Virus record (IMG/VR): IMGVR_UViG_3300037635_005233 | Span: 1 to 34,897 of that record | Direction: 5' to 3' (one strand) | From: a virus | DNA: 34,897 nt | Part shown: piece by piece, positions 1-34,897 of the stretch | How the letters are laid out: the number at the start of each line of letters is the position of its first letter | Numbering within the stretch: position 1 is the stretch's first letter | Position numbers and translations under genes: made by a program | The notes under the pieces: model-generated | What the model was told of the DNA's origin: nothing | The model's database searches: none | The model's input: only the letters and a program-made list of their open reading frames with translations

Positions 1-24
1 AGGGAATGCTTTGAATGGATGCAT
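1..24 (-). CDS. 5' end of an unidentified gene running off the left edge
   Basis: An ATG at 24-22 on the minus strand opens eight codons (MHPFKAFP) that run out of the window. It begins 4 nt after the TGA (29-31) of the preceding ORF, which fits the close packing of this operon. There is no clear Shine-Dalgarno beyond a weak GAAGAA. Too short to assign. Confidence 0.3.
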
Positions 25-28
25 TTCT

Positions 29-175
29 TCAGGAGTTAGATTCTTTTTCTTGGGAGTTTTTGTTGAACTCTTTACCTTCGCTTTGCGAGTTGTAGTAGTC
101 TTCTTTGCTGGCATTTTTCTCAATCATTTTTTCATGTTGTTGAGCACCCAAATTATCTAGAAAGTCATTAATCAT
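29..175 (-). CDS. small hypothetical protein (48 aa)
   Basis: A polar, charged 48-aa protein beginning MINDFLDNLGAQQHEK and ending in a Lys/Glu/Asn/Ser-rich tail. I chose the ATG at 175 because it is preceded at the right distance by AAAGG (a Shine-Dalgarno match). The frame is open further upstream to a TTG at 250 that overlaps the stop of the oxygenase gene, and that longer form (73 aa) would add a hydrophobic N-terminus. I do not recognise a family. It is the last complete gene of the leftward small-gene run. Confidence 0.45.
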   Translation of the reverse strand: MINDFLDNLGAQQHEKMIEKNASKEDYYNSQSEGKEFNKNSQEKESNS

Positions 176-246
176 TTGAAACCTTTTATTCAAACAGAGG
201 AAAGATAGGAGGGACACTACCATAATATCCCAATTGATAATATATG

Positions 247-1329
247 TCAATTAAACCATGTAATGATTGAGTATCTAACACCTTCAGTTACTGGTAAAAT
301 TTGATGAGGGAATAAAAAATTAGACGGAAATACAATCACAGATCCTTTTTTTAGTTTGTATTTTTGTATATTGTCGAAAAATGAAAACTCTCCTCCTTCA
401 TAATCATCGTTTAATATTATAGAACAAGAAAGTTCTCTTGGAAATCTCCTACTACTATCTATATGTTGCTTATAAAATTGTCCCTTTGTATATCGTAAAA
501 GGTTATATCCAGAATCTTGATCAATTCTTAATTCAGGATAAATTTGCGATTCTTCTTTTACAATTTTATTCATATAATTGCAAATATCATTATCAATTTT
601 TTTTCCTTTTTCAGAATATTTGGAAACAGTAATATTAATATCAGAGCAATTTCTCACTTCAGGTTCAAGACCAGACGAAACTTTACTTTTTGCCCATTCC
701 GTATCATTCCTATACTCTTCAATAATCTCATCACAAAGTTTATTTGGAATAAAATTTTCATAAACATGAATATATTTTGAAAGATAGTTAAGTTTATTTT
801 CAAAATAATTGTGCTTATATATTCCAGAACTTTTTACATAATGTAAAAATGTCTGAGAATAGAAAGATCCTTTATATTCATTTCTCCAATGCAGAACTTC
901 ACCCTCAGAATGAAGAATGGCATCTCCACTAGTTAACACAATTTCATGAACTTCTCCTATTTTATCTTCAATATAAAACTCCCATTCTTGATCACCATCA
1001 AGATGAACTGTTAAACAAATTTCACAAGATTTTCTATCAATATGTTTTTCTAAAATATTTCCTTTTTGATATACTCTTGTATAAGAATATGAAGGTAAGA
1101 TTCTTTCTTTCAGAATTTTAGATACTTTTGATGTTTTTGTAGACAAAAGTTCTACGAATGCTTCATGATTATGATAAGCATATGCTCCTTTTACATGATC
1201 ATCTGGTTGAGTTTCATTTGGATTATTATCACAAAAATCTTTAAATTCTTTAGATAATTTTTTTGCCTTATTTTTAGATATAAAATTTCTTATTATAACA
1301 AATCCAAGTTTATCAAATTGCTTTTTCAT
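247..1329 (-). CDS. Tandem 2OG-Fe(II) oxygenase-like protein
   Basis: A 360-aa protein that looks like two non-haem iron dioxygenase halves in a row. The C-terminal half (about 185-360) has the full prolyl-4-hydroxylase-like set: H289-x-D291, a distal H342 in FPHQILPV, and R352 in GVRYSIITWF, where the Arg would hold 2-oxoglutarate. It also has the family-typical LNDDYEGGEF strand. The N-terminal half (about 8-165) carries H96-x-D98 followed by LTVHLDGDQEWEF, then LTSGDAILHSEG and H147-W-R, a second candidate iron site of the same layout. Such enzymes hydroxylate proteins, nucleic acids or small molecules; the substrate cannot be told from sequence. It lies 10 nt after the 86-aa gene, in the leftward small-gene operon. 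Oxygenases of this fold are common auxiliary genes in marine T4-like phages (family knowledge). The C-terminal assignment is firm, the N-terminal one probable. Confidence 0.85.
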   Translation of the reverse strand: MKKQFDKLGFVIIRNFISKNKAKKLSKEFKDFCDNNPNETQPDDHVKGAYAYHNHEAFVELLSTKTSKVSKILKERILPSYSYTRVYQKGNILEKHIDRKSCEICLTVHLDGDQEWEFYIEDKIGEVHEIVLTSGDAILHSEGEVLHWRNEYKGSFYSQTFLHYVKSSGIYKHNYFENKLNYLSKYIHVYENFIPNKLCDEIIEEYRNDTEWAKSKVSSGLEPEVRNCSDINITVSKYSEKGKKIDNDICNYMNKIVKEESQIYPELRIDQDSGYNLLRYTKGQFYKQHIDSSRRFPRELSCSIILNDDYEGGEFSFFDNIQKYKLKKGSVIVFPSNFLFPHQILPVTEGVRYSIITWFN

Positions 1330-1339
1330 TTTTTAAAAT

Positions 1340-1600
1340 TTATTCAACTTCTTTACTTAAGTTTTTATAATATGTATCAATTTTTTCTCGAAGTTCTTTT
1401 GCCATTTTCATAGAACGTCTCCACATAAAATATTTTACAATTGGATTTTTAGGGTCATTTATAAACCACCAAAATTTTCCATTAAATTTATTTCTAAGAT
1501 ATCTAGTAAAATATACAAATGCTTCTGCTACATTTGGATCAGTGATAATAAAATAAAGTGAAAATCCAAACAATAATAATCCCAGATATTCTATAGTCAT
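1340..1600 (-). CDS. small membrane-anchored hypothetical protein (86 aa)
   Basis: The protein has one predicted membrane segment near the N-terminus (about 4-20, EYLGLLLFGFSLYFII). A basic, aromatic cytoplasmic part follows (KFNGKFWWFINDP, then WRRSMKMAKELREK). The ATG at 1600 shares a base with the TGA (1600-1602) of the 59-aa gene, a translational-coupling arrangement, so it is preferred over a TTG one codon upstream. No family recognised; an inner-membrane location is inferred from the hydrophobic segment only. Confidence 0.65.
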   Translation of the reverse strand: MTIEYLGLLLFGFSLYFIITDPNVAEAFVYFTRYLRNKFNGKFWWFINDPKNPIVKYFMWRRSMKMAKELREKIDTYYKNLSKEVE

Positions 1601-1779
1601 CAATGAAACTCAGAATTTCTACGACGATCAAGATATTCTAAAATTTCTGCTCTCCATTCCATCAACTCAAAGAAACATTCTTGATTGTGAGCACATTTTC
1701 TGAGTTCATGGTCTGGTTTCAGTACACTTTCATAAAAAAGTCCAAGTGCATCTTTGCTCTTTTGTTGTTTATCAGTCAT
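1600..1779 (-). CDS. small hypothetical protein (59 aa)
   Basis: An open frame of 59 codons, starting MTDKQQKSKDALGLFYES and ending EYLDRRRNSEFH. It is polar and probably alpha-helical, with two cysteines (in LRKCAHNQECFF). Its ATG overlaps the TGA of the upstream 84-aa gene (ATGA), and its own TGA overlaps the ATG of the membrane protein gene, so it sits in an unbroken coupled series. That packing is the main evidence that it is a real gene. No family recognised. Confidence 0.65.
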   Translation of the reverse strand: MTDKQQKSKDALGLFYESVLKPDHELRKCAHNQECFFELMEWRAEILEYLDRRRNSEFH

Positions 1780-2030
1780 AGAAATTGTTCAAGAGAAGAG
1801 GTTGCTTTCTTTTTAATTTTAGAATGTTTTTTAATATAATCGAGTGCCTGTTTATACGTTTTCACACTATGCACTTGACTACCATTATGTATAATACAGA
1901 ACCCTTTCTTCTTTCCTGCTAGTGGAACAGCAGCCCACATTCCATCCTTTGAACAATATCCCAAAGGATCTCCTTTTGTCGAATTTAAGATACCGGGATT
2001 AGGAATAAATGGTTTGAGAAAATTTTCCAT
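1776..2030 (-). CDS. small hypothetical protein (84 aa)
   Basis: The protein begins MENFLKPFIPNPG, has a compact middle (DGMWAAVPLAGKKKGFCIIH), and ends in a basic helix plus the tail SSLEQFL. The Gly/Trp pattern suggests a small beta sheet, followed by a helix around YKQALDYIKKHSK. ATG 2030 overlaps the TGA of the 46-aa gene (TGATG); a TTG one codon upstream is the alternative start. The C-terminal SLEQFL vaguely resembles peptides that dock on sliding clamps, but this is only a resemblance. Function unknown. Confidence 0.65.
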   Translation of the reverse strand: MENFLKPFIPNPGILNSTKGDPLGYCSKDGMWAAVPLAGKKKGFCIIHNGSQVHSVKTYKQALDYIKKHSKIKKKATSSLEQFL

Positions 2031-2170
2031 CAAAATACTGCCGTAACACCAATGATACGAGCATTAGGATTTCTTGCAATTGCAACTTGCTTTGCTTCCT
2101 GATAGTCCCGCGCATGGACGGTCTCAACAAAGACCTTACCAGCAACATAGAGTTTGACTTCGCAAATCAT
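2030..2170 (-). CDS. conserved small phage protein (46 aa)
   Basis: A 46-aa protein, MICEVKLYVAGKVF then HARDYQEAKQVAIARNP and a terminal GVTAVF. The pattern is beta strand, beta strand, helix, beta strand, with the helix ending in ARNPNA. I recall very similar small proteins of unknown function in marine T4-like phages, but cannot verify that here. The start is well supported: AAAGGAAC lies 8-15 nt before the ATG. It is the first gene of the leftward run, directly behind a sigma70-like promoter, and this stretch is visibly richer in GC than the rest of the window. Confidence 0.75.
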   Translation of the reverse strand: MICEVKLYVAGKVFVETVHARDYQEAKQVAIARNPNARIIGVTAVF

Positions 2171-2195
2171 GGGGTGTTCCTTTGGTTACTTTTGT

Positions 2196-2223
2196 AGTAT
2201 AGAGCAGAGTGGGGCAGAGTGAA
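2196..2223 (-). promoter_or_regulatory. sigma70-like promoter for the small-gene operon
   Basis: On the minus strand TTCACT (2223-2218) is followed after 16 nt by TATACT (2201-2196). The -10 is a 5/6 match and the -35 a 4/6 match to the bacterial consensus. Transcription would start about 25 nt before the 46-aa gene. This is the only gene-free gap (2171-2239) before the coupled run 2170-247. Confidence 0.5.
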
Positions 2224-2239
2224 GGGGCAGTGTGCCAGT

Positions 2240-2869
2240 TCAAAGATTGTCTAAGAATGGCACTTCATACTCCAATAGTTCTTGCGGAGGACTAATAAGA
2301 TTAGAAGACTCTTGAATTGTACGATCACCCCAAGACCTATGATTGCTATGAGAAAATAATTTTAAGTCAATCTTATTATATTGATTATCAGTCGAACTCA
2401 GAAGAACATAATCTTCACCCTTATTTCTTGTTCCAGAGATACGAAGATCTGCATTCTCCTCCTTTGTCACTAATGTAGTGGAGCAGCACATAATAACCCA
2501 CTTCCGAAATACTGCAAAATCCTTGTACATTTCGTGATTGTCTAAAATGTATCGACAGACAAATTGAGGACGAAAAATATGATCTTTAGTGCAAATATAC
2601 TTAGGATCATTCATTCTTCCCATGAAAGCATTTTCCGTAATCAAACCTGTTGGAATAGAACAAGAATGAATAAGGTCGTAAAATGGACGTGTGATAGCTC
2701 TTGCCACGTCTTTGTCAGATTTTTCATCATTCCACCATTTAATGGTATCATTGTCCATTGTGACTTGATAACATCTCTTTGCGTAGATTTCAATCTTCTT
2801 TCTACTTGATGCTCTAATTGTTCCAAGGCGATCAATTGCACCTTGCATTGTAATCAGTGTTTTTTGCAT
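2240..2869 (-). CDS. HNH-nuclease-like hypothetical protein (209 aa)
   Basis: A 209-aa protein without a firm family. The middle contains C93-x2-DH97IFRPQF, then a helix and W124, then TLVTKEENADLR (E137/E138/N139). This order (Cys, Asp-His, then a T-x-E-E-N-x-L-R helix) is how many phage HNH endonucleases and related finger domains read, so an HNH-like fold is a reasonable guess. The expected second CxxC pair is not visible and the final catalytic His/Asn is uncertain. The N-terminus is basic (RASSRKKIEIYAKR). It follows the helicase gene by 55 nt in the same direction and may work with it. No clear ribosome binding site; the ATG is preceded by a T-rich run. Confidence 0.6.
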   Translation of the reverse strand: MQKTLITMQGAIDRLGTIRASSRKKIEIYAKRCYQVTMDNDTIKWWNDEKSDKDVARAITRPFYDLIHSCSIPTGLITENAFMGRMNDPKYICTKDHIFRPQFVCRYILDNHEMYKDFAVFRKWVIMCCSTTLVTKEENADLRISGTRNKGEDYVLLSSTDNQYNKIDLKLFSHSNHRSWGDRTIQESSNLISPPQELLEYEVPFLDNL

Positions 2870-2924
2870 AATAAAAAAAATTGTTTATATGGGACTTACA
2901 CGCATAACTAGCGTTGCCCAGAGA

Positions 2925-4163
2925 TTAACGACGGATGACAGATACTGCAGCATTCCCTTGCACAAATACCTCCTCTACGATACTCTCAAGGCGTTTAGCA
3001 GTGGCAATTCCCACATTCTCATAAACTGGTACATGCACCACTCCAAACGCTTTAGAGTAGTTTCTAAGGTCTCCTGAAACAAGTTCACCATTCTTGATTT
3101 TTTCACGATCATTGGCATCAATACGAATGACTCTACCAATTGTTTGACACATTTGAATCACATCCATATTACGCATTAGAATACATGATGTAAGTCCAGG
3201 ACAGTTGATACCTTCAGACAAAATACTATAATGAAGAATAATAAATTTTTTATCAGAATCCTTACCATATGATGTTAACGTTTCAAAGAACACATCACGG
3301 GAGACTTTAGTATCATTAATAAATGCACCATATTTTGATGTAATCCAAAGAACATCATATCCATAAGAACGAATCTCGGACATGAATTCTGTTTCTGCAA
3401 GCATTCTCATCAATACTTTAGTATTTGGTGCTGCAACTAAAACTTTTTCCATATTATCTTCATTGACAATCGTATCCAGAAGAGTCATACAATCACGATC
3501 TGCGCCAAATTCACGATCACGTTCCATATTGATCTTATTAAGACGAATCTTAGGAGGTAGAATAATTCCGGTTTTCACAAGTTCAGGTGCAGGAACTTCA
3601 CTAATTACCTGACCATAAACTTGTCCATTATTCATACCTGGTTTGAAAACAGTAACAGAGTGTTTAGGAGTAGCAGTAAAGAAATAACAACGATCTGCAG
3701 AATGAGAGAAATACTCAGTAGAACTAAAGAAGTTCTTCTTCACTGAATTATGTGCTTCATCAAAATAAATGGTATCAATTTTAATATTTGCTTCTTGAAT
3801 CTTATGTAATGAGTGATATGTAGTAAAAAAGATACAATGTTCACCAGAGGAATTTACAACATTTGCAAATGCATGAATGCGATTTGATTTGGTTGTTGCA
3901 TAATGTTCTGTTTCACCACTATGAACATGAAGAACGTTTGCATTATTTACATGCTCAAGAAACTCACTACATAATTGCTCTGTAAGTAAAATACGAGGAG
4001 CAACTACCACAATATTGCGTGGAGTGGTAATACTAAACCGACGTAGGGCATCATAAATCATGCACATGGTCTTACCACTTCCAGTAGGAGAAATGACTTG
4101 ACCTTTGCTGTAAGACAGCATACGGTTAGTAATCTTTTCTTGATGGGGAAGCAGACGAATCAT
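2925..4163 (-). CDS. SF2 DNA/RNA helicase (DEAH, Res/UvsW-type)
   Basis: A 412-aa superfamily 2 helicase. Motif I is SPTGSGKT (25-32), motif Ia VVAPRILLTEQL (53-64), motif II DEAH (135-138), motif III TAT (163-165). The second RecA-like domain ends with motif VI QTIGRVIRID (about 340-349), and a Q-tip-like LLPHQ lies at the N-terminus. The fold matches type III restriction-subunit and UvsW-like helicases that unwind branched DNA or D-loops. It lacks the N-terminal domain of T4 UvsW and has DEAH rather than DECH, so I do not use the name uvsW. A short C-terminal tail follows motif VI. An extended -10 promoter sits just upstream, past a terminator that separates it from the fibre genes. Confidence 0.85.
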   Translation of the reverse strand: MIRLLPHQEKITNRMLSYSKGQVISPTGSGKTMCMIYDALRRFSITTPRNIVVVAPRILLTEQLCSEFLEHVNNANVLHVHSGETEHYATTKSNRIHAFANVVNSSGEHCIFFTTYHSLHKIQEANIKIDTIYFDEAHNSVKKNFFSSTEYFSHSADRCYFFTATPKHSVTVFKPGMNNGQVYGQVISEVPAPELVKTGIILPPKIRLNKINMERDREFGADRDCMTLLDTIVNEDNMEKVLVAAPNTKVLMRMLAETEFMSEIRSYGYDVLWITSKYGAFINDTKVSRDVFFETLTSYGKDSDKKFIILHYSILSEGINCPGLTSCILMRNMDVIQMCQTIGRVIRIDANDREKIKNGELVSGDLRNYSKAFGVVHVPVYENVGIATAKRLESIVEEVFVQGNAAVSVIRR

Positions 4164-4185
4164 GTAGTGGTTTCAATGTCCTTAT

Positions 4186-4194
4186 AGTATACCA
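4186..4194 (-). promoter_or_regulatory. extended -10 promoter for the helicase gene
   Basis: The minus strand reads TGG-TATACT, an extended -10 element (TGn plus a 5/6 -10), 22 nt before the helicase ATG and directly after the terminator T-run. No -35 hexamer is visible at 16-18 nt. Confidence 0.4.
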
Positions 4195-4196
4195 CT

Positions 4197-4219
4197 AAAA
4201 AACCCTCTGTATAGAGGGT
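4197..4219 (-). terminator. rho-independent terminator
   Basis: On the minus strand ACCCTCT / AGAGGGT form a perfect 7-bp stem (4219-4213 and 4208-4202) with a 4-nt loop, followed at once by six T (4202-4197). It would stop leftward transcripts coming from the fibre genes or from the promoter at 4296-4324. Confidence 0.85.
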
Positions 4220-4289
4220 CTGTAGACAGTTATTTATTTGGAAGCAATTAACCTGTATTAGCCTTTATATTATTATCTTTAACGGGGAC
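4197..4289 (-). ncRNA. candidate small RNA (about 90 nt)
   Basis: The interval runs from the expected start of a consensus sigma70 promoter (4296-4324) to a perfect rho-independent terminator. It contains no ORF of note and would give an RNA of about 90 nt with a small CTGT..ACAG hairpin before the terminator stem. The alternative is a leader through which some polymerases reach the helicase gene, with the terminator acting as an attenuator. No known RNA family recognised. Confidence 0.45.
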
Positions 4290-4295
4290 AAACCT

Positions 4296-4324
4296 AGTCT
4301 ACTGTTGTTTGGATGTTTTGTCAA
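4296..4324 (-). promoter_or_regulatory. strong sigma70 promoter
   Basis: The minus strand carries a perfect TTGACA (4324-4319), a 17-nt spacer and TAGACT (4301-4296; 4/6 match). It lies beyond the stop of the 795-aa fibre gene and is the only -35 besides that at 13998 that matches the consensus fully. Confidence 0.65.
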
Positions 4325-4342
4325 GTATTATATGTATCAATC

Positions 4343-6730
4343 TCAATTTACAGGTAGATTAGAAGTTATGAATAATCTGTAGGTGGATAATCCAGACATT
4401 CCACTCTCTGGTGTCACAGTCACTTGTATAAATTTAAGATTACCATCCACCGGATCATCTACTATATCCTCTATAGCACTTCCTAAGGTTACTATTCTTG
4501 CATTATTACTAAGGTTGGAAACTAATCCATAGTGTGTTGTGAAAGTGCTAGAAAAATCATTATTTGTTATAATAGTCATTTTTTCTGTAGAGAATTTCTC
4601 ATTTAATGATATACTTACACTACAATCAAGTGATGTAATATTAGTATCTCCGGTTATATCATGTCTATAAATATAAGTTGCGATTCCAGCAGTAGCAGTA
4701 AAAGTGCCTCTATCAGGAGTAAACTCAACATTTGAAATTCTTAAGTAATCTGTATTACTGCTGGTTCTAATACCAATTCCAGAATTAAAATACATTCTTG
4801 ATGCAAATGTACCCAAACCAATGTTTTCTGCTTTTAATTGAGTAAGAGCAGAACCAGTACCAACGAACTTAGATGCTGTTATGATTCCTGCAGAAGTATT
4901 AACATTAAAATTGGTTGTATCAATATTAGTGTCAGATATATTTGAAAAATTTAATTGAGTAAGGTCAGAACCAATACCAACGAACTTAGATGCTGTTATG
5001 ATTCCTGCAGAAGTGTTAACACTAAAATTGGTTGCATCAACAAAACCATCAACTATATTTTCTGGTTTTAATTGAGTAAGAGCAGAACCAATACCAACGA
5101 ACTTAGATGCTGTTATGATTCCTGCAGAAGTATTAATATTAAAATCAGATGTCTCAAGAGAACCACTAACTATATTTTCTGGTTTTAATTGAGTAAGGTT
5201 AGAACCAATACCAGAAAAATGTCCTGATGTTACAATTCCAGTAAATTTAGCATTTCCAGATTGATCTATAAAAGATCCTGTTTCGGTACCTGCACCACCT
5301 TGACTAAATCCAACTTGAAAAAGACGACTAGGGCTCGAATCTCCATCTGTTAATCCTACTCCAATATTACCAGAAGTTTTTAGATTTCCTGAAAGATTTA
5401 GTGATGTTCCGGATATAGAATTACCAGTTATAGATCCATGTACACTGAAATCTCCTCCAATGTAAGCATTTGAAGTAATTGTTGATGTTCCAACAACTTC
5501 AAATGTTTCGGTTGGATTTGTTATTCCAATTCCCAACTTACCACTTTGAGTAAGAGACATCATTACTGTATTAGAAGAGTAATTAATCCAATTAAATTTT
5601 TTGTGAATAGATGATGCTGGTCTTAATAAGAAATTGAAATTACCTGGAGCATAATTGTAAAGATCGACAGAATTCAATCCAATTTCATCAAAAGCTACAT
5701 CAGGATCGGTACGATTGGTTTCAATAATAAAATTATTACCATTAAAAGTTGTACTTCTCCCAATAACTAATCTTGATATGTCAGTATCTGAAGTTATTTG
5801 TATTTCTGCTTCACCAGATTTTCTTACATGAAGATCAGCAGTTGTAGATGTCGTACCAATTCCGACAAAATTATCAGCAATTATTGAATTACTAGAATAT
5901 AAACTCGATACTGTTGATACACCTAAATTGGAATAATCACTATCAATTGAAGTAATATTAATTTCAGCATCAGTAGTTAAATCTTTTGCCGAAGTTACAG
6001 TACCAATAAAATTTCCATAAAAATCTGCTGATGTTATACTTGTTCCTGCCGATATACTTGATGCCGTTATAATACCAGTGGTGTTTATATCACCAAACCT
6101 GTCAGCAGAAATTGTTTCGTATGCAATATTTTTGGCATTTATACCAGTTAGATCAGAACCAATACCAATGAATTTGGTAGATGTTACTACGCCTGTAGCA
6201 TAAAGATTTGATGTACTTAAAATACCAGTTAATGTTACATTTCCTGCACTACTAATACCTACACCAGAAATTAAATTTCCAGTTAATGTACTACTAGAAC
6301 CTACTTGTAGAGTAAATCTAGGATCTGTTGTTGAAATTCCAACATAACCTGTATTATAAATGCTTGTAAATCCTAGTCCAACATCAATATCAACCCACTG
6401 ACTTGTTGGAATATTTTGAAGATATTGTCCATCCCCATAATAAGTAACAATTCCAGACGTTGCTGTTATAATTCCAGAAGTTACACTAACAACACCAACA
6501 TTTATTCGTGAAAATGATCCAGTTCCAGTATCATTACTGGATATTAAAGAATCAGTTTCTACTACATCTGCATATAATGTTCCACGTAGTTTAATATTTC
6601 CTCCAACATCAAAAATTTCACTGGGAATTGTAGATCCAATTCCCACTCTACCTAGAGAGTCTACAATGAAATTGTCATCATCAACTTGAACTCCATGCCT
6701 AAAATTGAATGATTTCTTAAAATTTGCCAT
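4343..6730 (-). CDS. tail-fibre / virion structural protein with GIG repeats (795 aa)
   Basis: A long fibre-like protein. The N-terminus (MANFKKSFNFRHGVQVDDDN) followed by GRVGIGSTIPSEIFDV is of the type found on many structural proteins of marine T4-like phages. The body is rich in Gly, Ser, Thr, Ile and Val, with repeated phrases such as GIGTTSTTADLHV and GIGITNPTETFEV, as in triple-stranded beta fibres. Residues about 500-640 are built from 39-aa repeats containing TSAGIITASKFVGIGS and LTQLKPENI. The C-terminal 130 residues are different and probably form a globular tip. No catalytic motif and no chaperone domain seen. It follows the 2081-aa fibre gene and has its own late-promoter-like element. 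Side fibre or baseplate-attached fibre is the likely role; receptor binding is inferred. Confidence 0.75.
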   Translation of the reverse strand: MANFKKSFNFRHGVQVDDDNFIVDSLGRVGIGSTIPSEIFDVGGNIKLRGTLYADVVETDSLISSNDTGTGSFSRINVGVVSVTSGIITATSGIVTYYGDGQYLQNIPTSQWVDIDVGLGFTSIYNTGYVGISTTDPRFTLQVGSSSTLTGNLISGVGISSAGNVTLTGILSTSNLYATGVVTSTKFIGIGSDLTGINAKNIAYETISADRFGDINTTGIITASSISAGTSITSADFYGNFIGTVTSAKDLTTDAEINITSIDSDYSNLGVSTVSSLYSSNSIIADNFVGIGTTSTTADLHVRKSGEAEIQITSDTDISRLVIGRSTTFNGNNFIIETNRTDPDVAFDEIGLNSVDLYNYAPGNFNFLLRPASSIHKKFNWINYSSNTVMMSLTQSGKLGIGITNPTETFEVVGTSTITSNAYIGGDFSVHGSITGNSISGTSLNLSGNLKTSGNIGVGLTDGDSSPSRLFQVGFSQGGAGTETGSFIDQSGNAKFTGIVTSGHFSGIGSNLTQLKPENIVSGSLETSDFNINTSAGIITASKFVGIGSALTQLKPENIVDGFVDATNFSVNTSAGIITASKFVGIGSDLTQLNFSNISDTNIDTTNFNVNTSAGIITASKFVGTGSALTQLKAENIGLGTFASRMYFNSGIGIRTSSNTDYLRISNVEFTPDRGTFTATAGIATYIYRHDITGDTNITSLDCSVSISLNEKFSTEKMTIITNNDFSSTFTTHYGLVSNLSNNARIVTLGSAIEDIVDDPVDGNLKFIQVTVTPESGMSGLSTYRLFITSNLPVN
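4861..5211 (-). repeat. 117-bp tandem coding repeats in the 795-aa fibre gene
   Basis: Near-identical blocks starting with caacgaacttagatgctgtt occur at 4861, 4978 and 5095, exactly 117 bp (39 codons) apart, with a degraded fourth copy further right (about 5212 on). They encode the TSAGIITASKFVGIGS units. Confidence 0.85.
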
Positions 6731-6748
6731 TATTACAGACTTTAGAGT

Positions 6749-6756
6749 TATTTATG
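6749..6756 (-). promoter_or_regulatory. late promoter element (CATAAATA)
   Basis: CATAAATA on the minus strand, 7/8 match to the T4 late -10 TATAAATA, 18 nt before the ATG of the 795-aa fibre gene, in the 51-nt gap after the 2081-aa gene. Confidence 0.6.
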
Positions 6757-6781
6757 GAAAATTGTATAATGTATTAGTCAG

Positions 6782-9700
6782 TTAAATTATTCTCATTATA
6801 TAATATAATGCATAATATGGAGGTAAGTTTTTGTTAACTCCATTGTTACCACTCACACCTGCATGAGCAGTGTCACCACCATGATTATGTCCACCAGCAT
6901 CTTGGGAACTTGCTGTATGAGCATGACTTGCTTGTGCAGATATTTGCTCGGTCGGGATCGTTACTGAAGAAGTTACCGTATGGTCATGCGCTGGAACGGT
7001 ACCGCTTCCTGAGAACGTATGACTGTGAGACCCGCTGCTCCCTGTTTCTTTGGTTTCGTGTCCATCATTAGTATCGGGTTCACTAGTATTTGATGGTCGT
7101 TCACTCCTTGTGCCTTTTTCATAACTATGCTTGTGACTTCCACCTTGACTTGATGCTCCTTGAAAATCTATCTGCTCGGCCGCTTTAGTAGCTACCTGTA
7201 CACTAACACTACTATTGGTGTGCGTGTGCGGATGATCATGACTTGCATTGTCACCTGCCACCTGCACTGGATGATCGTGCGCTTCGACGCCTGTAATTTG
7301 GTGATTATGATGTATAAGTTGAATATCTTTCGATCCACCCTCTCTCAGGGTATTAGTTGTTACATTTGATCCAGTATTAGAAGATGATCCAATTACAAAT
7401 TTGTTTGTAAGATTTGGCACATTAAATGTATTACCAGATTCACCATAAGTATTGCTAATAATTGCATATAAAGAACTATATGTTGATTTAGATAATGATC
7501 GTCCGTCACATAATACCCAATTTGTAACAATAGATCCATTAACAGTTCCCGTAGGAAGATTACTAGATGTTCCTGCCCACAGAACTATACCACCAATAGG
7601 AGTTATATTAGGAATTTCAAGATAGTTTGCACGAATTGTTCCACTTCTATCACCAGGAGGAACATTAGTTCCTTGTCCTCTAACTTCTAAATCTCCAAGA
7701 ATCTTTGTAGTTTCATTAATATTGACCTCATCACCGGAACCAGCATTTAAGGAAATATCACCATTATTAGCAGTTAAAGTTACGGTAGTACCAGCAGTTG
7801 CAGTAATAGCACCAGCAGTTGCAGTTAAGGTAGCATTGTTGCCAGCAGTTGCAGTAATATTATCACTTGATCCAGATGATGTAAGTGTTAAATCTCCATG
7901 AGCAGTAGATAAATCAAGACCTGTAGCACCATTTCTTGTATCAATTGTATTGCTATTTGTGTCACCAATTTTAACATCGCCAATAAATGCTTTACTAAAT
8001 GCTTTTTCAGATGTGCCAATATAAGAACCACCTTCTCCATCTTCATCTTTGAAATCAAATTGAGGAACAATTCCAGTATTAAGTTGTACTTGCCCAGTTA
8101 CTACAAGTGTTCCTTTAATGTATGAATTTCCTCCGACACCTATACCACCTTTAAACACTGCAGATCCAGTATTTTCATTAAGAGCACCACTAGCAAATGT
8201 AACTCTAAGTTGTCCATTTAATGTTGTTTTACCTTTAACTCTCAGTTGACGTGTCATTGTGACAGGTCCATCAAATTGTGATAGAACAAATCCAGATGTT
8301 CCACCCTCAACAATAATTCTTTCCCTAACAGTTACTTCATCAAAGGCAACACTCAATTTTGAGGGATCTTGTCCTGTTATTGTTGGTTTTGGAATATCAT
8401 AAGAAATTGTTTCACCAGAAGCAGCGGATACTTTTGTATTACCATTGTAAGTATCACCACTACTATTCATACCAGTGTAAACAACAGCACCTCCAGATCT
8501 TTCTTGTGCTTGTACGAGGAAATCTTCCCTCTCACTTAGAGTTTTAATTTGAACTTGAGGTAATGCAGTCGAATAGTTGCCAGGACCATAACCAAGATAT
8601 TCAAATGTATGTGCAGAAGCTCTACAAATACTTGGTCTTCTAAATTCAACTGGAACAGTTTTTATTTTCTTAAATAAATCACCAGCTTTATGATTACCTT
8701 GCCTTGTTCCGAGATAACCTCTCGAAACTATTGCAGTTCCAGATGCATTATTACTAGGACTATTAACTTCTCCACTGATTCTAAAAACTTCATCATTGAT
8801 TTGAATGAAATCTCCAAGATTAAGTCTCTTATTAATAAACTCACCACTTAAACATGTAAATGATATTGATGATGTATTTCCTGCAGAATAATCAGATGTA
8901 AGTTTAAAATAATCGCCATCGTAGAATGGAATGCCACGAGAAGCATAACTTTCAGTTCTAATATCTGAAATTCCTTCATTAGATGAAAGTCCATGCTTTA
9001 AAATATATCCATTACTTACAGATACAGGTATATTTTCCTTTGCTCTCACATTAAATTGTATTGGGGATTTTACATCTTGAACAATGTAGTCTCCAGCACT
9101 ATTATTTGAAGAATCTATAACTCTAAACTGATTTCCCACAGATAAACCATGACTTTCCTTAGTTGTGAAAGTCACAATACCAACAGATACTGCGGTTTCT
9201 CCATCAATGATTGTTTGACTAACCCCAAATACTGTATTATCAATTTCAACTGAAGGTCCTACTACAAATGCATATCTGTTGTCATTTCCTTGTAATGATG
9301 AATCTCCAACAGTTCTTGCAATTCCAATTGACTTTTCTCCAACACTAGTAATTCTGTGATAAGAATCGGATATTTCCCCATCACCAATTATCTGTATAAC
9401 GTCTCCAATATATGTCGTAATGCCAACAGTACTTAAAGTTAAGAATGCATTACTTTCACCACCAATAATAGTAATATCTGGATATAGTTTCTCATCATTA
9501 AGATGTCCAGATCCCCCTTCTTGAATTAAAATTTCAGTTACTGGATTAGTAAGTCCACCACCAGAAACTGTTACTCTTCCTGTTGCACCTTTCCAATATT
9601 CTTCTGATTGAGATGGGTGTGTAAAAAGTTTTACATTGTAATAAACACCATCATTATGACCACTTCCGCCAGTTAAAGTTCCTCCTACAGCACTACCTAA

Positions 9701-12700
9701 TCCATGAGGAAGTTCAAAATTAAGAGTTGGAGTATTGGATGTAGGATTTGCAATTGAAGAAATTTCTAATCCAATATTAAAATCTTTACAAAAAATATCT
9801 ACGGTTTCTTTAGTAATACTTTTCTTAAGATTATTTGTTACAACATCTCCAATTGGAGATCTTTTAGCAAAAGTCTTAGCAGAAAGTGGATTTGTGTTAT
9901 AATTATCTCTATCAAATTGGGGATAAAGATCTACAGGTGTTTGTGTAAATTTATTATCAGAGAATATACCCGGCAATTCATTTGCAGCATTTAAAATGTA
10001 CAAATGGTAAATGCCATCCTTTTCATCTTTAATATAATCTGAAATAACATCATTTCTGTAAATATAAAGATTTGATTTAATATTATTTCTTTCAAATACA
10101 GGAAGTTCACTTACCGTTCTAGTGAAAGGTTGAATAGTACCCGGATTATGTGTAACACCAGCAATATCGGATTGGTTTACAAAGAAAGTATATTCATCGA
10201 AAATACTTTCAACTGTAAATGATCCATTAAATCCTATATTAAATTGTCCAGTAGTTGCTTCATTACTATCTTTAATTTTTCTTACTATAACGATGTCATT
10301 TATCGATAGTCCATGTGGACTTTCAGATGTGTATTTAAATTGACTTGCAAGTTTTTCTGCTGTTTTGATGAATCTAGAATTTCTATTATATTTTGTATTT
10401 GATAATGACAATTCTGTTCTAGATCCTACATTAAAAGGAATATCATTATCAGTTAAAGCATCAGTAGATTTAGACTCTTGCATTATAAATCCAATCTCAG
10501 GATTTTTGGCGTTATCAGATTCTTTAGGTATAACTACTCTTATCTTATAAGTCTTTTCATCAAGTGATCTTTCATCAGCAACTCTACTAACATATGCTAA
10601 ATCTGTAGATTCTGAATATTTTGTGTCGTCTGTTGGATCATATCCTATTCCACTGTCCAAAAATGAATTATAAATTTCATTATTATTTCCAACATTAATA
10701 TACCATTGACTATTAGTCTCATCCCATACTAATGGAGATCCAACATCTCCCGCATTTTTGTCAGATACTCTACTTTTAATTATTAAATCTCCTCCAAGAC
10801 TTCCACCATAAGATGGTACTCCTTCACCTAAAAATGCATAAGTATAAGAAGCTGCTAATTTTATATATTCAGAACTTTGCAATCCATCTGGATTGCTAAC
10901 TGCATTATAAGTATCTGTTGATTGTGTAATTGCAAAATAAACCTGGTGCTCAACTAAATTTTCAGGAAGATCGCCTTTTTTACTGTTGATAATTATTCTT
11001 TCGCCAGTAGAAAGATTATTAGTGCCAATGAAAAAATGATTATCATTGATAATATTAGTTACAGAGTATTCTTTAGAATGCCTATCTTGTTGATTTGAGA
11101 TAGAATTGTTACCCATCATGTAAATAGGTGCAGAATATTCTATACCTGAATGTCTTAAATATAATAAATCATTTTCTTTTGCGCCTATTCTAAATCCCTG
11201 CGTAAGAGACACTGGAACAGCACTTTCTGAAGTAAATCCATATAAGTAAAGTTTATTACTGTCGGCAACAGTTCTAGTTTTAACAACATCTAACGATAAC
11301 CATTCAATTTCATCTTCTATAGATATGTCTATTGATCTTGGACCAATAATACCTGTAACATATCCATGATCATCTTTATCAAATGATGTATTTTTAAATC
11401 CATCAGACTTTAATGAAATTTGTCCAAAGTTTGAGTTTGAGTTTGTAATTGAAGCATCAGCTCCAGAATTCATATCAAAATGATATGTAAATCCAATAGC
11501 AAAAACCGAAACAGCTTGAATGAATGAATCATTAGACACTTTGATGTGACTGCTTTCCCAATTTGGTCTATAGATTGCATCTTGATCTAAGTGATAAACT
11601 TTATTACTACTTGGAGAAGAGGCTCCTGCTGGTAAGGATCCTCCATGAACTTCAGTATACTGTAGAGAATCATAAGTTCTCGTTTGTTTATTATATTTTG
11701 CGAATGCACGATCATCCTTTTGAAGTGATACTGCCGTAAATTGAGCCACCACCATGGATTTGAATCCAGAACATTTGGATCCATCAGCGTGCATTCCATT
11801 CATACCCCAAACAGAACGAAGTGAGATATTGAAAATATATGGTGATGCACCAGCAACGGTGTCAGTCTCTACCGTGGCAGAAGCATTATCAAGAGCAGGT
11901 GATGCCGAAAGATTGATCGGAATTTTTTCCAATAAATACGTAAACTTCGTATCGCTAATAATATCTTGAACAAATGTGGATACATTATATGTACTACTAT
12001 CAGTAGTTAATTGATTATTTCCTACAGTTCTACCAATACCACGTATTCTAATTGGAGTTCCAGAATTTAATTCATGTGGAGTTGTAGTTGTTACGGTAAT
12101 ACGAGCACTTGGTACAGTTCCATTTCCAGATATTACATTATCAATTATAATTGGATCAGCTCTAAATGCACCGACAATTTCCCATTCTGGTGCTTTTTTA
12201 GAAAAAGATGTTGAAGAATTTGGAAATTTTGAGGAGTTTTCAATCTCTCTATAAGAATTGTATGCATTACCAACCTTATGATAATACATATCAAGATCAG
12301 TTAATTCTCCATAAGCACTTCTATTGATAGGAGTGACACCATCACAAAATTCAAAACAAGTTAATTTGTGATGACTAAATCTTGGAGTTGATCTATATTC
12401 TTCTGTGAAATTTCTTGGATTAGTATAAACCTCACTGTCGTCTTGTCCATCAAAAATAGAAAACTGCCAAAAATAACATGCACCAGTAATTCTAAATATC
12501 GCACTTCCTGGAGTATTTTCGTAGGTTGCCGTTGGGTTAGGAATATACTTTGGTCTTAACTTTGTTTTTCTTAAGTCAAGTCCAACAATAGATGTTCCTC
12601 TAGGAACAATAACACCACCATGAATACTATTAAACTTATAAAGAATATTATCTTCTTGTGTTAGATCAAAGTTGCTGTCAAGTTCAAGATTTAGTGTTGT

Positions 12701-13027
12701 TATTGCAGAAGTTCCTACACCTCCAGATGGAGGAACGGCTTTTGCAACACCATTATTGTTATATATTGCAATTCCAGGTCTATTATCAATTATATGTTCT
12801 CCTGGAAATAAGAGAATAGTAGTTTTTTCAGTAATATCATTATTACTACCACGAAGATATGAAAATCTTGCTGCTTCTATTAATGCTCTTTGTACCGTTT
12901 TGAATGGTTGAGCAAGAGAATTTCCTTCATTTGTTATCGAATCAGTAGAATCAAGATCACTTGGATTTACATAGAGGATTCTACCCTCGGTATTTTTGAT
13001 AAAATTATCTAACTTATTTAATGGCAT
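6782..13027 (-). CDS. giant tail fibre with tail-collar domain and His-rich tip (2081 aa)
   Basis: The largest gene here. The N-terminus (GRILYVNPSDLDSTDS, then AQPFKTVQRALIEAARF) is the start of a pectate-lyase-type beta-helix module, seen again in the 1202-aa fibre. A very long, repeat-poor beta-rich body follows, with GGSGHNDGVYYNV-type motifs common in marine phage structural proteins. Near 1680-1780 are short Ala/Thr/Asn repeats (TATAGNNATLTATAGAITA). Residues about 1804-1880 match a phage tail-collar domain (PIGGIVLWAGTSS, WVLCDGR, FNVPNLTNKFVIG). The last 180 residues are packed with His (AHDHP, SHDHPHTHT, GSHSHTFSG), ending LPPYYALYYIMRII, as in the metal-binding tip of T4 gp12. It is probably the short-tail-fibre equivalent or a receptor-binding fibre. 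A perfect TATAAATA lies upstream. Size is far above T4 gp12 (about 530 aa). Confidence 0.85.
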   Translation of the reverse strand: MPLNKLDNFIKNTEGRILYVNPSDLDSTDSITNEGNSLAQPFKTVQRALIEAARFSYLRGSNNDITEKTTILLFPGEHIIDNRPGIAIYNNNGVAKAVPPSGGVGTSAITTLNLELDSNFDLTQEDNILYKFNSIHGGVIVPRGTSIVGLDLRKTKLRPKYIPNPTATYENTPGSAIFRITGACYFWQFSIFDGQDDSEVYTNPRNFTEEYRSTPRFSHHKLTCFEFCDGVTPINRSAYGELTDLDMYYHKVGNAYNSYREIENSSKFPNSSTSFSKKAPEWEIVGAFRADPIIIDNVISGNGTVPSARITVTTTTPHELNSGTPIRIRGIGRTVGNNQLTTDSSTYNVSTFVQDIISDTKFTYLLEKIPINLSASPALDNASATVETDTVAGASPYIFNISLRSVWGMNGMHADGSKCSGFKSMVVAQFTAVSLQKDDRAFAKYNKQTRTYDSLQYTEVHGGSLPAGASSPSSNKVYHLDQDAIYRPNWESSHIKVSNDSFIQAVSVFAIGFTYHFDMNSGADASITNSNSNFGQISLKSDGFKNTSFDKDDHGYVTGIIGPRSIDISIEDEIEWLSLDVVKTRTVADSNKLYLYGFTSESAVPVSLTQGFRIGAKENDLLYLRHSGIEYSAPIYMMGNNSISNQQDRHSKEYSVTNIINDNHFFIGTNNLSTGERIIINSKKGDLPENLVEHQVYFAITQSTDTYNAVSNPDGLQSSEYIKLAASYTYAFLGEGVPSYGGSLGGDLIIKSRVSDKNAGDVGSPLVWDETNSQWYINVGNNNEIYNSFLDSGIGYDPTDDTKYSESTDLAYVSRVADERSLDEKTYKIRVVIPKESDNAKNPEIGFIMQESKSTDALTDNDIPFNVGSRTELSLSNTKYNRNSRFIKTAEKLASQFKYTSESPHGLSINDIVIVRKIKDSNEATTGQFNIGFNGSFTVESIFDEYTFFVNQSDIAGVTHNPGTIQPFTRTVSELPVFERNNIKSNLYIYRNDVISDYIKDEKDGIYHLYILNAANELPGIFSDNKFTQTPVDLYPQFDRDNYNTNPLSAKTFAKRSPIGDVVTNNLKKSITKETVDIFCKDFNIGLEISSIANPTSNTPTLNFELPHGLGSAVGGTLTGGSGHNDGVYYNVKLFTHPSQSEEYWKGATGRVTVSGGGLTNPVTEILIQEGGSGHLNDEKLYPDITIIGGESNAFLTLSTVGITTYIGDVIQIIGDGEISDSYHRITSVGEKSIGIARTVGDSSLQGNDNRYAFVVGPSVEIDNTVFGVSQTIIDGETAVSVGIVTFTTKESHGLSVGNQFRVIDSSNNSAGDYIVQDVKSPIQFNVRAKENIPVSVSNGYILKHGLSSNEGISDIRTESYASRGIPFYDGDYFKLTSDYSAGNTSSISFTCLSGEFINKRLNLGDFIQINDEVFRISGEVNSPSNNASGTAIVSRGYLGTRQGNHKAGDLFKKIKTVPVEFRRPSICRASAHTFEYLGYGPGNYSTALPQVQIKTLSEREDFLVQAQERSGGAVVYTGMNSSGDTYNGNTKVSAASGETISYDIPKPTITGQDPSKLSVAFDEVTVRERIIVEGGTSGFVLSQFDGPVTMTRQLRVKGKTTLNGQLRVTFASGALNENTGSAVFKGGIGVGGNSYIKGTLVVTGQVQLNTGIVPQFDFKDEDGEGGSYIGTSEKAFSKAFIGDVKIGDTNSNTIDTRNGATGLDLSTAHGDLTLTSSGSSDNITATAGNNATLTATAGAITATAGTTVTLTANNGDISLNAGSGDEVNINETTKILGDLEVRGQGTNVPPGDRSGTIRANYLEIPNITPIGGIVLWAGTSSNLPTGTVNGSIVTNWVLCDGRSLSKSTYSSLYAIISNTYGESGNTFNVPNLTNKFVIGSSSNTGSNVTTNTLREGGSKDIQLIHHNHQITGVEAHDHPVQVAGDNASHDHPHTHTNSSVSVQVATKAAEQIDFQGASSQGGSHKHSYEKGTRSERPSNTSEPDTNDGHETKETGSSGSHSHTFSGSGTVPAHDHTVTSSVTIPTEQISAQASHAHTASSQDAGGHNHGGDTAHAGVSGNNGVNKNLPPYYALYYIMRII

Positions 13028-13058
13028 GTTATATGCTCAACGAAATACTGCTATGTTT

Positions 13059-13066
13059 TATTTATA
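13059..13066 (-). promoter_or_regulatory. late promoter (TATAAATA)
   Basis: An exact match to the T4 late -10 octamer on the minus strand, 32 nt before the start of the 2081-aa fibre gene, within an otherwise empty 66-nt gap. Confidence 0.8.
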
Positions 13067-13093
13067 TTCATATTAAAAGTAAAATATACTAAT

Positions 13094-13399
13094 CTATGAA
13101 GTCAGATCATTTGTATCATAACAAAAATATTCATCATCCGGCATTGCTTCTGGATTTTGTAAATCTAAATCAAACAAGCATGGATGCATTTCTTCATCAA
13201 TCAAATAGTTTGACCACTTATATAAATCTTCCACTTCATAAGAAATATTTTTATTTGCCTCTTCGACTAAATCTTTATCATATAGATGTCCATCCGGCAA
13301 GTCATCAAAGGTAAATGGTGCTTCATTTATAAAATACATTTTTACAATTATCCTCTCATCTTTATACCAACAATACTTTGTAGTTATTAAATATGCCAT
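13094..13399 (-). CDS. acidic hypothetical protein (101 aa)
   Basis: A strongly acidic protein (for example DEEMHPCLFDLDLQNPEAMP and DDEYFCYDTND) whose first part, MAYLITTKYCWYKDERIIVK, looks like two beta strands. No family recognised. The low pI and small size would suit a DNA-mimic or an inhibitor of a host protein, but nothing shows this directly. It lies between the long fibre gene and the promoter-tRNA cassette and has its own late-promoter-like element, so it would be read late and separately from that cassette. Confidence 0.65.
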   Translation of the reverse strand: MAYLITTKYCWYKDERIIVKMYFINEAPFTFDDLPDGHLYDKDLVEEANKNISYEVEDLYKWSNYLIDEEMHPCLFDLDLQNPEAMPDDEYFCYDTNDLTS

Positions 13400-13420
13400 A
13401 ATATCATTATTATTACTTTT

Positions 13421-13428
13421 TATTTATT
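13421..13428 (-). promoter_or_regulatory. late promoter element (AATAAATA)
   Basis: AATAAATA on the minus strand, 7/8 match to the T4 late octamer, 21 nt before the 101-aa gene and just beyond the T-run of the terminator at 13434-13483. Confidence 0.5.
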
Positions 13429-13433
13429 TTCAT

Positions 13434-13483
13434 AAAAAATGGATAGTGGCATTCTGGATTATCAGTCCCAGCGCAAACTACCC
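13434..13483 (-). terminator. branched rho-independent terminator after the tRNA-like gene
   Basis: On the minus strand GGGTAGT (13483-13477) can pair with ACTATCC (13447-13441) over 7 bp with one G-U pair. An inner CTGGG/TCCAG stem adds to it, and A plus six T (13439-13434) follow directly. It starts 3 nt after the tRNA-like gene. The outer stem encloses a 29-nt interval, so it is less compact than the terminator at 4197. Confidence 0.5.
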
Positions 13484-13485
13484 AA

Positions 13486-13573
13486 TACTCGTGGATGGAT
13501 TCGAACCATCTCAAAGGCACTAATCGGGTGCAAAGAGTTTATAAAACTCCCCTGACTACCAAGTCTCACGAGC
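13486..13573 (-). tRNA. type II tRNA-like gene, anticodon reads UAU
   Basis: An 88-nt minus-strand structure. The acceptor is GCTCGTG / CACGAGT (7 bp, first pair G-U). The T arm is GATGG-TTCGAAT-CCATC with a canonical loop. The anticodon arm is GGAGT-TTTATAA-ACTCT, putting TAT at 43-41 of the 135xx numbering (13543-13541). A long variable arm, GCAC-CCGATTA-GTGC, makes it type II. CCA is not encoded. Odd points: type II tRNAs normally carry Leu, Ser or Tyr, none of which fits UAU (AUA, Ile). The D arm is short (GACT-TGGT-AGTC) and position 8 is A, not U. It could be a divergent functional tRNA, a decayed one, or a tRNA-like structured RNA. It follows the Phd-like gene by 10 nt. Confidence 0.5.
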
Positions 13574-13583
13574 AGATGATGAA

Positions 13584-13757
13584 CTACTGAGCGTCGTTAT
13601 TACTCTCAGTGTGTATTCGTATTAGTTCATCATCGGCAGGCATCATTACTGCTGCCTTACCATCTTCTCTTACAATACCTATGGTTTCACCGTTTTCGAC
13701 TCTTACCATAAGGTTGTCAAAATTGTCTTCCCATTCTTTCAGCGTAAAAACTTCCAT
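13584..13757 (-). CDS. Phd/YefM-like antitoxin (57 aa)
   Basis: A 57-aa protein. Its first 40 residues follow the prevent-host-death (Phd/YefM) N-terminal domain: TLKEWEDNFDNLMVRVENGE, then TIGIVREDGKAAVMMP. That is helix, helix, turn, two strands, the part that dimerises and binds operator DNA. The C-terminal tail (ADDELIRIHTESNNDAQ) is short and polar; in true antitoxins the flexible tail wraps the toxin. No Doc- or RelE-like toxin lies next to it, so it looks like an orphan antitoxin. It is 2 nt behind the 63-aa gene and 10 nt before the tRNA-like gene, in a unit with its own sigma70 promoter. It may neutralise a host toxin or act as a small repressor (inference). Confidence 0.7.
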   Translation of the reverse strand: MEVFTLKEWEDNFDNLMVRVENGETIGIVREDGKAAVMMPADDELIRIHTESNNDAQ

Positions 13758-13759
13758 AA

Positions 13760-13951
13760 TTATAATAGTGGATTAGTATAAGCAAGACAATCACTATCAT
13801 TAAGAAGATATTTCGTCATATCTAAAACATCCATAAATTGCTCTATAGTATCACATTTTAAAGTTTGACTGTTACCTTCACTAGAGTAAAGATAAAATGT
13901 TTTTGTCATAGGATCAACGACGCATCTGGTCAGATAATCTTCTTCAGTCAT
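13760..13951 (-). CDS. small hypothetical protein (63 aa), first gene of the cassette
   Basis: A 63-aa protein starting MTEEDYLTRCVVDPMTKTF, then LYSSEGNSQTLKCDTIEQFM. A helix DVLDMTKYLLNDSD and the tail AYTNPLL follow. The pattern of beta hairpin then helix suggests a small compact fold; no family recognised. The frame is open to a GTG at 13984, but that start lies inside the -10 region of a consensus promoter. The first ATG after the promoter (13951) is therefore the better start. The gene ends 2 nt before the Phd-like gene, suggesting co-translation. A toxin partner role is possible only by position; nothing in the sequence resembles a known toxin. Confidence 0.65.
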   Translation of the reverse strand: MTEEDYLTRCVVDPMTKTFYLYSSEGNSQTLKCDTIEQFMDVLDMTKYLLNDSDCLAYTNPLL

Positions 13952-13974
13952 TTGAAGTTTGTCACTACCCTGTG

Positions 13975-14003
13975 AGTATAGCACACTGTTCTGCTGGTGT
14001 CAA
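13975..14003 (-). promoter_or_regulatory. consensus sigma70 promoter of the tRNA/antitoxin cassette
   Basis: Minus strand: perfect TTGACA (14003-13998), 17-nt spacer, TATACT (13980-13975; 5/6). The -35 overlaps the stop codon of the beta-propeller gene. The expected start site is about 17-20 nt before the ATG of the 63-aa gene. It is the best host-type promoter in the window. Confidence 0.8.
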
Positions 14004-15538
14004 TAGTTTGAGAGATTGTAAGAACGAAATACTGCATTGCCGCTCTGTGCATTGTCATTAATTGATATGGATGCAATCATTTTTTCATTATATTCTCTCA
14101 TTCTTCTTCTACTTGATGATGTGTAAAATGGAATGGAAACAGAAGTTATGGGAGTGCTGTTTATAGAAGATAATGAGAATGCAGTAGATAATGAATATTG
14201 ATATACATTATTATCATGATTGTATGTATTTAAAATATTTCCATCTCTAGAAAACCAGAATGAATATATATCCCCAGCATCAAATCTTGCCAGATAAGTA
14301 AGGTCGTCACCGGGGTCATATGCGGTACCATCCAGTTCGTACTCATATATGTAACCTCCAAAAGTAAATGTAACCGTCATGTCAGTATTATTGCTATATG
14401 AGGTAGGTCCACTTACATAGGTAAGACCTTCTGCTTGAGTATAGTAATCATCATATTGATCACCTTGAACAAACTCTGGAAAGTTATTTAAATAAACATA
14501 ATCTAATATCTTTATTCTACCTGTGATAAGAAATTTAGTAGTTCCAGATCCACTAGATATTGTTACTTCTCCTGGATGATTACCACTATCTCGACCATTA
14601 AATGCATCTCCAAATGAACGCATATCTATATACATTTTTGTTGCATTAGATAAATTCGTACTATTAAATCGTACAATGCTTTTGGTACCTGTTAATCCTG
14701 GAAATGATCCTCCTCCAGTATAAGGATCATTAGTTTCAGTACTATAAGAACAAAGTGCTGCATCACTTCCACCACCTTGCCTATCAGTATAACTTACTGG
14801 ACTAGAATAAAAATAAACTTTAGTTCCGTCATCATTCCATGAACAATCAATACCATTATTATCAGGAACTGAGAACCCTGGATTGTTCTGATTAAAATAC
14901 CAATGTCTAGACGAATTGGCTAAATTGTCTATATTCCAACTATTACCACTCCATCTGAATACAGAGAATCCATAATACCCGTACCATGAGGGGGGAGTAT
15001 TTTTAAACACCTTACCACAACCCAATAACTCTTCTCCATCTCTAGACCAAGACAAGGAAATTGGTTGTGGAACATACTTATTACCGCCAGGAACTTTCGG
15101 CCAATAAGTTGCATATTGTCCTTGTGAAGATGTAGATCTAAAATTTGCCAGATGAGAAAGATCTGCGCCTTTTAATGAGTCATAACCGATTCCGAATATC
15201 CCCATTTTACCACATATAGCAATGTCTTTTCCAGTATAACCAAAGTCTGCGCCGTGAACACCAAAACTATCAAAGGCATTTGGATATGAAAATGCCAATG
15301 TTGTACTACTTGTATGCCCAGTCCAAAGAAAATTTCTATAATCTCCTCGGTATTTTTCCTTTATTACATTATCTTCTGCTCTATAAACTCCAGATATTGC
15401 AGCTCTAATTTTAGGATCAGTTCTATCACCAATTTTTCCCAAAACACCAGATGGAGATCTTTCTAATTTCTGTATACCAACCTTAGCAGTTCTATCTGAT
15501 AAAGTATTTCCAGGATTTCCTAAAAGACCAATTCTCAT
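14000..15538 (-). CDS. beta-propeller-like tail/adhesin protein (512 aa)
   Basis: A 512-aa protein rich in Ser, Asn, Tyr, Gly and Asp. It has repeats of the type W-S/N-x-D-G-x-x-L/V: SLSWSRDGEELLGCG, DCSWNDDGTKVYFYSS and FWFSRDGNILNTYNHDNNVY, each followed by strands. This is how WD40/YVTN-type beta-propeller blades look, so a propeller covering about 140-490 is likely. The N-terminus (MRIGLLGNPGNTLSDRT) is typical of a phage particle-binding segment. No signal peptide. It overlaps the 120-aa gene by 4 nt and belongs to the fibre block, so a role as a fibre tip, adhesin or decoration protein is inferred. The propeller call is from pattern only. Confidence 0.65.
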   Translation of the reverse strand: MRIGLLGNPGNTLSDRTAKVGIQKLERSPSGVLGKIGDRTDPKIRAAISGVYRAEDNVIKEKYRGDYRNFLWTGHTSSTTLAFSYPNAFDSFGVHGADFGYTGKDIAICGKMGIFGIGYDSLKGADLSHLANFRSTSSQGQYATYWPKVPGGNKYVPQPISLSWSRDGEELLGCGKVFKNTPPSWYGYYGFSVFRWSGNSWNIDNLANSSRHWYFNQNNPGFSVPDNNGIDCSWNDDGTKVYFYSSPVSYTDRQGGGSDAALCSYSTETNDPYTGGGSFPGLTGTKSIVRFNSTNLSNATKMYIDMRSFGDAFNGRDSGNHPGEVTISSGSGTTKFLITGRIKILDYVYLNNFPEFVQGDQYDDYYTQAEGLTYVSGPTSYSNNTDMTVTFTFGGYIYEYELDGTAYDPGDDLTYLARFDAGDIYSFWFSRDGNILNTYNHDNNVYQYSLSTAFSLSSINSTPITSVSIPFYTSSSRRRMREYNEKMIASISINDNAQSGNAVFRSYNLSNY

Positions 15539-15897
15539 GATAATTCTTCATATCCAATAGTTACTGCCATATCACTAGAACTAGACCTAAATGCTCGTAT
15601 TGAAATACCTTCTTCTAAGTAAAAATAGGTTTCTTTTGTGGAAATAATTTGAGTAGATTTTGCAGGAACATCAAGATTATATGCCAAATATGTAACACTT
15701 GACTGATCATACACTCCAATACTGACTACACCATCAACACTAGCATTAGTATTTGATGCAAATATAGCATTAATTTTATAGACTTTATTGCTATTTGTTG
15801 GATTAGTTAGTATATCAGTAGCAGATGTACTTAAATTACTTGTTAAATCGGTTTTTCCTGTAATTGCTGTTGGATTGCGAAGGTTTGGTGCAGTCAT
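15535..15897 (-). CDS. small beta-rich virion protein (120 aa), paralogue of the 113-aa protein
   Basis: An all-beta 120-aa protein. Key phrases are KVYKINAIFASNT, LDVPAKSTQIISTKETYFYL and EEGISIRAF, ending in TIGYEEL. The 113-aa protein at 17896-18237 has the same order (VILSQVTNTS, SVPPQDSYSIVGDGRLVLET, DILKIKAD, ending SILETA), so the two look like diverged copies. Each sits next to a collagen-like fibre gene. Similar short proteins in marine phages are virion components of unknown role; adaptor, cap or decoration would fit. A late-promoter-like element lies 22 nt upstream and overlaps the stop of the 653-aa fibre gene. Confidence 0.6.
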   Translation of the reverse strand: MTAPNLRNPTAITGKTDLTSNLSTSATDILTNPTNSNKVYKINAIFASNTNASVDGVVSIGVYDQSSVTYLAYNLDVPAKSTQIISTKETYFYLEEGISIRAFRSSSSDMAVTIGYEELS

Positions 15898-15918
15898 ATT
15901 ATAAAATTACATTATTTT

Positions 15919-15926
15919 TATTTATT
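15919..15926 (-). promoter_or_regulatory. late promoter element (AATAAATA)
   Basis: AATAAATA on the minus strand, 7/8 to the T4 late octamer. It overlaps the stop codon of the 653-aa fibre gene and lies 22 nt before the 120-aa gene. Confidence 0.5.
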
Positions 15927-17886
15927 AGAATATCATCGACAAAAATATAACACTAACATTATCAGTACCTGACGTACCTTGTAAAGCTTGAACTCCTTGT
16001 GTTCCTTGAGTACCTTGAAAATTACTTAGTGTACCTTGTAGTCCTTGAGTTCCTTGTCTACCTTGTCTACCTTGCGTACCTTGAGCATTCTGTACTCCTT
16101 GAGAACCTTGAGCGCCTTGGTTACTTTTACCTTGAACACCTTGTCCTGATTGATTTCCTTGAGTACCTTGATGATTACTTAGTGTACCTTGTAGTCCTTG
16201 AGTTCCTTGGGTTCCTTGGGCTCCTTGGGTTCCTTGGGTTCCTTGATCACCTCCAATTTGTGCAAGCAACGCTGTAACTGCCCAGTTATCGTTAGTAGAA
16301 TCGGAAGTCGGTTGATAAAATCTTAATTTTACGCCCTCATAAGTCTTTGCATTTGCTGGAACATTTACAGTATAGTTTACCCAATGATTAATTTCCTGAT
16401 TATTCGCAGTTCTGAAATCACTACTATCATGTTCAATTTTTATAATATCATGCCAACCAACTGTATTTCCTTGGAATCCATACCATTGCAAATGGAGATC
16501 TTCCCCACTTTCTGGTGGATCTCCCCATCCTGAGTTACTAGATTTAGAGACTGCAAAATGCATTTTATGTAAGTATCTCAAATAAACTCTTCGATCTCCT
16601 GTTGATACAACTCGGGCGGATGAATCTTGATCAAAAAGAAAAAGTTTAGTATTTTGTGTGGCCAACAAAGTATAATCATTAGGTAAATTAGTTATAGAAC
16701 TAGCAGTTTTGATACTTACTCCGTCTTTTTCTAGTGAATCATCTCTAGGATCCATAATTGCATATGTAATACTAGTAAAATCACCATCAACACCTTGAAG
16801 TCCTTGAAGTCCTTGAGCACCTTGATCGCCCGAACCCTGTACTCCTTGAGCACCTTGAGAACCCGAACCCTGTGTTCCTTGAAGACCTTGAGGACCTTGT
16901 AGTCCTTGTACTCCTTGAAGACCTTGTAGTCCTTGAGTACCTTGAGAATTCTGTACTCCTTGAGCACCTTGAAGTCCTTGAAGTCCTTGCAAACCTTGGG
17001 GTCCTTGAGCGCCAAGAGATGAATAAACTTGCCATGTAGAACTTGTGCCGTCACTTTCATAAATTATATCTAAAATAGTATTACCAATATCAACTTCTAA
17101 ATTTTCTTCATAACCTTCAATTTTAGATCCATTTCTAGCAATTATTAAACTTGTTTGCGTCCAATCACCACCATCAGCAATTCTTACAATTTCTCCACCG
17201 GATGGAGAAGAAGGTAATGTTATTGTAAATTGTCCATCACTAGTATCTGCAATAATTTGCTCACCATCAACCGTGGTGTAATTTGATGTTTTTCTAATCC
17301 AATTTGCAGCTTTTCCTAATAATCCCTGAGTACCTTGAGCACCTTGAGCACCTTGAGTTCCTTGTGATCCTTGAGAACCTCCACCCTGTAGTCCTTGAAG
17401 ACCTTGAGAACCTTGAGAACCTTGAGCACCTTGAGAACCTCCACCCTGTAGTCCTTGAGTACCTTGAGCACCTTGCGCCCCTTGAGAACCTCCACCCTGT
17501 AGTCCTTGAGTACCTTGAGCACCTTGATCGCCCGAACCCTGTACTCCTTGAGCACCTTGAATTCCTTGAGCACCTTGAGAATTCTGTACTCCTTGAGCAC
17601 CTTGAAGTCCTTGAGCACCTTGAGCACCTTGAAGTCCTTCAACATCAATTTCATTGTTACTATCAGTAGTAATTGGTGCCCAATATCGTTTTCCAACATA
17701 ACCATCCACTGCAGCAAGAACATAGGTCTGTCCAGCAGGTTTTGGATTATTTCCAGTAGAACCTACACCAACTATAGGATCTCCTAAGTCAGGTTCTGCT
17801 TGCTCTAATCCTAGATATTCATATCTATCACTAGTAATATCTGTTTGGTTAAATTTTTTCTTTCTGCCAGAATTATATTGTGCCAT
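15925..17886 (-). CDS. collagen-like tail fibre with three Gly-Xaa-Gln blocks (653 aa)
   Basis: A modular fibre. The head (about 1-80) starts MAQYNSGRKKKFNQTDITSD and contains AVDGYVGKRYWAPIT. Collagen block 1 (about 83-195) is GAQ/GLQ/GTQ triplets. A globular module (about 198-290, with VDGEQIIADTSDGQFTITLP and REGGEI-like turns) is followed by block 2 (about 293-366). A second globular, lectin-like module (about 370-545, RVYLRYLHKMHFAVSKS, WYGFQGNTVGWHDIIKIEHD) is followed by block 3 (about 546-641) and a short hydrophobic end, VSVIFLSMIF. The triplets are nearly proline-free; Gln fills the third position and Asn sometimes replaces Gly (GVQNSQG). Trimeric fibre assembly is inferred from collagen-like phage fibres in general. 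It shares long DNA repeats with the 1202-aa gene. Confidence 0.8.
   Translation of the reverse strand: MAQYNSGRKKKFNQTDITSDRYEYLGLEQAEPDLGDPIVGVGSTGNNPKPAGQTYVLAAVDGYVGKRYWAPITTDSNNEIDVEGLQGAQGAQGLQGAQGVQNSQGAQGIQGAQGVQGSGDQGAQGTQGLQGGGSQGAQGAQGTQGLQGGGSQGAQGSQGSQGLQGLQGGGSQGSQGTQGAQGAQGTQGLLGKAANWIRKTSNYTTVDGEQIIADTSDGQFTITLPSSPSGGEIVRIADGGDWTQTSLIIARNGSKIEGYEENLEVDIGNTILDIIYESDGTSSTWQVYSSLGAQGPQGLQGLQGLQGAQGVQNSQGTQGLQGLQGVQGLQGPQGLQGTQGSGSQGAQGVQGSGDQGAQGLQGLQGVDGDFTSITYAIMDPRDDSLEKDGVSIKTASSITNLPNDYTLLATQNTKLFLFDQDSSARVVSTGDRRVYLRYLHKMHFAVSKSSNSGWGDPPESGEDLHLQWYGFQGNTVGWHDIIKIEHDSSDFRTANNQEINHWVNYTVNVPANAKTYEGVKLRFYQPTSDSTNDNWAVTALLAQIGGDQGTQGTQGAQGTQGTQGLQGTLSNHQGTQGNQSGQGVQGKSNQGAQGSQGVQNAQGTQGRQGRQGTQGLQGTLSNFQGTQGTQGVQALQGTSGTDNVSVIFLSMIF
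15965..16250 (-). repeat. collagen-type coding repeats, block 3 of the 653-aa fibre
   Basis: Nine-base units such as ccttgagta and ccttgagtt (Gly-Xaa-Gln on the minus strand) with occasional interruptions (acttagtgtacc, encoding GTLSN). On the plus strand the low complexity opens meaningless Leu/Glu-rich frames. Confidence 0.9.
16790..17012 (-). repeat. collagen-type coding repeats, block 2 of the 653-aa fibre
   Basis: Nine-base Gly-Xaa-Gln units between two globular modules. Includes the ttgagaattctgtactcct segment (16943-16961) that is also found in the 1202-aa gene. Confidence 0.9.
17320..17640 (-). repeat. collagen-type coding repeats, block 1 of the 653-aa fibre
   Basis: Nine-base Gly-Xaa-Gln units with higher-order repeats of gaacctccaccctgtagtcc (GLQGGGS) at about 17374, 17428 and 17488, that is, a roughly 54-60 bp super-repeat. 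Confidence 0.9.
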
Positions 17887-17895
17887 ATATTTTTA

Positions 17896-18237
17896 TCACT
17901 GCTTAGCTGTTTCGAGAATACTTAATACAATATTAAGTTTACTATTAGAATCTGCCTTTATTTTTAATATATCGCTAGTTTCTAATACCAATCTTCCATC
18001 TCCAACAATACTATAAGAATCTTGTGGAGGAACTGATACATCTTGTGCTATTGCAAAATCGCCACCAACAGACCTAGAATGATATGCAGTAACTGATGCT
18101 ATACCATTAGAAGTATTTGTAACTTGACTCAAAATTACAATCGTTGACACTCCAGTAGGACACGTATAAATTCCAATATTATCAATTGTTAGTTCATGTC
18201 TTATTGTTTTAAATCGATTAAGAGGTATTTGTGCCAT
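17896..18237 (-). CDS. small beta-rich virion protein (113 aa), paralogue of the 120-aa protein
   Basis: A 113-aa protein starting MAQIPLNRFKTIRHELTIDN, then YTCPTGVSTIVILSQVTNTS. It shares a strand order and a VPPQDSYSIVGDGRLVLET segment with the 120-aa protein (there VPAKSTQIISTKETYFYLEE). It has the look of a small jelly-roll or immunoglobulin-like virion protein. It lies between the two collagen-like fibre genes, 9 nt before one and 1 nt after the other, so all are probably on one late transcript. Function is not known; decoration or fibre-joining is inferred from position. Confidence 0.6.
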   Translation of the reverse strand: MAQIPLNRFKTIRHELTIDNIGIYTCPTGVSTIVILSQVTNTSNGIASVTAYHSRSVGGDFAIAQDVSVPPQDSYSIVGDGRLVLETSDILKIKADSNSKLNIVLSILETAKQ

Positions 18238-18238
18238 C

Positions 18239-21200
18239 TTATGCTAATGCTATAATTAGGGGTGTTACTGTATTTAACAAACTTTGACTAAAGGCTCTTC
18301 CAGAAATTGTACCGGTCAATTGATTGATGGTTACATCAGGACCAATTTTAAAATCTCCTGCTTGATTAGTTCCTGTAAATATAATTTTTCCTCCATTTTG
18401 CATCACGAATTCGTTATTTGGGATAGCGACACCACCAATTCCAGGTCTTGCTGAATTAATATTAGTACCACTTCCGACCCATTCAAGAGAAATTGTAGTT
18501 GCAAGTTGTAAACTTAATCTCGAAAAGTATACTGTAGATCCAGTACTTACGGTATTATTTAGATTCTCTAATAAAGTAATAGTTGTTATACCACTTACAG
18601 GTAAAGTGGCACTTTCTATTCCATAATAAATTGGATATAAATTGGTAGTAAATGCTAGTCCAGTTCCGCCATTTTGTTCTACAATTTCATATGCAGGATT
18701 TTCCAGATACTGAGATCCTGTGTTTATAACATCAATAGATGAAATTTTTCCAGAAATATCTACGTTTGCAGTTATTTCGGCAGTTATTCCATTTGGACCT
18801 GAAGGACTTGCGATATTAATTGCTGGTGGATTATTTGCATCATATCCAGAACCACCATTTATAATAGATATACTTTGAACTTCATTATACAACTTATCAA
18901 AATAAATCGCCTGCCCATCATAAGGTCTTATATTTCCAACACCAGAAACTTCAATAGTGTCTGGATTATCTCCATCAGCATCGACTTCGGTTACAACTTC
19001 TCCAGTATAACGATAAATTGATCTTGAATATTCATCACCAACACCATTGGAAACCAGTCCCCTATTACCAAAAGAACAATTGGAATTTGTAATGTCGGAT
19101 TGACCACCACCAGAATTCCAATGCCCAATATCATTACAGATAGTAAATATTGAAACTAATTGGGCATATGCACCATTAGTGATTGAAACACCAATTCCAT
19201 TTTGATTATATTGAGTATATGAATCAACCGACATTGAACCTGTAATTCCAATATCATCTTGATCTCCAGGTTCTGCATGAAAACCATCAACTCTCATACC
19301 AATACTTTTACCAATAAAGTTGGTACAATTTCTAATATAAGGTCCTTGAGTTATATTACCCACACCAGCAGAATAAGTATTTCCTCCAATTTTAGTACTT
19401 GAAAAATTATTAGACGATTGTCCATCATATGCTGTAGGATCATTTTCAGTTATTCCTGCCGATTCATATCCTTGATCTGCAATTTGAGTTACAATACCGA
19501 CACAAGTATGAACTGCACTATTGACATTACTGCATGATCCAAGATCATAATTAGAGTAAGTTCCATCTATTTGAATACTAGCATCTTTGATTTGATAGAA
19601 ATCTGTTTGATATACTACAGATGGTGTCCAAGTGATATTATTAATACAATGTGTTGCAATTCCTACAGAATAATCCAATGCACGAATTGCATTTACCTTA
19701 AAAGCTCCGTCAATGATAGGATCTACATAATATCCAGATCCAATACCAACACACTTTGCATTACCTCCTCTAGTTATATCAAAACAAACTGCTTTATACG
19801 CATCTTTAATTATTTTAGTGAGTCTATCTTCATATGTAATACCATCCACTTCTCCTGTCAATTGTTCGCGTGCTGATGATTCTTTTGAAATAAAATCAAG
19901 ATTCATACGAAGCATTCTTGCCCCATCAAAGAATCGATCAGAAGAAACACCTGCTAAAGGAGAAAATGCTACCATTGCAGCACCAGAAGTAGATTCTGAT
20001 CCAATAAAACTCAAGTCTGTGACATGACATCCATTATTTACATGAAATAAATCAAGTCCTGTATTTTGTGGAGTAACTATACAATTTCTAAGTTCTGTAC
20101 CTTCAACAGAAACCTGTGTACCCAAAACTATAGGATTATTTTCAACATAAACACCTGGATAAACTTTAACAGTATCTCCAGTACTTGCAATTCCAACAGC
20201 ATTTTTAATAGTCTTTTTAGGGTGATTTTCACTCAAACCAGTATTACTATCATTACCAGTTTGAGATACAAAAATCGTTTTTCCAATTGGTTTATATGAA
20301 GTTATGGTTACTTTACCTTTACCATTGACTGGATCAAGATCTACTCCAATACCAGATACTAATTGTGTAACAATACCGACAAGATTTACACCATCACCAT
20401 AATAAGAATCTGCAGTTGCAATACCACTTACAGTTAATGCTACTGTATCAATACCAACTTTAGAAAGTGTTGACGTTCCAATACCAAGACTTCCTGTTGA
20501 AGGTAAGAATACTAATTTATCCGAAGATACATTTATTGTTGATATGCCTGGAGAATTTACCTGAGATATAGTACTAAGTCCTATAAAGGTAATTTCCTCT
20601 AAATCATTATTATCATCTAAAAATATTTCAGAACCAGCTCCTATTAATCCTTGCAATCCTTGCAATCCTTGTCTTCCTTGGGTTCCTTGTGCTCCTTGAG
20701 TACCTTGGTTATCACTTAGGGGACCTTGTACTCCTTGTCTTCCTTGGGTTCCTTGTGCTCCTTGAGTACCTTGATTATCATTTAATGCACCTTGAAGACC
20801 TTGAGCACCTTGAGCACCTTGATTTCCTCCACCCTGGAGTCCTTGAAGTCCTTGAGAATTCTGTACTCCTTGAGCACCTTGACGACCTTGAGTACCTTGG
20901 TTACCTTGAGCATTCTGTACTCCTTGAGCACCTTGAGCACCTTGAGTTCCTTGAGTTCCTTGATGATCACTTAGGGGACCTTGAAGTCCTTGAGTACCTT
21001 GAGAATTCTGTACTCCTTGAGCACCTTGAGCACCTTGAGTACCTTGAGCACCTTGAGAACCAGTCTGACCTTGTGTACCTTGAGTACCTTGAGAATTCTG
21101 TACTCCTTGAGCACCTTGAAGTCCTTGAGCACCTTGAGTGCCTTGAGAATTCTGTACTCCTTGAGAACCTTGAGCACCTTGAAGTCCTTGAGAACCTTGA

Positions 21201-21847
21201 AAATTACTTAATGGACCTTGTAGTCCTTGGGTTCCTTGATTTCCTTGGGTTCCTTGGGCTCCTTGAAAATTACTTAATGGACCTTGAAGTCCTTGAAGTC
21301 CTTGGATTCCTTGATTGCCTTGTGTACCTTGAAAATCACTTAGTGGACCTTGAAGTCCTTGAAGTCCTTGATTTCCTTGAAGTCCTTGATTTCCTTGAAG
21401 TCCTTGATTTCCTTGATTTCCTTGAAGTCCTTGATTTCCTTGATTTCCTTGAAGTCCTTGATTTCCTTGAAGTCCTTGAAGTCCTTGTAAACCTTGAATT
21501 CCTTGTAAACCTTGAAGTCCTTGAGTGCCTTGAAAATTACTTAATGTACCTTGAACTCCTTGAGAACCTACACCTTGATTTCCTTGAAGACCTTGTATTC
21601 CTTGAGTACCTTGACTTCCTTGAAGATCGTTAATAACTCCTTGTGAACCTTGAAAGTTACTTAATGCTCCTTGAAGTCCTTGGCTACCTGATCCTTCTCC
21701 GCCAGTACCAGATCCAAGTTTTTCTCCAGTTTCTCCAACAATAGCATCGCCAAAAACTTCAATACCGCCATAGAACGTGGCCTTTTTATTGAAGAGGGAT
21801 TCCTTTCCTACTATTGAAGAATTTTTAGGATCTGGTGTTTCTGCCAT
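18239..21847 (-). CDS. collagen-like plus beta-helix tail fibre (1202 aa)
   Basis: The N-terminal head (about 1-50) has SLFNKKATFYGGIEVFGDAI. Then comes about 350 residues of Gly-Xaa-Gln triplets (about 55-400), broken at intervals by GPLSDFQG or GTLSNFQG, where two glycines are seven apart instead of six, giving likely kinks. After a linker (GLSTISQVNSPGISTINV, then STGSLGIGTSTLSKVGID) a single-stranded beta-helix module starts at about 515: KTIFVSQTGNDSNTGLSENH, then DTVKVYPGVYVENNPIVLGT. This is the same kind of module that opens the 2081-aa fibre. The rest is beta-rich with a GGSGYDANNPPAI repeat and ends SLLNTVTPLIIALA. No enzyme residues could be assigned. It is a side fibre or receptor-binding protein by inference; its long stalk and beta-helix head are seen directly. 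Confidence 0.8.
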   Translation of the reverse strand: MAETPDPKNSSIVGKESLFNKKATFYGGIEVFGDAIVGETGEKLGSGTGGEGSGSQGLQGALSNFQGSQGVINDLQGSQGTQGIQGLQGNQGVGSQGVQGTLSNFQGTQGLQGLQGIQGLQGLQGLQGNQGLQGNQGNQGLQGNQGNQGLQGNQGLQGNQGLQGLQGPLSDFQGTQGNQGIQGLQGLQGPLSNFQGAQGTQGNQGTQGLQGPLSNFQGSQGLQGAQGSQGVQNSQGTQGAQGLQGAQGVQNSQGTQGTQGQTGSQGAQGTQGAQGAQGVQNSQGTQGLQGPLSDHQGTQGTQGAQGAQGVQNAQGNQGTQGRQGAQGVQNSQGLQGLQGGGNQGAQGAQGLQGALNDNQGTQGAQGTQGRQGVQGPLSDNQGTQGAQGTQGRQGLQGLQGLIGAGSEIFLDDNNDLEEITFIGLSTISQVNSPGISTINVSSDKLVFLPSTGSLGIGTSTLSKVGIDTVALTVSGIATADSYYGDGVNLVGIVTQLVSGIGVDLDPVNGKGKVTITSYKPIGKTIFVSQTGNDSNTGLSENHPKKTIKNAVGIASTGDTVKVYPGVYVENNPIVLGTQVSVEGTELRNCIVTPQNTGLDLFHVNNGCHVTDLSFIGSESTSGAAMVAFSPLAGVSSDRFFDGARMLRMNLDFISKESSAREQLTGEVDGITYEDRLTKIIKDAYKAVCFDITRGGNAKCVGIGSGYYVDPIIDGAFKVNAIRALDYSVGIATHCINNITWTPSVVYQTDFYQIKDASIQIDGTYSNYDLGSCSNVNSAVHTCVGIVTQIADQGYESAGITENDPTAYDGQSSNNFSSTKIGGNTYSAGVGNITQGPYIRNCTNFIGKSIGMRVDGFHAEPGDQDDIGITGSMSVDSYTQYNQNGIGVSITNGAYAQLVSIFTICNDIGHWNSGGGQSDITNSNCSFGNRGLVSNGVGDEYSRSIYRYTGEVVTEVDADGDNPDTIEVSGVGNIRPYDGQAIYFDKLYNEVQSISIINGGSGYDANNPPAINIASPSGPNGITAEITANVDISGKISSIDVINTGSQYLENPAYEIVEQNGGTGLAFTTNLYPIYYGIESATLPVSGITTITLLENLNNTVSTGSTVYFSRLSLQLATTISLEWVGSGTNINSARPGIGGVAIPNNEFVMQNGGKIIFTGTNQAGDFKIGPDVTINQLTGTISGRAFSQSLLNTVTPLIIALA
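20640..21705 (-). repeat. long collagen-type coding repeat array
   Basis: About 1.07 kb of nine-base Gly-Xaa-Gln units. An 18-bp super-unit (ttccttgaagtccttgat) runs from about 21360 to 21480. The segment ttgagaattctgtactcc recurs near 20853, 20999, 21088 and 21143. Confidence 0.92.
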
Positions 21848-21848
21848 T

Positions 21849-22772
21849 TTAAGATAACTCCAATGTGTCGTTTAAGATCCTATTGACAGAACGCTTTTGC
21901 CCACCATCAATATAAGTATCATCGTCTCTGTCTAAACCTTCATTTACTAATTTAGCATCTTCTGATATTTCATTATCAACTTCATTACCAAAATTTCCAT
22001 ATCCAGGATTGGTTCCAACATCAGTTAGTATTTTTGCAGTAGAAGTTGCAAAATCTGATGAATTTTTCATTGCATGAATTGCTACATCAGCAACTTCACC
22101 AATTGGCAAACCTTGAGATAAATTACTAGATGCAAGATTTGCTGCACCTTGAATCAATCCACCAATACCACCACCTGATGCACCACTTATTGCCCCCATA
22201 GCAATGTCGCTTGCTGTACCCAAAACATTGGGCAGTGCAATAGGAAGCATACCCTTTCCAGATAAAAAATCTAGTCCAACAAAACTTCCATCAAAAACTT
22301 GACATCCAAATTGTTTTGGATCTGGCAATAAATTGCCCATAAGTCCTTTAGTTTCGCACCTAGTTCCATTCAATAATACTCTCTGTTTCGCATTCAGATT
22401 AATATTTCTTCCTGCTTTTATATCAACATCTTCGTCAGCTTCAATTACAATATTCTTACCTTTAATTTTTACAGACCCATTTCTCATAGCAGTAACTGTG
22501 ACATCACCGCTCATACCAGTAATTACAATATCAACTCCTTCAGACGAATCTTTATTTCCTGCTACAATTTCAATATCTTTGTCATTATAAACACTAAATC
22601 GACCACCTTCACTTAATCCAATATCACACTGATTATTTTCTTCCGTAACACCATAAACATTATATACCTCAGATCCATTCGCACCTATTTGGGGATTATT
22701 AGTATCAAATCTAACTTTAGGACCTAGTGATAAAAAATCTCGTTTTTCCCAATTGTATCTTGAATTTGTCAT
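21849..22772 (-). CDS. gp5-like spike beta-helix protein (307 aa)
   Basis: Residues about 60-150 contain short repeats typical of the intertwined beta-helix of T4 gp5 and VgrG spikes: KDIEIVAGN, GVDIVITGMSGDVTVTAMRN, SVKIKGKNIVIEADEDVDIK, AGRNINLNAKQRVLLNG. The second half is a Gly/Ala-rich segment (GAISGASGGGIGGLIQGAAN), then an acidic C-terminus. It follows the gp5-like OB-fold gene (57 nt gap with a late-promoter-like element), so the spike seems to be split over two genes, with OB fold in one and beta-helix in the other. No lysozyme domain in either. A role in the membrane-piercing needle is inferred from the repeats and neighbours. Confidence 0.7.
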   Translation of the reverse strand: MTNSRYNWEKRDFLSLGPKVRFDTNNPQIGANGSEVYNVYGVTEENNQCDIGLSEGGRFSVYNDKDIEIVAGNKDSSEGVDIVITGMSGDVTVTAMRNGSVKIKGKNIVIEADEDVDIKAGRNINLNAKQRVLLNGTRCETKGLMGNLLPDPKQFGCQVFDGSFVGLDFLSGKGMLPIALPNVLGTASDIAMGAISGASGGGIGGLIQGAANLASSNLSQGLPIGEVADVAIHAMKNSSDFATSTAKILTDVGTNPGYGNFGNEVDNEISEDAKLVNEGLDRDDDTYIDGGQKRSVNRILNDTLELS

Positions 22773-22822
22773 ATTATTTTATACGATCTATATTTTATAG
22801 CAACTTTATTTTACGCTATTAG

Positions 22823-22830
22823 TATTTATC
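22823..22830 (-). promoter_or_regulatory. late promoter element (GATAAATA)
   Basis: GATAAATA on the minus strand, 7/8 to the T4 late octamer, overlapping the stop of the gp5-like gene and 51 nt before the beta-helix gene. Confidence 0.5.
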
Positions 22831-25402
22831 AGTATCCCCCATATCCTGGTGAGGGGGATGGTGGGGGAGATGGTGTAGGAGTTGGCGTTGGCGTTGGCGT
22901 TGGCGTTGGTGCAGGAGTTGGCGTCGGTGTTGGCGTCGGTGTTGGCGTCGGTGTTGGTGCAGGAGTTGCAATTGTTTGTGAAACGGGTGCTGTAGTTGTT
23001 TGTGAAGTTGGTGAAGATACTTGTTGATTTATTAAACTCGGTGCTCCAGATCTTAACCCCCCTAAACTTTCTTCTCTTGTATTATATATTATATCATGTG
23101 CAGTATTAACATGATATTCTCCAACCATTTTTACACCCTTTTTTGGGTGAATGTGGAATTCTCCATAATATGGACGACCATTGACATATCCAATGAGTTT
23201 TTCTGGTTCATTAATACAATCAACGACAGATTTAATTCTAACCAACTCTTTAAGTTTTCTTGGATCAATCCTACCGTCAGGAGTTGTAAGTAAGTCTCTA
23301 TTAAAAGGTATCCTACTTAAGACTGGTCTAAGGATTGCTCCTGAACCGGTATTAGTTCGTATGGTGATATTTAACAATTGATCGACCGGTATATAATTAT
23401 TTAGTAATACATCAGGAGTAGATATTGTGGTTGATGCAGTTGGTCTAGTTGGTGTGGTTTCAGTATTGAAAATTTCTGGAGAAGTGATGTTAATGTCTAT
23501 AATAGATCCATCATCATCTATAACTAAGTCATAAACATTTCCAACTTCATCTATAGCATCATCAGTTGATTCATATCCAATTCCAGTAGATTGAACAATT
23601 ACATCAGAAACATAAACAGGAATATCACTAGGATTAGTTTCTGATATATCATTTCCAATATTGACATTTGAATTTCCTACAGGATAATTTTCTCCGGGAG
23701 AAACTACAAAAATTCCATCAACTTCTCCATTTTCATTTATAGTAGATCGAAGAACAGCACCATATCCTTGTTCGCATTCATCTACAACTTCCAAAAATGG
23801 TGGATATTTATAATTTTTACCTCCAGATTTAAGTATTGCTCCTATTATACTACCACTCAATATTCTTCCGGTCACATCCTTTTCAAATTCTCCCAATACT
23901 ATGTCAGCTTCAACTCCTTTACCCATACCACCAAAGAATTTTATTCTAGGCGAAGAATTGCATGATGTTATAGGTCCAGTATAGCAACCACTACTAGTTT
24001 GAGTTGTTATATCAGAGAAAATATCAAATCCTACTTTCACTCCTTCTACACCACTTTGAATTTCATCAACTAAATTCTTTCTAGCGGCATTTGCCCTGTT
24101 CATATCATCTAAAATATTTTTAAAATCTAAAATTTTGTCTGCCACCATATCAGGGCCAATACCAATTCTCCATACATCAGTATTATCAATAGATTTATTT
24201 TTATTTTGATTTAAATCAAACAACCCACTAATTCCCTTAAGTGCCGCAACTCCACTAGTAAGAAAATCGATAACATTAAACCCTGCAGATAATATTTTAT
24301 TCACACCACCTAACACACCAGAAATTCCACCTTGAATTTTTCTTAAAATTTCATTAATTACTGATGCCGTAACTTGTACCGATACACACTTTGAGGGTCT
24401 TTTTACATTATCAACTACATCAGATAATAAACTTTGAACAGTTCTAAACAAACTGTTTATTACCATTCCAGGTAATCTTGGTATCATAGATTGAAGTGCT
24501 TTTACCGGAATAACCATTGCCTGTTGTGCAAGAACACCAGCAAGATGAGCAGCAGCAGGATTACCAGTTGCTGCAAGAACTGCAGCATAAACTGCCTGAT
24601 AAAGTGCTTTAAGACCTTGCTGAAGTATGGAAATTAGTCCATTGTAAAGAACATCTATACATTGTCCAACAATACCCTCAGCAATACCCATAATTTTGTC
24701 AGTGGAGCGACTAACTTCTGCAACTTTGTTTAGAATTTTATTGTAAGGATCATTAACTTTTTTGATCAAGTTATAAGTCTCTGCTTCTATCGATTTTGCA
24801 GTATTATCGTCACCAGCATTTGCAAGTACAACCTTTTTACCTATTGCAGTACTATAACTTACTTCATCTTTTTCTGTATTCTTATTATTTAATTGATCGA
24901 TAGTTTCTGTAGGAACTTTTCTTGGAGATTTCTGTGCTCTAGTACTATCTTCATTTTCTTCTGATGGGTGAAGAGTTCCATTAGGTTTTTTGACCCTATT
25001 AGTATATCCAGTAAATGGTACAAATGGTGAAGAATATGCTGCAGAAGTAACTTCCCCAGTTCTACCAAAACATCCCATAATAACTGGAATTTGAGAATTA
25101 TCACCATCCAAAAAGAATCCTAGGACAGTATCTCCCGGTCTAATTTTTGGATTTACTGCATAATTTGCTGCACCACTACCTGATGTTGTGGGTAGCATAA
25201 CTTGCGCCCAAGGCAAATCATCATTTGAAAGTTCACTTTCGTTTACTGGATGATACCCTAATATTCTAACTTTTAATCTATTTCCCCATCCACCACCATT
25301 CGATTGTTCTTTTTGGGATTTGATTGGAGGAATTTGTCCAATCCACCATCTAAATCCATCTCTTCCTAAAAAATTACTCTTAAACAGTGATTCTTCTATC
25401 AT
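22829..25402 (-). CDS. 5: gp5-like baseplate hub / spike protein without lysozyme (857 aa)
   Basis: The N-terminus (about 1-130) is a gp5-type OB fold: GFRWWIGQIPP, NRLKVRILGYHPVNESEL, LPWAQVMLPT, KIRPGDTVLGFFLDGDN, PVIMGCFG. A long mostly helical, hydrophobic section follows (about 240-420, for example QAVYAAVLAATGNPAAAHLA), then glycine-rich structural modules (KSGGKNYKYPPFLEVVDE). A conserved segment GEFHIHPKKGVKMVGEYHVN lies at about 760-780. The last 45 residues are a Thr-Pro repeat ending PSPPPSPSPGYGGY. The lysozyme domain of T4 gp5 is absent. The gene overlaps gp27 by 4 nt, matching the gp27-gp5 contact in the T4 hub. Assignment as gp5 rests on the OB fold and on context. Confidence 0.75.
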   Translation of the reverse strand: MIEESLFKSNFLGRDGFRWWIGQIPPIKSQKEQSNGGGWGNRLKVRILGYHPVNESELSNDDLPWAQVMLPTTSGSGAANYAVNPKIRPGDTVLGFFLDGDNSQIPVIMGCFGRTGEVTSAAYSSPFVPFTGYTNRVKKPNGTLHPSEENEDSTRAQKSPRKVPTETIDQLNNKNTEKDEVSYSTAIGKKVVLANAGDDNTAKSIEAETYNLIKKVNDPYNKILNKVAEVSRSTDKIMGIAEGIVGQCIDVLYNGLISILQQGLKALYQAVYAAVLAATGNPAAAHLAGVLAQQAMVIPVKALQSMIPRLPGMVINSLFRTVQSLLSDVVDNVKRPSKCVSVQVTASVINEILRKIQGGISGVLGGVNKILSAGFNVIDFLTSGVAALKGISGLFDLNQNKNKSIDNTDVWRIGIGPDMVADKILDFKNILDDMNRANAARKNLVDEIQSGVEGVKVGFDIFSDITTQTSSGCYTGPITSCNSSPRIKFFGGMGKGVEADIVLGEFEKDVTGRILSGSIIGAILKSGGKNYKYPPFLEVVDECEQGYGAVLRSTINENGEVDGIFVVSPGENYPVGNSNVNIGNDISETNPSDIPVYVSDVIVQSTGIGYESTDDAIDEVGNVYDLVIDDDGSIIDINITSPEIFNTETTPTRPTASTTISTPDVLLNNYIPVDQLLNITIRTNTGSGAILRPVLSRIPFNRDLLTTPDGRIDPRKLKELVRIKSVVDCINEPEKLIGYVNGRPYYGEFHIHPKKGVKMVGEYHVNTAHDIIYNTREESLGGLRSGAPSLINQQVSSPTSQTTTAPVSQTIATPAPTPTPTPTPTPTPTPAPTPTPTPTPTPTPSPPPSPSPGYGGY
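22876..22975 (-). repeat. Thr-Pro coding microsatellite-like repeat
   Basis: Hexamer repeats of gttggc / gttggt (plus strand), encoding alternating Thr-Pro with occasional Ala-Pro on the minus strand, at the 3' end of the gp5-like gene. Prone to length change by slippage. Confidence 0.85.
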
Positions 25403-26721
25403 TTTTTCTTAGCACCAAAACTATCTCTGACTAATTTTAATGATGTATAGGAATTAATTGAATCAAAGTGATGACATAATTCCTTTATCATATATAGACC
25501 ACTTGTTTCAATATCATATTCATCTTGATCTGAAGAACTGGATCTTGGGAATTCACATTCAATTAAATCTCCAGCATTTAAATTGGTATTTAATGGAACT
25601 TGCATATTTAATCTCTGTGTCAACAAAGTATTATATCTCATTAATGATTGAGATTGATATTGGGAAGGATCAGAATTTTCTTTAGTTGTAACTTCTTTCT
25701 CCATAGTTCCAATATCTAATACCTGAGTAATTAATCGTGATGGATAATCTCCGAGAGTTTTATCAGATCCTTCATCCATTTTTGGCAATTTAATATTATC
25801 TCCAAGATTTTCAACTTTATTAATATAATCAGATTTTTTAAATACACCTTGCTGTAAAGTTGTAAATGAGAAATCTAGAGGATTAAAATAAATTCTTTGA
25901 GATGCATAAGTTCCCAATCTCAAATTCGCAAGTAAATCTGAATTTCTTTCAATATAATAATCTAATATTTTAAAGTCATTATTTTTTAATTTATCTTCAG
26001 AGTTGTATGTTTCATTTACTTCAGTATATCTGTAAAATGCTTTTGGTGTTTGCTTATTGAGTTCATCAATAGATCTAAATTGAAATCCCTCTTTTGTTTG
26101 ATAGAATAAAAACCCTGCCGTCCCATCTTTAGAAGCAGAAGGAACACCTTTTGAAGCTAACCATGTCAATATCGTAAATGGTTTTTTCATATTACCAATA
26201 AAACCATAATTATTAGATGTTTTATCAATACTTCCTATCTTATTCGTCTGTAAAACATCAGTTAAAATATTATTTACATGTTCTGATATATTTTGACTTT
26301 TGGCATATTTTCTTGTTACTCTAGAAGTTTCATTTGTAATTGCTTCTCTTGAAACTAACTGTAATGTAAAAGATTCAGAACCTTGGGTTTTTTCAACGTT
26401 ACTAACTGAAGAAACATAAAAATAATCTTCAATTCTAGATGCAAAATCTAAATCTATATTTGAGTTTGTGTTAGCACTTATTTTTAATGCCAACCTTTCC
26501 CCACCTCTAAGAGGTAAACCATTATAAATGCTCTGAAAAACACCATCTTTTTCTATAGATTCGGCGGTATTATTTACTACTAATTTTGCAGTAATTACTG
26601 GAGAAAATATATCTTCAAAATATTGAAATATTAATGCGCCAATTTTAAGATCTACAGATCTAGATTGATCATTAGATTCTAATATCAATTCACTATATAT
26701 TGACTTGCTAGTTGCATCCAT
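25399..26721 (-). CDS. 27: baseplate hub protein gp27
   Basis: A 440-aa protein that reads like gp27 of T4-type phages (about 390 aa in T4): IYSELILESNDQSRSVDLKI at the start, then LIFQYFEDIFSPVITAKLVV. A phage tail-hub middle follows (NVEKTQGSESFTLQLVSREA, NYGFIGNMKKPFTILTWLAS), with a C-terminal beta domain (LNAGDLIECEFPRSSSSD, SGLYMIKELCHHFD). gp27 forms the trimeric ring joining the gp5 spike to the tail tube. The start ATG overlaps the stop of the cell-wall hydrolase gene by one base, and its stop overlaps the gp5-like start. Gene order around it (26, 51, then hub proteins, 27, 5-like) supports the call. Confidence 0.8.
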   Translation of the reverse strand: MDATSKSIYSELILESNDQSRSVDLKIGALIFQYFEDIFSPVITAKLVVNNTAESIEKDGVFQSIYNGLPLRGGERLALKISANTNSNIDLDFASRIEDYFYVSSVSNVEKTQGSESFTLQLVSREAITNETSRVTRKYAKSQNISEHVNNILTDVLQTNKIGSIDKTSNNYGFIGNMKKPFTILTWLASKGVPSASKDGTAGFLFYQTKEGFQFRSIDELNKQTPKAFYRYTEVNETYNSEDKLKNNDFKILDYYIERNSDLLANLRLGTYASQRIYFNPLDFSFTTLQQGVFKKSDYINKVENLGDNIKLPKMDEGSDKTLGDYPSRLITQVLDIGTMEKEVTTKENSDPSQYQSQSLMRYNTLLTQRLNMQVPLNTNLNAGDLIECEFPRSSSSDQDEYDIETSGLYMIKELCHHFDSINSYTSLKLVRDSFGAKKK

Positions 26722-28733
26722 TATACGTAACTAAGTTCGAGTAAGATTTTTTGTTTGATAAAACTATTTAACATAGTAATCTTGTTGGGTGAATTTGATG
26801 TAGTTTTTGAAGCAATATTTGATAATGATTGTGGTAATTGTGGTTGAGAATTTGAAGTATTTAAAATAATAGTGTCTCCTACACGTTCTTCAGTAACAGA
26901 AGCAACTTTATTTGTTTCATTGCCCGTAGTTGAAGATTTTAAAGTTGGTGCAACAGATCGTGCATCATTTAAATACATATTATACTCTCTACCACCATAT
27001 ACAGTCCAAGCTTGATAATTTTGGAGATCAAATATAGTCTTTGCTGCTTTTGCATTTGTCATTGGATCATAGAGATCATTAACACTATCGATACCAAATA
27101 ACCTCAACCTCTCATCTTCAAGAGGACCTGTCATATTAATTTGCCATAATCCATATGATGTTTCCCCATTTTGATTATATAAACCAGATTTAATTGTATC
27201 GTTAGAAGAATCGCCTCCAGATTCTGCCATAGCAATTGCTGCCATTTTTATCGATTGCTCATCATCAAATCCTACACTTTTTGACAATTTAATTAAACTT
27301 GCAATATCAAAGTTTTTTCCCGATGGCATAAATGATGTTTGTGGTTCTACTCCTCCAACTTGTTCTTCAACCCAATTCCTAGCGTCATTATACATATCGC
27401 CAATACCTTCAATCATACTGCCAAATGTTTCACGTACATTATCAGGTATCTGACTGATTGGATTTGGATTATTTGTGGATGGAGTCGTTGTTTTAGTTGC
27501 TTTTACATTCCCACCTTTTACAATGAGTTTATCATTTATCAGTCCAGCAGGATTCATAGTTTCTGAAACTTGAGATGATCCAAAATCATATTTTTTTGCA
27601 TGATCTACATGTAAATGTGGTCCTGTCGATAGTCCGGTGCTACCACTTCTTCCCACAACTTTTGCATTGCCATCATTTCCGGTACCTGCACCAACTTCTT
27701 CACCTTTTCTAACATTTATAGATTCCATATGTGCAAGTTTAACAAATGTCCCATCTTCTAACTGTATGACAACAAAATTTCCATAACCACCATTTTGGCC
27801 ATCAGGATCATTAGAATCCCCCATAAGTCCAACATCAACCACAGTACCGTTGGCGACCATAGTAATTGGTGTTCCCTCAGGTAGTGCATAATCTTCTCCA
27901 GTATGTCCCTTCTGCCCCTTAACACCATGAACACGACTCGAACCTCTGGATCCCCGCCCTCCTGGACTATATTGTCCATAATCTACTCCGCCAACATCTT
28001 CTAATTTTTCACCACCAGTAGAGGTATAAGATGTTGTTCCTCCTCCTTCTGTAGAGGGTATTTCTTCTGTAGAGGGTATTTCTTCTGTAGTATCTTCTCC
28101 ATCATCATCATCTAATCCAGATAAAACTGCAAATGCATCAGTTATGTCATTTTTAAGAGAATTGAATGATTCTGTTAATCCATCTGTAGCAGTAGAAATT
28201 TCACCCGATTTATCCAAAAAATCAAAATTCATTGTGTTTTGGAAAACTCCATTAAGAATATTTCCAAATTCTTTCATTATATTAAAAATTTTGTTTGGTG
28301 CATTATTTAATATGTTACCAACAACTCTAATACGATTAATAAATCTTTCACCTTTATCAATCCACTCAGGAAGATTATTAATCAACCATCCCAACGTGGT
28401 CCAACCTAAAAATTTTAATATTCTTTCAAGAAAACTTCCACCAGAAGTTTTTAATACTTTAGATCCTGGTATAACTGATCTAAAATTAATTGATGATGCT
28501 TCTATTTCCGCTTCTTTTACATTTCTTTTTTTTACTTCTTCAGATCTCAGTTTAAAAATTTTAGATTTTTTTGCAATAAATGATTTCTGCCTTGTACCAT
28601 TACTTAATGATTTTGAAATATTTGAAATAGACTTCTGTGTCGTACTAGTAGATTTGTTTATTTCAGTAAGAGTATTTCTTAAACTAAAAATCCCTTGAGT
28701 TTGTGGTGTTATTGCCGAGACTGGAATTGCCAT
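26721..28733 (-). CDS. tail hub protein with M23 peptidase and lytic transglycosylase domains (670 aa)
   Basis: Three parts. The N-terminus (about 1-210) is helical with a hydrophobic segment RILKFLGWTTLGWLINNLPE (103-122), similar in layout to the neighbouring 547-aa protein. An acidic linker follows. Residues about 268-400 form a LytM/M23 metallopeptidase: H277-x3-D281, H335, and H373-L-H375 (GPHLHVD), which are the usual zinc and catalytic positions. Residues about 480-595 look like a soluble lytic transglycosylase domain: AIAMAESGGDSS with E504 as candidate catalytic acid, ETSYGLWQINM, DPMTNAKAAKTI, then W575. Together they would cut both the peptide and the glycan of peptidoglycan during tail penetration. 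They replace the lysozyme missing from gp5. By position it takes the place of gp28/gp29 (inference). Confidence 0.8.
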   Translation of the reverse strand: MAIPVSAITPQTQGIFSLRNTLTEINKSTSTTQKSISNISKSLSNGTRQKSFIAKKSKIFKLRSEEVKKRNVKEAEIEASSINFRSVIPGSKVLKTSGGSFLERILKFLGWTTLGWLINNLPEWIDKGERFINRIRVVGNILNNAPNKIFNIMKEFGNILNGVFQNTMNFDFLDKSGEISTATDGLTESFNSLKNDITDAFAVLSGLDDDDGEDTTEEIPSTEEIPSTEGGGTTSYTSTGGEKLEDVGGVDYGQYSPGGRGSRGSSRVHGVKGQKGHTGEDYALPEGTPITMVANGTVVDVGLMGDSNDPDGQNGGYGNFVVIQLEDGTFVKLAHMESINVRKGEEVGAGTGNDGNAKVVGRSGSTGLSTGPHLHVDHAKKYDFGSSQVSETMNPAGLINDKLIVKGGNVKATKTTTPSTNNPNPISQIPDNVRETFGSMIEGIGDMYNDARNWVEEQVGGVEPQTSFMPSGKNFDIASLIKLSKSVGFDDEQSIKMAAIAMAESGGDSSNDTIKSGLYNQNGETSYGLWQINMTGPLEDERLRLFGIDSVNDLYDPMTNAKAAKTIFDLQNYQAWTVYGGREYNMYLNDARSVAPTLKSSTTGNETNKVASVTEERVGDTIILNTSNSQPQLPQSLSNIASKTTSNSPNKITMLNSFIKQKILLELSYV

Positions 28734-28734
28734 G

Positions 28735-30378
28735 TTACACTACCACGTTATATGAATGTAGAGAATATAATGTATAAAAATTTTCTGGATTTGAAGATGT
28801 AATAATAGGAATATCTGTCATACTATCATCAGATTGTATGCTTACCGACGTTGGACTAGAGGATTGAGAAGTATTTGTAATAATTATTGGTTTTGATTTT
28901 GGCAATCTGGCAACAGGATCTTTCATTATCCTAGATTCTGGATTTGGATTAATAATTGGTGCTTCTGTTACGGAAACTGGTTCATTTGGAGTTGAACTTA
29001 TGGTTGGTGCTTCTTGCGAACTATTTGAAGTATTTGTTAAATTAGAAGATGGTTGAACATTTGCAGATTTTGCTTTTGGTATAATATCGCCCCAATCATG
29101 ACCTTGCTGATTTGCATGTTCTCTAAATAATATCTGTTTTTCTGGAGATAAGTTATTAAATTCACCTCTAATTTTACCTTTAGCAAACGGTAAATTACGC
29201 TGATTCCATGCCTTATTATATAATTTAAGTTCTTCTTCACTTAAGGATTTTTGAGTAGTAGGTTCCACATTATTATAATTTTCATTACTAGGATTTTGAT
29301 TACTCTCAGATTCTTCAATAGTTACATTTGTACTCGGTTTATTGGACTCTACACCAGTATTTTGTTCTGTAGTAGTTGGTGAAGTAGTAGTATTATTTGT
29401 AGATTCTTCAGTTTCTTTAGGTTTTTCATCAATAAGACCAACTCCAATTAAATCGAGTAATTGCTCTGCATTATAAACTAAACCTGCCAACCTTGCGATT
29501 CTTCCTAAAGGTGTTAAAGAAACTGCACCTATTATAGCCTCAGTATAGTTTCCTTCTGCTGCCTCAAGACCAATACCAAGAGCAGTTAAAACTCCTCCAA
29601 TGAAACCAGGACCTTTAGGCACATTTCCTGTGCGCCCTCCACCCCTAGGAATATTTTTAGTAGCAGCAGCACCTTGCAATAAGTTTTTCAATGATCGAAA
29701 TGGTTTTCCAATTAATACACTACCAATAACTTTTGAAACTGATACTATACTATTAACTATAGTACCTATACCACCTTTAAGAAGTAAAAGTACATTTATT
29801 GCATTTCTAATTCCTTCTAGAAGTTTATTTTTTATCTTTGTAACTAAATCTGCATTACCCTTACTCTGAGATTCAATTAACTCACCAACATTTGAAATTA
29901 ACCATCCACCAAATAAGTATAATAATGATTGCCCTATTCTATCAAACAATCCCGAAGTTTTTCTTGTAATTGGTTGTGCAGCAATAGAAAAAGAGCGATT
30001 TATTTTTTCCTCAATATCTCTTTCCTGACCACTTCTTAGTCCTTGTTCAGCAAGCAATCTATCTTGATTTTGCTGAGATAAAAGAATATTTTGATCATTC
30101 GTAATATCATTTTGCAATAAAACTGAAATATTTTGTAATCCAGAATTTAATAATAAAACATTACGTCTTACTTCATCAAGACCTACTTGCAATCCTACAA
30201 GATTTTGTTGGTTTTGTTGTGTTAATTGTAATGTTTGTACATCCGTTACGGTTGGTTGGGGAGCCACCATTACTGTTGGAGAATTAACTCCACTAAAAAC
30301 ATTTCCACTACCTGCAATAGTTTGTCTAGATTCTTGTGATAGTGGAGATGTTGTCAGTGGGGTTACTTTAGGTGCCAT
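28735..30378 (-). CDS. baseplate hub / tape-measure-like protein (547 aa)
   Basis: The N-terminal third (about 45-130) is Gln/Leu/Asn-rich and should form a coiled coil (QTLQLTQQNQQNLVGLQVGL, LLSQQNQDRLLAEQGLRSGQ). A hydrophobic stretch LFDRIGQSLLYLFGGWLISN (144-163) resembles that in the 670-aa neighbour. A Gly/Ala-rich, membrane-compatible middle (about 195-310) follows. The rest is low-complexity Ser/Thr/Asn/Pro with one compact helical piece (LYNKAWNQRNLPFAKGKIRG). Coiled coil plus hydrophobic segments is typical of tape-measure and hub assembly proteins, and T4 gp29 has nearly this size (590 aa, from memory). It overlaps the end of gp51 by 11 nt. The gp29 equivalence is inferred, not shown by a motif. 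Confidence 0.6.
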   Translation of the reverse strand: MAPKVTPLTTSPLSQESRQTIAGSGNVFSGVNSPTVMVAPQPTVTDVQTLQLTQQNQQNLVGLQVGLDEVRRNVLLLNSGLQNISVLLQNDITNDQNILLSQQNQDRLLAEQGLRSGQERDIEEKINRSFSIAAQPITRKTSGLFDRIGQSLLYLFGGWLISNVGELIESQSKGNADLVTKIKNKLLEGIRNAINVLLLLKGGIGTIVNSIVSVSKVIGSVLIGKPFRSLKNLLQGAAATKNIPRGGGRTGNVPKGPGFIGGVLTALGIGLEAAEGNYTEAIIGAVSLTPLGRIARLAGLVYNAEQLLDLIGVGLIDEKPKETEESTNNTTTSPTTTEQNTGVESNKPSTNVTIEESESNQNPSNENYNNVEPTTQKSLSEEELKLYNKAWNQRNLPFAKGKIRGEFNNLSPEKQILFREHANQQGHDWGDIIPKAKSANVQPSSNLTNTSNSSQEAPTISSTPNEPVSVTEAPIINPNPESRIMKDPVARLPKSKPIIITNTSQSSSPTSVSIQSDDSMTDIPIITSSNPENFYTLYSLHSYNVVV

Positions 30379-30541
30379 TACTGTTCTTTAGATTTTCTTC
30401 TTCAATATATTGTTGGAGAAGAGTAACATAAACCTCTCTTTCCCAAGGAATCATATTTTCTAACTCTGTTAATGAGTATTTATGATGTTGCATCAATGCA
30501 AATGTCATTTTATAATATGACGCAAGACTTTCATGCGTCAT
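30368..30541 (-). CDS. 51: gp51-like baseplate hub assembly protein (57 aa)
   Basis: A 57-aa helical protein: MTHESLASYYKMTFALMQHH, then KYSLTELENMIPWEREVYVT, then LLQQYIEEEN. The pattern (short helix, SLTELENMIPWER, LLQQYIEEE) is what I know from gp51 of T4-type phages and from the C-terminal part of frameshifted tail assembly chaperones. The ATG at 30541 lies 2 nt after the gp26 stop, has no Shine-Dalgarno, and sits inside a perfect 9-bp hairpin, so independent initiation looks poor. The frame continues open upstream, so that a -1 frameshift at the end of gp26 would enter it. The product would be needed for hub assembly and not be part of the virion. Confidence 0.8.
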   Translation of the reverse strand: MTHESLASYYKMTFALMQHHKYSLTELENMIPWEREVYVTLLQQYIEEENLKNSNGT

Positions 30542-30556
30542 AGCTAGGCGAAAAAA
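30516..30556 (-). other. putative -1 programmed ribosomal frameshift signal (gp26 to gp51)
   Basis: Minus strand, in gp26 frame: slippery heptamer T-TTT-TTC (30556-30550), spacer of 7 nt (30549-30543) holding GCC and the TAG stop, then a perfect 9-bp stem TATGACGCA / TGCGTCATA (30542-30534 and 30524-30516) with a 9-nt loop. Slipping back one base leads through CGC-CTA-GCT into the ATG of gp51, giving a fusion of about 298 aa (238 + 3 + 57). All three parts of a classical signal are present with canonical spacing. Confidence 0.75.
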
Positions 30557-31263
30557 GACGAAAGTCCCTCCATTACAATCTCACTCTCAACACCAGTGTT
30601 TGGATTTTTTACTGGAATTGTATGACGGAGTTTTGGCATGGTATCAAAAAATCTTTCAATCTCTTTGAATTGCTTTGAACTAAGTTGCTCAATAAAATCT
30701 TTAAGTTCTTTCTTAGTACAATCTTTTGAAGACCAAGATTCTTCTTCATTATAAACTTGATCAATACAAGAACAAATAATATCAAATGTATCATCGACGG
30801 ATACGCCATCATTAGAAGCAAAATTACCTTTGATGAACTCATTCATTGAAGGATATCTCATCCTTATAGTTAAGTCATCATCTAATTTTATATCTTTATT
30901 ATGATCCTTACTTATCTCAACTCGAATATCATCTAAATTGATACCTACAGGAACTTGTGTTTTTCCATCGTCGGGACATGTAATAAGAACATCTACGGAT
31001 TCTCCAACAGATTTTCCTCTAACGTTTAAAAACAAATATTCAATATCAAAAGTTGCCAAGTTATCAACCTTTACCCCTCTCGTAATAATACAATTTGAAA
31101 TGACATCTCTGACTGCATTGGAGATTTGTTTTGGATCTTCACTCTCCATAGCAATAATTAATATTTTCTCTTCTTTAACAAGAAATGGCCTGTATTTAAT
31201 CTTCTTCTTCAAAGATGGAAGTTCCAACTCATATGTTGGGGTAGACACTTTTGGCAAAGGCAT
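30544..31263 (-). CDS. 26: gp26-like baseplate hub assembly protein (T4_baseplate family)
   Basis: A 239-aa protein with the family-typical start MPLPKVSTPTYELELPSLKK, then KIKYRPFLVKEEKILIIAME. Next come a helical segment, a beta section (GESVDVLITCPDDGKTQVPV) and a C-terminal helical half with CSCIDQVYNEEESWSSKDCT and FIEQLSSKQFKEIERFFDTM, ending MEGLSSFFA. T4 gp26 is about 208 aa and acts in hub formation; the family is thought to act like a tail assembly chaperone. It follows the gp54-like gene behind a TCTAAATA element. Its last codons carry a slippery run that could fuse it to gp51. Confidence 0.8.
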   Translation of the reverse strand: MPLPKVSTPTYELELPSLKKKIKYRPFLVKEEKILIIAMESEDPKQISNAVRDVISNCIITRGVKVDNLATFDIEYLFLNVRGKSVGESVDVLITCPDDGKTQVPVGINLDDIRVEISKDHNKDIKLDDDLTIRMRYPSMNEFIKGNFASNDGVSVDDTFDIICSCIDQVYNEEESWSSKDCTKKELKDFIEQLSSKQFKEIERFFDTMPKLRHTIPVKNPNTGVESEIVMEGLSSFFA

Positions 31264-31286
31264 AATAATTTATGATCTAGTAAATT

Positions 31287-31294
31287 TATTTAGA
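31287..31294 (-). promoter_or_regulatory. late promoter element (TCTAAATA)
   Basis: TCTAAATA on the minus strand, 24 nt before gp26 and overlapping the stop of the gp54-like gene. The same octamer occurs at 32088, 32121 and 33139, each in front of a tail or head gene. Confidence 0.55.
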
Positions 31295-32087
31295 ATGATT
31301 TTGTATCACCTTTATTGCTCGCATATACTTGATCATTTGCAGTTGCCTCAGCATATGAGAGACCTTTAGGAATCCAAACAATTCCAGAAGATCCTTTTTT
31401 AGGTGTTCTACTTGGTATTCTACCTTCTATTGGAATTCTTTCACCACCCTGCGATTGATTATTATTTTCATTACTGCCAGTATACTTAGAAAAACTGGTT
31501 GCTTTTCCAGTAATATACCGATCATATTCAAAAGTTGCGGCAACTTTCAATACATCAGACCCCTGATAAGAAACAGGAATTGCTGCAATAGACTGCGGAA
31601 ACATTCCTCTAAAAGTATACTCAATATCTCTTCTATAATCCCTATCAAACTTGATAATTTTAGTTTCTGTTGATTTATAGTCATCAGGATATTGCATTCT
31701 GATATAATAGTCATCATGCAACTTTCCAATTGTGTTATCAGAACCACTAGAAATATAATCCATCCAATGTTCTAATACTTTTATTGTATCATATCTATTA
31801 TCAACATAAAATTCCATTGTGATATTATTATACATTCTAGTATGTGCAATCTTTTCACGAATTCCAATTTGGGGTACTAAATCTGAAGTTGCATATGCGG
31901 AAGTAGGAAGAGTTGTAGAAAAACAAAGAAGACCAAAATCATTTACACAATAATATGGTGATACACCCTTCCTAAACAAGTAATTGACTACAGGTCCAGG
32001 AATTTGAAATCTAACTTCATAGTAAGATGTTTGGGCAAGATTGCCAAATAATGTTTTTGCAGTATATGGTTGTATTGGAAACGGCAC
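31290..32087 (-). CDS. gp54-like tail-tube initiator / baseplate tube protein (265 aa)
   Basis: A 265-aa protein of the gp19/gp54 tail-tube fold: YYEVRFQIPGPVVNYLFRKG, STTLPTSAYATSDL, HTRMYNNITMEFYVDNRYD, RMQYPDDYKSTETKIIKFDR, then YTFRGMFPQSIAAIPVSY and ATFEYDRYI. The FYVD..Y and M-F-P-x-S-I-x-x-I-P-V-S-Y stretches are the signature of tube and tube-initiator proteins. T4 gp54 is 320 aa and starts the tube on the baseplate together with gp48, which is encoded just across the divergent promoter. A tail-tube-like paralogue is the alternative, since gp19 shares the fold. The start codon is GTG (32087-32085); no better ATG precedes it. Confidence 0.7.
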   Translation of the reverse strand: MPFPIQPYTAKTLFGNLAQTSYYEVRFQIPGPVVNYLFRKGVSPYYCVNDFGLLCFSTTLPTSAYATSDLVPQIGIREKIAHTRMYNNITMEFYVDNRYDTIKVLEHWMDYISSGSDNTIGKLHDDYYIRMQYPDDYKSTETKIIKFDRDYRRDIEYTFRGMFPQSIAAIPVSYQGSDVLKVAATFEYDRYITGKATSFSKYTGSNENNNQSQGGERIPIEGRIPSRTPKKGSSGIVWIPKGLSYAEATANDQVYASNKGDTKSF

Positions 32088-32095
32088 TCTAAATA
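32088..32095 (+). promoter_or_regulatory. late promoter element for gp4 (TCTAAATA)
   Basis: Plus-strand TCTAAATA directly abutting the GTG start of the opposite gene, 32 nt before gp4. Half of a divergent pair with 32121-32128. Confidence 0.5.
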
Positions 32096-32120
32096 CCTAC
32101 GTCTACTCTTTTATTATAAG

Positions 32121-32128
32121 TATTTAGA
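32121..32128 (-). promoter_or_regulatory. late promoter element for the gp54 operon (TCTAAATA)
   Basis: Minus-strand TCTAAATA, its last base being the A of the gp4 ATG, 33 nt before the GTG of the gp54-like gene. It would drive the leftward hub operon. Confidence 0.5.
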
Positions 32129-32565
32129 TGGCATATAGAGGAAAATATCAACCGTCATATCCTAAAAAATATAAAGGGGATCCTACAAATGTTGTGTATA
32201 GATCTTTGTGGGAAAGAAGATTTATGAATTATTGTGATAATAATGAGAATGTATTGGAGTGGGGAAGTGAAGAAATAGCACTTCCATATCGATCTCCATT
32301 AGATAATAAAATTCATAGATATTTTCCAGATTTTTATATTAAAATTCGCGAATCTGATGGATCTATTCAAAAATATATTATAGAAATTAAACCACAAAAA
32401 CAAACAATTGAACCAAAAGTCCAAAAGAAAAAAACAAAAGGATATATTTTCGAAGTTAAAGAGTGGGTAAGAAATCAAGCAAAATGGAAAGTTGCTCAAG
32501 AATTTTGCGAAGATCGTCAGTGGAAATTTAAGATTATTACTGAACACGAATTGGGTATTAAGTAA
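32128..32565 (+). CDS. 4: head completion nuclease gp4
   Basis: A 145-aa protein of the gp4 head-completion type. It starts MAYRGKYQPSYPKKYKGDPT, then VVYRSLWERRFMNYCD (E29 candidate). It has a PD-(D/E)xK nuclease core: HRYFPDFYIKI (D68) and YIIEIKPQKQ (E86, K88), with a terminal helix VRNQAKWKVAQEFCEDRQWK. gp4 (also called gp50/65 in T4) prepares the filled head for tail joining, probably by trimming DNA at the portal. It is the first gene of the rightward operon, 32 nt after a TCTAAATA element, and its TAA overlaps the ATG of the next gene (TAATG). Confidence 0.85.
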   Translation: MAYRGKYQPSYPKKYKGDPTNVVYRSLWERRFMNYCDNNENVLEWGSEEIALPYRSPLDNKIHRYFPDFYIKIRESDGSIQKYIIEIKPQKQTIEPKVQKKKTKGYIFEVKEWVRNQAKWKVAQEFCEDRQWKFKIITEHELGIK

Positions 32566-33137
32566 TGGCACTTACAGGATATGAAAGAGATAGTTTAGAT
32601 CAATATAAAGTATCAGAACTGAGAGAGATTGCTAGTACTTACTATATCACCTTTAAAACCGAATTTGAAAATACAAGTACAAACTATAGTCGTCTTAATA
32701 AAGAGCAGTTGATATATGAGATTACTTATGATCCGGATTATCAGAAAGCTAATCCAGACAGAAAATTTAACGATACAATTACAAAATCAGATAATCGAAT
32801 TATACCGATTAGAAGAGATTTAATTGGTATTGAAAGACCTGGAGAGTTGATGTATAGAATTGTAAAGGCACTTGAAGATACTAAGGTAAATTTACCATCT
32901 CCGGGAAATTATTATACATACATATACAGAGCAAAAACACCAGGAATATTATTTGATCTCCATCCTTTAATTATGGCATCTGAACCAACAGGAAATGGTT
33001 TTTTTGGTTTTAATTATCATTGGGGAAAAATAAGACAATATACCTTTCCTGAAGTACAAGATGGATTATATGAAATGACTGTTAGAGAGTTTAATACTCT
33101 CAGAGGTGTAAATTATGCTAGATTTATTCAAAATTAA
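32565..33137 (+). CDS. conserved hypothetical protein, SAP-like N-terminus (190 aa)
   Basis: The N-terminal 60 residues (VSELREIASTYYI, then SRLNKEQLIYEI) have the two-helix L-x-x-L pattern of SAP/Rho-N type nucleic-acid binding modules. The C-terminal part (NYYTYIYRAKTPGILFDLHP, then GFFGFNYHWGKIRQYTFPEV) is a beta domain found, as I recall, in virion-associated proteins of T4-like phages. In T4 the gene beside gp4 is gp2, the DNA-end protector, but I see no gp2-specific motif, so that identity is only a possibility. It is translationally coupled to gp4 (TAATG) and followed 20 nt later by gp48 with a TCTAAATA element in between. Confidence 0.65.
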   Translation: MALTGYERDSLDQYKVSELREIASTYYITFKTEFENTSTNYSRLNKEQLIYEITYDPDYQKANPDRKFNDTITKSDNRIIPIRRDLIGIERPGELMYRIVKALEDTKVNLPSPGNYYTYIYRAKTPGILFDLHPLIMASEPTGNGFFGFNYHWGKIRQYTFPEVQDGLYEMTVREFNTLRGVNYARFIQN

Positions 33138-33138
33138 C

Positions 33139-33146
33139 TCTAAATA
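33139..33146 (+). promoter_or_regulatory. late promoter element (TCTAAATA)
   Basis: Plus-strand TCTAAATA in the 20-nt gap between the 190-aa gene and gp48. With the start site about 6-10 nt further on, the leader for gp48 would be only a few bases long, so it may give a near-leaderless transcript. Confidence 0.4.
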
Positions 33147-33157
33147 GTTAAAAATAA

Positions 33158-34066
33158 ATGTCAACTCAAAATACAAAAAAAATTACAATATTGAGATATC
33201 CAGAAAAAAGGATACAAAAAGATGATGATTATATTCAATTTCAAGTGTTGGAGTATATACCACCAGGAATAGAAGGAATTGGCAAAAATGCATCTTTTAA
33301 TCTAAGATCTACAGATGATGCATTTGCAAACGGTGTAGGTAATATTTTAGAAACAATAATATTACCTCTTCCAAAAGCAATTAGTGATGGTCAAGGTGCA
33401 AGTTGGGGTGCTAGTAGTATTAATTCACTTGAAGCAATGGGTACATCTGCATTAAATGACTTGGTAAGCGGAAAAAACCCTAAAAATATTACGAAGAATT
33501 TAATAGAATCAGTAGGGAGTGAATTGGGTGATCCAAACACAAGAGAATCTTTAAAAACTGCTGCTGTTGCACTTGGAATACAAAATCTTACGGGATCTGG
33601 CGATATAAACTCTTTAGTTTCTAGAGCAACTGGGAGAATTATTAATCCTAATGTTGAAATGCTATTCGATGGAGTTCAATTAAGAGGTGGATTTAATTTT
33701 ATTTTTGATCTCATGCCTAGAAATAAAGATGAAGGTGATAGTATAAAAGAAATTATCAGATCATTTAAAAAACAAATGTTACCATCAAAAAAACCTGGTA
33801 ATAGTGGGGGAGGATTCTTCGTAAAAGCACCAAATGTATATAGATTGAAATATATGAGGGGAGCAAAACCACATCCATTTTTAAATAAATTTAAAATATG
33901 TGGGTTAGTGAGTATGAGTGTAGATTATTCTGGATCTGGACAATATGCATCATACCATGATGCAACTCCAGTTCATATGACAATGAATTTACAATTCCAA
34001 GAATTATCACCAATATATTCTGATGATTATGATAAACCAGAAATCAAAGAAGGAGTCGGTTACTAA
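33158..34066 (+). CDS. 48: baseplate tail tube cap gp48
   Basis: A 302-aa protein with the gp48 hallmarks: RYPEKRIQKDDDYIQFQVLE at the start, then NPNVEMLFDGVQLRGGFNFI. Next is the helix DSIKEIIRSFKKQMLPSKKP, then FVKAPNVYRLKYMRGAKPHP-FLNKFKICGLVSMSVDYS. It ends with ATPVHMTMNLQFQELSPIYS. gp48 caps the baseplate and starts the tail tube together with gp54. The middle (about 100-165) is a Ser/Asn/Gly-rich helical insertion. T4 gp48 is 364 aa (from memory). The ATG overlaps nothing upstream and the TAA overlaps the gp53 ATG (TAATG). Confidence 0.85.
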   Translation: MSTQNTKKITILRYPEKRIQKDDDYIQFQVLEYIPPGIEGIGKNASFNLRSTDDAFANGVGNILETIILPLPKAISDGQGASWGASSINSLEAMGTSALNDLVSGKNPKNITKNLIESVGSELGDPNTRESLKTAAVALGIQNLTGSGDINSLVSRATGRIINPNVEMLFDGVQLRGGFNFIFDLMPRNKDEGDSIKEIIRSFKKQMLPSKKPGNSGGGFFVKAPNVYRLKYMRGAKPHPFLNKFKICGLVSMSVDYSGSGQYASYHDATPVHMTMNLQFQELSPIYSDDYDKPEIKEGVGY

Positions 34067-34713
34067 TGTCTTATTTTAGAGAGTTACCAAATGTAAGATA
34101 TCAATCATTTCTTAAAAATAAGCAATCATCTCAAGATTATATTTTAGTAAAAAATATTTTTAGAAGAGCAAAAATAAGAGATGACCTTCAAAATGTCTTT
34201 ACATTGTTTAATAAGTATGAGATTTTAGATGGAACTAGACCAGATTTAGTTGCAGAAGAACTTTATGGTAGTTCTAATTATGATTGGATAGTAATTATTA
34301 CTTCAGGTATCACTAATATAAGAGAAGAATGGCCTTTATCCAACAAAGATTTGTATGAGTATTCTGAAAGAATATATGGCAATTCATTAAACAGTGTTCA
34401 TCACTATGAAACCACTGAGGTTAGAGATTTAAAAAATAGATTAATACTTGAGAAAGGATTGGAAGTAAATAGCAATTTTACAATACCACACCCAGATAAT
34501 TATGGTGGGATATTAAATCCAGTTATAGGTATATCAAATTATGAATATGAAACTAAATTAAATAATAAAAAATCTACAATATACTTACTAAAACCATCAT
34601 ATTTACAGCAAGTACTAAAAGATATGAGAAATGAACTATTCTATGACGAATCTTCTCAATACATCAGTCAAAAAATTATTCAAACAGAAAATACATATAA
34701 TACCACACAATAA
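34066..34713 (+). CDS. 53: baseplate wedge subunit gp53
   Basis: A 215-aa protein with the typical gp53 start SYFRELPNVRYQSFLKNKQS, then VKNIFRRAKIRDDLQNVFTL. The wedge segment is DGTRPDLVAEELYGSSNYDW, then VIITSGITNIREEWPLSNKD. The latter is the LysM-like / small-wedge signature of T4-type and many other phages (T4 gp53 is 196 aa, from memory). It joins the wedges round the hub. The C-terminal part is helical (YLQQVLKDMRNELFYDE). It is the last gene of the rightward operon and stops 1 nt before the terminator stem. Confidence 0.9.
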   Translation: MSYFRELPNVRYQSFLKNKQSSQDYILVKNIFRRAKIRDDLQNVFTLFNKYEILDGTRPDLVAEELYGSSNYDWIVIITSGITNIREEWPLSNKDLYEYSERIYGNSLNSVHHYETTEVRDLKNRLILEKGLEVNSNFTIPHPDNYGGILNPVIGISNYEYETKLNNKKSTIYLLKPSYLQQVLKDMRNELFYDESSQYISQKIIQTENTYNTTQ

Positions 34714-34733
34714 AAAAGGGAGGTTTCCCTCCC
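34712..34733. terminator. bidirectional rho-independent terminator
   Basis: GGGAGG / CCTCCC form a perfect 6-bp stem (34718-34723 and 34728-34733) with loop TTTC, flanked on the left by six A. For the leftward gene at 34742 it is a strong terminator (stem plus T6). For gp53 the T-tract on the right (TATCTTACTT) is weaker. It sits exactly between two converging genes. Confidence 0.85.
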
Positions 34734-34741
34734 TATCTTAC

Positions 34742-34897
34742 TTAGTCTGCTGCGAGTGCGGCAAAGTATGAGAGTGTATCATCATCGTCATCATCAGTCT
34801 TGGTAGGTGACAGACTATCAAGTTCTTCCTTCATTGACTGAGGGACAGGATTTGATTCACCACGATTCTGCTGACGGAACTCTTCTTCTTCCTGAAC
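34742..34897 (-). CDS. C-terminus of an acidic protein, possibly gp32 (partial)
   Basis: The last 51 codons of a leftward gene. It is Glu-rich (VQEEEEFRQQNRGESNPV), then MKEELDSLSPTKTDDDDDDT, ending LSYFAALAAD and stop. A disordered acidic tail with an Asp run and a short hydrophobic end is what gp32, the single-stranded DNA binding protein of T4-like phages, carries to recruit its partners. I recall similar ends in marine phage gp32, but the OB fold lies outside the window. Identity is therefore a guess. It is more GC-rich than the structural genes. Confidence 0.5.
   Translation of the reverse strand, partial: VQEEEEFRQQNRGESNPVPQSMKEELDSLSPTKTDDDDDDTLSYFAALAAD

Follow-up and report, generated by a model that had tools for sequence, protein, structure and literature searches.

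The slippery heptamer of the phage lambda tail assembly chaperone genes G and GT is GGGAAAG, which differs from the TTTTTTC described here. Lambda makes a short protein and, by a -1 frameshift near the end of the frame, a long form (Xu, Hendrix & Duda 2004), an arrangement like that of the present locus; its G/GT helpers are absent from the virion and have the tape measure protein as their client, for which the present locus offers a candidate by position. In Pseudomonas phage Adele and other Vandenendeviridae, phage families other than the one considered here, the tail assembly chaperone (TAC) locus has a conserved -1 frameshift at the end of TAC-N, with the T-rich slip motif GTTTTT (PMC12846349). 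In T4, gp51 is needed for assembly and absent from the particle, and both gp26 and gp51 are among the listed hub assembly chaperones (PMC3004832).

The DNA analyzed here is a viral stretch of 34,897 nucleotides (IMG/VR record IMGVR_UViG_3300037635_005233; hereafter, the window). A sequence-only reading of it had proposed that a -1 frameshift signal fuses gp26 to gp51, making the T4-type proteins the counterpart of G/GT. We consider it highly probable that this locus of a marine T4-like phage encodes TAC-N and, by -1 frameshifting, TAC-NC, which form a tail assembly chaperone pair of the lambda G/GT type. A 2022 paper by Vladimirov, Gautam and Davidson (Virology 566:9-15; pmid 34826709) reportedly mentions in its abstract both genes 26 and 51 of T4 and a frameshift that several T4-like groups conserve. 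Passages citing that paper credit it with poly-T signals for a -1 shift in the TAC-N gene of such phages (PMC12846349) and with the alternative of a short plus a long gene (PMC10274946); as represented there, its T4-like TACs belong to the gene family of the window and use the same two solutions. The sequence-only reading knew of no such signal for the T4-type pair, but the frameshifted chaperone pair in T4-like phages was already reported in 2022, and the window adds another case. In the literature searched, which took in the 2022 paper through its citations, no description was found of a covarying stem or of frequently missing gp51 start codons.

Slip site at the gp26-gp51 junction

Read directly on the minus strand, the junction is ...GGA CTT TCG TCT TTT TTC GCC TAG CT ATG ACG CAT... 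It contains or adjoins the following features.

30544 to 31263, minus strand: gp26 (TAC-N, the short form), 239 aa, from translation, Pfam PF12322 and phrog_150
30550 to 30556, minus strand: slippery heptamer T TTT TTC in the gp26 frame, from sequence, conservation and fixed wobble bases
30543 to 30549, minus strand: 7-nt spacer containing the gp26 stop, from sequence
30516 to 30542, minus strand: stem-loop, a probable clade-specific stimulator, from z-score and compensatory changes
30368 to 30556, minus strand: -1 frame extension from the slip site ("gp51" domain, TAC-C), from the open frame, phrog_634 and phrog_150
28735 to 30378, minus strand: 547-aa gene directly downstream, from open reading frame and translation

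The gp26 protein matched PF12322 (T4_baseplate, E = 1.5e-77) in Pfam and the baseplate hub family phrog_150 (E = 2.8e-82) in PHROGs. Its frame ends at a TAG (30546-30544, minus strand), upstream of which TTTTTTC (30556-30550) stands in the X XXY YYZ register with the gp26 zero frame; here the sequence-only reading was correct to the base. Across the whole AT-rich window, the bare heptamer is not unusual (19 found against 20.4 expected), and because this frequency is at chance level, the case depends on comparison across relatives. A search of Rfam at the junction gave no credible match.

Conservation of the heptamer at this junction, named as support in the earlier reading, proved almost complete. 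All of the first 80 viral contigs (73 to 100% protein identity to the window gp26) carried it. After further scans and the addition of isolates, the comparison set comprised 298 loci with 275 distinct junctions, 274 of which had an in-frame T TTT TT(C/T/G). Carriers include cyanophages, Pelagibacter phage Mosig, Sinorhizobium phiN3, Rhizobium RHph_Y68, Citrobacter Ci1, Aeromonas CC2, Delftia PhiW-14, and Vibrio QD01, together with six additional isolates (S-PM2, Milchi, Yut2, S13, OLIVR6, and S-SRM01). The sole heptamer-less relative is Vibrio phage D528, which has one PF12322 copy. At its junction (1880-2100 of the locus), D528 reads TCA CTT TTC AAG TAA TG, the gp51 ATG overlapping the gp26 stop; stop-start coupling may have replaced the frameshift in this phage, or its long form may have disappeared.

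The wobble positions of the slip site are also constrained. All 274/274 junctions use TTT for the first Phe, and TTT makes up 43 to 94% of codons at the other conserved Phe columns; its second codon is TTC in 258, TTT in 15, and TTG in 1, the last base of the heptamer being C, T, and G, respectively. The residue encoded just before the slip-site Phe varies (Ser, Asp, Ala, Asn, or Gly), and yet its codon ends in T in 274/274 (AGT, TCT, GAT, GCT, AAT, or GGT), compared with 88% at the best other Ser/Ala/Asp/Asn column. The relatives share ancestry, and the 274-junction counts are therefore of non-independent events; given protein identity as low as 22 to 30% among carriers, shared ancestry alone explains the fixed wobble bases poorly. 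Judged from these codons, selection at the slip site appears to act on the nucleotides, beyond the protein alone.

The distance from heptamer to stop is 3 nt in 243 of the 274 junctions. In 16 junctions, from Pelagibacter phage Mosig (1890-1935 of its locus) and its relatives, the zero frame does not stop until 24 nt beyond the heptamer, and the short form of these phages would therefore bear a tail of extra residues.

Reading frame and stem-loop downstream of the slip site

In the window, the -1 frame reads FF-RLA-MTHESLASYYK... and first stops at a TAA (30370-30368); it is thus open through R-L-A into the gp51 ATG, as had been claimed. The predicted fusion is 298 aa long (calculated from relative L004, which does not differ from the window in gp26 or at the junction), in agreement with the earlier estimate of about 298 aa. 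The extension matches phrog_634 (E = 1.8e-27) and columns 231 to 278 of phrog_150. Among relatives, the same frame is open in 271/271 untruncated junctions, with no stop between slip site and gp51, and the extension measures 58 to 71 residues counted from the slip site.

Public records handle this region unevenly. The conserved extension is unannotated in those of phages ACG-2014b, Syn10, CC2, and S13 (L083, L084, L089, and L304). The 282 columns of phrog_150 take in the gp51 domain, and phrog_634 has 54 columns of the gp26 end; the two families overlap because some members have been annotated as the short form and others as the long form or the C-terminal piece.

A stem of 9 bp, UAUGACGCA/UGCGUCAUA (30542-30534 with 30524-30516), closing a loop of 9 nt, begins 7 nt beyond the heptamer, a distance within the 5 to 9 nt expected of a stimulatory structure; spacer, stem, and loop are as the sequence-only reading had described them. 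The minimum free energy is -13.0 kcal/mol (z = -3.1), and 0/200 shuffled sequences were equally good. Within the clade of the window, z was below -2 in 143/187 junctions (median, -3.23), whereas the medians of control windows were 0 to -0.6. Junctions of more distant clades had a median z of -1.07, so the stem is not general; since it is unconserved outside the clade of the window, it is inessential to the system.

Across 60 distinct sequences, 92% of the alignment cells in the stem are paired, and sliding one arm lowers this to 20 to 50%. At pair 21-35, 31 of these sequences have G-C and 27 have U-A; its first base is a wobble position, and changes in its second give an Ala/Glu replacement. 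A tree requires at least 16 changes in one of these columns and at least 11 in the other, in that order; agreement among supported independent pairs is 4:0 (p = 0.125), so that the tree test of this compensatory pair is suggestive and not significant alone. Compensatory changes, which the earlier reading had named as possible support, back the stem in the clade of the window and not in distant clades.

Relation to T4-type gp26 and gp51

PF12322 spans the window gp26, T2 gp26 (residues 1 to 206), and T2 gp51 (residues 1 to 201). By hhalign, the short form resembles T4-type gp26 (probability, 97.9; E = 3.4e-13). A profile of the fusion matched T2 gp26 up to column 238, which is the slip site, and matched T2 gp51 across the slip site to column 283 of 299; the extension, profiled by itself, matched residues 200 to 246 of T2 gp51 (E = 1.7e-8). 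The gp26 alignment matched the single T2 gp51 sequence weakly and in part (probability, 9.5; E = 0.0034), and it is therefore Pfam, PHROGs, and the profile of the fusion that establish the membership of T2 gp51.

Copy number follows the layout of the locus. Among 20 complete genomes, a single PF12322 gene is present in 17 and a pair in 3 (T2, Acinetobacter AbTZA1, and Aeromonas SW69-9, with the genes on opposite strands). Sixteen of the 17 single-copy genomes have the T-run slip site, D528 being the exception; aside from it, one copy is found where the frameshift layout is present and two where it is absent. In T4 and T2, gp26 resembles the short form and gp51 the long form, but these are two separate, divergently transcribed genes with neither heptamer nor frameshift. 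At the slip-site equivalent in T2 gp26, Phe-Phe is kept and is written TTC TTT. T-even-type gp51 already includes both domains, and by these sequence relationships the T-even-type phages have the same short and long proteins, encoded by two paralogous genes. Both the frameshift signal and the likeness to G/GT put forward in the sequence-only reading are well supported, with the correction that T4-type gp26 and gp51 proper are encoded unshifted.

Proposed decoding of the junction and role in tail assembly

We propose that most ribosomes would end at the gp26 TAG and yield the 239-aa short form (TAC-N). A minority would pause at the stem-loop 7 nt downstream of the slip site and slip by -1 while Phe tRNAs in the P and A sites occupy T TTT TTC, bypassing the stop and reading 60 residues in the -1 frame to give the 298-aa long form (TAC-NC). 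From the sequence we infer both that slippage occurs and that it has such a rate. By likeness to lambda, the two forms would serve as chaperones, acting jointly on the tape measure protein or the hub protein while the tail is built and departing afterward.

Translational coupling would produce a different outcome: ribosomes stop at TAG and reinitiate at the ATG 2 nt downstream, making a free 57-aa gp51 and no fusion. An ATG just after the stop is indeed present in the window and many relatives, gp51 is annotated as a separate gene in databases, and D528 has its TAATG overlap without a heptamer. The start codons themselves tell against it. The window ATG (30541-30539) lies within the 5' stem arm and has no Shine-Dalgarno sequence in front, both as the sequence-only reading had noted, and it is similarly buried in the stem across the clade of the window. 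No ATG, GTG, or TTG occurs within the first nine -1-frame codons of 86/274 junctions, about a third of relatives and mostly outside that clade, and a Shine-Dalgarno-like motif precedes only 1 of the 188 early gp51 starts (187/188 are without one). Reinitiation also leaves unexplained the invariant heptamer and the single-ORF long form of T-even-type phages. We regard it as improbable for the locus; an independent gp51 made in this way is rejected for most lineages by the missing starts and may apply to D528. Because starts are missing in 86/274 junctions and Shine-Dalgarno motifs are nearly absent, the conserved product is taken to be the fusion. From these sequences, "gp51" in these phages appears to be the C-terminal domain of a frameshift product rather than a free-standing gene, and the earlier description of it as a second gene that is sometimes fused does not fit the third or so of relatives with no start codon there. 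In the clade of the window the ATG would be incidental or optional, and it may be used as a start as well. The first ~200 residues are missing from cyanophage gp51 (PMC3037559), a shortfall that is explained if marine gp51 is this C-terminal domain.

Transcriptional slippage on the T6 run, by which some mRNAs would have joined frames and no ribosomal frameshifting would be needed, is a very improbable alternative to ribosomal slippage. What is conserved is indeed six T in a row, extended to seven in 15 relatives. Six T are short for polymerase slippage, however; the run ends in C in 258/274 junctions instead of being lengthened, and a stem at 7-nt spacing with compensatory changes suits a ribosomal stimulator. 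Chance occurrence of a poly-T heptamer beside an overlapping frame in an AT-rich genome, for which the expected heptamer count over the whole window would speak, has a negligible probability and is ruled out by conservation in place in 274/275 junctions, with fixed wobble bases, among phages of very different hosts.

The frameshift reading places a chaperone gene immediately before a possible client. The start of the 547-aa gene overlaps the end of gp51 by 11 nt; no match of note was found for it in Pfam, PHROG, or NCBIfam, and from its position only it is a candidate tape measure protein. Its neighbors are the chaperone gene on one side and an M23/SLT domain protein on the other. The S-PM2 gene at the same position encodes 1167 aa (record 151356-154859). 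Elsewhere on the minus strand, the tail region of the window contains a 2081-aa open reading frame (6782-13027), and a 512-aa open reading frame (14000-15538) without a PHROG match at E 0.001 lies beside tail-fibre-like genes.

A PDB sequence search with the chaperone locus found no relative. The predicted model of gp26 has a mean pLDDT of 85; in Foldseek comparison with the PDB it had no match with E <1, and the top probabilities (0.54 each, E >1) went to 2ob9, the HK97 tail assembly chaperone, and 3fgx. The model may thus hint at a fold like that of the HK97 protein. Compared with viral models, it matched many T4-like baseplate hub proteins and, lower down, a gp51-type protein of Acinetobacter phage ZZ1.

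We lean toward a history in which (i) the T6 slip site is old and near-universal; (ii) the stem is a stimulator of the clade of the window, in which a synonymous base tracks an amino acid change so that the pairing is preserved; and (iii) the start-less gp51 of about a third of relatives is not a separate protein. According to several hundred sequences, the marine 26/51 pair would be one frameshifted chaperone gene, and the T-even-type phages would hold its products as two genes. Beyond the general point made in 2022, the comparison adds breadth, a stem that covaries, and the absence of many gp51 start codons. For marine T4-like phages, this reading would correct annotations throughout the group, in which gp51 is labeled a separate hub assembly catalyst or is omitted.
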